DNA of 64,000 nt from Adlercreutzia hattorii (GTDB lineage Bacteria; Actinomycetota; Coriobacteriia; Coriobacteriales; Eggerthellaceae): contig NZ_AP022829.1 in assembly GCF_011405655.1 (NCBI RefSeq), positions 2,155,001 to 2,219,000 of the forward strand. Direction: 5' to 3'. Position 1 is the stretch's first letter; each line of letters begins with the position of its first letter. A program made the position numbers and the translations under genes. The notes under the pieces were generated by a model that searched no databases, was not told the DNA's origin, and worked only from the letters and a program-made list of their open reading frames with translations. Shown in pieces: positions 1 through 64,000 of this stretch.

Positions 1-663
1 GGGTACCCTTCGGGCAGCACGCTGCGCAACTGGATCAAGGCGGATCCCAGGCACGACCCCGACAAGTGCCAGTACCGCTCCAAGCCCGTGCTCCCCAAGC
101 TCGAGGCGATAAGGCGCGTGGCCGAGGGGGCGACCGCCGCCCAGGCGGCCCGGGAGACGGGGCTGACCCCCCAGCAGGTGCGCTACAGCGTGGGAAGGTA
201 CGCCCGGGGGGGCACGGCGGCGCTGCTGCCGGCGCCCGCGAGGAAGAGGAGGAAGGGAGAGGCCGTGGACGAGGGGAAGACCCGCCGGGCGAGCCGGCCG
301 GCCCGCCCGATGCCCTGCGAGCAGCCGCCGGGGCTGCCGGAGGAGCTGCCCGACGACCCGGCGGCGCTCAAGGCGATCATCGCCGACCTGGAGCTCAGCA
401 ACGCCGCGCTCAGGGAGGTGTTGGCCGTCCTAAAAGCAGGGGCGCCGGCCCTCACCAACGCTGAGGCGGCCGGCTGCGCCTCCAGGCTCGAGGGCGCCTT
501 CGGCGCCGCGGCCGCCTGCGCGGCCCTGGGCCTGGCCCGCTCCACCTACTACTACCAGCTCGACGCCCTGACCTCGCCCTCCGCGCCGCCGGACGGGACG
601 GCGGGCGAGGTCGAGCGGGCCTTCCGCGTCGACGGCAACTCGTCGAGGGGCTACCGGTTCGTG
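1..663 (+). pseudogene. IS3-family transposase, 5' part, interrupted by IS21-type insertion
   Basis: The reading frame is open at base 1, so the true start lies outside the window. It encodes a helix-turn-helix region (residues about 35-65, ETGLTPQQVRYSV), a basic linker, a short coiled segment (ADLELSNAALREVLAVLK) and the start of the IS3 OrfB region (LARSTYYYQL, then DGNSSRGYRFV). The frame breaks at 663/664, where the terminal repeat of another element begins; only two codons later a stop appears inside that element. Removing 664-3169 and one copy of the 5-bp duplication TCGTG joins this segment in frame to 3175-3882, which carries the DDE catalytic core. OrfA-like and OrfB-like parts seem to be one continuous frame here. 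The gene is inactive as it stands. Confidence 0.9.
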
Positions 664-756
664 TGTTAGCGCTACCGTAATAATCGCCGATTGGGCCCCC
701 GCTTCCCGCCAATCGCGCCACCGCACAGGCGCCGATCGCGCTACCGGACTTTGGCC
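664..756 (+). repeat. Left terminal region of the IS21-type element
   Basis: Holds the outer 14-bp terminal repeat (664-677) and an inner repeat beginning GCGCTACCGGACTTTGG (738-756). Both share the GCGCTACCG core and are matched in inverted orientation at the right end. Two spaced transposase-binding repeats per end are characteristic of IS21. Confidence 0.85.
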
Positions 757-833
757 GGCGGCGCCCCCGGCGCCGCAAGGTGTAGGCTCCCGACGTCTCC
801 GGACGGAAGGAGCCCCGATTGGAAAGGAACATC

Positions 834-2063
834 ATGGGAGAGTTCGACATGTACAGGCAGGCGGGCACCACGCCCAACTTCACCGACATCGCCCGGCGCT
901 ACGGCATGAACCGGCACACGGTGGCCAAGTACTGGAAGGCCGGCGGCCAGGTGGAGGACGCGCGCAGGTGCCGCCCGAGCGGGCTGGACCGCCACAGGGA
1001 GGTCATAGAGGCCAAGGCGCAGCTGCCCGGCGCGACCAAGCGCGGCATCTACGAGTACCTGATCGACCGCTGCTACGCCGGCGAGGAGCCGCCGGCCTAC
1101 AACACGCTCACCAAGTGGATGCGCCGCAACGGCATCGAGTGCGGGCGCCCTCCGGAGGGCCCCGAGCCCCACCCCCGCTTCGAGACGGCGCCCGGCGAGC
1201 AGATGCAGTTCGACTGGAAGGAGTCGCTGCGCATGGCCGACGCCGAGGGCGAGGTGTTCGAGTTCAACGTGTTCTCGGCCACGCTGGGCTACTCCCGGCT
1301 CCACCGGTTCGTCTACTCCAGGACGCGCACCGAGGACGACGTCATGGCGTGCCTGCTGGCGGTGATGGCCGCCAACGGAGGCACGGCGCGCACGCTGGTC
1401 ACCGACAACATGTCCTCCATCGTCTCGTCCTCCGCCTCGGGGCGGCGCGTCTCGGCGCGCTTCGCCAGGTTCGCCGCCGCGGCGGGCTTCGAGCTGGAGC
1501 TGGCGCGGCCGAGGAGCCCGCAGACCAAGGGCAAGGTGGAGTCGTCGAACCGGTTCCTGTCGAGGCTGGCCGTCTACGAGGGCGACTTCCGCGGCGAGGA
1601 GGGGCTCGTGGCCGCCATCGCGCGCATCGAGGCGCGGTGCAACACCGAGCCCAGCGCGTCGACCGGGGTGCCGCCGGCGGTGCTGTTCATGCGCGAGAAG
1701 GAGGAGCTGCGCAAGGTGGGCAACATGGGGCTTTTGGAGTCGATGGTGGCCGACGTCTCCGTCCAGGCGGCGCCCCCCACGATGCTCGTCCGCTGCCGGG
1801 GCCGCGAGTTCTCGGTGCCCCGGCGCTGCATAGGCAGGCGCGTCAAGGTGCTCGCGATGCCGTCGGGCCAGGTGAGGGTGGAGATGGCCGGCGAGACCGT
1901 CGCGGTCCACGACCTGTCGGCCCCGGGAGGGCCCGTCGTCTACGACCCGGCGCACTACGCCGAGGCCCTGGCCGCGAAGGCGCGCTACGCCGACGCCGAC
2001 ATCGAGGCGGCGGCCCGCGCCAACCTGGAGCTGCTCGGCAGGCTCGGGGAGGGGTCGCTGTGA
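834..2063 (+). CDS. istA: IS21-family transposase IstA (409 aa)
   Basis: DDE-type transposase that joins IS21 ends to target DNA with its helper IstB. The N-terminus has a helix-turn-helix (FTDIARRYGMNRHTVAKYW, about residues 13-31). The catalytic core shows the acidic residues in order: QFDWKE, LVTDNMSS and GKVESSNR. A C-terminal beta-rich domain follows (GREFSVPRRCIGRRVKV). The ATG at 834 is preferred because GGAAAGGAA precedes it by 4-5 bases; a TTG 15 bases upstream lacks such a site. The stop overlaps the GTG of istB in GTGA, so translation is probably coupled. Intact and full length. Confidence 0.93.
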   Translation: MGEFDMYRQAGTTPNFTDIARRYGMNRHTVAKYWKAGGQVEDARRCRPSGLDRHREVIEAKAQLPGATKRGIYEYLIDRCYAGEEPPAYNTLTKWMRRNGIECGRPPEGPEPHPRFETAPGEQMQFDWKESLRMADAEGEVFEFNVFSATLGYSRLHRFVYSRTRTEDDVMACLLAVMAANGGTARTLVTDNMSSIVSSSASGRRVSARFARFAAAAGFELELARPRSPQTKGKVESSNRFLSRLAVYEGDFRGEEGLVAAIARIEARCNTEPSASTGVPPAVLFMREKEELRKVGNMGLLESMVADVSVQAAPPTMLVRCRGREFSVPRRCIGRRVKVLAMPSGQVRVEMAGETVAVHDLSAPGGPVVYDPAHYAEALAAKARYADADIEAAARANLELLGRLGEGSL

Positions 2064-2857
2064 GCGCCCGGGACGAGGGCGGCGCCTACGCCCGCATACG
2101 CGAGAACCTCTCGGAGCTGGGGCTGGACGCCATGGCGGCGGGGCTGCCCCACTGGATGTCGGCGGTGGCCGCCGGCGAGGCCGACTTCGCCTCGGCGATG
2201 CTCGCCATGACCTCCGAGGAGGCCGAGGCCAAGCGCCGTCGCGGGACCGACCGCAAGGTGCGCGCCGCCGGCTTCCCGTTCGTCAAGACGCTGGCCGACT
2301 TCGACTTCTCCTTCCAGCCCTCCATACCCAGGGCCGTCGTGGACGACCTGGCCACGCTCAGGTTCCTGGACGCGGCCGAGAACGTGGTTCTGGTCGGCAG
2401 CCCGGGCGTGGGCAAGACCCACATCGCGGTGGCGCTGGGGGTGGAGGCGGTGCGCGCCCGCAAGGAGGTGCGCTTCACCGACTGCGCGGCGCTGGTGCGC
2501 GACCTGAAGGACGCCTCCTCGCGCGGCATCCTGGCGAAGAGGCTGAAGTACTACGCCCACGCGACGCTGCTCATCATCGACGAGCTCGGCTACCTGGACG
2601 TGGACGAGGAGGGGGCCGACCTGCTGTTCCAGCTCGTCTCGGCCCGCTACGAGCACCGCTCCACGGTCATCACCACCAACGTGGCCGTGGGCCTTTGGGC
2701 CGACGTGTTCGGGGACGCGGTGACCGCCGCGGCCATCGCCGACCGGGTGTGCCACCACTGCACGATGCTCAAGATAACGGGGCGGTCCTACCGCATGAAG
2801 GACCTGCTGGCCGAGGCGGCCGACGGCGACGGGCTGCCCGAGAGGGGGCAGTCGTGA
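2060..2857 (+). CDS. istB: IS21-family helper ATPase IstB (265 aa)
   Basis: AAA+ ATPase that selects target DNA and stimulates the IstA transposase; related to DnaC. Walker A is GSPGVGKTH (about residues 114-122), Walker B is LLIIDELGY (about 173-181), followed by an STVITTN sensor-like segment and the C-terminal TGRSYRMKDL typical of IstB. The start is the GTG overlapping the istA stop. The open frame continues far upstream of this start, but that part is antiparallel shadow of istA. The stop overlaps the next small ORF by four bases, so three genes appear to be translated as one coupled unit. Confidence 0.93.
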   Translation: MSARDEGGAYARIRENLSELGLDAMAAGLPHWMSAVAAGEADFASAMLAMTSEEAEAKRRRGTDRKVRAAGFPFVKTLADFDFSFQPSIPRAVVDDLATLRFLDAAENVVLVGSPGVGKTHIAVALGVEAVRARKEVRFTDCAALVRDLKDASSRGILAKRLKYYAHATLLIIDELGYLDVDEEGADLLFQLVSARYEHRSTVITTNVAVGLWADVFGDAVTAAAIADRVCHHCTMLKITGRSYRMKDLLAEAADGDGLPERGQS

Positions 2858-3069
2858 GGGCCGCGGACGCCGCGGGGTGGCTGGCCGCGTTCGGCGCAGA
2901 GGACGTCGCGGTGACGGTCAGGTTCCCGCAGCTCGGCGGATGGGAGGTCACGAGCTGGGCGGTCGCGCCCGGGGACGCCGAGGGCTCCCCGGCGCTGGAG
3001 GTTGAGATCTGGGCCGCGGACTTCGACTACCCCGCGGTCGAGCGCGCCCTGGGCGGCGGCCCGAGGTAG
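2854..3069 (+). CDS. Small third ORF of the IS21-type element, unknown function (71 aa)
   Basis: Begins with a GTG overlapping the istB stop (GTGA), the same junction that couples istA to istB, and ends just before the right terminal repeats. The product begins MRAADAAGWLAAFGAED and contains RFPQLGGWEVTSWAV and LEVEIWAADFDYPAVERALGG. It has no membrane segment, no cysteine pair and no motif I recognise; a small alpha/beta fold is plausible. Canonical IS21 elements carry only istA and istB. The conserved-looking overlap supports real translation, but length and GC-rich context leave room for chance. Confidence 0.6.
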   Translation: MRAADAAGWLAAFGAEDVAVTVRFPQLGGWEVTSWAVAPGDAEGSPALEVEIWAADFDYPAVERALGGGPR

Positions 3070-3076
3070 CGCGGGC

Positions 3077-3169
3077 GGCCAAAGTGCGGTAGCGCCCCCG
3101 GCCGGGAACCGGGGGCGCCGCCGGCGGGATAGAGTGGCGCGTTCGGCTGATTTTGCGGTAGCGCTAACA
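3077..3169 (+). repeat. Right terminal region of the IS21-type element
   Basis: Contains the inner repeat (3077-3095, inverted copy of 738-756, one mismatch) and the outer repeat CGGTAGCGCTAACA (3156-3169). A GC-rich inverted segment CCCCCGG/CCGGGGG (about 3095-3115) lies between them and may stop transcription leaving the element. Confidence 0.8.
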
Positions 3170-3882
3170 TCGTGCGCGAGGTCGTGTCGCGCCGGCGCGG
3201 CCGGCCGGTGTCGGAGAAGGTGGTGCGGCGGCTCATGCGCGGGCTCGGGCTGCGCGTGTGCTACGCGCGCAGGGGGCGCTACAGCTCCTACGCCGGCGAG
3301 ATCGACGCGCCCGCGCCCAACCTGCTGCTGAGGGCGGACGGCACCCACGACTTCTCCGCCGGGCGCCCCAACGAGGCGTGGGTCAGCGACGTGACCGAGT
3401 TCCGCCTGCCCGACGACGGCCGCAAGGTGTACCTGTCGCCCGTCGTCGACCTGTTCGACGGCAAGCCCGTCGGCTGGGCCGTCGGCACCAGCCCCGACGC
3501 GCGCCTCACCGAGTCGTCCCTCGAGATGGCGTGCGCGACGCTCGGGGAGGGGGAGGCGCCCGTCGCGCACACCGACCGCGGCTGCCACTACCGCTGGCCC
3601 GGGTGGAAGGCCATATGCGGGCGCCACGGGCTGGCCAGGTCGATGTCGCGCAAGGGCACCAGCCCCGACAACGCCGCCTGCGAGGGGTTCTTCGGCAACC
3701 TGAAGAACGAGTTCTTCCACGGGCGGGACTGGTCGGGATGGACGGCGGAGGCCTTCATGGAGCTGCTGGACGGGTGGATGGCCGCCTACTCGACCGTCCG
3801 TCTAAAGGCCTTCCGGGAGGGCGGCAGGACCGTCTACGATACGATAGACAACCGCAGGAGGCGGTTGGGGCTGGCGGCGTAG
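3170..3882 (+). pseudogene. IS3-family transposase, 3' part with DDE core
   Basis: Continues in frame from 663 once the IS21-type element and one TCGTG copy are removed. It starts REVVSRRRGRPVSEK, an HTH-like region before the integrase domain, and has the retroviral-type core residues WVSDVTEF (Asp), HTDRGCHY (Asp) and NAACEGFFGNLKNEFF (Glu). A GTG at 3172 gives an open frame, but that is only the target-duplication valine codon, so independent expression is unlikely to give a working transposase. The outer right end of the IS3-type element should lie shortly after the stop, near CTGTCCGCACCCC (about 3899-3911). The left end is outside the window. Confidence 0.88.
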
Positions 3883-3996
3883 GCCGCTGTCCAAGCAACT
3901 GTCCGCACCCCCGAGACGCTTATAACTCGCGATCTCGTGCAGAAACAACCTCTGTCGGCGACAAACAACTTGTCTCATCGCCGTATTCTTAGGGAA

Positions 3997-4013
3997 CCTT
4001 CATCAGCGTGAGC
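3997..4013 (+). repeat. Left arm of 17-bp perfect inverted repeat flanking the recombinase
   Basis: CCTTCATCAGCGTGAGC, repeated exactly in inverted orientation at 4988-5004. The right copy lies within the last codons of hsdS. The left copy is preceded by CTCATCGCC (3974-3982), which also occurs directly before the repeat in hsdS, so this may be the end of a lost second hsdS cassette. It is the likely crossover site of the recombinase encoded between the arms. Confidence 0.8.
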
Positions 4014-4050
4014 CCTCAAACGAACCAAAAACGCAGAAAGGAACCCAGCA

Positions 4051-4977
4051 ATGCTCAACGAACTCACGCCCAACGACACGTTCTGCGACTATTACCAGCA
4101 GTGGGTGGCCATGTATAAGGAAGGGGCCGTGCGCGATGTCACGCTCAGCAAGTACCGGCTCACCTGCGCTTGGCTGCAACGGCTCATTCCCCTGCTGACC
4201 CTCGCGGAACTCAACCGCATCACCTATCAGAAGCTGCTGAACGAGTATGCCGTCAGCCACGAACGGCAGACGACAATGGATTTCCACCATCAGCTGAAGG
4301 GCGCCGTCCTCGATGCTGTCGATGAGGGTCTGGTAGAGCGCGACCCAACGCGCAAGGCCATCATTAAGGGCAAATCCCCGCGCGCCAAGAAGCAGAAGTA
4401 CCTCAACCAATTCGAGCTGCACCGGCTTCTGAACGACCTCGACCTGGGGCCCGAGGTGAGCTGGGACTGGCTCATCCTCCTCATTGCGAAAACGGGGCTG
4501 CGGTTCTCCGAGGCCATTGCGCTGACACCCGACGACTTCGAGTTCAGCCGCCAAGTCGTCTCGGTCAACAAGACCTGGGACTACAAGACGGGAACTGGCT
4601 TCGTCCCAACGAAAAACCGATCTTCCGTGCGCAAGGTGCAGCTCGATTGGCAGCTGGTCATCCAGTTTTCCGAACTCACCAAAAGGTTTCCCCACGATGA
4701 GCCGATTTTCGTGGAAGGAAAAGTCTACAACTCCACGGCGAATAGCGTGCTGGAGCGCCACTGCAAGCGCGCCGGCGTGCCCGTCATCTCCGTGCATGGA
4801 CTGCGCCACACCCACGCATCGCTGCTCCTGTTCGCTGGCGTCTCCATCGCCAGCGTCGCCAAGCGTCTCGGACACGCCAGCATGAATACCACCCAGAAGA
4901 CCTACCTGCACATCATCCAAGAGCTAGAGAACCAGGATGTCGACCTCGTGATGCGCTCAATCTCCAGCCTAATTTAG
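4051..4977 (+). CDS. Tyrosine recombinase of the hsdS locus (308 aa)
   Basis: Site-specific recombinase of the phage-integrase/XerC type. The core-binding domain covers about residues 10-95 (FCDYYQQWVAMYKEGAV) and the catalytic domain about 115-300. Visible catalytic residues are Arg151 (TGLRFSEA), His249 and Arg252 (VHGLRHTH), His275 (RLGHA) and nucleophile Tyr285 (TQKTYLH). AGAAAGGA precedes the ATG. The gene converges on hsdS: the two stop codons overlap (4974-4977), and the gene is framed by a 17-bp inverted repeat, one arm of which is inside hsdS. Recombinases in this position commonly invert hsdS segments to switch methylation specificity. A phage or ICE integrase is the alternative, but no other phage gene is seen. 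Confidence 0.88.
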   Translation: MLNELTPNDTFCDYYQQWVAMYKEGAVRDVTLSKYRLTCAWLQRLIPLLTLAELNRITYQKLLNEYAVSHERQTTMDFHHQLKGAVLDAVDEGLVERDPTRKAIIKGKSPRAKKQKYLNQFELHRLLNDLDLGPEVSWDWLILLIAKTGLRFSEAIALTPDDFEFSRQVVSVNKTWDYKTGTGFVPTKNRSSVRKVQLDWQLVIQFSELTKRFPHDEPIFVEGKVYNSTANSVLERHCKRAGVPVISVHGLRHTHASLLLFAGVSIASVAKRLGHASMNTTQKTYLHIIQELENQDVDLVMRSISSLI

Positions 4978-5573
4978 CAGCCGCTCCGCTCACGCTGATG
5001 AAGGGCGATGAGCGAGTCCAGCTTCTGGAATAGGGCGCCGATTTTTATTTGCTCGGCCTTACCCGGAAACGCAATCGTTGCGGATTGGACCAACTCGCTA
5101 TTTAGATTGTTGACGACTCCTCCTGCCGCCAGAGCTTTGTACTGTCTTGCCATTGAGGGTGTCGAAAGCATCTGTTGGAGGAATATCGTGTCGAATCTTC
5201 CTTCTGCATCTCGGATGAGCAGCCATCCATCATGAATACAGCCATTGACCTGCAGAATATAGGGACGGCCGAAGCTCATTGAGTTTGATAGCAGAAGGTC
5301 TCCCGCGAATACCTCGCGCGATTTCGACATTCCTTCTCTACGTATTCGCTCACTTGTTCTCGTTATGTACATTGAACCCGGTTCGACGTCACCGATCTTG
5401 ATCCAGTTCACACCCGAGGGATCACTTGTGATGTAGCTTTCAATTGGTCTCGGAGAGCCACCGCGCAAAACAACGAGTCGATCTCCAGCCTTACGCTGTT
5501 CCCAAGGGTCACTGAATCCTTCGAGGCGGAGGGCGGGGACGAGGGCGTTTTCGGACTTACGCTGTTCCTCCAT
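4974..5573 (-). CDS. hsdS: Type I restriction-modification specificity subunit, half-length (199 aa)
   Basis: Supplies DNA target recognition to the HsdM methylase. Only one target-recognition domain is present (WEQRKAGDRLVVLRGGSP to LSTPSMARQYKAL), followed by one conserved helical region ending KIGALFQKLDSLIALHQRE. Standard HsdS has two such units and about 400 residues. The ATG lies one base after the hsdM stop (TAAcATG), so translation is coupled. The last codons contain the right arm of the recombinase repeat (4988-5004), so the C-terminus can be exchanged. It may work as a homodimer or be one state of an invertible gene whose partner cassette is gone. Confidence 0.87.
   Translation of the reverse strand: MEEQRKSENALVPALRLEGFSDPWEQRKAGDRLVVLRGGSPRPIESYITSDPSGVNWIKIGDVEPGSMYITRTSERIRREGMSKSREVFAGDLLLSNSMSFGRPYILQVNGCIHDGWLLIRDAEGRFDTIFLQQMLSTPSMARQYKALAAGGVVNNLNSELVQSATIAFPGKAEQIKIGALFQKLDSLIALHQRERSGC
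4988..5004 (-). repeat. Right arm of 17-bp inverted repeat, inside hsdS
   Basis: Exact reverse complement of 3997-4013. In hsdS it encodes LHQRE, the conserved end of the helical spacer, where hsdS recombination sites are often found. Inversion between the two arms would replace the last four hsdS codons with sequence from upstream of the recombinase. Confidence 0.8.
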
Positions 5574-5574
5574 G

Positions 5575-8085
5575 TTACTCACCGCCCAAAAGCTTACGCA
5601 GTTCCGCGATGCCGAGCATGTCGAACTCGTCACCCACAAGCTGGCCGAGCATTGCATCCAGCTCTCTTTCGGCTTCGCTGATCTGCTCTGCCACATCGGC
5701 ATAGGTGTCTTTGTATTTCTCTTCCAGCGCGTTCACTTTCTTGATAAGACCCTCAATAGACACTTGCGGCAGCGCGTTCAGATCATCCATGAGGGGCTCT
5801 ACCCATTTGGCCTCGAGCAGCTCGTACACCTGCTCGTCGGTCAGCGCCTCAATGGTCTCGCGGGTCTTCTCTTCGAGGGCCGACTCCTGAGCTTTGGCAT
5901 CCTTCTTCAAGCTCTTTAGCTTCTTCTGGAGGGCCGCGAGCTCATTCCGCTTCGCCGCGATTTCCTCCTCGGTCAAATCGCACGAATCGTCGGCATCGCC
6001 CTCTTCGGCGTCCTCGCAGGGCAGCTCCTCTTGCAAGCTCTCGCACTCGCCATTCAAGTGGCTCATCTCATCCTGCAAATCACGCAACTGCTCGGCTTCC
6101 ACACTCAAGAGCGCGTCTTGTACAAGAGAGAACGGCAGGATATGGCCCTTCCATCCGTCCTGCACCTCAACGTCTTTGCCGCTCTTCTTCTTGATGACGT
6201 ATTCCGGATCGACCTTCCTCGCAGCGTCGAAACCTTCCGTTTGCAGCATTTCCAAATCGGCGGCAATAACGCCCCAAGCATCATCAAGCGCCTGATAAGC
6301 GTCATATTTATCAACCAGAGTAAACGGTTCCACGAGCTTGAACACCTCATCGGCCACCGCAGCCTCCGCGCTCGGTGCGTCCACCCGCTGCCAGTTGCCG
6401 ATGAGCGTCGCCACGAGCTGACGGCGCAACCCAGAGAACTCTGCGTGGTAGCGGGCAACGTAGCCTTCGACCGCCTCATTCCCCTGAATTGCATCGGCTA
6501 CGTCCTCGCACGCCATCCGAGCGCAATGGCCATTGTTGGCCGTAAACAGCGCCTCACGAAGGCCGGGAAGCGCCTCCCAATACTTGCTTAGGGCGTCAAT
6601 TTCCTGAACCGGAATGCCACCGAACATCGACGCATACAAGTCCCACGTTTCCGTAGGCTCAGAGGAATCCACGTAGCGCGGGATATTCAAGTTGTAATCG
6701 TTGGCGCGTATCTCGTCCTTTCCCACAAGGCGCGAGTAGCCCTCGATCGTCCGACGAGCCGTAACCGTATCGACAATGCGGCGGATATCCGAGGAGCGCA
6801 GCTGGTTATTCTTCCCGACTTTCTCGAAGTCCTTGGAAGCGTCGATGATGAGCACGTCGCTCTCGTCGCGCTTTTGGCGCAGCACCATGATGATGGTGGG
6901 GATGCCCGTTCCGAAGAAAATATTAGCAGGAAGACCGATGATGGCGGCAATCTTGTCGTTCTCGATGAGGTTGCGGCGAATCGTTCCCTCTTCTCCCCCT
7001 CGGAACAGGACGCCATGGGGCAAGACGATGCACATGATACCCGAGGGTTTCAGATGATACAGGTCATGCAGCAGAAACGCGTAGTCCGCCTTCGAGCGAG
7101 GGGCGATGCCATAGGCGAATCGGATGTCGTTCTCCTTGCCCTCCGGCTCCCACCGCTGCGAGTAGGGCGGATTGGAAACCACCGCGTCCACGTAGAGCGG
7201 GTCGTAGGTGCCCGATGGATCCGAATCGTCGAAGTAGGGCCAGTCTTCTTCCAAAGTATCGCCGTTGCGCACCGTAATGTTAGACGGCTTGATGCCCCGC
7301 ATGACGAGGTTCATGCGCGTGAGGTTGTAGGTGGACTGATTGAGCTCCTGGGCGTAGTAGGCGATGCCGTCCGCATCCCCCATGCGACGCTTCACCGCAT
7401 CGCCGATGGTGATGAGCAGCGAACCAGAGCCGCTCGTGGGGTCGTAGATACGAATCGTGTCCTGGCTCCGCAAATGATGAGCGACGATATCCGCCATGAG
7501 CACCGACACCTCGTGGGGTGTATAGAATTCGCCAGCTTTCTTGCCGGCGTTAGAGGCGAACTTCGAGATGAGATCCTCGTAGATGTAGCCCAGCACATCG
7601 TAATCTTGGTGCGTGCTCATGGGGATGGTCTGAATGAGATGGACGAGATCGCGCACGGCTTTCGTCTGCGACCCTGTATTGTCGCCGAGCTTGCTCAGTC
7701 CCGTCTGTAGCGTGATGAAGATGCCGTCGAACACGTTTTTGTAAAGGGGGCTCACAAGGCGGCTGAAGGCCGAGAGTGCCTCGTACACCTGCGACACAGC
7801 GAAATCATTGCCGGCTTGGATCCAAGTGGAGAACAGGTTCTGATAGGAGATGAAATAGCCCAGATGATTCTGAGCATAGCCTACGGTCTCCTCGTCCTCT
7901 TCCACCAGCTGCTCCATATCAGACGCCGTCATACCCTCGCCCAGGAAGAACTGCTCCTCCTTCTCGGAGAGGTACTTGTAGAAGATGAAGCCCAGAATGA
8001 AATCCTTGTACTCGCTCGCATCCACCTTGCCCCGCATGCGGTTGGCCGATTCCCAGATTATCGCGGCGAGCTGTTGCTTGCTCAT
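5575..8085 (-). CDS. hsdM: Type I restriction-modification DNA methylase HsdM, long form (836 aa)
   Basis: N6-adenine methylase subunit. The N-terminal HsdM helical domain (SKQQLAAIIWESANRMRG onward) precedes the SAM-binding region (FYTPHEVSVLMADIV, then IYDPTSGSGSLL) and the catalytic NPPY motif at about residues 304-307. After the methylase core there is a long C-terminal part with acidic coiled coil (EEEIAAKRNELAALQKKLK) extending the protein about 300 residues beyond the usual 500-530. ATG 8085 is chosen over upstream starts because AAGGGA precedes it. It is followed by hsdS one base after its stop. No hsdR is present in the window, so this may be a methylation-only or disrupted locus. 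Confidence 0.92.
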   Translation of the reverse strand: MSKQQLAAIIWESANRMRGKVDASEYKDFILGFIFYKYLSEKEEQFFLGEGMTASDMEQLVEEDEETVGYAQNHLGYFISYQNLFSTWIQAGNDFAVSQVYEALSAFSRLVSPLYKNVFDGIFITLQTGLSKLGDNTGSQTKAVRDLVHLIQTIPMSTHQDYDVLGYIYEDLISKFASNAGKKAGEFYTPHEVSVLMADIVAHHLRSQDTIRIYDPTSGSGSLLITIGDAVKRRMGDADGIAYYAQELNQSTYNLTRMNLVMRGIKPSNITVRNGDTLEEDWPYFDDSDPSGTYDPLYVDAVVSNPPYSQRWEPEGKENDIRFAYGIAPRSKADYAFLLHDLYHLKPSGIMCIVLPHGVLFRGGEEGTIRRNLIENDKIAAIIGLPANIFFGTGIPTIIMVLRQKRDESDVLIIDASKDFEKVGKNNQLRSSDIRRIVDTVTARRTIEGYSRLVGKDEIRANDYNLNIPRYVDSSEPTETWDLYASMFGGIPVQEIDALSKYWEALPGLREALFTANNGHCARMACEDVADAIQGNEAVEGYVARYHAEFSGLRRQLVATLIGNWQRVDAPSAEAAVADEVFKLVEPFTLVDKYDAYQALDDAWGVIAADLEMLQTEGFDAARKVDPEYVIKKKSGKDVEVQDGWKGHILPFSLVQDALLSVEAEQLRDLQDEMSHLNGECESLQEELPCEDAEEGDADDSCDLTEEEIAAKRNELAALQKKLKSLKKDAKAQESALEEKTRETIEALTDEQVYELLEAKWVEPLMDDLNALPQVSIEGLIKKVNALEEKYKDTYADVAEQISEAERELDAMLGQLVGDEFDMLGIAELRKLLGGE

Positions 8086-8119
8086 TCCGTTCCCTTTCGA
8101 ATGGTGCACAGATCATTTC

Positions 8120-8151
8120 ATTATAGCTAACGCTTTTATCACAGCGTTAGC
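8120..8151 (-). promoter_or_regulatory. hsdM promoter with overlapping palindromic operator
   Basis: On the minus strand a perfect -10 TATAAT (8120-8125) follows directly after the 9-bp palindrome GCTAACGCT/AGCGTTAGC (arms 8126-8134 and 8143-8151, 8-bp spacer). The palindrome covers the -35 to -10 interval, so a bound dimeric repressor would block RNA polymerase. The start of hsdM is 35 bases downstream. Confidence 0.65.
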
Positions 8152-8185
8152 ATCAGTCGGAGCAACGCATCTGGAAGCGGCGCGG

Positions 8186-8220
8186 TTATACCGACATTTA
8201 TACCGACATTTATACCGACA
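8186..8220 (+). repeat. Three tandem copies of a 12-bp repeat
   Basis: TTTATACCGACA repeated head to tail (8186-8196 lacks the first T; 8197-8208 and 8209-8220 are complete). It lies upstream of the hsdM promoter palindrome and downstream of the alaS terminator. Such iterons often bind regulators, or vary in number by slippage. Confidence 0.7.
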
Positions 8221-8276
8221 CGATCAGCATTCAATGAGATTCTCTCAAGCAATGCACGGCTTGTATGTTCCGAAAC

Positions 8277-8309
8277 GCAAAAGAGGGGCGAGGCAATGCC
8301 GCGCCCCTC
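8277..8309 (-). terminator. Rho-independent terminator of alaS
   Basis: On the minus strand, 24 bases after the alaS stop, GAGGGGCG and CGCCCCTC (8302-8309 and 8283-8290) form a stem with an 11-base loop, followed by TTTTGCGTTT. Confidence 0.75.
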
Positions 8310-8333
8310 ATGCAGTCGCGCCCCTCCGCGCCG

Positions 8334-10970
8334 CTACAGGATCATGTTGCGGGCGATCTCCAGGGCCTCATCGATGCCGTCGGGGTTCTTGCCGCCGGCC
8401 TGGGCCATGGTGGGCTTGCCGCCGCCACCGCCCTGGATGGCCGGGCCCATGGCCTTGATGATGGCCCCGGCGTTGAAGCCCGCCGCTACCGCCTCATCGG
8501 TGCCGGCGGCCATGAGCACGGGCTTGCCGTCGTTCACACCGGCCACCACCATGGCGCCGGGCGCGTCCATGCGGCTGCGCACGACGTCCCACATATTGCG
8601 CATCTGGCCGCCGTCGCGAACCTCGGTGCGCGCGATGATGACGGGGTACCCCGCCGGCGCCAGCTGAACCTGGGAGAGCAGCGTCGAGAACATGTCGTCG
8701 CTCACCATGTCCTTGGCGCGCTTGGCCTTGGTGCGCATCTCCTTCAGGGCCTTCTGGTCGGCCGCCACGCGCTCGGACACGTCGAAGGGCGGCACGCGCA
8801 GCGTGGCCGCGGCCTCCTTCAGCTCGGCTTCCACCTTGTTCACGTAGGCGAGCGCGCCGTAGCTCGTCACGGCCTCGATGCGGCGCACGTTGGCGCCCAC
8901 CGACGACTCGCTCGTGATCTTCAAAAAGCCGATCTCGGCGGTGTTGTTCACATGGCAGCCGCCGCACAGCTCGCGGGAGAGGTCGCCCGCCTCCACCACG
9001 CGCACGACCTCGCCGTACTTCTCGCCGAACAAGCCCGTGACCCCGGCGGCGCGGGCCTCTTCCAGCGACGTCTCGTAAATGGTGGTGGGCGTGGCGCTCA
9101 TGATGTGCTCGTTGGCCTCGCGCTCCACCTCGGCCAGCTGCTCGGGCGTGCACGCCTCGAAGTGGGTGAAGTCGAAGCGCAGGCGGTCGGGGCCCACGTA
9201 GGAGCCAGCCTGCTTCACGTGGTCACCGAGCACGCGGCGCAGCGCGGCGTGCAGGATGTGGGTGGCGGTGTGGTTGCGCTCGATGGCGGCGCGGCGGTTC
9301 GCGTCCACGCGGGCCACAACGGTATCGCCCTCGGCAAGACCGGCCTCCTCGGCGCGCACCGCGTGCACGAACAGGCCCTTCTCGGGAGCCTTCGTGTCCA
9401 GCACGTAAAGGCGTCCCTCGCCGTTCTCGATGACGCCCGTATCCCCCACTTCTCCGCCCATCTCGGCGTAGAAGGGCGTGGCGGCCAGCACCACCTCGCC
9501 GGTCTGCCCCGGCGCCAGGGTGCCCACGCGCTCGCCATCGACGACGACGGCCAGCACGCGCGTCTCGGCGGCGGTGGCGTCGTAGCCGATGAACTCCGTG
9601 GGGCCGAGCTCGTTCAAAAGATCGCTGTAGATGCCGCCGTAGGTGGACCAGGCGGCCTCGGCGTCCTTTGCGCCGGCGGCGCGGGCACGCTCGCGCTGGG
9701 CCTCCATGGCGGCCTCGAAGGCCTCCATGTCCACTTTCACGCCGCGACCTTCCGCGATCTCCTGAGTCACTTCCACGGGGAAGCCGTAGGTGTCGTGCAG
9801 GGTGAAGGCCTCCTCGCCGGAGAGCACGTCGCCCTCAAGCTTGCCGAGGGCCTCCTCCAGGTAGGCCTGGCCCTGGCGCAGCGTGGCGCCGAAGCGGTCC
9901 TCCTCGGCCATGATGAGGCCGCGCTCCAGCTCGCGATTCTCCACGATCTCGGGGTACACATCTCCCATGAGCCGCACGATCTCGTCCACGTACTCGTTGA
10001 GGAAGTGCCCCTCGATGCCGATAAGCTGGGCCTTCATGATGGCGCGGCGCAACAGGCGGCGCAGCACGTAGCCGCGCCCCTCGTTACCCGGCAGGATGCC
10101 GTCGGCGATCATGAAGGTGACCGAGCGGGAGTGATCGGCGATGATGCGCAGGGCCAGGTCAGTCTCGGCATCCTCGCCGTAGGTCACGCCGGCCAAACGC
10201 TCGCCCACGGCCACCAGGCTGCGCAGCACGTCGGTCTCGTAGTTGGACTGCACGCCCTGCATGATGGCGGCCATGCGCTCGAGCCCCATGCCCGTGTCGA
10301 TGTTCTTCTTGGGAAGGGGCGCCAAGGTGCCGTCCTCCTGGCCGTCGTACTGGGTGAACACGCAGTTCCAGTACTCGAGGAACCGGTCGCAGTCGCAGCC
10401 CGGCGCGCAGTCGGGGCTGCCGCAGCCGAACTCGGGGCCCTGGTCGTAGTAGATCTCCGAGCAGGGACCGCAGGGGCCGGTGGGGCCGGCGCGCCAGAAG
10501 TTGTCGTCCTCGCCGAGGCGCGAGATGTGATCCTCGGGCACGCCCAGGTTCTTCCAAATCTCAATGGTCTCGTCGTCGTCCTCGAACACGGTGAAGTACA
10601 AGCGCTCCGGCGGCAGCCCCAGCACGTTCACGGAGAAATCGTAGGCCCAGGCGCACATCTCTTCTTTGAAGTACGCGCCGAAGGAGAAGTTGCCGAGCAT
10701 CTCGAAGAAGCTCAGATGACGGCCCGTGGTGCCGATGATGTCGATGTCGTTGGTGCGCACGCACTTCTGCACGGAGGTGGTGCCGATATAGGGCGCCTCC
10801 AGCTGCTTCTGCTGCAGGAAGTAGGGCTTGAACTGCACCATGCCGGCGCTCGTCAGAAGAAGCGACGGATCGTCGGGAATGAGCGAGGAGGAGGGCACGA
10901 GCTTGCAGCCCTTCTCCTGGAAGTAGTTCAGGTACTTCTCGCGAATCTCAGCGGTGGTCATGTAACGCAT
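8334..10970 (-). CDS. alaS: Alanyl-tRNA synthetase (878 aa)
   Basis: Charges tRNA-Ala with alanine in the cytosol and edits mischarged serine. The aminoacylation domain starts TTAEIREKYLNYFQEKG and has the class II signatures RTNDIDIIGTTGRHLSFFEMLG (read in two parts) and RAGPTGPCGPCSEIYYD. The editing domain shows the metal-binding motifs HTATH and CGGCHVNN, and a DHHA1-type C-terminal domain ends NPDGIDEALEIARNMIL. Length matches the family. The upstream start at 10970 gives MRYMTTAEI; the internal ATG three codons later is equally possible. It is the last gene of a minus-strand series after the permease gene, 66 bp apart. Confidence 0.97.
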   Translation of the reverse strand: MRYMTTAEIREKYLNYFQEKGCKLVPSSSLIPDDPSLLLTSAGMVQFKPYFLQQKQLEAPYIGTTSVQKCVRTNDIDIIGTTGRHLSFFEMLGNFSFGAYFKEEMCAWAYDFSVNVLGLPPERLYFTVFEDDDETIEIWKNLGVPEDHISRLGEDDNFWRAGPTGPCGPCSEIYYDQGPEFGCGSPDCAPGCDCDRFLEYWNCVFTQYDGQEDGTLAPLPKKNIDTGMGLERMAAIMQGVQSNYETDVLRSLVAVGERLAGVTYGEDAETDLALRIIADHSRSVTFMIADGILPGNEGRGYVLRRLLRRAIMKAQLIGIEGHFLNEYVDEIVRLMGDVYPEIVENRELERGLIMAEEDRFGATLRQGQAYLEEALGKLEGDVLSGEEAFTLHDTYGFPVEVTQEIAEGRGVKVDMEAFEAAMEAQRERARAAGAKDAEAAWSTYGGIYSDLLNELGPTEFIGYDATAAETRVLAVVVDGERVGTLAPGQTGEVVLAATPFYAEMGGEVGDTGVIENGEGRLYVLDTKAPEKGLFVHAVRAEEAGLAEGDTVVARVDANRRAAIERNHTATHILHAALRRVLGDHVKQAGSYVGPDRLRFDFTHFEACTPEQLAEVEREANEHIMSATPTTIYETSLEEARAAGVTGLFGEKYGEVVRVVEAGDLSRELCGGCHVNNTAEIGFLKITSESSVGANVRRIEAVTSYGALAYVNKVEAELKEAAATLRVPPFDVSERVAADQKALKEMRTKAKRAKDMVSDDMFSTLLSQVQLAPAGYPVIIARTEVRDGGQMRNMWDVVRSRMDAPGAMVVAGVNDGKPVLMAAGTDEAVAAGFNAGAIIKAMGPAIQGGGGGKPTMAQAGGKNPDGIDEALEIARNMIL

Positions 10971-11036
10971 AGGTGTTCTATCCGTCCTTTACGGTCAACG
11001 AAAACAGTTGCAGCAGATTATAGCGCTCCTTGCGCG

Positions 11037-12470
11037 CTACTTTTTGGAAGACGACGTGTCATCATGGGAATGGCGCGCCGTCACCTTCCCATGGGCCTGC
11101 GAGCGCAGCTTCGGCAACTTGCGGCCGAACAGCGTCGCGTCGTCCAGCTTGATGGGCTTCATGGAGCCGGTGGTGACGCCCGGCGATGTGGCGTCCGACA
11201 GCGGGTTCACTTCCTCGTTGTCCGACGGAACGCCCTTGAAGAACACGCCGTCCTCGGCCACCAGGTGCCGGCCGGTCTTCTTCTCGAAATAGTAGACGAA
11301 CACCGATTTGGCCACGGCCACCAGCGGGATGGAGGCGAGCATGCCCACGAGCGACCCCATAAGACCGCTCATAGCGCCGCCGAGGGCCGAGCCCACCATC
11401 AAGGCAATGAGGGTGAGGGCCGGGTGGATGTCCACGGAGTTCGCCATGATCTTCGGGGAGACGAAGGTGTAGACGAGCTGCTGGATGACCACGGTGCCGA
11501 CCAGGGCGATAAGGGCCACCAGCGGGCTCACGAAGACGGCAGCAATGGCCGCGAGCGCACCTCCCAGCCACGGGCCGATGATGGGGATGATGTTCATCAC
11601 GCCGGTGATGAGGCCGAGCACGGCGGCGTTGGGCACGCCGACGACCTGGAACAGGATACCGCAGCCCACGCCGATGACGGCACACTGCAGAAGCGTTCCC
11701 TTGATGTAGCCGCCCATGACGCGGGTGAAGGTGGCGTGGAAGAACTCGGCGTCCTCGGCGTGCTTGGGGCCGATGAGCCGGCGCGTCTCGCGGCCCATGG
11801 CCGGCAGCTCCATGAGGATCCAGAAAGCGATGACGAGCGCGAACCCTAAGGCCATAAGGCCGTTGGCCAGCGTCGTGGAGAAGGCCACGATGCCGTTGGC
11901 GCTGCCCTGGGCGATGGAGGAGGCCCAGGATGCGGCCGACTTCTGCACCTCGCTGATGACGTTCTTCACCGTTTCGTCCTCGAGCATCGGGGCGTAGCGG
12001 GCATACAGGTCGTTGCCCCAAGCGATGACCGCATCAACATAATGGGGCATGTTGCTGACCAAGTCGTTGAACTGGGCGTTCAGGCCGAACATAGGCGAGA
12101 ACAGCAAAAAGCCGATAAGAGCGAGCACGAGCGCCATGATGACATAGGCGATCGTGGTGCCCAAACCGCGGTTGACGTGGTGCTTCTCCAGCCCGTTCAC
12201 AATGCCGCGCAGGCAGAAGACGATGATGACGGTCCAGATGAGGATGGCCACGGGCACCGACAGGATGTTCAGCAGGTAGACGATCGCCGCCAAAAGCAGG
12301 ATGGCCGCCACCACGGCCCACAGGTCGAAGAAGCGCGTGCGGGCGCGGGCCTGCTTGGTGCGCGAGATGGCATTGGCGGCAGCGGTGGCCGCGGCGGCCG
12401 CGCTGCGCGGGTTGTTGACGGAAGCGGGCGCGTCGGCTCCTCCCTGCGATTGAGACGCGTCGGTGCTCAT
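11037..12470 (-). CDS. AI-2E family transporter, PerM-like permease (477 aa)
   Basis: Integral membrane protein of the AI-2 exporter (TqsA/PerM, formerly UPF0118) superfamily, whose members export quorum-sensing molecules or exchange ions. An Ala-rich cytoplasmic N-terminus (about 45 residues) precedes two close membrane helices (VVAAILLLAAIVYLLNIL; VAILIWTVIIVFCL), a long amphipathic stretch, and a C-terminal bundle with the family's signature region ITGVMNIIPIIGPWLGG and SPKIMANSVDIHPALTLIAL. A charged cytoplasmic tail of about 70 residues follows. It lies 22 bp after the coiled-coil protein gene, probably in the same operon. The substrate cannot be read from sequence. Confidence 0.85.
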   Translation of the reverse strand: MSTDASQSQGGADAPASVNNPRSAAAAATAAANAISRTKQARARTRFFDLWAVVAAILLLAAIVYLLNILSVPVAILIWTVIIVFCLRGIVNGLEKHHVNRGLGTTIAYVIMALVLALIGFLLFSPMFGLNAQFNDLVSNMPHYVDAVIAWGNDLYARYAPMLEDETVKNVISEVQKSAASWASSIAQGSANGIVAFSTTLANGLMALGFALVIAFWILMELPAMGRETRRLIGPKHAEDAEFFHATFTRVMGGYIKGTLLQCAVIGVGCGILFQVVGVPNAAVLGLITGVMNIIPIIGPWLGGALAAIAAVFVSPLVALIALVGTVVIQQLVYTFVSPKIMANSVDIHPALTLIALMVGSALGGAMSGLMGSLVGMLASIPLVAVAKSVFVYYFEKKTGRHLVAEDGVFFKGVPSDNEEVNPLSDATSPGVTTGSMKPIKLDDATLFGRKLPKLRSQAHGKVTARHSHDDTSSSKK

Positions 12471-12491
12471 GGGAATCTCCTCGGACGCGAG

Positions 12492-13382
12492 CTACTGAAC
12501 GGTGTAGGGGCTGTTCCCCATCGGGGCCGGCTTGGCCTGGGCCGCGGCGGCGTTGGGCGAGATGGCCGGCGAAGCTGCGGCTGCGGGATCGGCAGGGGCC
12601 GTCGCGGCCGGCGTGTCGGTGTCGGCGTTGGCCACGGCCGCATCGGCGATGGTGCCGGCGGTACCGGAGAGCTGGTCTTCGAAGTCGTGGGCACGTTCTT
12701 GGCTGGCCGCGTTGGCGGCCTTGACAGCGGCGCGGCGGTCTTTGCCCTCGGCGACGACGGCGCGGGCGGCGTCCCCCATAGCCGAGACGGCGTCGGCGAC
12801 GGTCGCCCCGCGCTCGGGCGCGCGGCCGGCCTTCGCGGCGGCGCTGGCGTCGGCAGCGGCTCCCAAGCTCACGGACTCGTCGGAGGCGTAGCGCGGCTTG
12901 AACTTGCTGCGCAGCTTGCCCGTGAGCGAGTTCACCAAATCGATCGGGGCGCTCGTCACGGTATCCACGGCACCGGCGGCCTTCGAGACGGAATCGGTGA
13001 TCTGGGTCACGTCTTCCAGAATCTGGTCGACGCGCATGAGCTCCAAATTCGCCGCGTCCACCGTGAGCGACAGACGCTCCACCAGCGGATCGACGCGGCC
13101 CACAGCGGGCTTGGCTTCCTCGGCGATCTCGTTCACGCGGGTCAGCAGCGGGTCGATCTGGTCAGTTACCAGGGCATCCACATGGGCGATGAGGGGATCA
13201 ACCTGGGCGGTGATCTTCTCCACGTTCTGCAGCGTGGGCGTGAGCTCCTTATGGGCGTCGTCGATGGTCGAACGCGTCGAGCGGATGGTCAGCGCCAATT
13301 CCACGACGAACCATACGAGCACCGCGCCGACGAGCACGTAGACGACGGGCAGCGCGATGTCCACGATCCCTGCGAAATCCAT
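12492..13382 (-). CDS. DUF948-like membrane-anchored coiled-coil protein (296 aa)
   Basis: One N-terminal transmembrane helix (IALPVVYVLVGAVLVWFVVELAL, about residues 9-31) is followed by long amphipathic helices with regularly spaced hydrophobics (DDAHKELTPTLQNVEKITAQVDPLI onward), as in DUF948 proteins that are thought to act at the cell envelope. The C-terminal third is low-complexity Ala/Pro. It starts a minus-strand series with the permease and alaS. No enzyme motif is visible; function unknown. Confidence 0.75.
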   Translation of the reverse strand: MDFAGIVDIALPVVYVLVGAVLVWFVVELALTIRSTRSTIDDAHKELTPTLQNVEKITAQVDPLIAHVDALVTDQIDPLLTRVNEIAEEAKPAVGRVDPLVERLSLTVDAANLELMRVDQILEDVTQITDSVSKAAGAVDTVTSAPIDLVNSLTGKLRSKFKPRYASDESVSLGAAADASAAAKAGRAPERGATVADAVSAMGDAARAVVAEGKDRRAAVKAANAASQERAHDFEDQLSGTAGTIADAAVANADTDTPAATAPADPAAAASPAISPNAAAAQAKPAPMGNSPYTVQ

Positions 13383-13540
13383 GATGAGCCTCCTTATAAT
13401 TCCGAAGACCTGACTATACCATTACTGGAGTCATTCTAATTAAGTTGCGCAGGGCCTCCACGGAACGCGTCCGCATGGTAGCCATTCCGTAAACGGAAGT
13501 TGACATCGTGTCACACGCGAGCGACATCGCCGGCAGCGCC

Positions 13541-13579
13541 CGTGCTGGGGCGGCCTCGACCGAACGTCGCCCCAGCACG
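13541..13579. other. 12-bp perfect stem-loop between rarA and the DUF948-like gene
   Basis: CGTGCTGGGGCG (13541-13552) and CGCCCCAGCACG (13568-13579) form a perfect stem with a 15-base loop. There is no T tract on either strand, so it is not a classical terminator. It lies 60 bases past the rarA stop and could protect the rarA mRNA end or be a dispersed palindrome. The rest of 13383-13638 shows no gene. Confidence 0.6.
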
Positions 13580-13638
13580 ATGCCTGGCTCGCTGCGCAGT
13601 GCCCGCACCGCGGCGGACGCAACACCCCGAGCCGCGAC

Positions 13639-14952
13639 TCAACTCCCCTGACGGTCGCGGGCAGCGGCGTCGGTGCGGTAAGCCTCCCAGCCGCGCTCGC
13701 CGGGTTGGTAGAAACAGCCGCGCTCAAGGCCCTCGGGCAGATAGCGCTGATCGACCCAGCCGGCCGGGTAGCTGTGGGGGTACTTGTACTCGCCGTAGTT
13801 TTCCGAGCCGGGGCGATGACGATCGCGCAGGTAATCGGGCACCTTGCGCACCGGGCCGTTGCGCACTTCGCGCAGCGCCGCATCGATCGCGGCCTCGGCG
13901 CTGTTGGACTTCGGCGCCAGCGCCAAGTAAATGGCGGCCTGGGCCAGGTTGATGCGGCACTCCGGGTAGCCGATGACCTCGGCAGCCCGGAAGGCGGCCT
14001 CGGCCACGAGCAGGGCCTGGGGGTCGGCGTTCCCGATATCCTCCGAGGCAGCGATGTACATGCGCCGGGCGATGAACTTCGGATCCTCTCCCCCGTCGAT
14101 CATGCGGGCGAGCCAGTAAACGGCGGCATCCGGATCGCTGCCCCGCATGCTCTTGATGAACGCCGAGATGATGTCGTAGTGCATGTCCTTGTTCTTGTCG
14201 TAGGGCAGCGCCCGATGGGGCGTGGCGGCCCGCACCATGGCCTCGGTGATGGCGACCGGCGCCTCGCGCGTGCCCGGAGCCACCATGCCGGCGGCCAGCT
14301 CAAGCGTCGTGAGCGCCCCGCGGCCGTCGCCGCCGGCCAGAGTGACGATGGCAGAAGTGGCCTCATCTTCCAGAGCATAGCAGCCGGCAAGCCCCCGATC
14401 GTCGGCCACGGCACGGCCCACCAACTCGGCGATCTCATCATCGGCGAGCGAATGCAGCTCCACGATGCGCGAGCGCGAGATGAGGGCGGAGTTCACTTCG
14501 AAAAAAGGGTTTTCCGTGGTGGCGCCCACGAGCACCACGAGCCGGTCTTCCACCGCATGCAGCAACGCGTCCTGCTGGCTGCGGTTGAAGCGGTGGATCT
14601 CATCGACGAACAGGATGGTGCGCAAGCCCCCCATGACGAGACGCTTCTCCGCCGCGTCGATTTCCCGGCGCAAGTCGGACACCGTGCCCCCGATAGCCGA
14701 CACCTCCACGAAGGTGGCGCGGGTCGATTCAGCGATGACGTGGGCAAGCGACGTCTTGCCCGTGCCCGCCGGCCCGAAGAGGATGACGGAGCTTAACGTG
14801 TCGTTCTCGATGGCCGCGCGCAGCCAGCTGCCCTCGCCCACGGCCTCCGTCTGCCCGACCACCTCGTCGAGCGTGCGCGGCCGCATGCGCACCGCGAGCG
14901 GAGCCACATCGCGCTTCCGATCATTTTCCATAGCAGTAAACAAAGTATCCAT
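13639..14952 (-). CDS. rarA: Replication-associated recombination protein RarA/MgsA (437 aa)
   Basis: AAA+ clamp-loader-like ATPase acting at stalled replication forks. It opens with the family signature PLAVRMRPRTLDEVVGQ, Walker A GPAGTGKTS, Walker B ILFVDEIHRFN and the Arg finger region SRSRIVEL. The tetramerisation region includes HYDIISAFIKSMRGSDPDAAVYW and the C-terminus ends with the family's YKYPHSYPAGWVDQRYLPEGL. ATG 14952 is chosen (MDTLFTAMENDRK); an upstream frame extension to 14982 and an internal ATG at 14934 are also possible, none with a strong ribosome site. Confidence 0.93.
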   Translation of the reverse strand: MDTLFTAMENDRKRDVAPLAVRMRPRTLDEVVGQTEAVGEGSWLRAAIENDTLSSVILFGPAGTGKTSLAHVIAESTRATFVEVSAIGGTVSDLRREIDAAEKRLVMGGLRTILFVDEIHRFNRSQQDALLHAVEDRLVVLVGATTENPFFEVNSALISRSRIVELHSLADDEIAELVGRAVADDRGLAGCYALEDEATSAIVTLAGGDGRGALTTLELAAGMVAPGTREAPVAITEAMVRAATPHRALPYDKNKDMHYDIISAFIKSMRGSDPDAAVYWLARMIDGGEDPKFIARRMYIAASEDIGNADPQALLVAEAAFRAAEVIGYPECRINLAQAAIYLALAPKSNSAEAAIDAALREVRNGPVRKVPDYLRDRHRPGSENYGEYKYPHSYPAGWVDQRYLPEGLERGCFYQPGERGWEAYRTDAAARDRQGS

Positions 14953-15240
14953 AGCCCGTAATGGTACCACGGAGCCCGCCAAAATAATAGAACAAATGTT
15001 TTTGGTCGTTCGTCCGATAAAAGAACGCTAGCGATGGCCCGAAGGGCCGAGCCCGCAACCGTGAACCCACTCAGAGGTGCGCCCAAGGAAGCCAGCGAGC
15101 GGCGGCGAGGCGCCTCAGATTGCCCCGCCTTCGGGTCAAGCGGCCTTCGTGCCGCGCAGCACCCGAAACAAGGGGCAAGATGGGGCGCATCGCCGCCGCG
15201 CAGCGTCGACAGGGCGTAATTGCGATGCAATTACGCCCGC
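14953..15240. other. Gene-free region upstream of rarA
   Basis: About 290 bases with no convincing ORF. It holds a short GGCCC/GGGCC hairpin near 15037-15050 and the perfect palindrome at 15212-15238 (listed separately), and must contain the rarA promoter. No tRNA, RNase P, tmRNA or SRP RNA core sequence was recognised. Confidence 0.5.
15212..15238. repeat. Perfect 12-bp-arm palindrome downstream of the small RNA terminator
   Basis: GGGCGTAATTGC (15212-15223), a 3-base GAT centre and GCAATTACGCCC (15227-15238). The AATTGC core is AT-rich within GC-rich surroundings, more like a protein operator than a terminator, although a second stem after the small RNA is possible. Confidence 0.7.
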
Positions 15241-15276
15241 AAAAAGAAGCGGCCCGGCGGAGGGGGCCGCCGGGCC
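15241..15276 (-). terminator. Rho-independent terminator of the candidate small RNA
   Basis: On the minus strand GGCCCGGCGG and CCGCCGGGCC (15267-15276 and 15251-15260) form a 10-bp GC stem with loop CCCCCU, followed by GCTTCTTTTT (T tract complementary to 15241-15248). Confidence 0.8.
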
Positions 15277-15367
15277 AGAAGGAGGGGGGATGCGACTCTC
15301 GCGGAGCCGCTTTCTGCTTTAAAGAGACAAAGCAAGCAAGTGATCGGAGGGGGTTGTCTCACTTGCT
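15241..15367 (-). ncRNA. Candidate C-rich regulatory small RNA, about 127 nt
   Basis: Not protein coding. An extended -10 (TGTTATACT) precedes it and a strong intrinsic terminator ends it. The first hairpin is an 8-bp stem GCAAGUGA/UCACUUGC (15359-15366 with 15336-15343) whose 15-nt loop contains CCCCCUCC. A second CCCCCCUCC lies in the linker (complement of 15281-15289) and a third CCCCCUCC begins in the terminator loop (complement of 15259-15266). Three such motifs, complementary to GGAGG ribosome sites, resemble C-rich sRNAs of Firmicutes that block translation initiation. It lies between galU and rarA. Folding is by eye; expression is inferred. Confidence 0.6.
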
Positions 15368-15373
15368 GACGTC

Positions 15374-15382
15374 AGTATAACA
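15374..15382 (-). promoter_or_regulatory. Extended -10 promoter of the candidate small RNA
   Basis: Minus strand TGTTATACT: -10 hexamer TATACT (15374-15379) with the upstream TG that lets promoters work without a good -35. The -35 region is indeed poor. A TGACGTCA palindrome sits at the expected start site (15367-15374). Confidence 0.5.
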
Positions 15383-15489
15383 GCCACCCTTGAATTCCCT
15401 ATGATGCACCCATGGTGAACTTGTGGATTCATAGGCTCATCGTTAAGTAATTCTTCACATTTTAGAAGAAACCTCACCAGCGGGAACGC

Positions 15490-16302
15490 CTATCCCTGCC
15501 GGCGGCCGAACAACACGTTGTTCGTCTCGAGCCAGCTCTCCACGGTGCCCGTGTCGAAGCCGTCGGCCGGATCCACCACAAGCGCATACATCTCCTCCTC
15601 GTCAAGCACCGCGTCCAGCGCGTCGGTGAGCTGAATCTCGCCGCCCACCCCCGGCTCCACATCGGCCAGCAGCTCCATCACGCGGGGCGAGAGCAGGTAG
15701 CGGCCGAACACCGCCAGATTCGACGGCGCATCCTCTAGCGCCGGCTTTTCCACCAGCGAGTCCACCTTCCACACATTCTCGGCCACCGCCTCCCCGGCGA
15801 TGACGCCGAAGCGGCTCACCTGGTCGTCGGGCACGGGCATGACCGCGATGACGCTGGCCCCGCCATGGGCGTCGGAGACCGCCTTCATAGCCGGCAGCAT
15901 CTCATTGCCCGGCACGAGCACATCGCCGAGCAGCACGTAGAACGGCTCGTCGCCCGTCTTCTCTGCCGCGCAGCGCACGGCATGTCCCAGCCCCAGCGCC
16001 TCCTCCTGATACACGTAGCTGACCGGCAGGTTGCCGACATATTCCACCGCATCGGCATAGGCGTCCTTGCCGCGCTCGCGCAGAAGCGCCACCAGCTCCG
16101 GGTTCGGCGTGAAATGGTCCTCAATGGCCTTCTTCTCGCGGCTGTTGACGATCACGACCTCATCAGCGCCGGAAGCCAGACCCTCTTCCACCACATACTG
16201 GATGGCCGGACGATCCACCACCAGCAGCATTTCTTTGGGCTGGGCCTTGGTGGCCGGCAGAAAGCGGGTACCGAGCCCCGCCGCGGGAATGAGTGCCTTC
16301 AT
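15490..16302 (-). CDS. galU: UTP--glucose-1-phosphate uridylyltransferase (270 aa)
   Basis: Makes UDP-glucose from UTP and glucose 1-phosphate for cell-envelope sugars. The nucleotidyltransferase signature MKALIPAAGLGTRFLPATKA opens the protein. Other family motifs are PKEMLLVVDRPAIQYVVEE, ALGLGHAVRCA, FYVLLGDVL and GVGGEIQLTDALD. GAAAGGCG precedes the ATG. It stands alone between the small RNA and an intergenic repeat array. Length (270) is slightly short of the usual 290, mainly at the C-terminus. Confidence 0.95.
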   Translation of the reverse strand: MKALIPAAGLGTRFLPATKAQPKEMLLVVDRPAIQYVVEEGLASGADEVVIVNSREKKAIEDHFTPNPELVALLRERGKDAYADAVEYVGNLPVSYVYQEEALGLGHAVRCAAEKTGDEPFYVLLGDVLVPGNEMLPAMKAVSDAHGGASVIAVMPVPDDQVSRFGVIAGEAVAENVWKVDSLVEKPALEDAPSNLAVFGRYLLSPRVMELLADVEPGVGGEIQLTDALDAVLDEEEMYALVVDPADGFDTGTVESWLETNNVLFGRRQG

Positions 16303-16400
16303 CGAGCGCCTTTCTCTTCGTTGTTCGCGTGCCGCTCATGATACTACAGATGCACGATGGCGGACCTTGCGTCGCCTTGCCGCACTCCAAAGCTACTCGA

Positions 16401-16545
16401 TTGAGCAAAAAGACATAGTTCTCGTAGTCTCGTCCTCCCCTATCGCGCCGACCGCTAAACGCGACCTGGCGAAACTCTGGCTGAGATCTGGCGGGTGCCG
16501 TAGTTTTCCAACGCAAAGCTACGAGAAGTGGGGTATTTTGCTCAA
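16401..16545. repeat. Intergenic word array A (inverted 27-bp units)
   Basis: Two 27-bp units in inverted orientation, 16401-16427 and 16519-16545. They share the outer words TTGAGCAAAA and TTCTCGTAG exactly (19 of 27 positions); the 8-bp centre varies. CAAAGCTAC also recurs directly (16387-16395 and 16513-16521). No ORF occupies 16303-16601. The arrangement resembles the arrays at 23.5, 42.0 and 46.2 kb but uses a different word. Confidence 0.7.
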
Positions 16546-16601
16546 AACGGGCATCTGCCGTTCGCGCCCGCATTGCGCGCGAGGTCGACTATACTAGGCA
16601 C

Positions 16602-17660
16602 ATGGACGAAACCTGCGCACATATTCTCGACCCCATCCCCGACGAGCAGTACCTGGAGGCCCGCGATGCCACCGGGGGCAAGCCGGCGGGCGTGCGCTTT
16701 CTGGCATTCAACACCATCATCGACATCGAAGCCTACGGCGAAGCGGCGGCGTGCCGAGCGGCCTTCGAGAAGGCCCGGGCGCTCTGCCGCCTCTACGAGC
16801 GCCTGTTCAGCCGCACGCTTCCCCACTCCGACATCGCACGCATAAACAGCGCGCACGGCCAGCCCGTGGCCATCGACCCTTTGACCTACGACCTGCTCGA
16901 GAGGGCGCTTTCCTACTGCGCGGAAAGCGAGGGCGCCTTCGACATCACCGTAGGCTCGGCGGTGCGCCTGTGGAATTTTCACGAGGGCACGGTGCCCGAT
17001 GACGGTGCACTCGCCGAGGCGGTGCGCCACGTCGACTGGCACGCGCTCAGATTGCGGAAGACGCCGGCAGCCACAGCGGCCGAGAGCGACGCCGATGCCG
17101 CAACCGAGGCGGTGCCCGGGTTCGAGGCAGCGCCCGAACCCAAGGCCTGCTTCGCGCAGCTGGCCGACCCCGATGCCGCCGTGGACGCCGGCGGCATCGC
17201 CAAAGGATGGATCGCCGATGCACTCGTGGCGGCCATGGAGGCCCACGGGCTCTCGGGCATCATCGTGAACCTCGGCGGCAACGTGGCCGTGAGCGGCACC
17301 AAGCCCACAGGCGACCCTTGGCGCGTGGGCATCCGCGATCCGCGCGACCCCTCCCAGCTCATCGGCGCCGTGCCCCTGGTTGCGGGATCGGCCGTCACGA
17401 GTGGCGTCTACGAGCGCTGCTTCACCGCGCCCGACGGCACCTTCTACCACCATATCCTCGATCCGCGCACGGGGCGCCCCGTCGAAACCGACGTGGCCGG
17501 CGTCACCGTCATCTGCGAGAAATCCATCGACGCGGAGGGCTTCTCTACCACCCTGCTCGCCCTCGGCCTCGAACGCGGACTCGCCCTCGCCCGTCGACAC
17601 CCCGAAATTCTGCAGGCCTTCTTCATCGCCCCCGACGGCACTATCACCAACGCCCGCTGA
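16602..17660 (+). CDS. apbE: FAD:protein FMN transferase ApbE (352 aa)
   Basis: Attaches FMN covalently to a threonine or serine of exported FMN-binding domains, using FAD. Family features are GVRFLAFNTIIDIEAYG at the N-terminus, the SAFDITVGS-like stretch EGAFDITVGSAVRLWNF, VDAGGIAKGWIADALV, IIVNLGGNVAVSG and the C-terminal HHILDPRTGRPVETDVAGVTV with the metal-binding Asp/Thr region. An Ala/Glu-rich insertion (about residues 150-185) is unusual. No signal peptide is evident. The likely substrate is the FMN-binding lipoprotein encoded at 21325-21894, whose flavinylation motif is intact. Confidence 0.94.
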   Translation: MDETCAHILDPIPDEQYLEARDATGGKPAGVRFLAFNTIIDIEAYGEAAACRAAFEKARALCRLYERLFSRTLPHSDIARINSAHGQPVAIDPLTYDLLERALSYCAESEGAFDITVGSAVRLWNFHEGTVPDDGALAEAVRHVDWHALRLRKTPAATAAESDADAATEAVPGFEAAPEPKACFAQLADPDAAVDAGGIAKGWIADALVAAMEAHGLSGIIVNLGGNVAVSGTKPTGDPWRVGIRDPRDPSQLIGAVPLVAGSAVTSGVYERCFTAPDGTFYHHILDPRTGRPVETDVAGVTVICEKSIDAEGFSTTLLALGLERGLALARRHPEILQAFFIAPDGTITNAR

Positions 17661-17774
17661 GCGAGCTATGAAGTCTTTGTATCGGGGAGAAATCGTCGCC
17701 TCCTCGAACCGTCGGAGAACGCTAGACTAATCGTTGCATCGATGAACTAACTTTCCGGCAGCCGAAAGGACGTA

Positions 17775-18698
17775 ATGGCCGAGGTCGCGAACAAATTCAA
17801 CCTGGACTCCACGTACTTCGTGGCCTTCGAAATGGCCCATGAGGCCCTGCGCCGCGGGTTGGAGCAGGCGAGCGACCTGAACATCACCCAGTACCGCATT
17901 TTAACGAAGCTGATGCAGGCCTCGGCGCCCGTAAGCCAGGGGGAGCTCGGAAAGATTCTAGGCATGAAGCCCAATGTGGTGACCCAGGCCGTCGACGCCC
18001 TCGTCGCCCATGGGTACGCGACCCGCGAGGCTGGCACGACCGATGGCCGCACGCGGTTCCTCGCCGTCACCGACGACGGCGCCGAGCACGTCGCTGCCGT
18101 CAACCAGTCCCTGGTAGAGAGCTTGTACGCCACCTTCCCAACCCAAGATCCCACGTATCGCACCATTCTGGAAGCGGCGGTTGCCGCCGCAGCCCACATC
18201 GAACCCCCACTGCACGCCGGGCGCGCTCAGCGTTTCCCTGCCACGCGCTCGCTCGTATCCATCGAGCTCATCCGCGCCGAGACAGAGCGCACCCTGCGCG
18301 ATGCCACGGGCGCGTCGCTCAACGAGTGCCGCATCGTCCAACGCCTCGGCGAGACGGATCATCCCGAACGCGTCGGAACCCTGGCAGAGCAGCTGATGAT
18401 GTCGCCGGTGAACGCGGCGCGCGCCGTGGATCGCCTCGTGGGCCGCGGCTGGGCCAAACGCCTGAAGTCGCCTCACGACAAGAAGGCCGTGTACGTGGCC
18501 CTCACCGACGAGGGCGTTTACCAGGGATTTCTCATCAGCGCCACCGTGAACGAGCTGGCTGCCACCAAGCTGTGGGTGCGCCTGACTCCCGAGCAGAGGG
18601 ACGCCATCGAGCGCGTGGGCCATGTGGTGGTGGCCGACCTGAACGCTCAGCGGCAAGCAAAGGAGCAGGCCGCCTACGACCTGCTCCGGGAAATCTAG
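17775..18698 (+). CDS. Single-chain double MarR-family regulator (307 aa)
   Basis: Two winged-helix MarR-type domains in one chain. Domain 1 is about residues 5-135 (ITQYRILTKLMQASAPVSQ, ELGKILGMKPNVVTQAVDAL, then the wing GTTDGRTRFLAVTDDG). Domain 2 is about 150-300 (LNECRIVQRL, LAEQLMMSPVNAARAVDRLV, wing SPHDKKAVYVALTDEG). Ordinary MarR proteins have about 150 residues and dimerise; here one chain may supply both DNA-binding heads. GAAAGGA precedes the ATG. It follows apbE and converges, with a 4-bp overlap, on the reductase-module membrane gene, so it probably controls that flavin-based module in response to a small molecule. Confidence 0.85.
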   Translation: MAEVANKFNLDSTYFVAFEMAHEALRRGLEQASDLNITQYRILTKLMQASAPVSQGELGKILGMKPNVVTQAVDALVAHGYATREAGTTDGRTRFLAVTDDGAEHVAAVNQSLVESLYATFPTQDPTYRTILEAAVAAAAHIEPPLHAGRAQRFPATRSLVSIELIRAETERTLRDATGASLNECRIVQRLGETDHPERVGTLAEQLMMSPVNAARAVDRLVGRGWAKRLKSPHDKKAVYVALTDEGVYQGFLISATVNELAATKLWVRLTPEQRDAIERVGHVVVADLNAQRQAKEQAAYDLLREI

Positions 18699-19438
18699 GC
18701 GAGGCTCATCTTGTCCGCATAGACCTTCGCACCGAAGAGCATGGCCACATTTGCCACGACATCCGCCGCGAACCAGCCGCCCAGCGCCGGCAGGCTGATG
18801 CTCGCCGCGTTCAGGGCCGAGAACGTGCCGACCGTGAGCGCTGCGACGACGGCGCCGCACAACGCCACCGCCGCGATGAGCGAAAGCTCCAGGCTGTGCC
18901 CTGTGTGCCAGCGAGCCACGCAGGCGCACACCACCATGGAGGCCGCCCCCAGAAGCGTGCCGAGGAAAGCCGCGAACCCGATGACGCCGACGACGATGAT
19001 CGGCAGCCCCGGCAGCTTCGAGGACATGGATCCCACCTGCACCGCCGACAGGATGCCGAGCACCACCACGACCAGACACGCCAGCGCCACGAGCGCCGTC
19101 GCCCAGCCCCAGAGAAACGCCGTCAGCGGGCGCGGGCGCACCGCGGGAGCGCCCGCATCGCCCTGCGCCCGCGAGGCCAGCGCGCCGTAGAGCACCGCGC
19201 CGGCCGTCGACACGCAAAGCGCGAGGCCAGCCGCGAACAGGAAGGCCACGAAGGCCGAGCCCGTGAGGATAGAGCAGATCACATCGAGCACCGGCACGCC
19301 CGAGGCCGAGATGTAGTCGAAGGCGAGCACGCCGGTGCCCCCGGCCACCGCAAGCCCGATGCGTCCCAGCAGCGCAATCACGAGCGCCATGGCATACAGC
19401 GCGAGAAACGGCCGCGCCATCGCTTTCATATCTTTCAT
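18695..19438 (-). CDS. Six-helix membrane protein of the flavin reductase module (247 aa)
   Basis: Hydrophobic segments at about residues 8-33, 50-80, 105-132, 143-165, 178-200 and 215-235 predict six membrane helices. No heme-ligating CXXCH or FeS motif and no known family was recognised. It lies 33 bp downstream of the Tat flavoprotein in the same direction, so it may be the membrane partner that passes electrons from the quinone pool, or an anchor. The 3' end overlaps the MarR-like gene by 4 bp in convergent orientation. Confidence 0.65.
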   Translation of the reverse strand: MKDMKAMARPFLALYAMALVIALLGRIGLAVAGGTGVLAFDYISASGVPVLDVICSILTGSAFVAFLFAAGLALCVSTAGAVLYGALASRAQGDAGAPAVRPRPLTAFLWGWATALVALACLVVVVLGILSAVQVGSMSSKLPGLPIIVVGVIGFAAFLGTLLGAASMVVCACVARWHTGHSLELSLIAAVALCGAVVAALTVGTFSALNAASISLPALGGWFAADVVANVAMLFGAKVYADKMSLA

Positions 19439-19471
19439 AACGAACTCCTATCCGTACGCGCGCTCGCGCCC

Positions 19472-21322
19472 TTACGCCTGGCCGCCGTTGATCTCGTTCT
19501 CCACCGCAGAGGTGCCGCACAGATACCCGCCGCAGAAGGCGAGCCCCACGTCCCCCATGAGCGATCCCAGAATCGGGTCGCCGATGTAGCTGTTCTCGCC
19601 GCAAGCGCCCCCGGCGGTGTGCCAGCCGGCGTACAGGCCGGGGATCACGCGGCCGTCTGTGCCCACCACCTGCATCTGGTCGTTGATGAGCAGCCCCGCC
19701 TTCGTGCCGTACAGGTTGCCGCCGATGCGGCAGCCGTAGAAGGGCGGCTCCACGATTGGGTGCAGCCACTCGGCGGGCATGGGGTACAGAAAGTCGTCCT
19801 CGCCGCGCTCGCAGGCGTCGTTCCACTTCGCCACGGCCTCGGTGAGCACGCCCTCGGCGAGGCCCAAATCGCGCTCGAGCTCCTCCAGACTGTCGCGGCG
19901 CTTCAGCACGTCGGCGTCGATGGCGTCCTGCACGCCGTGGTGCCAGTCGCGGTAGTGCTCCGGCACCTTCTCGATCTGCTCCAGGTCGGGGGTCAGCAGC
20001 TTGCGGCAGTGCTCCTGGGCGAATCCCGCCAGGTGATCCTCGTAGTTCGCGTCGAAGATGATGTAGGAGCGGTGGCCCGGCGGGGTCATCTGGATGGTGG
20101 CCAAATCGCCCAAGGCGTAGATGGCGTTGGCGCCGTCCTCGGCCACACGGGAGTCCATGTAGCGCAGGCGGTTGCCGCAGCGGTCGATAGTCAGCCACGG
20201 CTGGCGCGAGAGCTGGGTCATGCCGTCGTAGAGGAACCGCGCCCAGGTGCCGCCCTCGGCCTGCCAGTCGACCCCGCCGTCGAAGGAGGCGGAGCTGTTG
20301 AACCCGGACACGTCGGCACCCACGCCCAGCCCCATGCGGAAGCACTCGCCGCGCTCCCCGGCCGTCAAGTAGCTGGAGGCGCAGCCCATGGCCGCCGTGG
20401 GGATGTACTTGTCCAAGAGCGCCTTGTTGTTGCAGAAGCCGCCCGCCGTGAGGATGACGGCGCGGTCGGCGCGGATGTAGCGCTCGGTCTCGTAGTCCTC
20501 GTTCACCACGACGCCCACGATGCGTCCGTCGTCGTCCTGCACGAGGGCCACAGCGGGGCTTTGGAAGTGGAAATCGACGCCGTGGGCGTAGCCGTAGTTG
20601 TACATGGCGTCGGTGGCGTCCTTCATCTTCAGCACGTGGTGGTCCAGCGTCGAGCGCTTCGGGGCCACGTACACCGGCACCTCGCCCAGACGCCAGTGCA
20701 CGCCGCAGTCGGCCATCCAGTCCAGCGACTTGCCGCCCTCGCAGGCGAGCCGGTAGATGAGCTTCGGGTCGGCCGCGTAGTGGTACTCGTCCATGGCCCA
20801 ATCGGTCAGCGCTTTGGGGTCGAAGGGATAGCTCGGGAAGGCGAACTTCTTCTCCTCCTGGCCCGAGTAGCCACCCAAAATGCCGCACATGCCGGCCTCC
20901 TGGGCGTTGCCGCCGGGAAGCCCCATGGCCTCCACGCAGATGACGTCGGCGCCCAGCTGAACCGCGCGGGCCGCCGCGTTCAGGCCACCGCCGCCGGCGC
21001 CCACCACGCAGATGTCGCACTCGTAGTCCCAGTTGGCAGGCACGGCCCGGGGAGGGATGGGCGTGGCGTCGTCGGCGGGGAACGAACTGGCGTTGTGCTC
21101 GCGGTAGGTGCCGTCGGCGGCGGTGGCGTTGGTAGCGGCGGAAGGCTCGGCGGTCACGGCCGCGGAGCCGTCGGCGGCCCAGTTGCCGCTGCGCACCTCG
21201 GCGGCCACGGCCGGCTCGGCGGCGGCAAGGCCCAGCATGGCAGCCCCGGCGGCGGCCACGGCCGAGCCGGTCAGGAAGTCGCGGCGGGAAAGGGCGCCAG
21301 CGCCCGTGGTGTTCTCGGCCAT
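19472..21322 (-). CDS. Tat-exported FAD-dependent reductase, fumarate reductase flavoprotein family (616 aa)
   Basis: Extracytoplasmic flavoprotein that reduces an organic acceptor; the substrate is unknown. The twin-arginine signal is SRRDFLTGSAVAAAGAAMLG (about residues 12-31), followed by an Ala/Thr-rich linker and the FAD-binding motif CDICVVGAGGGGLNAAARA. ILTAGGF and the C-terminal GLYAGWHTAGGACGENSYIGDP are family signatures. Related enzymes reduce fumarate, urocanate, cinnamates or steroids. The start is two bases after the FMN-binding lipoprotein stop, so the two are co-translated; the pair replaces the fused FMN-plus-FAD architecture seen in other members. Confidence 0.9.
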   Translation of the reverse strand: MAENTTGAGALSRRDFLTGSAVAAAGAAMLGLAAAEPAVAAEVRSGNWAADGSAAVTAEPSAATNATAADGTYREHNASSFPADDATPIPPRAVPANWDYECDICVVGAGGGGLNAAARAVQLGADVICVEAMGLPGGNAQEAGMCGILGGYSGQEEKKFAFPSYPFDPKALTDWAMDEYHYAADPKLIYRLACEGGKSLDWMADCGVHWRLGEVPVYVAPKRSTLDHHVLKMKDATDAMYNYGYAHGVDFHFQSPAVALVQDDDGRIVGVVVNEDYETERYIRADRAVILTAGGFCNNKALLDKYIPTAAMGCASSYLTAGERGECFRMGLGVGADVSGFNSSASFDGGVDWQAEGGTWARFLYDGMTQLSRQPWLTIDRCGNRLRYMDSRVAEDGANAIYALGDLATIQMTPPGHRSYIIFDANYEDHLAGFAQEHCRKLLTPDLEQIEKVPEHYRDWHHGVQDAIDADVLKRRDSLEELERDLGLAEGVLTEAVAKWNDACERGEDDFLYPMPAEWLHPIVEPPFYGCRIGGNLYGTKAGLLINDQMQVVGTDGRVIPGLYAGWHTAGGACGENSYIGDPILGSLMGDVGLAFCGGYLCGTSAVENEINGGQA

Positions 21323-21324
21323 GG

Positions 21325-21894
21325 CTAGGCCTCCTTTCCAGTTAGGGCAGCGGTGGCGTCGGCATCGCTCGCTGCGGCGGCATCTCCGCCGCTCTGCGTC
21401 GCCGCGCCGCCAGCCGTCTCGGCGCCGGCGGCAATCTCCGCCTGGGCGAGCGCGTCGGCCACGGCCTGCTTCACCCCGGCGGTCGTAATGGTGGCCCCGG
21501 CGATGGCGTCGATATCGGCACTCTGGGCCGCCTCGATCATCTCGGCGTACCGCCCGTCGCGGATGGCCTCGTAGCCGCCGCGGCTCTGGCTCTCCCCTTC
21601 TTGGGTCGTTTCCAGGCAGGTGATGCGCCCGTCATCCAGAAGCAGCGTCACCGTGATGGCGCCCTCCATGCCGCGCCCGTGCCCGACATACACCCCGTCG
21701 GCGTAGTCGCCTTGGGCCCGCGCCCCCGCATCGGCCGCAACCTCGGCTGCCCAGGGATCGTCGGTGCGCAGGGCCAGCTGCTCGGCCGAGGCGGCGTCCT
21801 TCGACCCGGATCCCTCGAAGGACGCCCCGCAACCGGAAAGCCCCAGGGCGAGGGCGGCCGCGCTGCAGGCGATGGCCGTCGTTGTTCGCTTCAT
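21325..21894 (-). CDS. FMN-binding domain lipoprotein (189 aa)
   Basis: Exported electron carrier with covalently bound FMN. The signal peptide MKRTTTAIACSAAALALGLSGC ends in a lipobox (LSGC), so it is membrane-anchored outside the cell. The FMN-binding domain runs from DGVYVGHGRGMEGAITV to IDAIAGATITTAGVKQAV; AGATITT is the flavinylation motif in which ApbE modifies the threonine. A low-complexity Ala/Gly/Asp tail follows. ATG 21894 is preferred over the longer frame because GGAGGGAAC lies just upstream. It forms an operon with the flavoprotein two bases downstream. Confidence 0.9.
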   Translation of the reverse strand: MKRTTTAIACSAAALALGLSGCGASFEGSGSKDAASAEQLALRTDDPWAAEVAADAGARAQGDYADGVYVGHGRGMEGAITVTLLLDDGRITCLETTQEGESQSRGGYEAIRDGRYAEMIEAAQSADIDAIAGATITTAGVKQAVADALAQAEIAAGAETAGGAATQSGGDAAAASDADATAALTGKEA

Positions 21895-22221
21895 GTTCCC
21901 TCCTATCATTCGACTGTGCGTTCCAATTATTTCTTCGTGAAAGTTTTCTTTTTCTTTCTTCAATGAACTTTATTTTGGGAATCTTAGCAGTATTTCCCCC
22001 GTTTATCAATGCTTTATTGACTCATTTACCAATTTCGTCAATTATTACCAACTTGCAAAATTATGGATATTGACTGAAGAGTTCTACACAGGTATGGTAC
22101 TTCCCAGCATCAATTTGATGCCCCGCGCAGCCGGTGCGAGTGGGTCAGCGAGGCCTCTTGTGCTCCACCCGCGGCGGGCTTCGCGGCAAGGAAGGCACCG
22201 ATCCTTAAAGGAGGGATCACC
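21895..22221. other. AT-rich divergent promoter region
   Basis: About 327 bases between the divergent lipoprotein and DUF5692-like genes. The middle (21920-22070) is much richer in A+T than its surroundings and contains repeated TTACCAA and GTCAATTATTA-type words that may be regulator sites. A plus-strand promoter is listed separately. No ORF is supported. Confidence 0.55.
22070..22098 (+). promoter_or_regulatory. Candidate promoter of the DUF5692-like gene
   Basis: -35 TTGACT (22070-22075), 17-base spacer, -10 TATGGT (22093-22098). The transcript would have a leader of about 115 bases before AAAGGAGGGATCACCATG. Confidence 0.5.
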
Positions 22222-23331
22222 ATGTTATTCGACGTGTACGGCCCGAACGCCGGCTTCCAATGGCTCGGCCTGGCGATGGTGCTCATCGCGCTCATTCTGC
22301 TGAACGAGTTCGCCCGCCGCACCAAGGCCGGCGGCATCTTCATGTTCTTCGGCGTCTGCGGCGCCATGACCGTCTACTGCCTGGCCGTGGAGATCGGTGC
22401 GGCGTCCGGTGCCGAGTGGGCCGTGAACAACCCCACCCACACCGATATGAACAGCTGGTTCCACTACGCCAAGGTGTACGCCGCCACCGCCGGCTGCATC
22501 GGCTTCATGATGCTGAAGTACTCCTGGGGCAAGATCGGCCGCTCGCATTGGTTCAAGGCCTTCCCCTTCGTCATCGTGGCCATCAACATCCTCATCGCCG
22601 TGGTGAGCGATTTCGAGAGCGCCTTCCGCGCCTTCGGCACCACGTGGGTTTCCACCGAGGGCGTCACCCTGTACGGCGGTTGGCACAACGTGTTCAACGG
22701 CATCGCCGGCCTGCTTAATATCGCCTGCATGACCGGCTGGTTCGGCATCTATATCTCCAAAAAGCGCCAGGACATGCTGTGGCCCGACATGACCTGGGTG
22801 TTCATCATCGCCTACGACCTGTGGAACTTCTGCTACACCTACAACTGCCTGCCCACCCACTCCTGGTACTGCGGCATCGCCCTTCTGCTCGCGCCGACCA
22901 TCGCCGGCCTGCTTTGGAACAAGGGCGGCTGGATCCAGAACCGCGCCTTCACGCTTTCCATGTGGTGCATGTTCTGCCAGATGGTGCCCATGTTCGCCAA
23001 CGACTCCGTCTTCGCCGCCGACTCGGTGAACAACCCGCAGGTGAACCTGGTCGTGTCCCTCATCGCCCTGGCCGCCAACGTGGCTGCCCTGGCCTACATC
23101 GTCTACCGCAGCAAGAAGCTGGGCGTGAACCCCTACAAGCAGGAGGTGTTCGTGGGCACCAAGGACTTCCAGAAGGCCATGGAGCGCCGCGCCGACACCG
23201 CCTACCTGCTTGAGACTGAACCCGCGAGCGCCACGGCCGCCGAAATCGCCGAGATGGTGGCCTACAACGAGCTGCCCGCGACCGGCACCCCTGGCTACGT
23301 CTACGTCGCCGTGGAGAAGGACGAGCAGTAG
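22222..23331 (+). CDS. Polytopic membrane protein, DUF5692-like (369 aa)
   Basis: Very hydrophobic, with about nine predicted helices (FQWLGLAMVLIALILLNEF; GIFMFFGVCGAMTVYCLAVEIG; and so on to NLVVSLIALAANVAALAYIVY), ending in a soluble tail of about 70 residues. Many conserved-looking Trp, His and Tyr residues (WFHYAKVYAATAGCIGFMMLKYSWGK, read in parts) are of the kind found in heme- or quinone-associated membrane proteins, but no CXXCH or FeS motif is present. It resembles the DUF5692 group from memory only. A strong AAAGGAGGG precedes the ATG and an intrinsic terminator follows, so it is probably a single-gene unit. Function unknown; its position opposite the flavin module suggests a respiratory or transport role. 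Confidence 0.75.
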   Translation: MLFDVYGPNAGFQWLGLAMVLIALILLNEFARRTKAGGIFMFFGVCGAMTVYCLAVEIGAASGAEWAVNNPTHTDMNSWFHYAKVYAATAGCIGFMMLKYSWGKIGRSHWFKAFPFVIVAINILIAVVSDFESAFRAFGTTWVSTEGVTLYGGWHNVFNGIAGLLNIACMTGWFGIYISKKRQDMLWPDMTWVFIIAYDLWNFCYTYNCLPTHSWYCGIALLLAPTIAGLLWNKGGWIQNRAFTLSMWCMFCQMVPMFANDSVFAADSVNNPQVNLVVSLIALAANVAALAYIVYRSKKLGVNPYKQEVFVGTKDFQKAMERRADTAYLLETEPASATAAEIAEMVAYNELPATGTPGYVYVAVEKDEQ

Positions 23332-23437
23332 TCATTTGGTTGGCTAAGCTGGCATTCGACTAAGTGGCTGGCCAGGGAAACCAGCCTGGCCGCGGACGCT
23401 CGAGCAAGCCCATTTCCCAAAACAAGCTCATCCCGCA

Positions 23438-23479
23438 GAGGGGGGATCCGCAACGGCGCGGATCCCCCCTCTTCTTTTT
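23438..23479 (+). terminator. Rho-independent terminator after the DUF5692-like gene
   Basis: 14-bp perfect stem GAGGGGGGATCCGC (23438-23451) and GCGGATCCCCCCTC (23458-23471), loop AACGGC, followed by TTCTTTTT. Confidence 0.92.
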
Positions 23480-23516
23480 CGCGTGAATCCCCCTCCTTTT
23501 CATTTTCGCGAAGTGA

Positions 23517-23638
23517 ATGCCAGTTGGGGGCAGAAATGGTCAATGCCCGATTCGGAAAATGCCAGTTGAGGGTAGAAATGGCCGGATAACCGCGATTTCT
23601 CGCGCCGCCTTTCGACCATTTCGACCCCCAACTGGCAT
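23517..23638. repeat. Intergenic word array B (three 25-bp units)
   Basis: Units at 23517-23541 (+), 23559-23583 (+) and 23614-23638 (-). All begin ATGCCAGTTG, continue RGGGYNG and end GAAATGGYC, differing at only four or five positions. Two direct copies plus one inverted copy lie in a non-coding gap (23332-23690) that otherwise holds only the terminator. Not CRISPR-like: the spacing is unequal and orientation changes. Confidence 0.85.
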
Positions 23639-23690
23639 CTACGGCGCCCTTTTCGCGAATCACCCACGTCAGGACCTCTTCGCGAACCGC

Positions 23691-24365
23691 CTACAAATGC
23701 CGCAAGTTGACACGGTAGCGGCGCAGGCGCTCCTCACCAATGTCTGAGATGACGGCGTCGAGAGTCGCAAGGAGCCCCTCGCGCTGCTCGGGCAACCGAC
23801 CGTGCAACATCACCGGGTTGGACGCCCCCAGCATGGCGAACTCCACGGGAATATCCAGCTGGGCGACCAGCTCCTTCACCTCCTCATATTTCTCCACCTC
23901 GGTCGCCTCATGCCATCGTCCAGCTTCGATCTCTCGGTACAGCGCCGAGCTACGGTATATGGTGAGCATATTCGCACCGATGAGCCAGGGGTTCGTCCGG
24001 TTGCAGACATCCGCCGTCGCCCGCGCCCCCGCCAAACCGCGCCCGGCGCCCGAGATACCCACCAGGTAGAAGAATGCGTAGGAGATCCCCGCAGCATCGA
24101 GCCGTGCACACTGTTTCGCGATGTCCTCGGCCCCGTAGCCCTTGTCCATGAACGCAAGGGCCTCCTCGTCACCGGTCTCGATGCCGATGGTGAGGCCGTC
24201 GAACCCAGCCGCCGCGAGCTCGGCGAGCTCCTCGTCGGTCTTTGCCGCCACATCGGTCACGCGGGAGAAGCACCCGATGCTCTTGCATTGCGGGAAGTAG
24301 GCGCGAACAAGCGACGCGATCTTCCGCAAATGCAGCGCCTTCAGCCCGAAGGGGTTCGCTCGCGC
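23691..24365 (-). pseudogene. Radical SAM protein, 5'-truncated
   Basis: The readable part runs from ANPFGLKALHLRKIASLVR through GCFSRVTDVAAKTDEELAEL, GFDGLTIGIETGDEEAL and AGISYAFFYLVGISGAGRG to the C-terminus. This matches the middle and end of B12-independent radical SAM proteins in which ANPF follows the FeS-binding region by a few dozen residues. The CXXXCXXC cluster that binds the radical-generating FeS centre is missing: upstream of about 24365 the minus-strand frame is only antisense of the HxlR gene. The break looks like a deletion that removed the start of this gene and perhaps of its divergent neighbour. Non-functional as a radical SAM enzyme. Confidence 0.8.
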
Positions 24366-24386
24366 GGGCGAAGGCGGGGCGAGGAG

Positions 24387-24695
24387 GTGGAGCGCTGCAA
24401 GTCCGTCTCCACCATCCAGCGCATGATCGGCGGAAAATGGAAGATCGAGATTCTCTTCTATATCGCCCTTAAAGACGTGCGGCATTTCGGGCAGCTCAGG
24501 CGCTGCATCGGGAACATATCCGAGTCCACCCTTTCCAAGCAGCTCAGAGAACTGGTGGCCGACGGCTTCCTCACACGCACCGATTTCGGCGAGGTGCCCC
24601 CACGGGTGGAATACGCCCTCACCCCGCAAGGCGAAAGCTTCGTGCCCATCCTCCTCGCTCTGAAGCAATGGGGAGAGAAGGAGCTGGGGCTTTAA
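24387..24695 (+). CDS. HxlR-family transcriptional regulator, 5' end possibly altered (102 aa)
   Basis: Winged-helix regulator of the HxlR (DUF24) group: CKSVSTIQRMIGGKWKIEIL, then FGQLRRCIGNISESTLSKQL, LVADGFLTRTDFGEVPPRVEY and ALTPQGESFVPIL. The conserved N-terminal cysteine is kept, so the DNA-binding domain is nearly complete. The start is uncertain: a GTG at 24387 has AGGAG too close, and an ATG at 24330 would give a chimeric N-terminus made from antisense of the truncated radical SAM gene. The promoter was probably lost in the same deletion. It may be a pseudogene. Confidence 0.65.
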   Translation: MERCKSVSTIQRMIGGKWKIEILFYIALKDVRHFGQLRRCIGNISESTLSKQLRELVADGFLTRTDFGEVPPRVEYALTPQGESFVPILLALKQWGEKELGL

Positions 24696-24759
24696 ATGGG
24701 CAATCCGAACTGTCCGAACAGCTGGGTCGGCTCCTCTTTAATACCATCCCTGTTTACAG

Positions 24760-24813
24760 CTTCTAAAAACTTTTGAGAAGCCTACGCGCCAACTTCTCAA
24801 AAATTTTTAGAAG
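24760..24813. repeat. 21-bp near-perfect inverted repeat with 12-bp spacer
   Basis: Arms 24760-24780 and 24793-24813 match at 20 of 21 positions; each starts CTTCT and ends AGAAG with an A/T-rich centre. It lies immediately upstream of the AAA ATPase remnant. It may be that gene's former operator and promoter, or a hairpin terminator after the HxlR gene, although no clean T tract follows. Confidence 0.7.
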
Positions 24814-24835
24814 TTTGTATCTGGAGAAAGCCATG

Positions 24836-25053
24836 GACAACATTGCGGCCCTTACGGCGGAGGCATCACAGAAGACCGCTTGGAAGGATCGGCGTTCTCG
24901 CCCCAGACGCAAACACTCCTGGAAGGGATGTTCGACCGCCACCTGACGGAGGGTGGCTTCCCCGGCGTGCAGAATCGCCTCAACGAGGACCGTATCGAGA
25001 CCGACGCCGGTCCCATCGATGTCGTTCCCGCGTGGAAATGGTTCTTGCGATAG
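24836..25053 (+). pseudogene. Remnant of an AAA ATPase/DUF4143 protein
   Basis: In the frame 24836-25053 the translation includes EGMFDRHLTEGGFPGVQNRL, recognisable as the YLxxGGFP region of prokaryotic ATPases with a C-terminal DUF4143 domain, and then almost at once IDVVPAWKWFLR followed by a stop, the usual C-terminus of the same family. Walker motifs and most of the protein are absent, so an internal deletion joined middle and end. An ATG at 24834 is in a different frame and stops early. Confidence 0.6.
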
Positions 25054-25107
25054 GGGCAGATCGCGCCCAGCGCATGCGGGAGTCCGCGTGAGCCAGAACT
25101 GATTCAA

Positions 25108-25138
25108 GTGGGTCAAGGGGACGGTTCTCTTGACCCAC
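25108..25138. repeat. REP-like stem-loop with GGGGACGGTT word
   Basis: GTGGGTCAAG (25108-25117) and CTTGACCCAC (25129-25138) form a 10-bp stem whose loop reads GGGACGGTTCT. The same GGGGACGGTT/GGGACAGTT words recur at about 35.2 and 40.4 kb in this window. Confidence 0.65.
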
Positions 25139-25184
25139 GGGGGCAATCGTCGTGTGCGAGCCCAACGACCGCGGCCGGAAGCAA

Positions 25185-25215
25185 AAGGCGGCCAACCCTA
25201 TTGGGCGGCCGCCTT
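25185..25215 (-). terminator. Probable terminator downstream of the restriction gene
   Basis: On the minus strand AAGGCGGCC and GGCCGCCTT (25207-25215 and 25185-25193) form a 9-bp stem followed by TTTGCTTC. It lies 130 bases past the endonuclease stop; no other gene lies between. Confidence 0.55.
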
Positions 25216-25346
25216 GCGGAGGGCTCGGGTACCGCTGGAAGGAAGGAGGAGGAAGGGCGGCTCCGAGGAAGGTTTCGAGCTTTGCTCTGCCACTATAATA
25301 CGGGAAAGCCCACCTAGGCGTATCACCTAAACGGGCTATATTGCGC

Positions 25347-26231
25347 TCAGGCCCGCATGTCCCAACCAGGCGGTTCCAGAGCACTCCCCTGCAGAAGACG
25401 CCGTTTCTCCCGTGCCAATTCGTGGCTCTCGGGCGCTCCCCGCAACAAGGTCAGATCGACGATCTCGCGGAAGAACGAGGTGGCCGACAGCCCTTCAGGC
25501 ACTTTCTCGTTCAAAGGGGAGATCGCAAGCCGCCCGTCCTCCTCCCAATCGACGAGCATAAGACAGGTTGCATCGTAGGCATCGTCTTCCACGCGCAGCT
25601 TCTGAAGCATGGTAATGGCCTTCGAAAAATTCCGCGGTTCATCGACGATGGAGGAGTTCAAAAGGAAGAAAAAGCCGAGCGTGGCAAGCGGATGACGCCC
25701 TTTCAGATTCTTCGCATCGCCATAGGCCTCTTCGAAGCGGTTGGCGAGATTTTTGCCAAATGCCGAGCTCATGGTCTTCGTCGAGATGAGGATTTCAGGA
25801 CCCGTCATCCAAGAGGATAGCCCCACATCGACCTGCTTGCAATAGGTCGACCCGAGCACGTTGGCGTTGGCGCTGGCAAAGCGAGGAAGGACCTCGCAGC
25901 ATTTTTCCGCCGTTCGCGCATCCAGTGAGCCGATGAAACGCAGGACCGAAGGATCCAAAACCCGCGGCCGCACGAGCCGAGGCCACACCGATTGCGCATC
26001 GAAGCCAGCCGCGCGCAGCTCTTCGGCCACCCACATGTCCAAAGCCTTAGCCAAACTGCCGGATTGGGCGCTGCTCCCATCCCGCACCGCCACCGTGAGA
26101 AGCTTCTCCAACAGGGGTATTTCCAGAAGTGGCTCGCCGGCATCGGACCAATAGGGCCGACGCACGCTCGAGGTGCCCTGCGCCTCCCAGTGCTCCACGA
26201 TGGCGTCTTCGAACTTCTGATAGGAATCCAT
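25347..26231 (-). CDS. Putative type II restriction endonuclease (294 aa)
   Basis: Identified mainly by context: the ATG overlaps the stop of the adenine methylase by one base (TAATG), the usual arrangement of coupled restriction-modification pairs. The protein is soluble. A segment VDVGLSSWMTGPEILISTKTM contains Asp and Glu-x-Ser-x-Lys placed like a PD-(D/E)XK nuclease core, and NRFEEAYGDAKNLKGRHPLA follows. It resembles the XamI-like group from memory, but I cannot confirm the family. A methylase-associated accessory protein is the alternative. A terminator-like stem lies downstream. Confidence 0.65.
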   Translation of the reverse strand: MDSYQKFEDAIVEHWEAQGTSSVRRPYWSDAGEPLLEIPLLEKLLTVAVRDGSSAQSGSLAKALDMWVAEELRAAGFDAQSVWPRLVRPRVLDPSVLRFIGSLDARTAEKCCEVLPRFASANANVLGSTYCKQVDVGLSSWMTGPEILISTKTMSSAFGKNLANRFEEAYGDAKNLKGRHPLATLGFFFLLNSSIVDEPRNFSKAITMLQKLRVEDDAYDATCLMLVDWEEDGRLAISPLNEKVPEGLSATSFFREIVDLTLLRGAPESHELAREKRRLLQGSALEPPGWDMRA

Positions 26232-27904
26232 TACCCCACCTTCTTGAACTTAGCACGCTTCTTCCGGCGCAGGCGCATGAGCGTCGCACTTGATTTCATC
26301 TGCACGAAGCTCACCTCCTGCAGGGAAGTCCGAGGAATGAGCACGGCGTCCACCAGCGAGATCGCGCCATCGTAGTCGCGCTTCTCCAGAAGCTTTTCCA
26401 CATAGGGGGCGACGGTCCGAAGATCGTCGGCGCACGAGGCCACCAACACAGGCGAGGGCACCGCCAGCATGCCGGCCTCGCGCGGCTCCAGCTTCAGCAT
26501 GCCGCCTCCGTAGGCCCTCCCCGTTATCTCCGCGCCGAACATCGTAGCGGAGTTGAGGGAGGCAATGGGGAGAAGCGAACGCGCCGCCTCGCTTATCTCG
26601 GGATGGTAGAACAAGCTGTGGCAGGAATTCAGAACCCGCACCTTCGCGTCATTGGCACAGATGCTGGGACCGTAAGCATTCATATAGGTGACAAACGCAT
26701 CGGGGACTCCCCCAACAGGCACGCGCCACCAGGGACTCCTCACCCGGCATTTGTAGGCATTCTGCACGCCGAGCTCCTCCCCGTAGGCAATGTAGCGCTG
26801 CGCCGCCTCAGAAGGATCAGCGCCAGGGCGAAAGAGATAGACCCCTGCACCCCGTTCCGCGGCGGCTCCTTCGTCCTTTTCCGTATACGCCAAGCGACGC
26901 AAGTGCCTCGAGCCCGGCGGGCAAAGGCGCAGCACGTCGTCAGAGGCGAACCCCCATTGCTCGAATTCGCTCTGATTCAGAACGAAGAAGCTGTTGTTGC
27001 CCGTCACGGCTCCCAGCGACAGAGTGCCCCATTGGGACAAAGAGACGAATTCGCCCGCGCCCGTAAGCCGGCCCAGCGAGGAAAGCGAGTCACTCGAGGC
27101 GAAAAGCCCCGACCAGCGCGCGCCTTCCGAAGGGGGCTGGTAGAGCGCTAGCTTGCCCGACGCAAGATCGGCAATATCGTCGCACTGCTGCCAGGTAATA
27201 GACGAGCATGACCCTGCCCTCCAGCCATCGGCCAGAAGAAGGACGACCTCTTCTTGCACCTCGGGAAAAACCGGCTCGTCAAATGTTGCCAGACGCACCG
27301 ACGAAAACGACGCCATGAGGAAGGACCTCAGAGGGGCCGCGTAGTTCACCGTGAGCAATTCGGCGGGAAGAACCAAGCCGAGGCGTCCTCCGGGCTTCAG
27401 GAAGGAAACTGAGTGGAGCACGAAGGGCATCCAGAGGGACGAGAGCGAGCTTACGGCAACGCCGTGGCGCTCAGCGATGGCTCCGATGGCATCTTTCTGA
27501 TCGGACGACAGCGACTGAAACCGCACATAGGGCGGATTGCCGATCACCACGTCGAAAGATGGATCGGGCGCAAGCCGAAGAAAATCAGAGACGACGATAT
27601 TCGCGGAGCACCCTAAGGCTCCCAGTCGCCCGACGGCCTTCTCGGCACTGGCCTCGTGCACTTCGCAGCCGACGACGTTACGCTCGGCCACGGCAGATTT
27701 GCAGCCCAGCGACCGCAGGCAATCAGAGGCGGCGACAAGAAACTCGGCTTCCCCGCAAGCGGGCTCGAGCACGTGATCGTCCGGAAAGCGAATCGCCCAT
27801 CGAGCCACGAAGCGCGCTAACTCGGGCGGCGTGAAGAAGGCGCCACGGGCCTTGCGCGTCCCCGGAGCGTCCTCTGCCGCACTCAGTGCCGAACCATAGG
27901 CCAT
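26231..27904 (-). CDS. Type II N6-adenine DNA methylase (557 aa)
   Basis: SAM-dependent methylase with motif order of the TaqI-like gamma class: target end GAFFTPPELARFVARWAI, SAM motif I VLEPACGEAEFLVAA, then SFDVVIGNPPYVRFQSL with the catalytic NPPY, and a long C-terminal recognition region (WGTLSLGAVTGNNSFFVL onward). ATG 27904 is preferred because AAAGGAGG lies 9 bases upstream; the longer GTG-started frame would include that ribosome site in coding sequence. Its stop overlaps the putative endonuclease start. The pair is adjacent to gene debris, consistent with horizontal acquisition. Confidence 0.88.
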   Translation of the reverse strand: MAYGSALSAAEDAPGTRKARGAFFTPPELARFVARWAIRFPDDHVLEPACGEAEFLVAASDCLRSLGCKSAVAERNVVGCEVHEASAEKAVGRLGALGCSANIVVSDFLRLAPDPSFDVVIGNPPYVRFQSLSSDQKDAIGAIAERHGVAVSSLSSLWMPFVLHSVSFLKPGGRLGLVLPAELLTVNYAAPLRSFLMASFSSVRLATFDEPVFPEVQEEVVLLLADGWRAGSCSSITWQQCDDIADLASGKLALYQPPSEGARWSGLFASSDSLSSLGRLTGAGEFVSLSQWGTLSLGAVTGNNSFFVLNQSEFEQWGFASDDVLRLCPPGSRHLRRLAYTEKDEGAAAERGAGVYLFRPGADPSEAAQRYIAYGEELGVQNAYKCRVRSPWWRVPVGGVPDAFVTYMNAYGPSICANDAKVRVLNSCHSLFYHPEISEAARSLLPIASLNSATMFGAEITGRAYGGGMLKLEPREAGMLAVPSPVLVASCADDLRTVAPYVEKLLEKRDYDGAISLVDAVLIPRTSLQEVSFVQMKSSATLMRLRRKKRAKFKKVG

Positions 27905-27960
27905 GGCCTGTCGCCTCCTTTCCTGCACGGCATCTCATTGACTTGCCATTCTAGCGCAAA

Positions 27961-27997
27961 GAAAAGACCTCGGTGTACCCGAACAAGGACACCGAGG
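27961..27997 (-). terminator. Rho-independent terminator at the end of the ccm genes
   Basis: On the minus strand, 35 bases after the ccmD stop, CCTCGGTGT and ACACCGAGG (27989-27997 and 27968-27976) pair around a 12-base loop and are followed by TCTTTTCTTT. Confidence 0.82.
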
Positions 27998-28031
27998 CCT
28001 TCTTCATGCTTTCTGGTTCAGTGAAAGCGCG

Positions 28032-28223
28032 CTACTTGCTCTTCGCCTGCTTATCGGCAACGGCCTCTTCCAGAAGCGTGAGCTGCGCGGTCGCCTTCTT
28101 GGTGCCGCGGAAGATCATGAGCACGTACACGAGCAGGGCCACCCACAGAAGCGCGTAAGCCGCGATGATGTAGGGGGCGGAGGGCAGGATGGTGGAATAG
28201 ATATCGGCAAGAATGGGATTCAT
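28032..28223 (-). CDS. ccmD: CcmD-like small membrane protein (63 aa)
   Basis: One membrane helix (YIIAAYALLWVALLVYVLMIF, about residues 18-38) with a charged cytoplasmic end KKATAQLTLLEEA. Size, topology and position directly after ccmC match CcmD, which helps release holo-CcmE from the CcmABC heme exporter. CcmD sequences are poorly conserved, so the call rests on context. A REP-like stretch (about 28255-28290, CTTCGACTCGCTTCGCTCGC) separates it from ccmC. Confidence 0.75.
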   Translation of the reverse strand: MNPILADIYSTILPSAPYIIAAYALLWVALLVYVLMIFRGTKKATAQLTLLEEAVADKQAKSK

Positions 28224-28297
28224 GTTCGACCTTTCTCGTTGGTTGGCGACTCAAGCGGGATCCTTCGACTCGCTTCGCTCGCTCAGGATGACAAGGG

Positions 28298-29065
28298 CTA
28301 ACGTTCGTCGTCGACGGTCTCTTTGAGCGCTTCAACGCGCTGGGTAAGGCGCACCTGGTTGAAGCGCGTACGGTACAGCACGAAGCCCACGAGCAGCATG
28401 CCGAGCGCGCACAGGCCCACGCACAGGCCCATCTCGGGGCTCATACCGCCCTCGCGCAGCACCACCGGATGGATGGACGAGGGAATGAGCCGCGTGATCA
28501 TGAAGCAGATGGGCACGTCGATGGTGGCGATGATGGCCACAACCGCGGCGAAGGTGGCGCGGCGCTCGGGCTCGTCCACGGAGCTTCTCAGCACGAAATA
28601 GGCGATCACGATGAGCATCAGAATCAGATACGTCGTCAGCCGCGGCTCCCAGCTCCACCACACGCCCCACTCGAAGCGGGTCCACATCTCGCCGGTGATC
28701 ATGGTGAGCACCACGAACAGCAGCGCGATTTCCAGGCAAATGCGCGAACAGGTGTCGAACCGCTGGTTCTTCGTCATGAGGAACCGCACCGCATAGTAGC
28801 ACCCGAAGCCGAGGGCAAGGAACGAAGTGATGGCCACGGGCATATGGAAGTAGAAGATCTTTTGGGACAGGAGCATCTTCTGGGACACCATCACGTCCCC
28901 GATGAGCTCGGCGCCGTTCACCGCCGCACCGCCCACGGGGGCCACGTAGAAGAACGCCATGAGGAAGCCGACCGTGGACAGCACCGCGCCCGCAATGAGC
29001 GCCGGCACCACCAGCTTGTCGGGCCACTGCCCCACCTCAGGCAGCTTCAATTTCTTATCAGTCAC
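28298..29065 (-). CDS. ccmC: Heme exporter subunit CcmC (255 aa)
   Basis: Membrane heme-handling protein that delivers heme to CcmE outside the cell. Six membrane helices and the tryptophan-rich heme motif WGVWWSWEPRLT (a Glu replaces the Asp of WWxWD) are visible, with flanking candidate heme-ligand histidines in FYFHMPVA and SIHPVVL. Within the minus-strand block it follows ccmB by 11 bp. Length is typical. Confidence 0.92.
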   Translation of the reverse strand: MTDKKLKLPEVGQWPDKLVVPALIAGAVLSTVGFLMAFFYVAPVGGAAVNGAELIGDVMVSQKMLLSQKIFYFHMPVAITSFLALGFGCYYAVRFLMTKNQRFDTCSRICLEIALLFVVLTMITGEMWTRFEWGVWWSWEPRLTTYLILMLIVIAYFVLRSSVDEPERRATFAAVVAIIATIDVPICFMITRLIPSSIHPVVLREGGMSPEMGLCVGLCALGMLLVGFVLYRTRFNQVRLTQRVEALKETVDDER

Positions 29066-29076
29066 TCAGTCCTCCT

Positions 29077-29835
29077 TTAGTTGACGACAAAGTCATACAG
29101 CACCCAGCTGGCCAGAATCATAATCACGTCGTAACCGGCACCGAGCGCCAGCGACGTGAAAAACCCGTCGGCGAACACATCTCCGCCCACGAGCGCGCAG
29201 GTAGTGGCCGACACGCAGGCGTACAGAAGCGGGAAGATCACGGGCACGAACAAAAGCGCCAGCATGACGTCCTTGCCGCGCGTGGCCGCCGTGATGGTGG
29301 AGAGCATGGTGCCGATACCCGCGATACCGATGCTGCCCACGACGAGCGGCACCACGAGCAGCCAGCCCGTATCGGCCGGCGCCGCGAAACTGGAGAAGAA
29401 CACCCAGTACAGCGGCACGGCGATCACTTCCACCAACGCCAAAAACACCAAATTCGACGTGGCCTTAGCCAGAAAGATCACGCCTCGGTCGAGCGGGGCT
29501 AAAAGCAGGCCCTCCAAACACCCGTTCTCCGTCTCCTTGGAAAACGAGCGGTTCAGACCCAGAAGCGAGGTGAACACCACGAGCGCCCACAGAAGGCCAC
29601 CGGAAACCTCGAGGAACTCGGATCCCGGGCGGGCGAAGGAGAGCGCCACGCCAAACACCACGATGACGAGGAAGGCGTAGATGCCCATGGACACGATCAT
29701 GTCCTTGGTGCGGAACTCCGCCTTCAAGTCCTTCGCGAGCAACGTCTTGTACTGCGTCCAGGTGCTGGGAGCTTTGCAGCAGGAGCCACTCATCCTTCCG
29801 CGATCAGCCGCGCGGTATTCCGATTCGCGTTCCAT
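29077..29835 (-). CDS. ccmB: Heme exporter permease CcmB (252 aa)
   Basis: Membrane subunit of the CcmAB ABC transporter. After a soluble N-terminal stretch comes LLAKDLKAEFRTKDMIVSMG, the conserved amphipathic start of CcmB, then six helices, with FSKETENGCLEGLLLAPLDRG as the cytoplasmic loop that contacts the ATPase. It begins right after the ccmA stop (29836), so translation is coupled. The N-terminal 25 residues (RAADRGRMSGSCCKAPS) are atypical; an internal ATG 14 codons in may be used. Confidence 0.9.
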   Translation of the reverse strand: MERESEYRAADRGRMSGSCCKAPSTWTQYKTLLAKDLKAEFRTKDMIVSMGIYAFLVIVVFGVALSFARPGSEFLEVSGGLLWALVVFTSLLGLNRSFSKETENGCLEGLLLAPLDRGVIFLAKATSNLVFLALVEVIAVPLYWVFFSSFAAPADTGWLLVVPLVVGSIGIAGIGTMLSTITAATRGKDVMLALLFVPVIFPLLYACVSATTCALVGGDVFADGFFTSLALGAGYDVIMILASWVLYDFVVN

Positions 29836-30549
29836 CTAGCTCACCCCCATCCCGACGGTGGTGCGGTACAGGTCGGCGAACTCGTCGGGGCTCATCTGAT
29901 CCTTCTCGCCGAAGTGGACGACGCGGCCGCGAGCGAGCACGAGCACGTGGCTCGCGAGGGCCAGGCCCTTGTCCAAGTCGTGGCTCACCATGACGAACGT
30001 GCGGTCCTCGCGCACCGAGGCGATCAGTTCGTCGAAGATGTGCATGGCATGGGGGTCGAGCCCCGAGTAGGGCTCGTCGAGCAGCACCACCGACGGGTCG
30101 TTCACGAGCGCCCGGGCGATGGAGACGCGCTGGGTCATGCCGCGCGAGAACGTGCGCACCCGATCGAGCCGACGGTGCTTGAGCCCCACGGCGTCCAGAA
30201 GCTCTATCACGCGCTTCTGCGGGTCGGACACGCCGTAGAGCTTCGCGTACAGAAGGAGGTTCTCCTCGGCGGTGAGATCGGGATAGAGCATCGGGTTGTG
30301 CGAGATGAGCCCGATGGCCTCGCGGACGCGCTCGGGCTCTTCCTTCACATCGATGCCCGCGAGCGTTATCGTGCCCTCCGTGGGCCGCGACAGCGTAGCG
30401 AGCATGCGCAGAAGCGTGGTCTTGCCCGCGCCGTTGGGGCCGAAGACCGACAGGAACGCGCCCTCAGGCAGCGCGAACGACACGTCGTCGACGGCCTTGC
30501 GACCGCCGAACGACTTCGTCAGATGATCGACGGAAAGCGCCGTTTCCAC
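29836..30549 (-). CDS. ccmA: Heme exporter ATP-binding protein CcmA (237 aa)
   Basis: ABC-type ATPase powering release of heme-loaded CcmE. Walker A GPNGAGKTTLL, Q-loop region LISHNP, signature FSRGMTQRVSIARAL (SRGM in place of LSGG), Walker B VVLLDEPYSGLD and switch His SHD are present. The GTG at 30549 is chosen because GGGGGAG, which overlaps the ccmF stop, lies about 8 bases upstream; the longer open frame reads through the repetitive ccmF tail and is not supported. It sits between ccmF and ccmB. Confidence 0.93.
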   Translation of the reverse strand: METALSVDHLTKSFGGRKAVDDVSFALPEGAFLSVFGPNGAGKTTLLRMLATLSRPTEGTITLAGIDVKEEPERVREAIGLISHNPMLYPDLTAEENLLLYAKLYGVSDPQKRVIELLDAVGLKHRRLDRVRTFSRGMTQRVSIARALVNDPSVVLLDEPYSGLDPHAMHIFDELIASVREDRTFVMVSHDLDKGLALASHVLVLARGRVVHFGEKDQMSPDEFADLYRTTVGMGVS

Positions 30550-30553
30550 GGGA

Positions 30554-32890
30554 CTACTCCCCCGCCTTCGCGTCAGCCTCGGCATCAGTCTCGGCCTCGG
30601 CCTCTGCCGCCGCGTCCGCATCGGCCGCCGCGTCGCCCTCGGCATCTTCCACAAGCGACACCTCCGCGTCCACCGTCTCCTCGACGATGCCCTTGCAAGC
30701 CGCAACGTCGCGCGAGGCCTTATCGCGCTCTTTCGGCTCGGCCTCGGCCAGCTCAGCAGCGGGCACATCGCCCACGGCTGGGCCGCCGCGACGGCGCTCC
30801 GCGCGCTTGGCGAACAGCGGGATGAGGCAGCCCACCATGAGCAGAGCGAAGCCCACCCACACGAACGAGATGAGCGGATTCACGCGCACGTCCATGGAGA
30901 AATCGCCCTCGTCGTTCACGCCGCGGTACACCACGAACAGATCCTCCAGCGGGAACCCAATGACGCTCGCCTCCAGCTTCTGCTGTTGGGTGGCGCTCAC
31001 CAGCTGCACGGCCGGGTTCACCGTGCCCACGAACTGGCCGTCCTTCGTCACGTCGAAGGTGAGCGCGTAGCGCACGTTGCCGTTGCCGAGCTCATCGATG
31101 GAGTTGCCCGTGTAGGTGAGCTGGAAGTCCTGGATGTCGAAAGTCTCGGAAACCGAATCGCTCTCCTCGTCGTAAGGCAGATACCCCGTGATCTCGGTCA
31201 CGTACATGGACGAGCCGATAAGGCCCACCAAAATGATGCCCATGGCAGCGTGGGCCACCGAGCCGCCGAACAGGGCCAGGCGGCGGCGCAGCTTGGCGCC
31301 ATCGACCCGTTTGAGCGAGCGGACGGCCATGAACAGCGTGTTGAAGAACAGAAGGCTCGCCACGGCGAAGCCCACCACGGCCAGACCGTTGTAGTAGATG
31401 GGGTTGCCCTGCTCGAGCAGGCCCGAGGCCTGGGTGCCGCCCATGTCGATCATGGCCTGGTAGCTGGGCAGAAGGTACGTGGCGAAATAGATCATGAGCA
31501 CGACGAACAGCACAAGCGCGCACAGCGCCGGCACGCGGGCACTCCGCCAGAACGCCTTCTTGTCGGTGCGGCGCCAGCCCAGAAGCGGGCAGATGGCGAG
31601 CACGGCCAGATAGGCGATGCCCAAGGGCCGGGCGATGGCATTGTAGGTGCCGGCCGACAGCGACTGGCCGCCGAAGGGCAGCCAGCTCGGCAGGGCCGAG
31701 GACACCGTCATATAGGCCAGAAGCACCGCAAACACGATCATGATAAGGTTATTCACGTAGTAGGCCGCTTCCTTCGACATCATCGACTCGATGTCGTCAT
31801 CGGCCGCATCCGTCGCGCCGAAGCTCTTGCGGCGCACGATAAGGCCCACGATACCGGCCAGAAGCGAGCAGATGATGAGCGCGCCGAACATGACGAGCGA
31901 AACCGGGTCGCCCTCGAAGGCGTGCACCGACTGCACCAGGCCCGAACGGGTGATGAAGGTGCCCAGCACCACGAAGCAGAACGTCAGGCAGGCGCAGAAC
32001 ACGCTCCAGCGCTTGAAGGCGCCGCGCTGGCGGTACACCGTGAACGAGTGGATGAGCGCCACGCCCACGAGCCACGGGAGCAAACTGGCGTTCTCCACCG
32101 GATCCCAGCCCCAGTAGCCGCCCCAGCCGAGCACCACGTAGGCCCACACGGCGCCCAGCCCAATGCCTACGCCCAAAAGCAGCCACGAGAACATGAGGTA
32201 GGGCGTCGAGCGGTTCACCCATTCCGTGGAATCGTCGTTGACGATGAGCGCCGAGATGGCGTAGGCGAACGGAATGGTGAGGCCCGCGTAGCCGATGAAC
32301 AGCGTCGGCGGATGAATCGCCATGGCCCAATGCTCCAGAAGCGCGTTCATGGAGCGGGCCGACGCCATGGCCGACAGCGTGCCGTCGCCGGTGAAATAGC
32401 GCGCGTCGGTCGCGATGAAGGGCATGTTGCCCTCGGAGAACAGGAGCACCGACACGAAGGCCGTCAGCACGAGCGAGGAAATGGCAAGCGCGCCGTTGTC
32501 GAGCGGGCGGATGTTCTTGCGCGTGGCGAACACGAGCACGGCGTTGAACACGGCGATGAGCCACGCCCAGAACAGAAGCGAGCCCTGACGCCCCGCCCAA
32601 AGGCCGGCGAGCTTGTACAGCCACGCCTCAGGAGCCGTCGAGGTGGAGCGGTTGTCCAGCACGTATTGGATGGTGTTGTCGCCCGAGAAGAAGCACCACA
32701 CGAGCACAGCACAGCACACCGTGAGCGCCGCGGCCACGAGAACCGCGGCCACTCTTCCGCCCCAGGCGAAGGTCTCCGAGCGTTCGAAGGAGCGCTTCTT
32801 GTAAAGGATGTGGGCCACGCCCAGGCAAAGCACCGAGATGACGCAGCCGGCAAAGGCCACCAGCAGGCCGAGAAGTCCGATCATCGACAT
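30554..32890 (-). CDS. ccmF: Cytochrome c heme lyase subunit CcmF (778 aa)
   Basis: Large polytopic protein that takes heme from CcmE and attaches it to apocytochromes c. The signature WGGYWGWDPVENASLLPWL, GRQGSLLFWAWLIAV and HPPTLFIGYAG are visible, as are about 14-15 membrane helices and a large extracytoplasmic loop (VTEITGYLPYDEESDSVSE onward). The C-terminus carries about 90 extra residues, highly acidic and Ala-rich (ADADAAAEAEAETDAEADA), after the last helix; this cytoplasmic tail is unusual. The ATG is three bases after the ccmE stop. Confidence 0.95.
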   Translation of the reverse strand: MSMIGLLGLLVAFAGCVISVLCLGVAHILYKKRSFERSETFAWGGRVAAVLVAAALTVCCAVLVWCFFSGDNTIQYVLDNRSTSTAPEAWLYKLAGLWAGRQGSLLFWAWLIAVFNAVLVFATRKNIRPLDNGALAISSLVLTAFVSVLLFSEGNMPFIATDARYFTGDGTLSAMASARSMNALLEHWAMAIHPPTLFIGYAGLTIPFAYAISALIVNDDSTEWVNRSTPYLMFSWLLLGVGIGLGAVWAYVVLGWGGYWGWDPVENASLLPWLVGVALIHSFTVYRQRGAFKRWSVFCACLTFCFVVLGTFITRSGLVQSVHAFEGDPVSLVMFGALIICSLLAGIVGLIVRRKSFGATDAADDDIESMMSKEAAYYVNNLIMIVFAVLLAYMTVSSALPSWLPFGGQSLSAGTYNAIARPLGIAYLAVLAICPLLGWRRTDKKAFWRSARVPALCALVLFVVLMIYFATYLLPSYQAMIDMGGTQASGLLEQGNPIYYNGLAVVGFAVASLLFFNTLFMAVRSLKRVDGAKLRRRLALFGGSVAHAAMGIILVGLIGSSMYVTEITGYLPYDEESDSVSETFDIQDFQLTYTGNSIDELGNGNVRYALTFDVTKDGQFVGTVNPAVQLVSATQQQKLEASVIGFPLEDLFVVYRGVNDEGDFSMDVRVNPLISFVWVGFALLMVGCLIPLFAKRAERRRGGPAVGDVPAAELAEAEPKERDKASRDVAACKGIVEETVDAEVSLVEDAEGDAAADADAAAEAEAETDAEADAKAGE

Positions 32891-32893
32891 GGG

Positions 32894-33559
32894 CTAACCC
32901 TCCAGCGCGACATCGGTGGCGGCGAACTTGCCGTCATCGCCGAGCGAGCCGGTGAGCACCACCGTAGAGCCCTCGGCCACCTCGTCGGACAGGGCGCCCT
33001 CGAACACGACTGGCACCGAATCGCCCGCCTCGGTGTCCACCAAAATGAAGCGGTCGCCCTGGCCCGCGGCCTTCAGCGACCCGGCCCCCACGGAGCCGGC
33101 CACCTTCACAACCTTGCCGTAGACGCTCTCGCCATAGCCCAGCAGCTGCTCCACGGTAAGGGCGCTGTCGGCGTTCTCGTACTTCGACGGGCACTTCGTC
33201 ACCAGCTCGGAGCACTCCAGCACGCCCGCATCGTTGATCTTGCCCGTGCAAATAGCGGTCACGTCGTTGCCGAACGTGGACGAGGCAGCGCCGTCGTAGC
33301 GCACCTCCAGCTGCGTGGCGGGGTCGCCCTCCGGGTCGTAAATCTTGAAGGTGAGCACGTCATTGCTCGTGGAGAAGGAATCCTGCACCACGTTGCCCGA
33401 CACCTGCACCTTCTGGCCCGCCTGGGGATTCTCGGCGGCCTCGGCGATGCTCATGGTCGTGGCGGCGGTGTTGCCCCCCACGAATGCGAGCACCAAGATA
33501 AGCACGATGACGATGACGCCGGAGACGGCGATCATCCTCTTCTTCATCTTCGCGTTCAT
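32894..33559 (-). CDS. ccmE: CcmE-like heme chaperone with two OB-fold repeats (221 aa)
   Basis: Periplasmic-side heme carrier, N-terminally anchored (MIAVSGVIVIVLILVLAFVGG). The first OB domain (VQVSGNVVQDSF to TAICTGKINDAGVLECSELV) ends with KCPSKYEN: a CxxxY heme-binding motif in place of the usual HxxxY, as known for some sulfate reducers and archaea. A second OB-like repeat follows (VVKVAGSVGAGSLKA to VLTGSLGDDGKFAATDVAL), nearly doubling the usual length. ATG 33559 has AGGAGGAC upstream; the longer frame is not supported. It is the first of the six ccm genes. Confidence 0.88.
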   Translation of the reverse strand: MNAKMKKRMIAVSGVIVIVLILVLAFVGGNTAATTMSIAEAAENPQAGQKVQVSGNVVQDSFSTSNDVLTFKIYDPEGDPATQLEVRYDGAASSTFGNDVTAICTGKINDAGVLECSELVTKCPSKYENADSALTVEQLLGYGESVYGKVVKVAGSVGAGSLKAAGQGDRFILVDTEAGDSVPVVFEGALSDEVAEGSTVVLTGSLGDDGKFAATDVALEG

Positions 33560-33866
33560 AGTCCTCCTGTTTCTAAGGTACCAAAGCGGTGTGGACCTGC
33601 CTCCCCGAAGGCCCGAAAAATTACCAACGGCCAGTATCGCCCAAGCCACGCAGAACCGCGCCTCAAATTCCACCGAAACCAGCAGATCAGCGCAATCGCC
33701 ATAGTTTCGCAATAAGAAGGAGTTTGCTTAGAAAAGACCGGCGTAGACGAAGGCGCGCACCGCGGGTGGGTGCGCGCCTTCGGGGAGGGTGCCGGCAGGG
33801 CGGTCCGGCACGATTATCGAGCGGTGCGCCCCGTCGCCGCAGGGGCGAGGGAGCGCGACGCGCCTT
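33560..33866. other. Intergenic region between ccmE and nrfA
   Basis: About 307 bases with no supported ORF. It must contain the ccmE promoter and holds the strong stem at 33749-33781 that probably ends nrfA transcription (listed separately). Confidence 0.5.
33749..33781 (-). terminator. Probable terminator of nrfA
   Basis: On the minus strand GAAGGCGCGCAC and GTGCGCGCCTTC (33770-33781 and 33749-33760) form a 12-bp stem, with TCTTTTC only about 13 bases further on. It lies 85 bases after the nrfA stop. Confidence 0.6.
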
Positions 33867-35141
33867 CTAGTAGGTCATGTTCAGCAGGGCGTAGCCGGCC
33901 TTCAGCTCGTCCTCGCACTTGTCGAGGTTCTCCTGGGCAAGGCCCGGGTTGTGGGCGCCCTCGGAGTTCTCCACCATCACGTAGTCCCAGTAGAACTGCG
34001 CATGGCGGTGAATCTGGCGGGCCTGCTCCAGGGTGGCCTCATCCAGGGAGTCCTTCTGCTCGGCCAGGGTCTTGATGTAGGCGTCCAGCTTGGCCGCCAG
34101 CTCGTGCTCGCGGTCGGTGGTCTCCTTCTGCCACTGGACGATCTGCCCGGGCAGGTCGGCGTGGCAGCCCTCGCACTTCTCCATGATGGCCGGATCCTCG
34201 GTGGGGTTCACCAGGTTGTGAGAGCTGTACTCGGTGCCATCCTCGGCCTTGGCGGGGGCCATGTGGCAGTCGGCGCAGGTGTAGCCCTGCTTGGCCATGG
34301 AGGACTGCGCGCCTCCGTAGATGGTCTCGAACTCGGGATGCTGGGCCTTGAGCATGGGCGCGCCAGTCTCGGTGTGCTCCCAATCCTTGAAGCCCATCTC
34401 GTCGTAGTAGGCGAGGATGGCCTCGGCGGTCATGCCCTCGAGCCCCGTGTAGGGATTCGTGGTGGCCTTGGTCTCGGGGGCGAAGTAGTACTCGTTGTGG
34501 CACTGGCCGCACACCTGGGAATCGGTGGAGACCTTATCCACATCGGAACCCATGGAATTCACGAAGAACTTCTGGGTGACCGTGGTCTTCGTCGGGTCGT
34601 TCTCATGGCAGTTGTAGCAGCTGATGGGCTCGGTCATCTGCATGAGCACCTCGGCGAAGGGCTTCTGGTAGGCCGAATCGCCCTCGGAGTTCACCATGGC
34701 GGTGTACTGGGGCGTCTTGCAGGTGATGCAGTTGGCCAGCGTGTTCTCGTTCACGCGGGGCGTCTCGGCCACGGACTGCAGGCTGTAGGGATGCCCCGCC
34801 GCCTCGTCGTAGCCCTTGGCGAAGCCGTAGCCGGCGTACATGGTCACCAACTCCGGGTACTCGGTCAGGTAGTCCTGCTTGCCCTGGGGGCTGTTGGACT
34901 CGTTGGCCATATAGGTTTGGTACTCGTTGGGGTAGATGTCCTTCCAAGATTCCGCCACCACGACGCCGAAGGAATCGGGCTCGGGGGTCTCGGCGGGAGC
35001 CGCGGCCGCGGGGGCATCGCTTTCTCCCCCGGACGGTGCCGCCGCCGGTTCCTGGGCGGCCGGCGCGCAGGCGGCCAGCGCCGCGACGAGCGCCACGGTA
35101 CCTGCCGCGACGGCCGCCGTCTTGAACGTCGATCGTTTCAT
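33867..35141 (-). CDS. nrfA: Ammonia-forming cytochrome c nitrite reductase (424 aa)
   Basis: Pentaheme enzyme reducing nitrite to ammonium in six-electron steps outside the membrane. The active-site heme motif is CITCK (residues 138-142, the CxxCK variant), and four ordinary CXXCH motifs follow at 175-179, 211-215, 289-293 and 323-327. The conserved HNL (SSHNLVNP) and HRHAQFYWDYV are present. The N-terminus has a signal peptide with lipobox LAAC (Cys25), so this NrfA is predicted to be lipid-anchored. No nrfH gene is near; electrons may come through NapGH or another donor. An Ala/Pro-rich linker separates lipid and catalytic domain. Confidence 0.95.
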   Translation of the reverse strand: MKRSTFKTAAVAAGTVALVAALAACAPAAQEPAAAPSGGESDAPAAAAPAETPEPDSFGVVVAESWKDIYPNEYQTYMANESNSPQGKQDYLTEYPELVTMYAGYGFAKGYDEAAGHPYSLQSVAETPRVNENTLANCITCKTPQYTAMVNSEGDSAYQKPFAEVLMQMTEPISCYNCHENDPTKTTVTQKFFVNSMGSDVDKVSTDSQVCGQCHNEYYFAPETKATTNPYTGLEGMTAEAILAYYDEMGFKDWEHTETGAPMLKAQHPEFETIYGGAQSSMAKQGYTCADCHMAPAKAEDGTEYSSHNLVNPTEDPAIMEKCEGCHADLPGQIVQWQKETTDREHELAAKLDAYIKTLAEQKDSLDEATLEQARQIHRHAQFYWDYVMVENSEGAHNPGLAQENLDKCEDELKAGYALLNMTY

Positions 35142-35216
35142 GGTCCCTCCTTTTGATCGCTTGTCTCACGGGCGGCCGCGCCCTGGACGGCCGCAACGAT
35201 AGCCCAAGCTTACGCC

Positions 35217-35300
35217 GTGAATCCCGCCACCGAAAAGGGACAGTTTCGCTCATATTCATGGGGACAGCAACAGCAGAGGAAGGGGACGGTTACACCTTGC
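35217..35300. repeat. REP-like words in the nrfA-napH gap
   Basis: Contains AAAGGGACAGTTTC, ATGGGGACAGC and AAGGGGACGGTTAC within 65 bases, the same word family as at 25.1 and 40.4 kb. Such GGGACAGTT/GGGGACGGTT repeats are typical of REP elements mobilised by TnpA-REP (RAYT) proteins; none is encoded here. Confidence 0.5.
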
Positions 35301-36275
35301 TTACATTTCTTCTCGGGAAGGGACGTCCGGCGAGCCGATTCCCCCGGCTGCAACCGTCACTGCGACATCAACGTCTTTGCGACTTCCCGCCGATCCGCTT
35401 TCGGTACCCTTTTGGGAACGGCGGGGGCGCCCAAAGCGGAAGCGCAGGGCGGAAGTAGGACACACGTCAACGCAGGCGCCACAGGCCATGCAGTCGCCGG
35501 CGCGCACGATCGTATCCTCCCCCACCAGCGCCGGCGCGAGGATCTCGGGATCGGCGAGGCAAACGTGGGTGCACTTGTCGCAGTGGATGCAGGCGTCGTG
35601 ATCAATGGCGACGTTCACCTGCCCCGCGCGCCCGAGCACTTGGAAGGTGCCGCCCAAGGGGCACAGCGCCCGGCACCACAGACGGCGGCTGACGAGCAGC
35701 TCAGCGATAATGATGGCCAAAAGCGTGCCCGCCCCGGCGAAGCCGCCGAACACGAGGCCCTTGTTCACCGCGCCGATGGGCGAAATCAGCTCGAAAATCG
35801 GGAAGCCCACGAGGGCCGACAGCAGCACCACTGCCGCCGCCACGCCGATCTTCGCGCGCCGCGGCACCGTGCGCTCGGGCACTTCAATGCCGAGCCGTCG
35901 ACGAGCCGCATCCACGCCCTCGCCGACGAGGTTCACCGGGCACACCCAGCCGCAAAAGGCGCGCCCGCGCACGAGCCCGTAGACCACAACGATAAGCAGA
36001 GCGCCCGTAAGCGCCGATGCCGCCAGCAAGCCGCGCGACGCCGCCATCGCTTCCACGGCGCCCAACGGGTCGAACAACGGCACGCCGGCAACGCTCGAGG
36101 AGGACAGGCTGCCGAAGAACACGCCTTCAGCCGGCGTCGTCACTTCCCCGTCGCCGCCCGCGAACAGCCCCGCCAGCCCCCATCCGGCCAGCAGCGGCGG
36201 CAAGCAGAACAGCACCAGCATGCAACCCTGCACCACCCGCCGCACAACCGTTATCTTTCCCATAGACCGAGTCAC
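35301..36275 (-). CDS. napH: Membrane quinol-oxidising ferredoxin NapH (324 aa)
   Basis: Polytopic FeS protein passing electrons from the quinol pool towards NapG. Four membrane segments, two CX3CP membrane-edge motifs (CGWVCPVN, CRALCPLG) and two 4Fe-4S ferredoxin motifs (CIHCDKCTHVCLADP; CMACGACVDVCP) match NapH. The GTG at 36275 is favoured by GGGAGGA 8 bases upstream; ATG 36263 is the alternative. The last 45 residues (after TSALRFRFG) are not family-like and are encoded by the REP-like region, so the C-terminus seems extended by repeat insertion. Confidence 0.92.
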   Translation of the reverse strand: MTRSMGKITVVRRVVQGCMLVLFCLPPLLAGWGLAGLFAGGDGEVTTPAEGVFFGSLSSSSVAGVPLFDPLGAVEAMAASRGLLAASALTGALLIVVVYGLVRGRAFCGWVCPVNLVGEGVDAARRRLGIEVPERTVPRRAKIGVAAAVVLLSALVGFPIFELISPIGAVNKGLVFGGFAGAGTLLAIIIAELLVSRRLWCRALCPLGGTFQVLGRAGQVNVAIDHDACIHCDKCTHVCLADPEILAPALVGEDTIVRAGDCMACGACVDVCPTSALRFRFGRPRRSQKGTESGSAGSRKDVDVAVTVAAGGIGSPDVPSREEM

Positions 36276-36314
36276 AGGTCATTCCTCCCAACCAAGGCAA
36301 TGATCAAAGGAGAT

Positions 36315-36408
36315 ACGGGGTGCCTTGACCGAGCGAGTTCCGCAGCGAACGAAACAGCCCAGTGGGCTGTTTCGCCGAGCGAGGACTGTCTGAGCGAATC
36401 AAGGTACC
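36315..36408 (+). repeat. 94-bp palindromic element, intergenic copy
   Basis: Starts ACGGGGTGCCTTGACC, has the central palindrome GAAACAGCCCAGTGGGCTG (continuing TTTC) and ends GAATCAAGGTACC. It matches 54517-54610, inside rsmA in inverse orientation, at 93 of 94 positions. It lies between napD and napH and would form a long RNA hairpin in the nap transcript. Confidence 0.9.
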
Positions 36409-36434
36409 CCGCAGCTCCGCTTTTGGGCGACTTT

Positions 36435-36689
36435 CTACCCGAGTGTCTCATCCTCAAAGTTGACGTACACGAGATTCACGTTCAGCACCCCTGGAATCTG
36501 AATGAACCGGCTCGAAATCTCGTGCGAGGCGCCGGTGGAGGAAGCCTCGATGGTGACGACGATCTTGTACCCGTTCACCTCGTGCACCTCCACCCCCTCC
36601 ATAGCCGCCAGGGCCCGCGCCACCGCATCCACCGATTCCGGCCGCGCCTCCACCACCAGCGAGGAGATGACCACCTTCTCGTCTTCCAT
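36435..36689 (-). CDS. napD: Nitrate reductase chaperone NapD (84 aa)
   Basis: Small cytoplasmic chaperone that binds the Tat signal of NapA before export. The ferredoxin-like fold signature is visible: VVISSLVVEARPESVDAVA, a central GVEVHEVNGYKIVVTIE and the C-terminal GVLNVNLVYVNFED. Four bases separate its start from the stop of napB. Length is typical. Confidence 0.9.
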   Translation of the reverse strand: MEDEKVVISSLVVEARPESVDAVARALAAMEGVEVHEVNGYKIVVTIEASSTGASHEISSRFIQIPGVLNVNLVYVNFEDETLG

Positions 36690-36692
36690 GAC

Positions 36693-37034
36693 CTACTCCT
36701 GGGCCACCGGATGGCAGGTAATGCACTCGGCGCGAGGGCCGTCGATCTCATGGGTGGACGCATCCCCGCCCACGTAGTGGTCGGCAGGCAGCGGCGTGGC
36801 GGCCGCCAGGAACACCTCCACCTCGTCGCTGCCGCCGTGGCAGCCGAAGCAGCCGGCTGCGCCCAGGCTCTCGTAGCGGCCCTCGTGGCTCGCCGTCATG
36901 AGCGGCGGCTCCCCGGGATTGTAGGTGGCACCGGTGTCGGCCATCTCTTGGGCGCACCCGGCCAGCGCCGCGGCCCCCAGCACGCCGGTCAGCACGGCGG
37001 CGCAGATCATCTTCGACTTCTTCATGGTCCGCAT
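36693..37034 (-). CDS. napB: Diheme cytochrome NapB-like lipoprotein (113 aa)
   Basis: Small electron-transfer partner of NapA. A lipoprotein signal (LAGC, Cys27) is followed by two heme motifs, CFGCH (62-66) and CITCH (104-108), and the axial-ligand type His residues TASHEGRYESLG and STHEIDGPRAE. It is shorter than proteobacterial NapB, and lipid-anchored rather than soluble. AGGAGGGG lies upstream of ATG 37034; a second ATG three codons on is possible. Located 12 bp after napA. Confidence 0.85.
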   Translation of the reverse strand: MRTMKKSKMICAAVLTGVLGAAALAGCAQEMADTGATYNPGEPPLMTASHEGRYESLGAAGCFGCHGGSDEVEVFLAAATPLPADHYVGGDASTHEIDGPRAECITCHPVAQE

Positions 37035-37046
37035 GGGTACCCCTCC

Positions 37047-39587
37047 TTAAATCTTCTCGATGGAAACGCAGGTCTTCTTGAAATCGGGCTCTTTCGAAAG
37101 CGGGCAGTAGGTGTCCTGCACCACCAGGTTGATCAGCGTCTCCTCGGCGAAGAACGGCGCGAACACCATGCCCGCGGGCGGACGGGTGCGGCCGGCCGTG
37201 GACACCGTGATGTCGCAGGTGCCGAAACGCGAGGTGAGGCGCACGCGATCGCCGTCGGTCACGCCGAGGCGCTCGCAGTCGGCCGGGTTCATGTCCAGCA
37301 GCGCCTCGGGCAGCGCGCGATTGAGCTCGGGCACGCGGCGGGTCATCGATCCGGTGTGCCAGTGCTCCAGCAGACGGCCCGTGCAGAACCAGAACGGATA
37401 CTCGTCGCTGGGTTCCTCCGCCGGCGGCTCGTAGGGACGGAACACCGCCGAGGGCTTCTTGTCGGCGGATTTGTAGAAGCTCACGCCGCCGGCCTTGTCG
37501 TGCTCGCCGTAGGTTTCCACGCCGTACTCATCGAAGCCGTCCTCCTGGGGGCCGTCGCAGAAGCGCCACAGCGTCGGCAGCCACTTCCCGTCCACCTCGC
37601 GCACGGGCCAGGTGAGGCCATGGTTGTAGATGTACTCCTCGTAGGGGGCCAGCTGCTTGGCCTCCATCTTCAGCTTCGCCTCGGCGTTGATGGCCTCGGC
37701 GTCCGGGTTCAGGCTCGGGTTGCTGAAGGTGCGGTACTCCTCCCAGATGCTCGAGCACACCTCGCGGTCGGTACCCTTGAAAGCGCCGGCCTCGGCGTCG
37801 TACCAGGCGCCGAACAGGTGGTCGAAGGCGTCCTCGCCACCGATCTGCTCGCCGGCCAGCACGCGCTTGGCCACTTCCATGAGCATCCAGAGATCCCACT
37901 TGGCCTCGCCCGGGGCGTCCACGGCCTTCTCGAACACGGCCGTGCGGCGCTCGCCGTTGCCGAAGGCGCCCTCGCGCTCGACCCACATGGCCGCCGGCAG
38001 CACCACGTCGGCGTACTGGCAGGACAGCGTCGGGTACACCTCGGACACGCAGATGAAGGCGTCGTTGATGCCCGTGAGGTCGCCGCGTCCGAGGAAGCGA
38101 GTGAGGTTGGGCATCGACACGGCCCAGTTGTTGTGGGCGCTCCAGAGGAAATCGATACCGCCCTTGGAAAGCTCGCGGAACATCTTCACCGTGTGGTAGC
38201 CGGGTTTCTCGATGGCGTCCAGGTATCCGTTGGGCAAGTCCCAGATGGCCTCGGTGTAGCGGCGGTGATCCGGGTTCTTCACCACCAGGTCGGCGGGAAG
38301 GCGGTGCGAGAAGGTGCCCACCTCGCGGGCCGTTCCGCAGGCCGTGGGCTGGCCGGTCAGCGAGAAGGCGCCGTCGCCGGGACGGGCGTAGCGACCGGTG
38401 AGCAAGTGGATGTTGTAAATGCAGTGGTTCATCCAGGTGCCGCGGTTGTGCTGGTTCACGCCCATGGTCCAAAGCGAGAGCACCTTGCGGCTCTTGTCGG
38501 CGAACACCTCGGCCAGCTCCTGGATATCCTCGGCCGGCACGCCGGAAAGCTCGGAGGCGTACTCCAGGGTGTAGGGGGCCAGACGCGCGGCGAAGGCTTC
38601 GAAAGTGATGGGCTCCACATTGTCGACGGCCTGGCCGATGTCGCTCTTGTCGTAGCCGTCGTCGGTGGCGTTGCCGATGTTCTCGGTGCCCTGCTTGAAC
38701 TGCACGTGGTCGGCCACGAAGTCGTGGTCGTACTTGTCGTTCACGATGAGGTAGTTCGCGATGGCGTTGGCGATGGCGATGTCGCTGCCCGGGCGGAAGG
38801 TGAGCACCTTGTCGGCCGAGGCCGAGGTGCGAGTGGTCATGGTGGTCACGTCGTAGTGGCGCACGGCCTCGTCGGCGAGCTTGCGGGCCGTCAGACGCGA
38901 GTACAGCATGGGATGGGCCTCGGCCATGTTGGCGCCCCAGGTGACGAAGACGTCGGTCTCGTCGATGTCGGCGTAGCAGCCGGCCGGCTCGTCGGTCTGG
39001 AAGACGTTCATGAAGCCCACGACGGCCGAGGCCATGCACAGACGCGCGTTGGGGTCGATGTTGTTGGAGAGCAGGCCCGCCTTCCAGAACTTCGCCGTGC
39101 AGTAGCCCTCCACGATGGGCTGCTGGCCGCTTCCCCAGAACGCCAGGCGGCTCTTGTCGGCCTTCCACGTGTCGCGGAGCTTGCCCGCCACCAGATCGAG
39201 CGCCTCGTCCCAGGTGGCCTCGCGCAGGCCGTCGGGCGTGCCCTTGGTGGACTTGTCGTCACGGATGAGCGGGGTGGTCAGGCGATCCTCGCCGTACAGC
39301 GCGCCGGCCAAGTAGTAGCCCTTCACGCAGTTCAGGCCACGGCTCGAGCCGTTCTCCGGGTCGCCCGTGACCGAGATCACCTTGCCGTCCTTGGCCTCCA
39401 CGATGACGCCGCAGCCGCAGCCGCAGAAACGGCACACGCCCACGGTCTTCGCGGAGTCGCCGCCCGAGGTTGCCGCGTCCCCGCCGGTGCCGGCGAGCGA
39501 CGAGCAGCCGGCCATGGTGCCGGCAGCGGCCGCCGAGGCGAGGGCCACGGCGGTGCTCTTAACGAAGGTGCGTCGAGTCAGTTCCAT
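37047..39587 (-). CDS. napA: Periplasmic nitrate reductase catalytic subunit NapA (846 aa)
   Basis: Molybdenum bis-MGD enzyme reducing nitrate to nitrite. The Tat signal is LTRRTFVKSTAVALASAAAA. The FeS site is CRFCGCGCGVIV with the fourth Cys in GLNCVKGY. The Mo-ligand Cys is in NARLCMASAVVG. Other family segments include WGANMAEAHP, VLSLWTMGVNQHNRGTW and LLTGRYARPGDGAFSLTGQP. ATG 39587 has GGGAGGAAC upstream; the much longer frame includes antisense of napG. An Mo-dependent catechol or other dehydroxylase is an alternative for this family in Coriobacteriia, but the napD/G/H/B neighbours favour nitrate. Confidence 0.93.
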   Translation of the reverse strand: MELTRRTFVKSTAVALASAAAAGTMAGCSSLAGTGGDAATSGGDSAKTVGVCRFCGCGCGVIVEAKDGKVISVTGDPENGSSRGLNCVKGYYLAGALYGEDRLTTPLIRDDKSTKGTPDGLREATWDEALDLVAGKLRDTWKADKSRLAFWGSGQQPIVEGYCTAKFWKAGLLSNNIDPNARLCMASAVVGFMNVFQTDEPAGCYADIDETDVFVTWGANMAEAHPMLYSRLTARKLADEAVRHYDVTTMTTRTSASADKVLTFRPGSDIAIANAIANYLIVNDKYDHDFVADHVQFKQGTENIGNATDDGYDKSDIGQAVDNVEPITFEAFAARLAPYTLEYASELSGVPAEDIQELAEVFADKSRKVLSLWTMGVNQHNRGTWMNHCIYNIHLLTGRYARPGDGAFSLTGQPTACGTAREVGTFSHRLPADLVVKNPDHRRYTEAIWDLPNGYLDAIEKPGYHTVKMFRELSKGGIDFLWSAHNNWAVSMPNLTRFLGRGDLTGINDAFICVSEVYPTLSCQYADVVLPAAMWVEREGAFGNGERRTAVFEKAVDAPGEAKWDLWMLMEVAKRVLAGEQIGGEDAFDHLFGAWYDAEAGAFKGTDREVCSSIWEEYRTFSNPSLNPDAEAINAEAKLKMEAKQLAPYEEYIYNHGLTWPVREVDGKWLPTLWRFCDGPQEDGFDEYGVETYGEHDKAGGVSFYKSADKKPSAVFRPYEPPAEEPSDEYPFWFCTGRLLEHWHTGSMTRRVPELNRALPEALLDMNPADCERLGVTDGDRVRLTSRFGTCDITVSTAGRTRPPAGMVFAPFFAEETLINLVVQDTYCPLSKEPDFKKTCVSIEKI

Positions 39588-39640
39588 CTTGTTCCTCCCT
39601 TTCGGTCGAGGGCGCCGGACGCCCCGCCTTCGCGTATCTG

Positions 39641-40267
39641 CTAGGCCGCGCCGTTGCGGCGGGCCACGTAGGTTTCCTCTTGGGCGCCGGTGGGCACCAC
39701 CACAATGGCGGGCGCGGGGTCGCTCACCGGGCAGCGCTGCTCGCACAGGCCGCAACCCGGGCACCCATCGGGCACCACCTGCGGCGCGAACACCGCGTGG
39801 ATGTCGTCGCCCTCGCGGGGCCGGTAGTCGATGGTGATGGCCTCGTCGATGAGCGGGCAGGCGCGGTAGCACACCTCGCAGCGCATGCCCTGAAACGACA
39901 GGCAGGTGTCCTCGTTGATGACGGCCACGCCCATGCCGGCGTCGCGGCGCTCGGCAGGCACGTCCAAAGCGCCCGTTGGGCAAGCCGCCGCGCAGGGGAA
40001 TTCCACGCACAGGCGGCAGGCCTGGGACCGCGCGTTCACAAAGGGCGTGGAAGCCTCGCGCCCCGCGTTCAGAGGGGCCGCATGAATGGCCTGGTAGGGG
40101 CACGCCTCAAGACAGCGGCCGCAACGCACGCAGCGCGCGGCGAAGTGCTCGGGCGCGCCGGCGCCGGGCGGCCGCAGCAAGGGCAATGGCGACGGCGCAG
40201 CAGAGGCGACCGCGCTCGCCGCGAAGACGCCCGCGGCGGCCAAGGCGGCGATTCCCGTCAAACGCAT
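39641..40267 (-). CDS. napG: Ferredoxin-type protein NapG (208 aa)
   Basis: Extracytoplasmic four-cluster FeS protein linking NapH to the nitrate reductase. Four Cys clusters are visible: CVRCGRCLEACP, CRLCVEFPCAAACP, CEVCYRACP and CPGCGLCEQRCP. The N-terminus MRLTGIAALAAAGVFAASAVASA is a hydrophobic signal, without an obvious twin-arginine pair in contrast to most NapG. ATG 40267 is preceded by GAGGGGG. First gene of the minus-strand respiratory block; its promoter should lie in 40268-40584. Confidence 0.9.
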   Translation of the reverse strand: MRLTGIAALAAAGVFAASAVASAAPSPLPLLRPPGAGAPEHFAARCVRCGRCLEACPYQAIHAAPLNAGREASTPFVNARSQACRLCVEFPCAAACPTGALDVPAERRDAGMGVAVINEDTCLSFQGMRCEVCYRACPLIDEAITIDYRPREGDDIHAVFAPQVVPDGCPGCGLCEQRCPVSDPAPAIVVVPTGAQEETYVARRNGAA

Positions 40268-40405
40268 AGCCAAACCCCCTCTGTTTGTTCGTGCGGTCGG
40301 CACACGGGCGGCGTGTTGCGGCGCTCTTTCCGCAGCCGTCTCGCCGGCGATCCCGCGGCGGCCTCTCTCGAACCGGATTGTTTCGGCGCACAGTCTAGAC
40401 GGCAA

Positions 40406-40520
40406 CTGCCCCCATCGCGAAGGGACAGTTGCCCGTTATTTCATGGGGACGGTTGAAAAACCTGAGGGGGACACCTTCATGGGGCTTCCACATTTGCTAA
40501 GCTTCTCACTCAGGAAATAA
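40406..40520. repeat. REP-like words upstream of the MocR gene
   Basis: GAAGGGACAGTTGCC, ATGGGGACGGTTG and GAGGGGGACACC, followed by AAGAACCGTCTTCCCCC in inverted sense. Same word family as 25.1 and 35.2 kb. The divergent promoters of napG and the MocR gene must overlap this block. Confidence 0.5.
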
Positions 40521-40584
40521 AGAACCGTCTTCCCCCAACCATGGCAACGCGGAGAGGGAGCGCGATTCACAACCGGGAGGCCCC

Positions 40585-41976
40585 ATGCATCTGGACGAGC
40601 ACAGCGACACCCCCTTCTACCGCCAGCTGGAGGCCCAGATGCGGGAAGGCATCGAGAGCGGCACCTACCCCACCGGCTCGCGCCTCCCCTCCATCCGGGG
40701 CCTGGCGGCCGATTTGGGCTGCGCGCGCAACACCGTCGAGCAGGCCTACCATCTGCTCGTGCAGGAAGGCTACGTGGCAAGCCGCCCCGGTAGCGGATAC
40801 GTCGTGCAGAATGTGGCCTACCTGCAGCCGGACGCCTCGGCACCCTCCTGCGCCGTGCTGCTGGGAGGTTCCCGGCGGAAAGCCCGCTACGACTTCACCT
40901 ATGGCAACCTGGAGCCCGGCACCTTCCCCGCCACCGCCTGGCGGGCCATCACCGACGACATCCTGCTGTCGGTGGAAGCCGCCGGCTGCGACGCCTACAA
41001 CGACCCGTTCGGGGAGGAGAGCCTGCGCGCGGCCATTGCGTGGCGGCTGGTCACGCAGCGCGACATCGATTGCACCCCCGAGCAAATCGTCGTGCAGGGC
41101 GGCACGCAGACCAGCGTCCAGAACCTGCTGACCCTCTTCGATGCCGCCCGGGACACCGTGGCCATGGAAGACCCCGGCTACGACGGCGTGCGCTCGGTCA
41201 TTGGACGGGCGCGCTTCGCCATCAGGCCCTGCCGGGTGACCGACGACGTCCGCGTGTTCCTCTCCGACCTCGAGTCCTCGGGGGCGCGCCTGGCCTACCT
41301 CACCCCCTCGAGCCAGTTCCCCACCTGCCGCATCATGCCGACCGACGTGCGCGAGCGCGTGCTCGCGTGGGCCGAGGCCGCCGACGCCTACATTCTGGAG
41401 GACGATTACTGCCGCGACTTCCGCTACCGGGAGCGCTCGCTGGCACCGCTGGCCTCCATGGACGGGCGAGGGCGCGTGATCTACATGGGCACGTTCTCGA
41501 AATCGCTCTCGCCCGCTTTGCGGATGAACTACCTCGTGCTGCCCACGCCCCTTCTTAAGCGATGGCGCGAGGCCTTCGCCAGCTCGTACTCGCCGGTGCC
41601 CTGGCTCAACCAGCAGGTGCTCGCGCGCTTCATGACCGACGGCTCGTGGGATCGCCACCTCCGTCGCGTGCAGACGAGAAACCGCCGCAAGTACGACGCG
41701 CTCACGGCGGCGCTGCGCGAGTACATGGGCGACAAGGTGGACGTGCTGGAATGCGGCACGGGGCTTCACCTGCTCGTGCGCGTGCGCGACGGGCGCAGCC
41801 AGGACGAACTCGTGGCCGCTGCGGCTGCCGCCGATGTGGCGGTGTATCCCACCAAGAAGTACTGGGCCAACCCCGCCTGCGCCACCAAGGGCGTCGTGCT
41901 CGTAGGGTTCTCCTCCATCGCCGAGGCAGACATCCGCCCCGGCATCGCCGCCCTGGCCCGCGCGTGGTTCGGGTAG
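40585..41976 (+). CDS. MocR/PdxR-type GntR regulator with aminotransferase domain (463 aa)
   Basis: DNA-binding regulator that senses through a PLP-dependent fold. The GntR winged helix is at about residues 8-75 (PFYRQLEAQMREGIESG, LPSIRGLAADLGCARNTVEQAY, GYVASRPGSGYVV) and the class I aminotransferase-like domain at about 105-460, with the PLP lysine in YMGTFSKSLSPALR and the AEAADAYILEDDYCRDFRY segment. GGGAGG precedes the ATG. It is divergent from napG. Members often control vitamin B6 or amino-acid genes, but targets cannot be read here. Confidence 0.92.
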   Translation: MHLDEHSDTPFYRQLEAQMREGIESGTYPTGSRLPSIRGLAADLGCARNTVEQAYHLLVQEGYVASRPGSGYVVQNVAYLQPDASAPSCAVLLGGSRRKARYDFTYGNLEPGTFPATAWRAITDDILLSVEAAGCDAYNDPFGEESLRAAIAWRLVTQRDIDCTPEQIVVQGGTQTSVQNLLTLFDAARDTVAMEDPGYDGVRSVIGRARFAIRPCRVTDDVRVFLSDLESSGARLAYLTPSSQFPTCRIMPTDVRERVLAWAEAADAYILEDDYCRDFRYRERSLAPLASMDGRGRVIYMGTFSKSLSPALRMNYLVLPTPLLKRWREAFASSYSPVPWLNQQVLARFMTDGSWDRHLRRVQTRNRRKYDALTAALREYMGDKVDVLECGTGLHLLVRVRDGRSQDELVAAAAAADVAVYPTKKYWANPACATKGVVLVGFSSIAEADIRPGIAALARAWFG

Positions 41977-42009
41977 GCGGCGATAGCTGCTGCGGTCTCA
42001 GCCGTCACC

Positions 42010-42202
42010 CGTAGCACGACACGCCTTTTTGCCAAGCATCACCACCGATTTGGACATTATGTCCCCTCGTGCTACTTCGTTTTGGCAAAAACCCATGTCG
42101 TGCTACGGATTTTTGTCTGATTTGGACCCATCAGCCGTAGCACGAAGCGTCTTTTTGTCGGAGTTCTTCTACGATTGCGGCAAAAAGGTGCCTCGTGCTA
42201 CG
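42010..42202. repeat. Intergenic word array C (five 24-bp units)
   Basis: Units at 42010-42033 (+), about 42052-42075 (-, degenerate 3' half), 42084-42107 (-), 42136-42159 (+) and 42179-42202 (-). Each starts CGTAGCACGA, has six variable bases and ends TTTTTGCC or a close variant. They lie between the MocR and cyclo-ligase genes; 41977-42226 has no ORF. Variable hexamers between fixed ends are the striking feature. Confidence 0.88.
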
Positions 42203-42226
42203 ACCAACGTCCGAGAACAGCCCTTT

Positions 42227-42817
42227 CTACCGGTTCGCAACGTATGCACTGCCTTGCTCTAACGCAACGATGTTGACGGGTGCATCATGGACGTCTCGCA
42301 CGGCGAGCCGCTCGACCAGCTGGCAGGCGCGGATGAGGCCGATGGAGGCGCCGGGAAAAGCAGGCAGAAACGTGTCGTAGAAGCCGCCGCCGTAGCCCAG
42401 ACGGAAGCCTTCGCGGTCGAAGGCGAGGCCGGGCACGAGGGCCACGGGACAGGCGAAGACGGCGGGGCGCACTTCACGAGAGGGGTCGTCAGGGGGTTCT
42501 TCCACGCCGAAGGAGCTGCGCACGAGCCTGTCGAGGGATTCCACTGCATACCAGCGCATCTCGCGCGTGCCCGGAACAACGCGCGGCAGGCACACGGTTT
42601 TCCCCGCTTCCCACGCGCGCTGGATGAGCTCGCGCGTATCCACTTCCGCGCCGAAGCTCAGATAGGTGAACACCGCATCGGCCGCCGCGAACTCCGGCAG
42701 CGCCGCCACATTCCGCGCGATCGCCTCATCGATGGCGCGCCGCTCCCCCACAGACAGCCCCTCGCGCACCGCTTTGAACTGCGCCCGCATCAGCGCCTTG
42801 CCCGTTGTTGCATCCAT
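42227..42817 (-). CDS. 5-formyltetrahydrofolate cyclo-ligase (196 aa)
   Basis: Converts 5-formyl-THF to 5,10-methenyl-THF with ATP, in folate salvage. Family segments are VFTYLSFGAEVDTRELI, KTVCLPRVVPGTREMRWY, ACPVALVPGLAFDREGFRLG and the nucleotide-binding GYGGGFYDTFLP. ATG 42817 or 42823 both follow GGAAGGGG; the longer open frame runs through repeats and the antisense of the tRNA and is rejected. It faces the tRNA-Ala transcript on the same strand. Confidence 0.9.
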   Translation of the reverse strand: MDATTGKALMRAQFKAVREGLSVGERRAIDEAIARNVAALPEFAAADAVFTYLSFGAEVDTRELIQRAWEAGKTVCLPRVVPGTREMRWYAVESLDRLVRSSFGVEEPPDDPSREVRPAVFACPVALVPGLAFDREGFRLGYGGGFYDTFLPAFPGASIGLIRACQLVERLAVRDVHDAPVNIVALEQGSAYVANR

Positions 42818-42897
42818 CGACATCCCCTTCCGCTCGCCCCTCGTAGGGACGGTGCTTGCGCCGCCCTCCCAACTGCAACCCACTACCGCTCCCGACA

Positions 42898-42924
42898 AGG
42901 GGCGACCGAGGTCGCCCCCTACGG
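42898..42924. repeat. 27-bp palindromic repeat also found inside recQ
   Basis: AGGGGCGACCGAGGTCGCCC plus CCTACGG. Its exact reverse complement occurs at 48578-48604 within the recQ insertion. A related CGTAGGGACGGTGCTTGCGC lies at 42842-42861. Confidence 0.8.
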
Positions 42925-42931
42925 AGGCAGC

Positions 42932-42965
42932 AAAACAAAGCGGGCCCCGGTCTCCCGAGGCCCGC
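42932..42965 (-). terminator. Terminator of tRNA-Ala
   Basis: On the minus strand, 10 bases after the CCA end, GCGGGCC(T)CGG and CCG(G)GGCCCGC pair around GAGA and are followed by TTTGTTTT. Confidence 0.85.
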
Positions 42966-42975
42966 GTCATTTCCG

Positions 42976-43051
42976 TGGTGGAGATGATGGGATTCGAACC
43001 CACGACCCCCACGTTGCGAACGTGATGCTCTCCCAGCTGAGCTACATCCCC
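42976..43051 (-). tRNA. tRNA-Ala, anticodon CGC, CCA encoded
   Basis: Cloverleaf read by eye on the minus strand: acceptor GGGGATG with CATCTCC (one G-U pair), D arm GCTC/GAGC, anticodon stem TCACG/CGTGG with loop TTCGCAA (anticodon CGC, reading GCG), variable GGGTC-like segment, T arm GTGGG-TTCGAAT-CCCAT, discriminator A and genome-encoded CCA (42976-42978). A GCG-reading alanine tRNA fits the high-GC codon usage. Confidence 0.95.
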
Positions 43052-43119
43052 ACGAAGGTGTGCGCTTTCGCGCAAGGCAGTAGTTTGCCCGATTTCGAAG
43101 CGGTTGTCAACCGCGTGCT

Positions 43120-43446
43120 TTAAGAGACCACACGTTCTTCCAGCGAGTAGTCCACCAGCTCCATGGACTCATCCACGAACGGCGCGAACAGCGGCTCGCC
43201 GTTCTGGGACAGCTCCACCATACCAGTGAGCACGTCGACGTACTGATAGGATTGACGAGCGGTGCGACCGCGCTTGCGGTCGACTTCCATGATGAACAGC
43301 TGCGGGTGAACCTGGGTGAGCACGCCTTCGCTCTCGACGATCTTCGAGCGGCCCATGTTGGCGCGCACTTTCAATCGTTGACCGACGAAATCATTCAAGG
43401 TATCATGAATGCCATCGACGATCTTTGCCTGCTTGGCCAAATCCAT
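43120..43446 (-). CDS. veg: Veg family protein (108 aa)
   Basis: Small SH3-like protein of the Veg family, linked in Bacillus to biofilm matrix expression. Signature: AKIVDGIHDTLNDFVGQRLK, VRANMGRSKIVESEGVL and HPQLFIMEVDRKRGRTARQS, then a tail of about 40 residues longer than in Bacillus. It has its own sigma70-type promoter (43490-43517) and stands alone upstream of the tRNA. Confidence 0.88.
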   Translation of the reverse strand: MDLAKQAKIVDGIHDTLNDFVGQRLKVRANMGRSKIVESEGVLTQVHPQLFIMEVDRKRGRTARQSYQYVDVLTGMVELSQNGEPLFAPFVDESMELVDYSLEERVVS

Positions 43447-43489
43447 TGACTAACTTCCTCACATGTTGGCGGTACAAGTACAGCCCCAT

Positions 43490-43517
43490 ATCATACCACG
43501 ATTGTCAACCCCCGCAA
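43490..43517 (-). promoter_or_regulatory. Promoter of veg
   Basis: Minus strand -35 TTGCGG (43512-43517), 16-base spacer, -10 TATGAT (43490-43495), about 40 bases before the veg start. A TTGACA also lies within the spacer. Confidence 0.6.
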
Positions 43518-43534
43518 CTTTTTTCGGTCGCGGG

Positions 43535-43746
43535 AAGTGCGACAGCCTTTAGCGGAGCACCGTCGCACTTACCCTCTGAGTCGGTGCGCAAGACAAGTGA
43601 CGGAGGAATAGACCCCAGCCTGTGCGACCGCACCATTTGCTTACCGACCTTGCCTGCGTCTGCAATTTAATGCCCCCTAGAAGGCCGCGACGGGATTACC
43701 GTTCAGTGAAGAGGCTCAGGTTCGAAGGCGCAACCGCCTGTCGCAC
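43535..43746. repeat. Possible word array E (GTGCGAC copies)
   Basis: AAGTGCGACAGCC (43535-43547, +), AAGTGCGACGGTG (43558-43570, -), TGTGCGACCGC (43621-43631, +) and GGTGCGACAGGC (43736-43746, -). Weaker than arrays A-D and in a GC-rich gap (43447-43794) that otherwise holds only promoters. Confidence 0.4.
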
Positions 43747-43794
43747 CGCTACAATGGCGCTTGCCCAGAGAACAAGCGCTTCGGGAGGTATTTC

Positions 43795-44784
43795 ATGGCA
43801 CTCATCGTGATGACGGACTTCGATTTCGGCGATTGCGACTTCGAGCGGAAGATGGTGGAGGCCGCGGGCATCCAGTTCAAGAGCTTCGACGATGCCCGCA
43901 ACCGTACGCCTGCCGAGATCATCGAGCATTTGCGCGGAGCCGATGGGGCCATCACCTCCTACGGGCGCTTCACCGCCGAGGTGTTTGCGGCGCTCCCCCA
44001 GCTGAAGGTGGTCAGCAAGACCGGCACCGGGGTGGACAACATCGATGTCGCGGCGGCCACGGCCGACGGCTGCGCCGTGTGTAATGTGCCCGGCTACGGC
44101 ACCGAGGTGGTGAGCGATCACGCCATCGCTCTTGCGCTCGCGTGCCTGCGACGCATCAATGAGATCGATGCCGACATGCGCGCCGGCATCTGGGACTTCC
44201 ATCGCCGCCGTCCTCTGGGCCAGGCGCACGGGCGCACCTTCGGCGTCGTGGGCTACGGCAACATTGGACGCGCGGTGGCCCGGAAGGCGCGCGGACTCGG
44301 GTTCGACGTCGTGGTGTGGGATCACAAGGGCCACCCCGGCCGCCTCACGCCGGAGGATTTCCCCTACGTGACCCTCGAGAACCTGCTGAAGACCGCCGAC
44401 GTGGTCAGCTTCCACACGGCGCTCGTGCCGGCCACCCATCATCTGCTGAACGCCGACAACCTGAAGCTTATGAAGGACGACGCCATCGTGGTGAACACCT
44501 CCCGTGGCGCGGTCATCGACAACGACGCCGTGGCCGCCGCTCTTTGCGCGGGCAAGCTCTGGGGCGCCGGCATCGACGTGTTCGAGCACGAGCCGGTCTC
44601 GCCGGACGCCCCCATCATGCACGCGCCCCACACCGTGCTCACCTCGCACGCCGCCTATTGGTCCGAGGAGTCCGCCGTCGAGCTGCGGCGTCGCTGCACC
44701 CAAAACGCCATCGACGTCGTGTGCGGCCGCACCCCCGAGGCCTGCGTGAACCCCGAAGCGCTTTCCCGCGCCCTCGCGAAGTAG
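43795..44784 (+). CDS. D-isomer 2-hydroxyacid dehydrogenase, CtBP-like (329 aa)
   Basis: NAD-dependent dehydrogenase interconverting a D-2-hydroxy acid and a 2-keto acid. The NAD-binding motif is VVGYGNIGRAVARKARG (GxGxxG), the substrate and catalytic residues are Arg in VVNTSRGAVID, Glu in DVFEHEPV and His in LTSHAAYWS. The overall match is to the CtBP/phosphoglycerate dehydrogenase-like branch (TGTGVDNIDVAAATADG). GGGAGG precedes the ATG. It is monocistronic; the substrate is unknown. Confidence 0.88.
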   Translation: MALIVMTDFDFGDCDFERKMVEAAGIQFKSFDDARNRTPAEIIEHLRGADGAITSYGRFTAEVFAALPQLKVVSKTGTGVDNIDVAAATADGCAVCNVPGYGTEVVSDHAIALALACLRRINEIDADMRAGIWDFHRRRPLGQAHGRTFGVVGYGNIGRAVARKARGLGFDVVVWDHKGHPGRLTPEDFPYVTLENLLKTADVVSFHTALVPATHHLLNADNLKLMKDDAIVVNTSRGAVIDNDAVAAALCAGKLWGAGIDVFEHEPVSPDAPIMHAPHTVLTSHAAYWSEESAVELRRRCTQNAIDVVCGRTPEACVNPEALSRALAK

Positions 44785-44961
44785 CCGGACGCAAGCAGCC
44801 GCAACGGTCGCAGGTGCGGTTCCACAGTTGGAAAATGTGCTTAAATCCTCCTTTGCAGAATGTGGGTAGCGCATCCGCCGCCGCGCGCGTTGCCCTATAA
44901 TCGCAGGCAACAGAACATCCATCCGCGAGACCGCCCGGATGGACGGCGATGCTCTTGCGAT

Positions 44962-45009
44962 GTGGAAGTCCTCGGCGTCGCCGTCCCTCCGGGCAGCGAG
45001 GACTTCCAC
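44962..45009 (+). promoter_or_regulatory. 13-bp hairpin that covers the transposase ribosome site
   Basis: GTGGAAGTCCTCG (44962-44974) and CGAGGACTTCCAC (44997-45009) pair perfectly around a 22-base loop, one base before the ATG at 45011. The only Shine-Dalgarno-like sequence, GAGGA (44998-45002), lies in the 3' arm. In a long read-through transcript the site would be hidden. Confidence 0.75.
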
Positions 45010-45010
45010 C

Positions 45011-46069
45011 ATGAGCGGAGAAGAGAAGCGGCGGCGCCCGGCGCCGTCGGCCACGCCGTGGGACGGCGCCGGCGACGGCGAGCTGTCCCCGGCCGAGAGG
45101 ATCGTCAGGGACTGCCACCGCGACATGTACCGCTACCGCCACGCGGGCGCCGGCCTGGTCGGCGAGGCCGATTTCTTCAACGGCTACGACCGCGACGCGT
45201 GCCCGCGCTGCGGCTCGCCGGCGATCGAGGGCAACGGGCGCGACGCCAACGGCGTGCGCCGGTGGCGCTGCCTGTCCTGCGGCCGCGCGTTCAACCCGGC
45301 CACCGGCACCGTCTTCGACGGCCGCAAGCTGCCCGTCGCCGACTGGACGGAGTTCCTCCTCGAGGTCTTCTCCTACGGCAGCCTGGCGGGCGCGGCCCGG
45401 TCGGGCCGCAGGTCGGCCACCACGCCGCCGTACTGGCTCGCCAAGCTGCTCGCGGTGCTGGAGGGGGTGCAGGAGGGCGCCGCCCTGGCCGGCCGGGTGG
45501 AGATCGACGAGATGATGTACCCGCTGCCGCTGGCGGACCAGCCGAGGATGCCCGACGGCTCCAAGGTCCCGGGCGGCTTCTCCAAGGGGAAGCACTGCAT
45601 CGGCATCGGCTGCGACGGGAGCGGGGCGTCGGTGTTCGCCGACGAGGGGCTCGGCAAGACCAGCGGCGCGCGCACCCTCGCCGCCTTCGGGGGCCATGTG
45701 GCGCGCGGCTCGACGCTGGTCCACGACATGGAGAACGGCCACAACCGCCTGGTCCGCGAGCTGGGCCTGCGCAGCGAGCGGCACAACTCCAAGCTCATCA
45801 AGCGCCTGCCCGACCCGGAGAACCCGCTCGCCGCGGTCAACCGGCTCTGCTATCTGCTGCGCCTGTTCCTCGACTCCCACACGGGGTTCGACCGCACCAG
45901 GCTCGGCGGCTACCTCGACCTCTTCTGGGTGATGATGAACCCTCCCCGCGACAAGATGGAAAAGGCGGCGTTCGTGTTGGATCGGGCAATGCGCAACCCG
46001 AAAACGCTCCGATACAGGGACTTCTACGCGAGGTCGCCCAGTTCAGACGATGAGGAGTCCTCCTCCTAG
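45011..46069 (+). CDS. IS1595-family transposase (352 aa)
   Basis: The N-terminal zinc ribbon CPRCGSPAIEGNGRDANG with RRWRCLSCGRAFNPATG recognises the ends. The ISXO2-like DDE domain follows, with VEIDEMMYPLPLADQPR and a later Asp/Asn-rich segment TLVHDMENGHNRLV. The ATG at 45011 is chosen because GAGGA lies 8 bases upstream, although hidden in a hairpin; an in-frame ATG at 44939 is inside the end region. The gene appears intact. Confidence 0.88.
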   Translation: MSGEEKRRRPAPSATPWDGAGDGELSPAERIVRDCHRDMYRYRHAGAGLVGEADFFNGYDRDACPRCGSPAIEGNGRDANGVRRWRCLSCGRAFNPATGTVFDGRKLPVADWTEFLLEVFSYGSLAGAARSGRRSATTPPYWLAKLLAVLEGVQEGAALAGRVEIDEMMYPLPLADQPRMPDGSKVPGGFSKGKHCIGIGCDGSGASVFADEGLGKTSGARTLAAFGGHVARGSTLVHDMENGHNRLVRELGLRSERHNSKLIKRLPDPENPLAAVNRLCYLLRLFLDSHTGFDRTRLGGYLDLFWVMMNPPRDKMEKAAFVLDRAMRNPKTLRYRDFYARSPSSDDEESSS

Positions 46070-46168
46070 CCCACAATCTGCAAAGGAGGATTAATGTGCT
46101 TTTTTGTTCACCCTTCTGAACTGGGATTTTTCAAGTTTCCGCAGATCAAGCAAGGTGTTTTGCGAAAT

Positions 46169-46221
46169 CAAAAAAGCACATTTTCCAAATCCCGCGATCC
46201 AGAAAAGCACATTTTCCAAAT
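46169..46221. repeat. Intergenic word array D, right part
   Basis: Two direct copies of AAAAGCACATTTTCCAAAT (within 46169-46190 and 46201-46221). The third, inverted copy is the IS1595-type target: TTGGAAAATGTGCTT at 44828-44842 continues after the element as TTTTG at 46102-46106. Before the insertion this was a three-unit array between the dehydrogenase and icd genes. Confidence 0.85.
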
Positions 46222-46232
46222 TAGCGAGAACG

Positions 46233-46267
46233 AAAAGGCCCGACCGCGGGTTGGATGCGGTCGGGCC
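46233..46267 (-). terminator. Terminator of icd
   Basis: On the minus strand GGCCCGACCGC and GCGGTCGGGCC (46257-46267 and 46238-46248) form an 11-bp stem followed by TTTTCG. Confidence 0.85.
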
Positions 46268-46314
46268 GGAAGGGACGAGGCAAGCCGAAAAGAGACGAGG
46301 CGACGCGGAATCGC

Positions 46315-47517
46315 TTAGGCGGCGAGGCGCTTGGCGATGGCTTGGATGAACTCGCCCGTGGAAAGGGTCACGGGGTTCGGCAGCGTCGTGATGCGGGCGA
46401 GGTCGCCGGTCATCTCGCCGGCCTCAATGGTGGCCAGGGTAGCCGCTTCCAAGCGGTCGGCGAAAGCCACGAGGTCGGGCAGCTCGTCCAATTCGCCGCG
46501 CTTGCGCAGGGCGCCGGACCAGGCGAAGATGGTGGCTACGGAGTTCGTGGAGGTCTCCTTGCCTTCCAAATGCTTGTAGTAGTGACGCTGCACCGTGCCG
46601 TGAGCCGCCTCGTACTCGTAGACGCCCGCCGGGCTCACGAGCACCGAGGTCATCATGGCCAGCGACCCGAAGGCGCTCGACACCATGTCGCTCATCACGT
46701 CGCCGTCGTAGTTCTTGCAGGCCCAGATGAAGCCGCCCTCGGCCTTCATGACCCGGGCCACGGCGTCGTCGATGAGCGTGTAGAAGTACTCGATGCCGGC
46801 CTCCTCGAAGCGGGCCGCGTACTTATCGTCGTAGATCTCCTGGAAGATGTCCTTGAAGCGGTGGTCGTACTTCTTGGAGATGGTGTCCTTGGTGGCGAAC
46901 CACAGGTCCTGCTTGGTGTCCAGGGCGAACTCGAAGCAGCTCATGGCGAAACTCGCGATGGAGGCGTCCAGGTTGTGCATGCCCTGGGCCACGCCGGCGC
47001 CGTCGTACTCGTGCACCAGCTCGCGGATCTCCGTGCCGTCGTCGCCGGTGTACACAAGCTCCACCTTGCCGGGGCCGGGCACGCGGATCTCGGCGTTCTT
47101 GTACACATCGCCGTAGGCATGGCGGGCGATGGTGATGGGGCGCGTCCAGTTGCGCACGCAGGGCTCGATGCCTTTCACAATGATGGGGGTGCGGAACACC
47201 GTGCCGTCGAGCATCGCGCGGATGGTGCCGTTGGGGCTCTTCCACATCTGCTTCAGGTCGTACTCCTCCACCCGAGCGGCGTTCGGCGTAATGGTGGCGC
47301 ACTTCACGGCCACGCCCAAACGCTTGGTGGCCTCGGCGGACTCGATGGTGACCATATCGTCGGTAGCGTTGCGGTTCTCCAGGCCCAAATCGTAGTACTC
47401 GGTCTTCAAGTCCACGAAGGGGCAGATCAGCTCGTCTTTGATCATCTGCCAGATGATGCGGGTCATCTCATCGCCGTCCATCTCCACAAGCGGCGTGGTC
47501 ATTTGAATCTTGGTCAT
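46315..47517 (-). CDS. icd: NADP-dependent isocitrate dehydrogenase, eukaryote-like type (400 aa)
   Basis: Oxidatively decarboxylates isocitrate to 2-oxoglutarate, supplying NADPH and glutamate precursors. Signatures are [37 protein letters not shown] (substrate Ser/Asn), [18 protein letters not shown] and [24 protein letters not shown] (metal Asp residues, read in two parts), then [16 protein letters not shown]. This belongs to the homodimeric subfamily II seen in eukaryotes and some bacteria. It stands alone with its own terminator. Confidence 0.95.
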
Positions 47518-47649
47518 GGTGCTCCTTACGACAGAAATCGGTTGCGACCATGCTACCGCGAAATGTGAGCAACTCGCCCCGCAATTCGCCTAGAAACAAG
47601 GTTGTAACGGGCAGGGGCTGTCCGAGTTCGAGCGAGAAAGGAGCCGTCC

Positions 47650-47767
47650 GGCTCGGAGGGGCCGAGGGAACCCGTGCTCAAGCAATGGCTCGCTTTGCGG
47701 AACAGCCCACTGGGCTGTTCCAGTCGCTGCGCAACCTGCGCGCGGGCCCCCTCGGCCCCTCCGAGCC
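47650..47767. repeat. Nested long palindrome abutting the recQ stop
   Basis: Outer arms GGCTCGGAGGGGCCGAGGG (47650-47668) and its exact inverse (47749-47767), 19 bp each. In the centre is a second palindrome with arms GAACAGCCCA/TGGGCTGTTC (47700-47720) sharing the ACAGCCCACTGGGCTGT core of the 94-bp element. The right arm touches the recQ stop codon. It may act as a bidirectional terminator or be a composite mobile palindrome. Confidence 0.85.
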
Positions 47768-49830
47768 TACTCAACTTCGGTTGCTTCGGGGACAGACGCG
47801 ATCTCTTCCAAGAACGCCTTACCATAGGTGGCGAGCTTTTTCTCGCCTACGCCGGGGAGGGCTAGCAGCTCCTCTTCCGTGGCGGGGCGGGCGGCGGCCA
47901 TAGCGGCTAGGGTGGCGTCGTGGAAGATGACGTAGGGCGGCACGGCGGCCTCCTGGGCCAGGAGCAGACGCAGGGCGCGCAAACGCTCGAAGAGCTCGGC
48001 GTCCGCCGCTCCCAGATCGGCGGCGCCAGGACGGGCAGCCTTCGGCGGTTTGGCCGCGCTCCCCTTGCGCACCTTCGGCGTCTGCTTGATGCGCAGCGCA
48101 AAATCGGGCTCAGCGGCCTCACGGTAGCGGGGGCCGAAGCCCACAAGCGGGAACTTCCCCTCGGTGATGGCGAGATACCCGTCGGCAGCCAAGAGCTCCA
48201 CCACTTCCATGAGCAGGGCGCGCCGAGCCTCGGAGGTGCCGTAGACCGGCAGGTTCACCAGGCCCCACTGGCGCAGATTCTCGGTGTCGGCGCCGCGCAG
48301 CACGTCCACCACCGTCGTCTTGCCGAAGCGGCCGCGCAGAGCCTGCACGCAGCGCATGATGGCGCGAGCCTCGGCGGTGACGTCCACGGCCTCGAATTCC
48401 CCGTCGCAGTTCGAGCAGCACCGCTTCGCCGACGAGCTTGCAGAATTTTCCTCGGTCGGGAGGGCGGACCAAGATCCACCCCTACGGAGGGTGGGGTCGC
48501 AGGCGGCATGGCCATCGCGGGAGTCTGGGGCGCAGGCAGCACCGTCAAGCAGGTTTGCGCCGCCGGCACCCGCCCCACCGTAGGGGGCGACCTCGGTCGC
48601 CCCTCCCTGCGACGGGAGTGCCTCGTCATGACCACCTTCCCCGAAGTAGCGGAGAATGTACGCGCGCAGGCAACCGGTGGTGTAGCAGTAGCCGACCATG
48701 GACTCCAGCATGCGGCGGCGGCTCGCGCGCACCACCTCGGCCTCCTCGGCCGTGAGCCCCTCGTGGGTCGATTCCTGCTCGATGAAGAAACGGCCCGTGG
48801 CGATGTCGCCGTCGCACCACAGAAGTAGGCATTCGGCCGGGCTTCCGTCGCGCCCGGCGCGGCCGGCCTCCTGGTAGTAGGCCTCCACCGACCCGGGCAT
48901 GTTGTAGTGCACCACGTAGCTGACGTTGGACTTGTCGATGCCCATGCCGAAGGCGTTGGTGGCCACCATGACCGGGGCCGTATCGTTCACGAAGGCCCGC
49001 TGGTTGCGCTCGCGCTCCTCGGCGGTGAGCCCCGCGTGGTAGCGGGTGGCCGCGATGCCGCGCTCGCGCAAGTGGTCGCACACCTCCTCCACCGTCGCCC
49101 GCTTGGCGCAGTAGACGATGCCCGACTCGGCCCGTCGCTCGTCGATGAAGGCATCCAGGCGCGCCAGCTTCTGCTTGGGCTCGCGCCGCTCCACCGCGAA
49201 ACGCAGGTTGGGCCGGTCGAAGCCCGTGACCGTGCAGGCCGCGTCGCGCAGACCCAGAAGGCGCACGATGTCGCGGCGCACCAGATCGGTGGCCGTGGCC
49301 GTGAGCGCCGCCACGGGAGGGCGGACGGGCAGCTCAGCGATGAACTGGCCGATGGAGAGGTACGAGGGGCGGAAGTCCTGACCCCATTGGGACACGCAGT
49401 GGGCCTCGTCCACGGCGATCAGCGCGAGCCGCGCCGTACGGGCGAACTCGGCGAAGCGCGGATCGGCCAGGCGCTCGGGAGCCACGTACATGAGGTCATA
49501 GGCGCCCTCGGCCGCCCGGCGCAGCACCTCGGCCTGCTGTCCGGGCGCCAGCGTGGAATTCAGGTACGCCCCGCGGATGCCCGCTTCCTGCACGGCCCGA
49601 ACCTGGTCGGCCATGAGCGACACGAGCGGGCTCACGACGAGCGCCATGCCCTCCATGACGACGGCCGGCACCTGGTAGCACACCGACTTGCCGGCACCGG
49701 TGGGCATGACTGCCAGCACATCGCGACCGGAAAGGAGCGCCGAGACCACTGCCTCCTGCCCCGGGCGGAACGCGTCGTAGCCGAAACGGCTCGCCAGCAC
49801 AGCCCGTGCCTGCTCCATCTTCTGATCCAT
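47767..49830 (-). CDS. recQ: ATP-dependent DNA helicase RecQ with an inserted segment (687 aa)
   Basis: 3'-5' helicase for recombination and fork repair. Helicase motifs include FGYDAFRPGQEAVV, Walker A MPTGAGKSVCYQVP, DEAHCVSQWGQDFRP, TATATDLVRRDI and QEAGRAGRDG. The RecQ-Ct zinc site starts at CYTTGCLRAYILRYFGE and ends at CCSNCD, but about 65 extra residues lie between (about 400-468), encoded by palindromic repeats. A winged helix and a C-terminal HRDC domain (LRLLLAQEAAVPPYVIFHDA) follow. The frame is intact, so the insert seems tolerated in the zinc-domain loop. Confidence 0.95.
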   Translation of the reverse strand: MDQKMEQARAVLASRFGYDAFRPGQEAVVSALLSGRDVLAVMPTGAGKSVCYQVPAVVMEGMALVVSPLVSLMADQVRAVQEAGIRGAYLNSTLAPGQQAEVLRRAAEGAYDLMYVAPERLADPRFAEFARTARLALIAVDEAHCVSQWGQDFRPSYLSIGQFIAELPVRPPVAALTATATDLVRRDIVRLLGLRDAACTVTGFDRPNLRFAVERREPKQKLARLDAFIDERRAESGIVYCAKRATVEEVCDHLRERGIAATRYHAGLTAEERERNQRAFVNDTAPVMVATNAFGMGIDKSNVSYVVHYNMPGSVEAYYQEAGRAGRDGSPAECLLLWCDGDIATGRFFIEQESTHEGLTAEEAEVVRASRRRMLESMVGYCYTTGCLRAYILRYFGEGGHDEALPSQGGATEVAPYGGAGAGGANLLDGAACAPDSRDGHAACDPTLRRGGSWSALPTEENSASSSAKRCCSNCDGEFEAVDVTAEARAIMRCVQALRGRFGKTTVVDVLRGADTENLRQWGLVNLPVYGTSEARRALLMEVVELLAADGYLAITEGKFPLVGFGPRYREAAEPDFALRIKQTPKVRKGSAAKPPKAARPGAADLGAADAELFERLRALRLLLAQEAAVPPYVIFHDATLAAMAAARPATEEELLALPGVGEKKLATYGKAFLEEIASVPEATEVE
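48452..48606. repeat. Palindromic repeats forming the recQ in-frame insertion
   Basis: 48578-48606 contains the exact inverse of 42898-42924 (GGGGCGACCTCGGTCGCCCC core). 48452-48490 contains GAGGGCGGACCAAGATCCAC and CCCTACGGAGGG, a second member of the same style. Together they bound the extra residues of RecQ. Confidence 0.78.
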
Positions 49831-50011
49831 GAACGTTCCCCGCCTTCGGTCGCCTCGTCTTTTGCAAGCCAGTATAGCGGGTATCGGCTCTGCCGTGGTC
49901 GCGGCAAAGCCGTCCCAAAACCGTCATCGGTTCCCGGCGCTTTCCCACACCGACCGCTGCGGCGTCGCCATTGCGTCCGCCTCAGCCGAATCGCGCCGAC
50001 ACGCAGCGCCG

Positions 50012-50608
50012 CTACCCCAACCGCGCCAGCGCGTCCTCAGCAGCGGTGAGCACCTCGGCCACCTGATCGGGATCCATGGCGGAAAGCGGCACGCGGGGTT
50101 CGGGAGCCGCTGAGAAGTCGCCGATGGCCATGCGCAGCCACGCCACATCGTGCCAGGCGCCCAGCTTGTAGCCGGCCTCCTTCTGAATGCCCATGAGCGC
50201 AAAGCCCAACTTCTCATGCAAGGCCAGACTCGCCTCGTTGGGCACGGTGATGAGGCTGTAGGCGTTGCGCACGCCCTGCAGGGCCAGAAGGTCGATGAGC
50301 GCCCAGAACAGCACGCTGCCCCACCCTCGGGAGGTGTAGTCCGGCGCGAAGTAGATGGACAGTTCGGCGTTCCACGCATAGGCGGCGCGCTCCCCCAGCC
50401 GGTGCGCGTAGGCGAACCCGACGATGGAGCCGTCCTCTTCCACCACCAGATAGGGATAGTCGCCGATGATAGAGGCCATGCGACAGCGGAAGGCGTCCAA
50501 AGAGGGGGTCTCGGTTTCGAACGTGATCGCCGTATCGCGAATGTAGGGCGCGTACACGGCCAGAATGCCTGCCGCGTCTGCCTCCGTCGCCAGTCTTACC
50601 GTGCGCAC
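50012..50608 (-). CDS. GNAT-family N-acetyltransferase (198 aa)
   Basis: Acetyl-CoA-dependent acetyltransferase resembling phosphinothricin acetyltransferases. The fold is visible from MRTVRLATEADAAGILAVYAPYI through the substrate strand TAITFETETPSLDAF, the acetyl-CoA site AELSIYFAPDYTSRGWGSVLFWALIDLL (read in parts; R-x-x-G-x-G replaced by TSRGWGS) and LITVPNEASLALHEKLGF. The protein is about 25 residues longer than typical at the C-terminus. Natural substrate unknown. Confidence 0.88.
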   Translation of the reverse strand: MRTVRLATEADAAGILAVYAPYIRDTAITFETETPSLDAFRCRMASIIGDYPYLVVEEDGSIVGFAYAHRLGERAAYAWNAELSIYFAPDYTSRGWGSVLFWALIDLLALQGVRNAYSLITVPNEASLALHEKLGFALMGIQKEAGYKLGAWHDVAWLRMAIGDFSAAPEPRVPLSAMDPDQVAEVLTAAEDALARLG

Positions 50609-50713
50609 AACCGAACCTCCTTTGAATCGCCTGCGTGACGCCGTGACAACTATTGTATGCTCGCACCCATCGCCGTCAAAAGGCGAACTGGCGAGCGGAG
50701 GGGAAGCCGCGCG

Positions 50714-52258
50714 CTACTCGTACTCCACCACGGCCAGATCCGCCGGGCCGCTCACGATGAAGCCTACGTCGCGCACAAAACCGCCGGCGGGAACGTTCCC
50801 GTTGTGGGCGTCGTTGGCGACAGTGAGCCGCGTGCCTGAGGCCGAAGCCTTGCAGTTCCACGCGTCCTCCAAGGTCACCTCGCCGTTGAAGGGCACCACG
50901 ACCGACCAGCTCTTCACGCCGGCGCTGTAGTTCGAGCCGGCCATCTCGTAGCGGAAGAAGGTGCGGCCGCCCTCCTCCCAACGGTCGGCCACCTGGAAGG
51001 TCCACTGCAGGGTGTCGTCGGCGGAGACGAGCATCTGGGCTCCGGCGCTGTTGTCCTTCACCTCGGCCCGGGCCAGCGCCACCTCCTCGCGGGAAAAGCC
51101 GGGGCTCTTCAGGGTGTCGACGAGCCATAGGCCCTCGTCAGTGAGGTCGTCCAGGGTGAAGCCGGAGGTCTTCGCGCAGCCGGGCTTGAACAGGGCCGCC
51201 GTCTCGTCCTTATTCGACAGGTTCCAGCAGATGTAACTCACGTCCAGCTCGTTCATAAGGCGTACCCACAGGTTCGCCGAAGCGTAGTCGATCTCGCCGG
51301 CACCGCTTGCCTCGCAAATGCCGAACTCGGTCACGAACACGGGCAGGCCGCCGGCCACCGCCGTGGAAAGCGCACGGCGCAGGTCATCTTCATGAGTGGC
51401 GGCGTAGAAGTGCAGCGCGTACATGACGTTGGCGTCGGGCAGCGGGTCGGCCGCCGCGGCGGCGAGATCCTGGGACCAGGTGGGCGTGCCCACGACGATG
51501 ATCGCATCGGGGTCGTTGGCGCGGATGATGGGAATGACCGCCTCGGCGTAGGCCTTGATGTCGGCCCAACTCGTGCCGCCGTTGGGCTCGTTGCAGATCT
51601 CGTAGATGACGTTGTCCGTGTTGCCCAAGGCGCCCGACACCGAGCGGAAGAACTCCTCGGCGGCCCACTGGTTGGTGGCGGGGTTCGCATCGGACAGGGT
51701 GTGCCAGTCGACCACGGCGTACAAATCGGCAGCCTGGGCGTACTGGACGCCGCGCACCACCAGGTCGTTCAGCGCCGTGCGGTCGCCCGTCTCCGTGGCG
51801 TAGCCGCCCTCTTCCGCCGAGTAGGTGGCCAGGCGCACGACGTTGGCGCCCCACACGTCGCGCAGCTCGGTGAAGAACTCCTGGTTCACGTACTGAGGGT
51901 ACCAGGCCAGACCGTGGGTGGAGACGCCGCGCAGCTGCACCGGCTCGCCAGCGGCATCGGTGAGCTGGGCGCCTGTGACCTTCAGCGCGCCGGTCGTGGA
52001 AGGTGTGGGCGCAGGCGGGGCCGCCTTTTCGACCGGAGCCTCTTGCGCAGCGGCATCGGCCGGAGCCTCAGGCTCTGCTTCCAGCGTGTCCTGGGGACGG
52101 CCCATCGGCTCTTCCACCACCAGGGCATTCGATCCTCCGGCCGGGGACAGGCCGCCCACCGTCGCGGCCAGGGCCACACCGATGCCCGCGAGCACCACGA
52201 GCACCGCCACCGCGATGCCGATGCGCGCGAACCTTGCCCGTCCCGCCGTCTTTCCCAT
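50714..52258 (-). CDS. Membrane-anchored GH5-family glycoside hydrolase (514 aa)
   Basis: Endo-glucanase-type enzyme expected outside the cell. An N-terminal membrane anchor (IGIAVAVLVVLAGIGVALA, about residues 14-32) and a Pro/Ala/Glu-rich linker precede the GH5 barrel: LRGVSTHGLAWYPQYV, VIYEICNEPNG with the acid/base Glu, and PVFVTEFGICEASG with the nucleophile Glu. A C-terminal beta-sandwich (LQWTFQVADRWEEGG to WNCKASASGTRLTV) resembles a carbohydrate-binding module. ATG 52258 is chosen; an upstream in-frame start lacks a better site. Polysaccharide degradation is unusual in this metabolic setting, so host or cell-wall glycans are possible targets. Confidence 0.85.
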   Translation of the reverse strand: MGKTAGRARFARIGIAVAVLVVLAGIGVALAATVGGLSPAGGSNALVVEEPMGRPQDTLEAEPEAPADAAAQEAPVEKAAPPAPTPSTTGALKVTGAQLTDAAGEPVQLRGVSTHGLAWYPQYVNQEFFTELRDVWGANVVRLATYSAEEGGYATETGDRTALNDLVVRGVQYAQAADLYAVVDWHTLSDANPATNQWAAEEFFRSVSGALGNTDNVIYEICNEPNGGTSWADIKAYAEAVIPIIRANDPDAIIVVGTPTWSQDLAAAAADPLPDANVMYALHFYAATHEDDLRRALSTAVAGGLPVFVTEFGICEASGAGEIDYASANLWVRLMNELDVSYICWNLSNKDETAALFKPGCAKTSGFTLDDLTDEGLWLVDTLKSPGFSREEVALARAEVKDNSAGAQMLVSADDTLQWTFQVADRWEEGGRTFFRYEMAGSNYSAGVKSWSVVVPFNGEVTLEDAWNCKASASGTRLTVANDAHNGNVPAGGFVRDVGFIVSGPADLAVVEYE

Positions 52259-52303
52259 GGCACCCTCGCTTCCAGGGCCTATCGGCCCGCTCACTTCCAG
52301 GAC

Positions 52304-52933
52304 CTAGAGGCCCAATCGTCCTTCGTCAGGCTCGCCATTGTACACCGCCGCCGGCGCCAGCGTCACTTCCACACACATTCCCAAGGCGCAGGCCACATCC
52401 GCCAGAAGATCGGAGGTGATGTTGGCGCGACCTCGCTCCACGCGGCTGACGACGGCCTGATCCACCAGGGCCCTCTCGGCCAGCTGTTTCTGCGTCATAC
52501 CCTGCTCGCGGCGCGCCTCGGCCACCGCGCGCCCGATGGACTGGCGCAACTGGCGCCGGTCGTCCAGTATCTCGCCATCGTCATCGACGGGAAACGGCCC
52601 GCGCAGCACGAAATAATCCTGCGAACAGGCCCCCTTCCCAATAGCGAGCAGGGCGAACTCGCTGTATTCCCGGAGGCCATTCGCCCTCAAGACCTCTCCC
52701 AGGTTCTGCCGTCCCGGAGGCACCACGCGCTCGGCCACCCAGCGACGCGCCCACGCAGGCCCTATCGCGCGCTCCCCCCTTTCGACGAACGAGGAGAAAA
52801 GGAACGGCACCTCTTCGGGGCCTGCGCCCTCCGCTATCTGGATGCCCCATTCGTCGCGTTCGGCGTCGTAGAAGAGACGGCCGCAGGGAACGGCATTGCG
52901 GGCGCGGCCGTCGATGATGTCGAAGGCGAACAC
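52304..52933 (-). CDS. HTH antitoxin-like protein with HipA-N/HipS-like region (209 aa)
   Basis: The C-terminal Cro/C1 helix-turn-helix (IGRAVAEARREQGMTQKQLA, then LVDQAVVSRVERGRANITSD, about residues 125-195) resembles HipB. The N-terminal 115 residues (CGRLFYDAERDEWGIQIAEG, PFLFSSFVERGERAIGPAWA, LLAIGKGACSQDYFVL) look like the small N-subdomain that is part of HipA or separate as HipS; this comparison is by eye. The ATG lies two bases after the kinase stop. Together they suggest a kinase toxin-antitoxin pair in which one protein may supply both DNA binding and toxin neutralisation. Confidence 0.7.
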   Translation of the reverse strand: MFAFDIIDGRARNAVPCGRLFYDAERDEWGIQIAEGAGPEEVPFLFSSFVERGERAIGPAWARRWVAERVVPPGRQNLGEVLRANGLREYSEFALLAIGKGACSQDYFVLRGPFPVDDDGEILDDRRQLRQSIGRAVAEARREQGMTQKQLAERALVDQAVVSRVERGRANITSDLLADVACALGMCVEVTLAPAAVYNGEPDEGRLGL

Positions 52934-52935
52934 GA

Positions 52936-53796
52936 CTACCCCTCCCTCGACAGGCCGTCCGACCGGCTCTCGACGACGATGCCCCCCGCAAGCAGATGCT
53001 CCCAGCGCCGTGCAAGCATCTCGCGCATCTTCGCAACATGGGCATCGGATACCGCGTGGCCGATGCCATCGGTCAAGGCCCGTATGCGCCCCTCGCCGAG
53101 AGGCGGCATTGGCAGGGGCGTCTCCACCAGCTCGCCCACGAAGCGCAAGTTCTCTTCCAACGAGCGCGTCCCCAGGTAATTGTTGGCGTTCACGTCGCTT
53201 AAGGGGTCGAAGGCGCGCACGCGCTCCTCATCCCCGTAGCAAGAGAACACGAAGGACAAGCCGCTATCGAACAGCGGCGCGAGGCGCACCGAGCCTTCGG
53301 GGCTGCGTATCACCTCTATGTTTGCGCCGTGGCGATCCCGATTGGCGATGAGATAATCAGCAATGATGAGGGCCGCCACCTGCGGGCCCCAACCGTAGCG
53401 CCGCGCAAGGTCGAACGGCGACTCCCCGGGGCGCCGGTTCAAGTCGTAGAATAAATCGAAGGCCATCTTGCGCTCGTCGGGCGCGCGGAAGCTCGGCGAC
53501 TCGTTGAGCCACGTCTCGCGCTCTTCGCCGTCGATGACCACGAGCCCGTGGATGAGCCGATAGCGTGCATGGGGAATGCCCAGGTGCTCCATCACGCGGG
53601 CGGCCAGAAGCTCGTTGACACACTCATGGCCGTAAATGCCCCGGTAGCTGTCGTAGCAGGAGAGCTTGTAGTAGCGGCGCGCCCTCCCCTCGCCGGCCCG
53701 CGCCTTCGGGAAGGTGCCGCTCGTTCCCGAGGTTGTCGTGCGCTCGTCCCAGCGCAGGTGGCGGAAATCCTGCAGCTCCGCAACCAGATCGTCCAT
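52936..53796 (-). CDS. HipA/HipT-like serine kinase toxin candidate (286 aa)
   Basis: Kinase of the HipA fold: a Gly/Ser-rich loop TTTSGTSGTFPKARAG (residues 20-35), the nucleotide lysine in YYKLSCYD, GHECVNELLAARVMEHLGI, the catalytic loop ANRDRHGANIEV (Asp154) and the metal-binding LAPLFDSGLSF (Asp177). It is much shorter than HipA (about 440) and lacks the N-terminal subdomain, like HipT. HipT and HipA phosphorylate aminoacyl-tRNA synthetases; the target here is unknown. ATG 53796 is used because AAGGGAGG lies just upstream. The gene precedes its HTH partner. Confidence 0.78.
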   Translation of the reverse strand: MDDLVAELQDFRHLRWDERTTTSGTSGTFPKARAGEGRARRYYKLSCYDSYRGIYGHECVNELLAARVMEHLGIPHARYRLIHGLVVIDGEERETWLNESPSFRAPDERKMAFDLFYDLNRRPGESPFDLARRYGWGPQVAALIIADYLIANRDRHGANIEVIRSPEGSVRLAPLFDSGLSFVFSCYGDEERVRAFDPLSDVNANNYLGTRSLEENLRFVGELVETPLPMPPLGEGRIRALTDGIGHAVSDAHVAKMREMLARRWEHLLAGGIVVESRSDGLSREG

Positions 53797-53810
53797 AGCC
53801 CCTCCCTTCA

Positions 53811-53830
53811 ATATGATTTTTGCATCATAT
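53811..53830 (-). promoter_or_regulatory. Palindromic operator/promoter of the kinase-HTH pair
   Basis: ATATGAT (53811-53817) and ATCATAT (53824-53830) form a perfect 7-bp-arm palindrome with spacer TTTTGC, 15 bases before the kinase start. On the minus strand TATGAT could serve as -10, so binding of the HTH protein would autoregulate. Confidence 0.6.
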
Positions 53831-53842
53831 CACAGAAAGAGA

Positions 53843-55012
53843 TCAGACGGTCGCCTCTTTCAGCAGTGCAGCGCCGAGGGCGAGGAATTCCTGCTGGGTC
53901 AGGGTTTCGCCGCGGCGGCGGGGGTCGATGGCGGCGGCATCGAAGATGGCGGGAAGGTGGTCGACGATGTCGGCTCCGTCGAGGACGAAGGCGCCCCCAA
54001 CACCACCAGACAGGGCGCCATCCACGGCCCTTAGCCCAGCCGACGAACCCGAGGCTCCCAGCAAGAGCGAGCCGCGGCCGGAGAAGTAGGTCTTGCAGGA
54101 GTTGGCGATGGTCTTGCGGCGGTTGGCGAAGGCGGCGTCGGCTATGAGAGCCGCAGCAGCGATGACCTCCGGCGTGGCAGGTGCCCCATCGGCCATGAGC
54201 GGCACGCGACGGTTCAGGCGGATGACGGCGGAATCGACCCGGGGCGGCGGGAAAAAGTTGCCCGGGCCCACGGGAAAGCGGCCGGCCGGCTCGGCGTGCA
54301 AGCCGAGCTTCACGGTGTAAGCGCCGTAGTTCTTCGTGCCCACGGCGGCCGCCATGCGGTCGGCCACCTCCTTCTGCACCATGATGGTGACGGAGTCCAA
54401 GAAGAGGAAGGATTCGAAGTAGTCGAGCACGACGGTGGCGGCCACGGCGTAGGGAAGGTTCGCGACCAGCTTGCTGGGAAGACTCGGCTGAAGCTCCTCC
54501 TGAGGCACAGCCACGCGGTACCTTGATTCGCTCAGACAGTCCTCGCTCTGCGAAACAGCCCACTGGGCTGTTTCGTTCGCTGCGGAACTCGCTCGGTCAA
54601 GGCACCCCGTGTCTGCGCCGATCTCGGCCATAGCCGCAACAATGTCATCCCCGGTTACGTCAAGGGCGTCCTTTTCTATGAGAGCGAACTTCTCGCGCCA
54701 GGGGTGCAGGGTGTCGGCGAGGACGGCGGGCAGGTCGGGGTCGCGCTCGATGGCGACGACGCTGGCGGCGTGCTTCAGGAGCGCGATGGTGAGCGTGCCG
54801 ATGCCGGGGCCCACTTCCAAAACGCGGTCGGCCTCGTCCACCTCGGCCAGGGCGATGATCTTCTTCAGCACGTCGTCGTTCACGAGAAAGTTCTGGCCGA
54901 GCGTGTACTTGGTGCCGATGCCGTGGGCCTCGAGCACCGCGCGGGTGGCACTCGGCGTAGAGAGCGGCGACAGGCGCCCGTCGCCGCCGGCATAGCTATC
55001 GGTGGCCGCCAC
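53843..55012 (-). CDS. rsmA: 16S rRNA adenine dimethyltransferase RsmA (KsgA), with in-frame palindromic insert (389 aa)
   Basis: Dimethylates two adenines near the 3' end of 16S rRNA. Motifs: YTLGQNFLVND, SAM site VLEVGPGIGTLTIALL, DALDVTGDDIV, catalytic LVANLPYAVA and NFFPPPRVDSAVIRL. Normal length is about 270-290. One extra block (residues about 134-165, DTGCLDRASSAANETAQWAV onward) is encoded by the 94-bp palindromic element; another (YFSGRGSLLLGASGSSAGLR onward) lies near the C-terminus. A GTG at 55012 is the best start: it overlaps the end of the upstream oxidoreductase gene. No in-frame ATG precedes the conserved region. Confidence 0.9.
   Translation of the reverse strand: MAATDSYAGGDGRLSPLSTPSATRAVLEAHGIGTKYTLGQNFLVNDDVLKKIIALAEVDEADRVLEVGPGIGTLTIALLKHAASVVAIERDPDLPAVLADTLHPWREKFALIEKDALDVTGDDIVAAMAEIGADTGCLDRASSAANETAQWAVSQSEDCLSESRYRVAVPQEELQPSLPSKLVANLPYAVAATVVLDYFESFLFLDSVTIMVQKEVADRMAAAVGTKNYGAYTVKLGLHAEPAGRFPVGPGNFFPPPRVDSAVIRLNRRVPLMADGAPATPEVIAAAALIADAAFANRRKTIANSCKTYFSGRGSLLLGASGSSAGLRAVDGALSGGVGGAFVLDGADIVDHLPAIFDAAAIDPRRRGETLTQQEFLALGAALLKEATV
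54517..54610 (-). repeat. 94-bp palindromic element, copy inside rsmA
   Basis: Inverse of 36315-36408, 93 of 94 bases identical. The central palindrome is at 54552-54574 (arms GAAACAGCCCA/TGGGCTGTTTC). In rsmA it encodes about 32 residues without a stop, inserted between the DALDVTGDD region and KLVANLPY, a surface loop of the methylase fold. Confidence 0.92.
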
Positions 55013-55913
55013 GGCCGTTGCCCTTCTTCTTGGTGTTCTTCTTCCCGTAGGCCGGGCCGCCGCCCTTGCCGGAGGACTTGCGCGGGCCGCGGGAGCCCGA
55101 CTTCGGGGCATCCTGCTTAGGGGCGGGCGCCTTCTGGCTTACGGACAGCTTCGCGCGATCCTTCGGGCGGTGCTCGGCAGCTTCGGTCGCCCCGTCGTTG
55201 TCCTCCTCCTCTTCGACTTCCTCGATTTCTTCCACGCCCTCCACTTCCACAACCTCATAGTCGTCATCGAACTCGAGGCCCAGGGCGCCGAAGCCGCCCA
55301 CGGGGGGCAGCGGGTACTCCTCGGCGTCGGCCGTGATCTCGCCGTCAGCGCGGATCTTCCCCACCCAGTTGAGCACGAGCTCTACGGCAAAGCCGGCCAC
55401 GGACAGCGCCGAGCGCACCGTGCCGATGAGCGGCTCGAAGCCGTGGGGATCGCCGCCGGCTCCTACCACGTGGATGACCGCAGGGCGCTTGGGCCGCGTG
55501 CGCAGGTCGGTGAAGTAGTAGGGCTGCAGGCGGTCGAGCAGCGCCTTCATCTGAGCCGGCACGCTGGCGAAGTACACCGGGCACACCACGATGAGCTCAT
55601 CGGCCGCATCCAGGTGCTTGCGCACCTCGTTCATGTCGTCGTCGATGATGCAGTGGTGGAACAGAGCACCGGATTCCGCCACCGTCTCTTGAGGCAGCAG
55701 CGGATCGCCCTCCTCGAACACGTGGATGGGCTCCTCGGCGACGGCGCGGCACTCATCGCAGCCGATACACGGCCGCACCTCGGTGGACGACACCGACACG
55801 ATGGACACCCCGTCCTCCGGGCACTCCTCGATGCAGGCATTGAATAGCTCGTCGGCCAGCACGGCACTGCGCCCATCGGCCCGACACGACCCGTGCAAAA
55901 TCACTCTATGCAT
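54996..55913 (-). CDS. Flavodoxin-fold NAD(P)H-dependent oxidoreductase with charged tail (305 aa)
   Basis: FMN-type reductase fold: MHRVILHGSCRADGRSAVLA (phosphate-binding loop), a redox-type RPCIGCDECRA pair, DDMNEVRKHLDAADELIVVC and PVYFASVPAQMKALLDRLQP as in iron-sulfur flavoproteins. After about residue 205 comes an acidic coil (VEEIEEVEEEEDNDGATE) and then a Lys/Gly/Arg-rich end (KKNTKKKGNGRGGHR), which could bind nucleic acid or ribosomes. The ATG overlaps the tatD stop by eight bases; the 3' end overlaps rsmA, giving a tight rsmA-linked operon. Confidence 0.8.
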   Translation of the reverse strand: MHRVILHGSCRADGRSAVLADELFNACIEECPEDGVSIVSVSSTEVRPCIGCDECRAVAEEPIHVFEEGDPLLPQETVAESGALFHHCIIDDDMNEVRKHLDAADELIVVCPVYFASVPAQMKALLDRLQPYYFTDLRTRPKRPAVIHVVGAGGDPHGFEPLIGTVRSALSVAGFAVELVLNWVGKIRADGEITADAEEYPLPPVGGFGALGLEFDDDYEVVEVEGVEEIEEVEEEEDNDGATEAAEHRPKDRAKLSVSQKAPAPKQDAPKSGSRGPRKSSGKGGGPAYGKKNTKKKGNGRGGHR

Positions 55914-56886
55914 TGCTGCTGCCTTTCTGCCACGGGGTGGGCTTGCGGTTGAGGAGGCGCTGTGCGTTCTCGTAGAGCTGGGCGAGCAGGGCGGCACGGG
56001 CCTCGGGGGTGTCGGCGCCGCGCACCTCGCAGAGCACGTCGGCGGTGTAGATGGTGTGGGCCGGGCCGCAGTCGGTGCCGCGCAGAGGCTCGGGGGTCAT
56101 ATAGGGCGAATCCGTCTCGGTGAGCAGGCGATCGGCCGGTACCAGCTTGGCGGCCTCGCGCACCTCGTCGGCGCGCTTGAAGGTAAGCGGGCCCCCGAAG
56201 GCGATGTAGCAGCCGGCCTCCACCCAACGCGCCACCTCAGCGGCATCCAGGTTGAAGCAGTGCAGAAGCGTTCCCGCCTCGGGAAAGCCCTCCTCTTCCA
56301 GAATGGCGAAGCCGTCGTCGTGAGCCTCGCGCATATGCAGCGCGATGGGCAGTCCCGCTTCCTTGGCCAGGCGAATCTGAGCGCGGAAGACCTCGCGCTG
56401 CACATCGCGCGGCGACAGGTCGTAGTGGTAGTCGAGCCCGATCTCCCCCACCGCGCTCACGCGGCGGTCGCGCAAACGCTCGCGCAGGGCGGCCTTAAGC
56501 TCCGGCGCCCACTCCTTGGCGTTGTGCGGGTGCACGCCGGCCGCGATGCGCACGTGGGGCACCGCCGGAGCGGCGACAATGCCGGCCGTGCCATCATCCT
56601 CTTCTTCCATGACCTTCAGATCGCGAGCGGCCTCCATGAGCCAGAGAGGCAGGACGTCGAAGGTGGCGAAGCCGTCCTCGGCCGGATCGACGATGGTCTC
56701 CACGAAGGCGACGCCGTGAGCGCCGGCGCGGGCCAACTCGCAGGCCGGATCGGCGAGCATCTGCAGATGCGCATGGGTGTCGGCCACCGGGCCTTCCAGC
56801 ACCGGCGAGGGCATCACACGCCACTTCCCCCCTTTGCGCTTCTGCCGAAACAGCGCGTCATAAAAAACGGGATCTTGGTCTCTCAT
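55906..56886 (-). CDS. tatD: TatD-family metal-dependent hydrolase (326 aa)
   Basis: Amidohydrolase-fold nuclease. Metal ligands: DTHAHLQML, AVGEIGLDYHYD, IALHMREAHDD, LLHCFNLD and LTETDSPYMTPEPLRG. An N-terminal stretch of about 30 residues (QDPVFYDALFRQKRKGGKW) is longer than usual. It follows metG by six bases. The order metG-tatD-(oxidoreductase)-rsmA is like the conserved metG/tatD/(rnmV)/rsmA neighbourhood of Gram-positives, with the oxidoreductase where the RNase M5 gene often sits. Confidence 0.93.
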   Translation of the reverse strand: MRDQDPVFYDALFRQKRKGGKWRVMPSPVLEGPVADTHAHLQMLADPACELARAGAHGVAFVETIVDPAEDGFATFDVLPLWLMEAARDLKVMEEEDDGTAGIVAAPAVPHVRIAAGVHPHNAKEWAPELKAALRERLRDRRVSAVGEIGLDYHYDLSPRDVQREVFRAQIRLAKEAGLPIALHMREAHDDGFAILEEEGFPEAGTLLHCFNLDAAEVARWVEAGCYIAFGGPLTFKRADEVREAAKLVPADRLLTETDSPYMTPEPLRGTDCGPAHTIYTADVLCEVRGADTPEARAALLAQLYENAQRLLNRKPTPWQKGSSNA

Positions 56887-56892
56887 GATCGC

Positions 56893-58470
56893 CTACAGCT
56901 CGGGCAGATTATCCACATCCAGGCGCGGGAAGAGGGGGTCGCCCACCTCCACGGCGACGCTAGCGGGCAGCTGGCCCCAGGCCGTGGCCTCCTGGATGTC
57001 GGTGGTGTCGGCGATCTCTCCCAGGCCCAGGCGACGGAACACCTCGGCCGAGGTGTTCGGCATGAACGGCGCCATGTACAGGGCGATGATGCGGATGGCC
57101 TCTAGGCAGTTGTAAATGACCGCGGCCAGCTCATCGGCGCGGGCGGGATCCTTCGCCAGCGTCCAGGGGGCGCTCTCCTCCACGTACAGGTTCACGCGGC
57201 TCGCCAGCTTCTGCACCGCCGCCGCGGCCCCGGTGAAGTCCACCTCGGCCATGCAGGCGTCGTATTCCGCGTACAGGGTGTCGGCGATCTCGCGCAGCGG
57301 ATTGTCCTCGGAACCGGCGGGCGTCTCGGGCACGCGGCCCTCGAAGTACTTCGTGGTCATGTTCGTCACGCGGGAGACGAGGTTGCCCCAGGTGTTGGCC
57401 AGATCGGCGTTGTACACCTGCACCATGCGCTCCATGGAGATGGAGCCGTCGTGGCCGAACTGCACGTCGCTCATGAAGTAGTAGCGGTAGGCATCCACGC
57501 CGAACACGCGCACGAGATCGGCGGGCATAAGACCGTTGCCCTTCGACTTCGACATCTTCTCGCCCTTGGTGAGCAGAAAGCCGTGGCCGAATACCGTGTG
57601 GGTGATGGGCATGCCGGCGGCCATGAGCATCGCGGGCCAGATGACGCAGTGGAAGCGGGTGATGTCCTTGCCCACGAAGTGGTACTGAATGGGCCAGCGG
57701 CGATCGAACTCGGCCTCGCGCTCGGGGTCGCCGTAGCCGATGCCCGTGAGGTACGCGATGAGCGCGTCGGCCCACACGTAGAACACGTGGCCCTCATCCC
57801 ACGGCACGGGGATGCCCCAGTCGAAGCTGGAACGGGAGATGGACAGATCCTGCAAGCCGCCCTTCACGAAGGAGACGATCTCGTTGCGACGGCTGACCGG
57901 CCGGATGAAGTCCGGATGCTCGTCATAGAAGGCGAGGAGTTTGTCCTGGAACTCGGAGAGCTTGAAGAACCAGTTCTCCTCGCCCGAGGACTCGTAGCGC
58001 ACCGGACGCTTGCAGTCGGGGCACACGAATTCGCCGTCCTCGTTCTTCTCCAGATCGCTCTCGGCGTAGTAGGTCTCCTCATGGACGCAGTACCAGCCCT
58101 CGTAGGCGCTCTTGTACAGCCAGCCCGCGTCGTAGAGCCCCTGCCAGAACTTCTGCACGGCGCGCGTCTGGCGATCCTCAGTGGTGCGCACGAAGTTGGT
58201 GTAGTCGATATCCAGCGTCTTCCACGCATCGGTGAAGGCGGGGGCGAGGGAATCGCACCAGGCTTGCGGGGTCATGCCGTTCTTCTCGGCGGTCTCGGCG
58301 ATCTTCTGGCCGTGCTCGTCGGTGCCGGTGACGAACGACACGTCGTAGCCGTTCATACGCTCGTAGCGAGCAATGGTGTCGGCGGCCACCGTGGTATAGG
58401 CGGTACCCAGATGCGGCGCGGCGTTGATGTAGTAGATGGGCGTGGTGACGCCGAAGGTTCCCTTAGGCAT
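56893..58470 (-). CDS. metG: Methionyl-tRNA synthetase (525 aa)
   Basis: Charges initiator and elongator tRNA-Met. The class I HIGH-like motif is PHLGTAY in TPIYYINAAPHLGTAYTTV, the KMSKS motif is GEKMSKSKGNGL, and the zinc site includes CVHEETYYAESD and CPDCKRPV. It lacks the C-terminal tRNA-binding domain found in longer MetG. First gene of the metG-tatD-oxidoreductase-rsmA set. Confidence 0.96.
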   Translation of the reverse strand: MPKGTFGVTTPIYYINAAPHLGTAYTTVAADTIARYERMNGYDVSFVTGTDEHGQKIAETAEKNGMTPQAWCDSLAPAFTDAWKTLDIDYTNFVRTTEDRQTRAVQKFWQGLYDAGWLYKSAYEGWYCVHEETYYAESDLEKNEDGEFVCPDCKRPVRYESSGEENWFFKLSEFQDKLLAFYDEHPDFIRPVSRRNEIVSFVKGGLQDLSISRSSFDWGIPVPWDEGHVFYVWADALIAYLTGIGYGDPEREAEFDRRWPIQYHFVGKDITRFHCVIWPAMLMAAGMPITHTVFGHGFLLTKGEKMSKSKGNGLMPADLVRVFGVDAYRYYFMSDVQFGHDGSISMERMVQVYNADLANTWGNLVSRVTNMTTKYFEGRVPETPAGSEDNPLREIADTLYAEYDACMAEVDFTGAAAAVQKLASRVNLYVEESAPWTLAKDPARADELAAVIYNCLEAIRIIALYMAPFMPNTSAEVFRRLGLGEIADTTDIQEATAWGQLPASVAVEVGDPLFPRLDVDNLPEL

Positions 58471-58670
58471 AACGGGTAAGACTCCTTTTCCGGGCGCAGG
58501 CGGCCGATGACACCACCGCTCCCCTTTAGGGTTGTTGCGTGCAGGCTATCTTAACACAGCGAAGGGCCGCACGATCCTTCGACTCCGCGCTGCGCCGTAG
58601 GCGCGTGATGGCGCGGGGCCGTGAGGAACCAGGGCGGCAAGGGTCGCGAGGGACGCGAGCGCCGCAAGGA

Positions 58671-61271
58671 TCAGGAGCGCCCGAGGATTCCACCCAACGT
58701 CGCCGCCAGATCCTTCACGCTGATGGGCTTGGAGAGATGGTCGTCGGCGCCAGCGCGCTTCGATTCCTGCACATCCTCGGTGAACGCGTTGGCCGAGAGC
58801 ACCACGACGGGCAGCGCGCGCAAATCATCGCGCTCGCTCTCGCGGATGCGGCGCGTGGCCTCCAGACCGTTCATGACGGGCATCTGGATATCCATGAGCA
58901 CCACGTCGAAATGGCCCGGCTCGCTCGCGTCCAGCGCATCGAGGGCCTCCTGGCCGTTGGCCGCCGTCTCGGCCGCCGCGCCGAGGGACTCCAGCAGCGC
59001 CACGGCGATCTCACTGTTAAGCTCGTTGTCCTCCACAAGCAGCACGCGCACGCCGCTCAAATCGGCGCCCCTCGGCGCGGGCGCATCCCCCTGCGAAACA
59101 TCGCACAGGGCGTCGGCGTCGTCGCTTTCCTCGAGGGAGCCTTTCGCGTCCCTTTCCACATAGCGCATGCTCACCCGCACCGTGAACACCGTGCCGCGAC
59201 CCGGCTCGCTTTCCACATCAATCGTGCCGCCCATCAGCGAGACGACGGACTGGGCGATGGAAAGCCCCAGCCCCGTGCCCTCCACGGACTCGGTGCGCGA
59301 GTCGTGCTCACGCGCGAAGGGCTCGAAGACGTGCGCCAGAAACTCAGGCGCCATGCCGCAGCCGGTGTCGGCGAAGACGAACTCGTAGTCGCTCGTCCCC
59401 TCGACGCGAGAGGCGTGCTCGACAACCCGCAGCGACACCGAGCCGCCCGCCGGCGTGAACTTCACCGCATTGCCGAGCATGTTCATGAACACCTGTTGCA
59501 AGCGAAGTCCGTCGCCCTCTACCAGCGGATGGGCGAGCCCTTCGAATTCAATCACGAAGGCGATGCCCGCGTCCTCGCAGCGCTGCGCGAACACCGTCTC
59601 CATCTCAAGGGCCAGCGCCCGCAAATCCACCTTCCCCACAGTAAGCTCCAGCCGGCCGTTCTCGATCATGGAAAGATCGAGAACCTCGTTGATCAGCGCG
59701 AGCAAATGGTTGCTCGACAGCGTGATCTTCGCCAGGCAGTCGTCCACTTTCTCCGGATGCCCCTCGTTCATGCGCGCGAGCTCCGTCATGCCGATGATGG
59801 CGTTCATCGGCGTGCGGATATCGTGGCTCATGCGCGAGAGGAAGTCGCTCTTGGCGTTGTTGGCGGCAACCGCCGCGCGATAGGAGTCCTCCATGGCCCG
59901 CTGGAGCTGCTTCTCGCGCTGCTTGAGCGCCGTGACGTCCTGGGTTGTGTAGAGAAGCCGCGTCGGCATCCCCGCCGCGTCGCGCTGCACGCAGATGAGG
60001 TTGATGTCCTCCCATTTGACGTCTCCCCCGCGATTCATCTGGTACTCGAAGCGGATCTCGTCGGAGCCGGGCGGCATGAGATCGATGATCGTGTGCTTGT
60101 CGTAGAGCTTGGCCACCTCCGCCTTGGCCTCGTCGCCCACGACCAGGCCCTGCAGGCGCTCTATCATGGCGGTGTAGGGGCCTTCCAACTCGTAGGGGTC
60201 ACTCGGCGTGACCGGGCCGCTCATGTAGCGGAACCGATCGGCATCCAAATCCATGAGCACCAGCCGCTCGGTCAGCTTGGCCACCCCGCGCTGCACGTCC
60301 TCCCGATCGCGCATCGAGCGGGTGAGCGAGCGGTGGCGGCGGTTGTTGTAGAAGATAATGCCGGCAATGACGAGGACGAATACCACCACGATGACGAACA
60401 GGGCGTTCCAACCGCCTTCATTGGCCTCGTTGATCATCTGCTCGGTAGCGGCGGCCGGGAACGTCTCCAGCATCATCCAGCCGAGACCCGGCACCTCGCG
60501 AAGGCACACCGAGCCCGTGCCGCGCTCAGCCTGGTAGCTGTACGTGACCGTCTCGTGATTGGCAAAAGCGCGCTCCAGATCGCGGGCGCCAGAGGTGGCA
60601 GAGGGGTCGGCCTGCGCCTCTTGGATAAGGTTCCTGCCAACATAGGAGGAATCCGTGGCGGCCACCACCTCCCCGGTGGGCAAGCACAGCATCACCTGGG
60701 ACGCGTAGCCGAAGAAATCGCCTGACAGAAGATCGGCGAGCCGGTTCTCGCTGTAGTGGGCCAGAAGCAAGCCCACGACCGGGCCGTCCGCGCCCTCGCG
60801 AACCGGTGCGAAGAAGTACACGAGGTTCTCGTGGGTCATGCGGGTGTTGAATACGGCCTCGATGCCAGATTCGCCCGCCATGGCCCGCTTGAAGTAAGAG
60901 CGATCCGACACGTTCACCGGCTCGTGCTGGGGCGAGTGCTGCATGCCGTCGACATCAACGAAGTCGATGGTGTCGAAAGGCGAGGTCTCCTCCACGCTGA
61001 TGAGCCATTCCTCGCTGGTGACGATGTCGGTCACATCCGCCGACTCCGAGGCAAGGGCGGCGATAGTCTCGATGTCTTTCTGCGTGTTCTCCATGAGGGT
61101 GGAGACCAGCACGCAGGATTGGGCCGTGGCATCAGAGACGTACTGGTTCGCCTGGGCGACGATGCGGTTGCTCGTCTGCTGCATGAAGGTGGACAGCGTG
61201 ACGACGACCGCGATGAACACGAGAACGAAAGCAGCTATGGAGAGCCAGTACTTTTTCCCCTCGTCTTCCAC
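58671..61271 (-). CDS. Hybrid sensor histidine kinase with fused receiver (866 aa)
   Basis: Membrane sensor: first helix IAAFVLVFIAVVVTLSTFM, a large extracytoplasmic double-Cache-like domain (SPFDTIDFVDVDGMQHSP to MMLETFPAA), second helix FVIVVVFVLVIAGIIFY, a PAS-like region (VKWEDINLICVQRDAAGMPT), then HisKA with phospho-acceptor SHDIRTPMNAIIGMTE, the ATPase domain (DTGCGMAPEF, GTGLGLSIAQSVVSLMGG) and a C-terminal receiver with Asp in FDVVLMDIQMPVMNG. GTG 61271 is used, with GAGAGGA upstream; the longer frame is unlikely. No HPt or output regulator lies nearby, so its partner is elsewhere. Confidence 0.9.
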   Translation of the reverse strand: MEDEGKKYWLSIAAFVLVFIAVVVTLSTFMQQTSNRIVAQANQYVSDATAQSCVLVSTLMENTQKDIETIAALASESADVTDIVTSEEWLISVEETSPFDTIDFVDVDGMQHSPQHEPVNVSDRSYFKRAMAGESGIEAVFNTRMTHENLVYFFAPVREGADGPVVGLLLAHYSENRLADLLSGDFFGYASQVMLCLPTGEVVAATDSSYVGRNLIQEAQADPSATSGARDLERAFANHETVTYSYQAERGTGSVCLREVPGLGWMMLETFPAAATEQMINEANEGGWNALFVIVVVFVLVIAGIIFYNNRRHRSLTRSMRDREDVQRGVAKLTERLVLMDLDADRFRYMSGPVTPSDPYELEGPYTAMIERLQGLVVGDEAKAEVAKLYDKHTIIDLMPPGSDEIRFEYQMNRGGDVKWEDINLICVQRDAAGMPTRLLYTTQDVTALKQREKQLQRAMEDSYRAAVAANNAKSDFLSRMSHDIRTPMNAIIGMTELARMNEGHPEKVDDCLAKITLSSNHLLALINEVLDLSMIENGRLELTVGKVDLRALALEMETVFAQRCEDAGIAFVIEFEGLAHPLVEGDGLRLQQVFMNMLGNAVKFTPAGGSVSLRVVEHASRVEGTSDYEFVFADTGCGMAPEFLAHVFEPFAREHDSRTESVEGTGLGLSIAQSVVSLMGGTIDVESEPGRGTVFTVRVSMRYVERDAKGSLEESDDADALCDVSQGDAPAPRGADLSGVRVLLVEDNELNSEIAVALLESLGAAAETAANGQEALDALDASEPGHFDVVLMDIQMPVMNGLEATRRIRESERDDLRALPVVVLSANAFTEDVQESKRAGADDHLSKPISVKDLAATLGGILGRS

Positions 61272-61335
61272 AGCGTCCTCTCTCGTCGCGGCACAGGTAA
61301 TTACACATGATACGCGAAAGAGGTCTGGTGGTAGA

Positions 61336-61755
61336 TTACAAGTTGGCAGCGGCGGCGGAAGAGGCGACGTCGGCGAGGGTGAGCCCGGAGAGATAATCGC
61401 CGATCGCCACTTGAAGGCCGCCCCACACGCGACGAGACGGGCAGTCCTCGGCGCGCTCGCAGGCAGAAAGCGACCCCATGCAGTCGAGCAACTCCAAGCC
61501 GTCCTCGGAGGCGGCGACGATGTCGGCCAGCGTGATGGCACTTGCATCGCGGGAAAGACGGTAGCCGCCCTGGTTCCCGCGCGTCACGTCGAGCAATCCC
61601 GCGCTGGCGAGAGGCGCGACGACCTGCTCGAGATATTTCTTGGAAAGGCCCTGGCGGTCGGCGATATCCTTCAGGGCCACGCGGCCCTCCCCCTGGCTTT
61701 GGGCCAAATCGATCATGAAACGCATGCCGTAGCGGGTCTTCGTCGAAATCTTCAC
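61336..61755 (-). CDS. iscR: Rrf2-family regulator IscR (139 aa)
   Basis: FeS-sensing repressor of cluster assembly genes. The winged helix starts VKISTKTRYGMRFMIDLA with ALKDIADRQGLSKKYLEQVV, wing GNQGGYRLSRDASAITLADI. Three cysteines in LDCMGSLSACERAEDCPSR are spaced as in the cluster-binding site. The GTG at 61755 is used because the family starts at this point (usually MKISTKGRYG). Divergent from iscS-iscU, with an operator between. Confidence 0.92.
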   Translation of the reverse strand: MKISTKTRYGMRFMIDLAQSQGEGRVALKDIADRQGLSKKYLEQVVAPLASAGLLDVTRGNQGGYRLSRDASAITLADIVAASEDGLELLDCMGSLSACERAEDCPSRRVWGGLQVAIGDYLSGLTLADVASSAAAANL

Positions 61756-61810
61756 CGAGGTCGCCTTTCTGGGAAATCGTCGTGAATATGGTAACAATCA
61801 TAAGAGGTTC

Positions 61811-61838
61811 TTGACAATCTCCGCAACCCGATTATATT
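61811..61838 (+). promoter_or_regulatory. Promoter of iscS-iscU
   Basis: -35 TTGACA (61811-61816), 16-base spacer, -10 TATATT (61833-61838), in a short AT-rich stretch 95 bases before iscS. Confidence 0.75.
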
Positions 61839-61842
61839 AAAC

Positions 61843-61859
61843 TCTAGCAAATTACTAGA
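61843..61859. promoter_or_regulatory. Probable IscR operator
   Basis: TCTAGCAAATTACTAGA, a 5-bp-arm palindrome with 7-base centre, overlapping the transcription start expected from the promoter at 61811-61838. Its position suits repression by the adjacent Rrf2 protein. Confidence 0.65.
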
Positions 61860-61934
61860 CTTAGATGGGGGCGCCCGGCCGCGTCCGAGAACCGTACCGG
61901 GCGAATCCATCCCAGACGCGGAAGCAGGAGCACC

Positions 61935-63161
61935 ATGAGGCAGATCTACCTTGACCATGCGTCCACGACGCCCGTTCGCCCCGAAGTGGTGGAGGCCATG
62001 GCCCCCTACTTCACCGAGCATTTCGGCAATCCTTCCTCCATTTACCCCTTGGGCCAGGAGGCCTCCGACGCCGTGGCTGCCGCCCGCGAGAGCTTGGCCA
62101 GCCTCATCGGCGCGACGCCGCGCGAAATCTTCTTCTCGAGCGGCGGCACCGAATCGGACAACTGGGCCCTCAAGGGCTTCGCCCGGGCCAACGCCACCAA
62201 GGGGCGCCACATCATCACGAGCGCCATCGAGCACCACGCGGTGCTTCACACCTGCGAGGCGCTGGAGCGCGAGGGCTTCGAGGTGACCTATCTTCCCGTG
62301 GACGAGCACGGACTCGTGAGCGTTGAGGACTTCAAGGCGGCCATCCGCCCGGACACCATCCTGGCCTCCATCATGTTCGCCAACAACGAGATCGGCACCA
62401 TCGAGCCTATTCGCGAGCTGGCGGCGGCCGCCCACGAGGCGAGCGTCGCCTTCCACACCGACGCGGTGCAGGCCTTCGGCCATGAGCCCATCGACGTGAA
62501 CGAGCTGGGCATCGACATGCTGTCGGCGTCGTCCCACAAGATCTACGGCCCCAAGGGCGTCGGCCTTTTGTATGTGCGCCGTGGCGTGAAGCTTCAGAAC
62601 CTCCTCGATGGCGGTCAGCAGGAACGCGGGCGGCGCGGCTCCACCGAGAACGTGCCCGGCATCGTCGGCTTCGCCCGCGCCGCCGAATTGGCCGCCGAGG
62701 AAATCGTCCCCGAGCGCGACCGCCAATTGGCGCTGCGCGACCACGCTATCCGTCGCATTCTCGAGGAGATCCCCTCGGCCAAGCTCAACGGCAGCTGGGA
62801 GAGCCGCCTGGCCAACAACGTGAACTTCTCCTTCGAGTTCATCGAGGGCGAAGGCATGCTGCTGCAGCTGGCCACCCGGGGCATCTGCGTGTCCTCCGGT
62901 TCCGCCTGCACCTCCGGCTCGCTGGACCCGAGCCACGTGCTTTTGGCCATCGGCCTTCCCCACGAGATCGCCCACGGCTCGCTGCGCATGACGCTGGGCC
63001 GCGACACCACACGGGAAGACGTCGACTTCGCCGTGGACTCGCTTAAGGCCACGTTGCAGAACCTGCGCATGATGAGCCCCCTGTACGAGGACTTCCAGCA
63101 GGGCAAGGTGGAATCGGTCATCGAGCGCTTCAAAGCCGACGGCTTCCCCTACGCGAACTAG
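61935..63161 (+). CDS. iscS: Cysteine desulfurase IscS/NifS (408 aa)
   Basis: PLP enzyme that removes sulfur from cysteine for FeS assembly. MRQIYLDHASTTPVRPEVVE starts the protein. The PLP lysine is in SASSHKIYGPKGVG and the catalytic sulfur-accepting Cys is in CVSSGSACTSGSLDPSHVL. EHHAVLHTCEAL provides the cofactor-stacking His. Forms an operon with iscU 44 bp downstream under the IscR-controlled promoter. Confidence 0.96.
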   Translation: MRQIYLDHASTTPVRPEVVEAMAPYFTEHFGNPSSIYPLGQEASDAVAAARESLASLIGATPREIFFSSGGTESDNWALKGFARANATKGRHIITSAIEHHAVLHTCEALEREGFEVTYLPVDEHGLVSVEDFKAAIRPDTILASIMFANNEIGTIEPIRELAAAAHEASVAFHTDAVQAFGHEPIDVNELGIDMLSASSHKIYGPKGVGLLYVRRGVKLQNLLDGGQQERGRRGSTENVPGIVGFARAAELAAEEIVPERDRQLALRDHAIRRILEEIPSAKLNGSWESRLANNVNFSFEFIEGEGMLLQLATRGICVSSGSACTSGSLDPSHVLLAIGLPHEIAHGSLRMTLGRDTTREDVDFAVDSLKATLQNLRMMSPLYEDFQQGKVESVIERFKADGFPYAN

Positions 63162-63205
63162 CATCACTCATCACCTCCCCTCAATAGAAAGAGAGAACCC
63201 CCCTC

Positions 63206-63664
63206 ATGGCCATGAACTACTCCGATAAAGTGATGGAGCACTTCACCAATCCCCAGAACGTCGGCGAGATCGAAAACGCGAGCGGCTGCGGCACCGTGGG
63301 CAATGCGGTGTGCGGCGACATCATGCGCGTGTACCTCGACATCGACGAGAACAACGTCATCCGCGACGCGAAGTTCAAGACCTTCGGCTGCGGCGCCGCC
63401 ATCGCCACAAGCTCCATGGCCACCGTACTCGTGAAGGGCAAGACGGTGCAGGAGGCGCTGGAGGTCACGAACAAGGCCGTCATGGAGGCCTTAGACGGGC
63501 TGCCCCCGGTGAAGGTGCACTGCTCGCTGCTGGCCGAAGAGGCCATCCATGCGGCGCTGTGGGACTACGCCGAGAAGAACGGCATCGTCATCGAGGGCCT
63601 GGAGAAGCCCGTGAGCGACATCTCCGAGCACGACCACGGCCACGGCGACGAGGACGACGAGTAG
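63206..63664 (+). CDS. iscU: Iron-sulfur cluster scaffold IscU/NifU-N (152 aa)
   Basis: Scaffold on which FeS clusters are built with IscS. Three conserved cysteines are visible: GNAVCGDIMRVYL, KTFGCGAAIATSSMATVL and KVHCSLLAEEAIHAAL. YSDKVMEHFTNPQNVGEIE is the family start. A His/Asp/Glu-rich tail (SEHDHGHGDEDDE) may bind metal. Followed by a strong terminator. Confidence 0.95.
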   Translation: MAMNYSDKVMEHFTNPQNVGEIENASGCGTVGNAVCGDIMRVYLDIDENNVIRDAKFKTFGCGAAIATSSMATVLVKGKTVQEALEVTNKAVMEALDGLPPVKVHCSLLAEEAIHAALWDYAEKNGIVIEGLEKPVSDISEHDHGHGDEDDE

Positions 63665-63695
63665 CCGCTGGCTCTCCGACAAGCCGCTGGTTCGA

Positions 63696-63731
63696 CCCGG
63701 AAGCCCAAGGGCTTCCGGGCTCTTCTCTTTT
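63696..63731 (+). terminator. Terminator of the isc operon
   Basis: CCCGGAAGCC (63696-63705), CAAG loop, GGCTTCCGGG (63710-63719), followed by CTCTTCTCTTTT. Confidence 0.85.
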
Positions 63732-63763
63732 CAAGCCGGCGCGTGCCGCAAAGTCGCCCACCC

Positions 63764-64000
63764 CTACGCTGCAACGACGATGACGTTCATGCCGTCGCCC
63801 GCGCAGGTTTGCAGCACCACCGACTCGCCGTAACCGGTTACCCGCGAAGCGATGGTCTTCCACGTGGCCGTCTCCTCCACCTGGAACACATCCCTCACCG
63901 TATAAGTGCGCCGCCCTCCCGAGCGGTCGCACACGACGACGGCATCGCCCGAGGACAGCGAACGCACCGGTGCGAACGAGCCGGGGTTATGTCCGACGAA
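63764..64000 (-). CDS. Sortase, C-terminal part (start beyond window)
   Basis: The frame is open to the window edge. FVGHNPGSFAPVRSLSSGDAV supplies the His of the sortase site (GHN), and VVLQTCAGDGMNVIVVAA the TC motif with the catalytic Cys; the Arg expected after it is not obvious in the visible C-terminal strand. YTVRDVFQVEETATWK lies between. Sortases anchor surface proteins or pili to the cell wall. A GTG at 63967 only mimics a start. Class cannot be fixed from this fragment. Confidence 0.8.
   Translation of the reverse strand, partial: FVGHNPGSFAPVRSLSSGDAVVVCDRSGGRRTYTVRDVFQVEETATWKTIASRVTGYGESVVLQTCAGDGMNVIVVAA

Follow-up and report, generated by a model that had tools for sequence, protein, structure and literature searches.

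What is the palindromic sequence that lies inside the rsmA gene of Adlercreutzia hattorii, and how does the gene for a conserved rRNA methylase come to carry it? The window analyzed here is the whole stretch of 64,000 nucleotides around the gene (contig NZ_AP022829.1, positions 2,155,001 to 2,219,000). A sequence-only reading of the window had described a 94-bp palindromic element at 54517–54610, inserted in frame into rsmA, and a 93/94-identical element at 36315–36408. A BLAST search confirmed the pair, which matches in opposite orientation with 99% identity over 94 nt (E 2.9e-42). The proposed size of 94 bp, or about 32 residues, proved too small: the 94 bp are the middle part of a hairpin whose core is 114 nt, and the insert in RsmA measures 129–150 nt, encoding 43–50 residues. 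The core coordinates are defined by a covariance model, R1, built from 44 copies. In rsmA, the core occupies 54505–54618 on the gene's minus strand (129.2 bits), with the reading frame GCLDRASSAANETAQWAVSQSEDCLSESR. In the element, an outer stem of 20 pairs (P1) encloses near-invariant inner strands and a central hairpin of 12 pairs (P2); a conserved tail of about 20 nt is found on the 5' side of the core (100 type-A copies). The 20-nt P1 arms of the rsmA copy lie at 54597–54616 (5' arm) and 54507–54526 (3' arm) on the minus strand, as window coordinates derived by hand, and the sequence places P2, with 12-nt arms and one central base and no strand assigned, at 54551–54575.

Two further cores were located in the window with R1. 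The second copy (36307–36420, plus strand) is antisense to its two flanking leftward genes, which were recognized by coding potential and had been read as napD and napH. The third copy (47651–47766, minus strand) belongs to subtype B and lies directly behind the stop codon of a leftward gene (47767–49923), which we take from its sequence to be RecQ-like. The 5' tail of this copy coincides with the last codons and the TAG stop of the adjoining gene. Subtype B, as sorted, comprises 12 copies in the A. hattorii genome and one from a relative (G003). A further 13 copies in the A. hattorii genome (L190–L202, L denoting locus labels) have a 137–138-nt form with a long P2, in which a longer hairpin, mostly GGTRTCGAAGGC...GCCTTCGATACC around a variable loop, takes the place of P2.

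The element is widespread in the class. The 94-mer gave 53 BLAST matches in the A. hattorii genome and matches in 24 of the 60 genomes searched, A. hattorii included. R1 found 46 full copies and one short match in this 2.9-Mb genome, the other six of the 53 listed rows being the opposite strand of palindromes already counted; together with the 114-nt core, this establishes the palindromic and multi-copy character that had been proposed. Adlercreutzia is placed in Coriobacteriia, Actinomycetota. In a sample of the class, 166 of 296 genomes, including that of A. hattorii, matched R1 at E ≤ 0.001. A sample of the phylum gave 16 matching genomes among 296 at E ≤ 1e-4, of which 15 were A. hattorii or members of the same class and one lay outside the class. 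Of the nine rsmA relatives with names, eight were Adlercreutzia or Enterorhabdus and one was an Eggerthellales genome. An Rfam search with 1,201 bases around the rsmA copy and six loci found no family above the gathering score; a known RNA family was rejected, the four rows returned being matches to miRNA hairpins far below the gathering scores. A search of the open-access literature found no paper on such an element in Coriobacteriia. The accessible text of one study gives 5183 candidates (PMC8040213), among which the hairpin may be included without a name. We conclude that the element represents a real family of coding-tolerant palindromes that has no name in the searched literature.

The host gene of the first copy is clear. 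The open reading frame 53843–55111 (minus strand) continues through the element, and its product is RsmA/KsgA (TIGR00755, 194 bits, cut-off 171; PF00398, 130.9 bits, cut-off 24), as the proposed in-frame insertion into rsmA (ksgA) implied. The true start is probably further 3' than 55111, near residue 45, and the Arg/Pro-rich N-terminus of the long frame may then be untranslated. At 54996–55111, this frame coincides with the last part of the upstream gene's frame. The extra segment, defined by protein and DNA comparison with five relatives (G001–G005), extends approximately over 54482–54616 (minus strand; derived by hand from residue numbers). Among the nine genomes of the genus, namely A. hattorii (G000) and eight relatives (G001–G008), the segment between the DAL(D) and NLPY motifs is 222 nt long with the element, 93 nt in G002, and 72 nt in G001, G003, G004, and G005. 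Thus, two genomes (G000 and G006) carry an intact element at this site and five have a short linker of 72–93 nt. The 150-nt segment of G007 contains a decayed copy, since none of 1000 mononucleotide shuffles aligned as well. A remnant in the 111-nt segment of G008 was unsupported, with 576 of 1000 shuffles being as good. The sequence-only reading had named an old domain and an assembly artefact as the findings that would overturn it, and neither was encountered: the site is empty in most of the genus, and the positions of two copies recur in other genomes, that in RsmA in the separately assembled G006 and that at nap in G002. We found no point in favor of an assembly or annotation artefact, and this occupation of the same sites in separately assembled genomes makes its probability practically negligible.

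An AlphaFold model of RsmA reached a mean pLDDT of 86.1 with 29 sequences (45.8 with seven), with 282 of the 381 residues at 90 or above. Values fell below 50 at model residues 141–165, within the insert, and in a second, unrelated stretch near residues 315–330. The best-matching solved chains of RsmA and TrmD have four to five residues at the position of the insert. The model suggests that the inserted peptide is a low-confidence loop that is probably disordered.

RsmA is one of six host proteins. In the A. hattorii genome, six of the 46 copies lie inside genes (RsmA, TrmD, a radical-SAM protein, a YdhW-like protein, an Fe-S protein, and IorA); since the copies of relatives were partly chosen for long open frames, the fair intragenic share comes from this genome only. 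Among 113 distinct copies (46 from A. hattorii and 67 from relatives), 21 were intragenic by a coding-potential test. Two others (L206 and L141) were missed by the test, but their frames run across the element, and they were added by hand to give 23. The hosts are RsmA in G000 and G006, TrmD in eight genomes (family scores above the cut-offs), the radical-SAM protein in six (TIGR03279, 266 bits, below the cut-off of 574.7), the YdhW-like protein in four (99.6 bits, below the cut-off of 203), the Fe-S protein in two (only sub-cut-off matches among the best 25), and IorA in one (602 bits, below the cut-off of 650.9). The Fe-S protein of A. hattorii (L141, approximately 504504–507618 of the genome) contains several half-elements in tandem, encoding repeated DRASSAA and HQASSAAN peptides.

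The tRNA methyltransferase TrmD is essential in many bacteria. Its gene carries the element in eight of the nine genomes of the genus, sometimes doubled or halved, and G006 is empty at this site. The segment between FEAV and LAPQG is 72 nt in G006 as compared with 216–309 nt in the carriers, and in other families of the order the flanking matches nearly touch in all four genomes compared. The TrmD genes of L244–L249 contain a full element and part of another, of differing subtype in several species. The radical-SAM gene holds the element in its six genomes, while the flanking matches in G008 are 6 nt apart, the site being not judgeable in G003 and G006. The host sites thus show all four states, filled, empty, doubled, and decayed.

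The way in which the element is read is strongly biased. Twenty-two of the 23 intragenic copies are in the sense orientation, and all of these are entered in one frame. The exception is a subtype-B copy in IorA (L151, approximately 25654–28767 of the A. hattorii genome), which is antisense and yet in frame. The entry frame is kept throughout in 18 of the 22 sense copies, encoding the same Ser/Ala-rich peptide. The other four, 115 nt long (L141, L143, L246, and L248), have an extra base in P2 and are read in another frame in the second half, with no stop codon; they share only the first half of the peptide. Among 38 type-A copies, the three antisense frames remain open in 34, 30, and 11, as compared with 26 for the frame in use and 10 and 5 for the two remaining sense frames. 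Other frames are thus often open too, and the choice of frame is not accounted for by stop codons alone. The chance of a single entry frame was estimated by hand as about 0.003, taking host genes as units (5/6) and the open-frame share as 26/116.

Could the insert be an old protein domain or an adapted peptide that is selected as protein? That five unrelated proteins share the peptide or half of it, and that TrmD has an element in nearly the whole genus, would be expected of such a domain. The inner strands are, however, equally conserved outside genes (identity to the consensus of 0.927, as compared with 0.939 in intragenic copies), so that the peptide looks like a by-product. In addition, the RsmA site lacks the element in most of the genus, the insert is of low confidence and probably disordered in the RsmA model, and three of the eight TrmD copies read the second half in another frame. 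We therefore consider selection as a protein very unlikely. Still less probable is that the insert is absent from the proteins, being skipped by translational bypass or cut out by RNA processing. A strong hairpin within coding mRNA and its retention inside genes would suit this explanation, whereas the open frame and common entry phase of all 22 sense copies would be needless if the insert were bypassed.

The stems pointed to a further property of the element. In the 44 sequences, 28 of the 32 pairs have changes on both sides (302 double-change cells), and RNAalifold listed covariation support for 30 of 38. Pairing was kept in 89.1% of the cells as compared with 67.7% in shuffles, none of 500 of which reached the observed values, although part of this excess arises by construction because the structure came from one of the 44 sequences. 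When the partner was slid by one column, pairing fell to 44–47%. The P1 5' arms are highly diverse, with 68 distinct arms among the 78 type-A copies of 114 nt. In these copies, P1 pairing is 0.950 for intragenic copies (n = 17), 0.932 for the others (n = 61), and 0.692 when arms of different copies are combined. Hairpins inside genes therefore pair as well as intergenic ones. Four host genes supplied 16 copies with a length of 114 nt (five in TrmD, five in the radical-SAM gene, four in the YdhW-like gene, and two in RsmA). Their pairwise comparison, whose counts are not independent events, gave 161 cases in which both partners of a pair differed but remained paired, 55 with a change of one partner (23 keeping and 32 breaking the pair), and 9 in which both partners differed and the pair was lost.

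Comparison of orthologous sites showed that the elements differ as whole units between species. There were 88 orthologous-site pairs, 57 with elements of one length and 31 with elements differing in length. In the 57 same-length pairs, the identity of the elements (65% to 100%) was uncorrelated with that of the flanks (rho −0.04, p 0.77). The nap copy is common to G002 with 113 of 114 bases identical, though the flanks are only 79–84% identical. L216 and L239 have 96–98% identical flanks, and their elements are of different subtype and 65% identical; L200 and L232 share the flanks and nearly all of P1, yet have different P2 hairpins. The orthologue was the nearest relative for five of the 18 copies having an orthologue in the set. 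Because alleles at one site differ in this manner between species, the 93/94 identity within the window is no proof of recent spread; the earlier deduction that high identity implies such spread was not supported, and recent spread as the only cause was rejected. This pattern is consistent with template switching between the arms or with whole-hairpin exchange, possibly reinforced by selection for structure. For L239, the copy from G004, there are close relatives that match the entire element. A search for a donor of the unusual stem of the G005 radical-SAM copy gave no other near-full-length (124 nt) match above 82% identity among the matches listed, so that its simple conversion from a present copy is not demonstrated.

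Outside genes, the copies tend to be located near stop codons. A stop codon counted as close if it lay 9–22 nt to the 3' side or no more than 31 nt to the 5' side. Of the 90 copies, 49 have such a stop (26 of the 40 in A. hattorii); some of the copies are orthologous and descend from a single event. Among the 48 stops of antisense neighbors on the 3' side, 30 are 9–22 nt from the core and 20 are at exactly +14 or +17. The 33 sense stops on the 5' side are more scattered, with 20 within 31 nt. A preference for TAG stops was rejected (29 of 50 near elements and 153 of 242 in the background; Fisher p 0.52). Of 80 type-A copies without an intragenic flag, 19 have the motif GTAG precisely at the foot of the hairpin; two of the 80 (L141 and L206) are intragenic by hand. 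Among 20 flagged copies, 2 have the motif there, and at any other offset it occurs at most three times. Between co-directional genes of A. hattorii, 19 copies are sense (one of them really inside TrmD) and 18 antisense.

These positions raise the possibility of a functional structured RNA under selection, such as a 3'-end stabilizer or a site for RNase III or a regulator, with the intragenic copies being accidents. The strong covariation, the nearby stop codons, and the presence across the class are consistent with this explanation, as is the excess of G-U over A-C pairs in the modelled strand (74 and 36, or 46 and 36 without one column). It does not account for the lack of orientation preference between co-directional genes, and the structure is kept equally well inside genes. 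Moreover, double changes outnumber single ones, and the one-sided changes are not mostly G-U, unlike the result of slow selection through wobble intermediates; no Rfam family scored above gathering either. The intergenic copies could be functional RNA, and as an account of the whole family we consider this explanation unlikely.

We also searched for an enzyme that might mobilize the element and found none in the genomes and loci examined. Y1 transposases are absent from seven of the nine genomes of the genus (G001 and G003–G008), which carry many copies. Scanning 30 Y1 loci with the element model gave only a half-match and three weak matches, with no linked RAYT. The half-match, at the edge of a Y1 locus of G002 (L091), scored 27.3 bits and was cut off by the locus end. 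The weak matches (24–25 bits) beside a RAYT-like gene in G012 were rejected, as they are different palindromes belonging to that gene. Mobilization by Y1/RAYT is thus without support from the genus genomes or the Y1 loci examined. RAYT-like genes of other genera are flanked by perfect palindromes or terminal inverted repeats of their own (L095, 1275–1339 and 2284–2345; L100, 1405–1443 and 2224–2262). No target-site duplication was resolved, as the divergence between empty and filled sites is too large to fix the ends of the element. We deduce mobility from the occupied and empty states of the RsmA, TrmD, and radical-SAM sites, where losses could be deletions.

On balance, we propose that the palindromes are a family of non-autonomous, structure-defined elements of Coriobacteriia that work like Rickettsia palindromic elements (RPEs) and REPs, and assign this proposal a probability of roughly 60%. 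The best reading is a selfish RPE-like hairpin in a distant phylum, tolerated in loops, whose arms would stay matched through exchange and arm correction. An enzyme would recognize the hairpin and inner strands, perhaps as single-stranded DNA, and would copy the element to new places, often just behind stop codons. Occasionally, a copy would land in codon phase within a loop-encoding stretch. One frame is usually stop-free and would yield a hydrophilic, probably disordered peptide, so that the host enzyme may still work and the copy may be kept for a long time. The stem arms would change together by template switching between arms and whole-hairpin exchange among copies, and not only by selection. 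More tentatively, the hairpin might move and be exchanged class-wide as a structural cassette, with the inner strands fixed and both stems rewritten as paired units without a change of site, even within the TrmD gene, by template switching or a hairpin-exchanging enzyme; we regard this extension as possible though rather doubtful. The literature searched contained no description of a mechanism of this type for bacterial mobile repeats.

The family provides a rich case in gut Actinomycetota, some of which are cultured, with nine related genomes in which a given gene can be seen with its site empty, full, doubled, or decayed. It thereby allows direct tests of the mode of spread of such elements and of the reasons for their tolerance in proteins. 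The joint change of the stem arms is also seen within protein-coding genes, for which selection on RNA structure is a less obvious explanation.

Coding palindromes have so far been known chiefly from Rickettsia and Wolbachia, and REPs are found inside genes of some other bacteria. Short, dispersed, inverted-repeat elements also recall MITEs, but the present element has no fixed terminal inverted repeat, as the diversity of its P1 arms indicates, and no target duplication or parent transposon was found. According to the accessible text of PMC3733652, REPs are located mostly just behind ORFs and in some cases inside ORFs, including tRNA-modification genes. The present element similarly has copies behind ORFs and inside a tRNA-modification gene. 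GTAG, the tag of such repeats, stands at the foot of the hairpin in a minority of its copies. The element differs from REPs, which are 20–40 bp, in its 114-nt core, and no RAYT was linked in the loci examined. Since defining features of these systems were not found, namely a Y1/RAYT transposase linked to copies for REP/RAYT and conserved terminal inverted repeats for MITEs, we do not file the element under either. Hairpins maintained by template switching are described as having arms that change together (PMC8794818, PMC8604942); one of these papers deals with yeast genes, and the accessible portions of both make no mention of a dispersed bacterial element. RPEs and the related WPEs are described, in the accessible texts, as palindromes of 100–150 bp with many copies, located inside ORFs without breaking the frame, inserted at solvent-exposed positions, and shared by orthologues (PMC3767692, PMC10969869). 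The likeness to RPEs suggested by the sequence-only reading gains support from the palindrome of about 100–150 bp, the number of dispersed copies, and their in-frame presence in several unrelated genes as well as in spacers. The present element belongs to a different phylum, and it may further differ from those published descriptions in that its arms co-vary around conserved inner strands, that it is almost always entered in one frame, and that its hairpin at one site differs between species. RPEs and intragenic REPs appear, by analogy, to be the nearest known elements in behavior; the element is known in kind, and what is unusual is its host, its anatomy, and the way in which its arms change.
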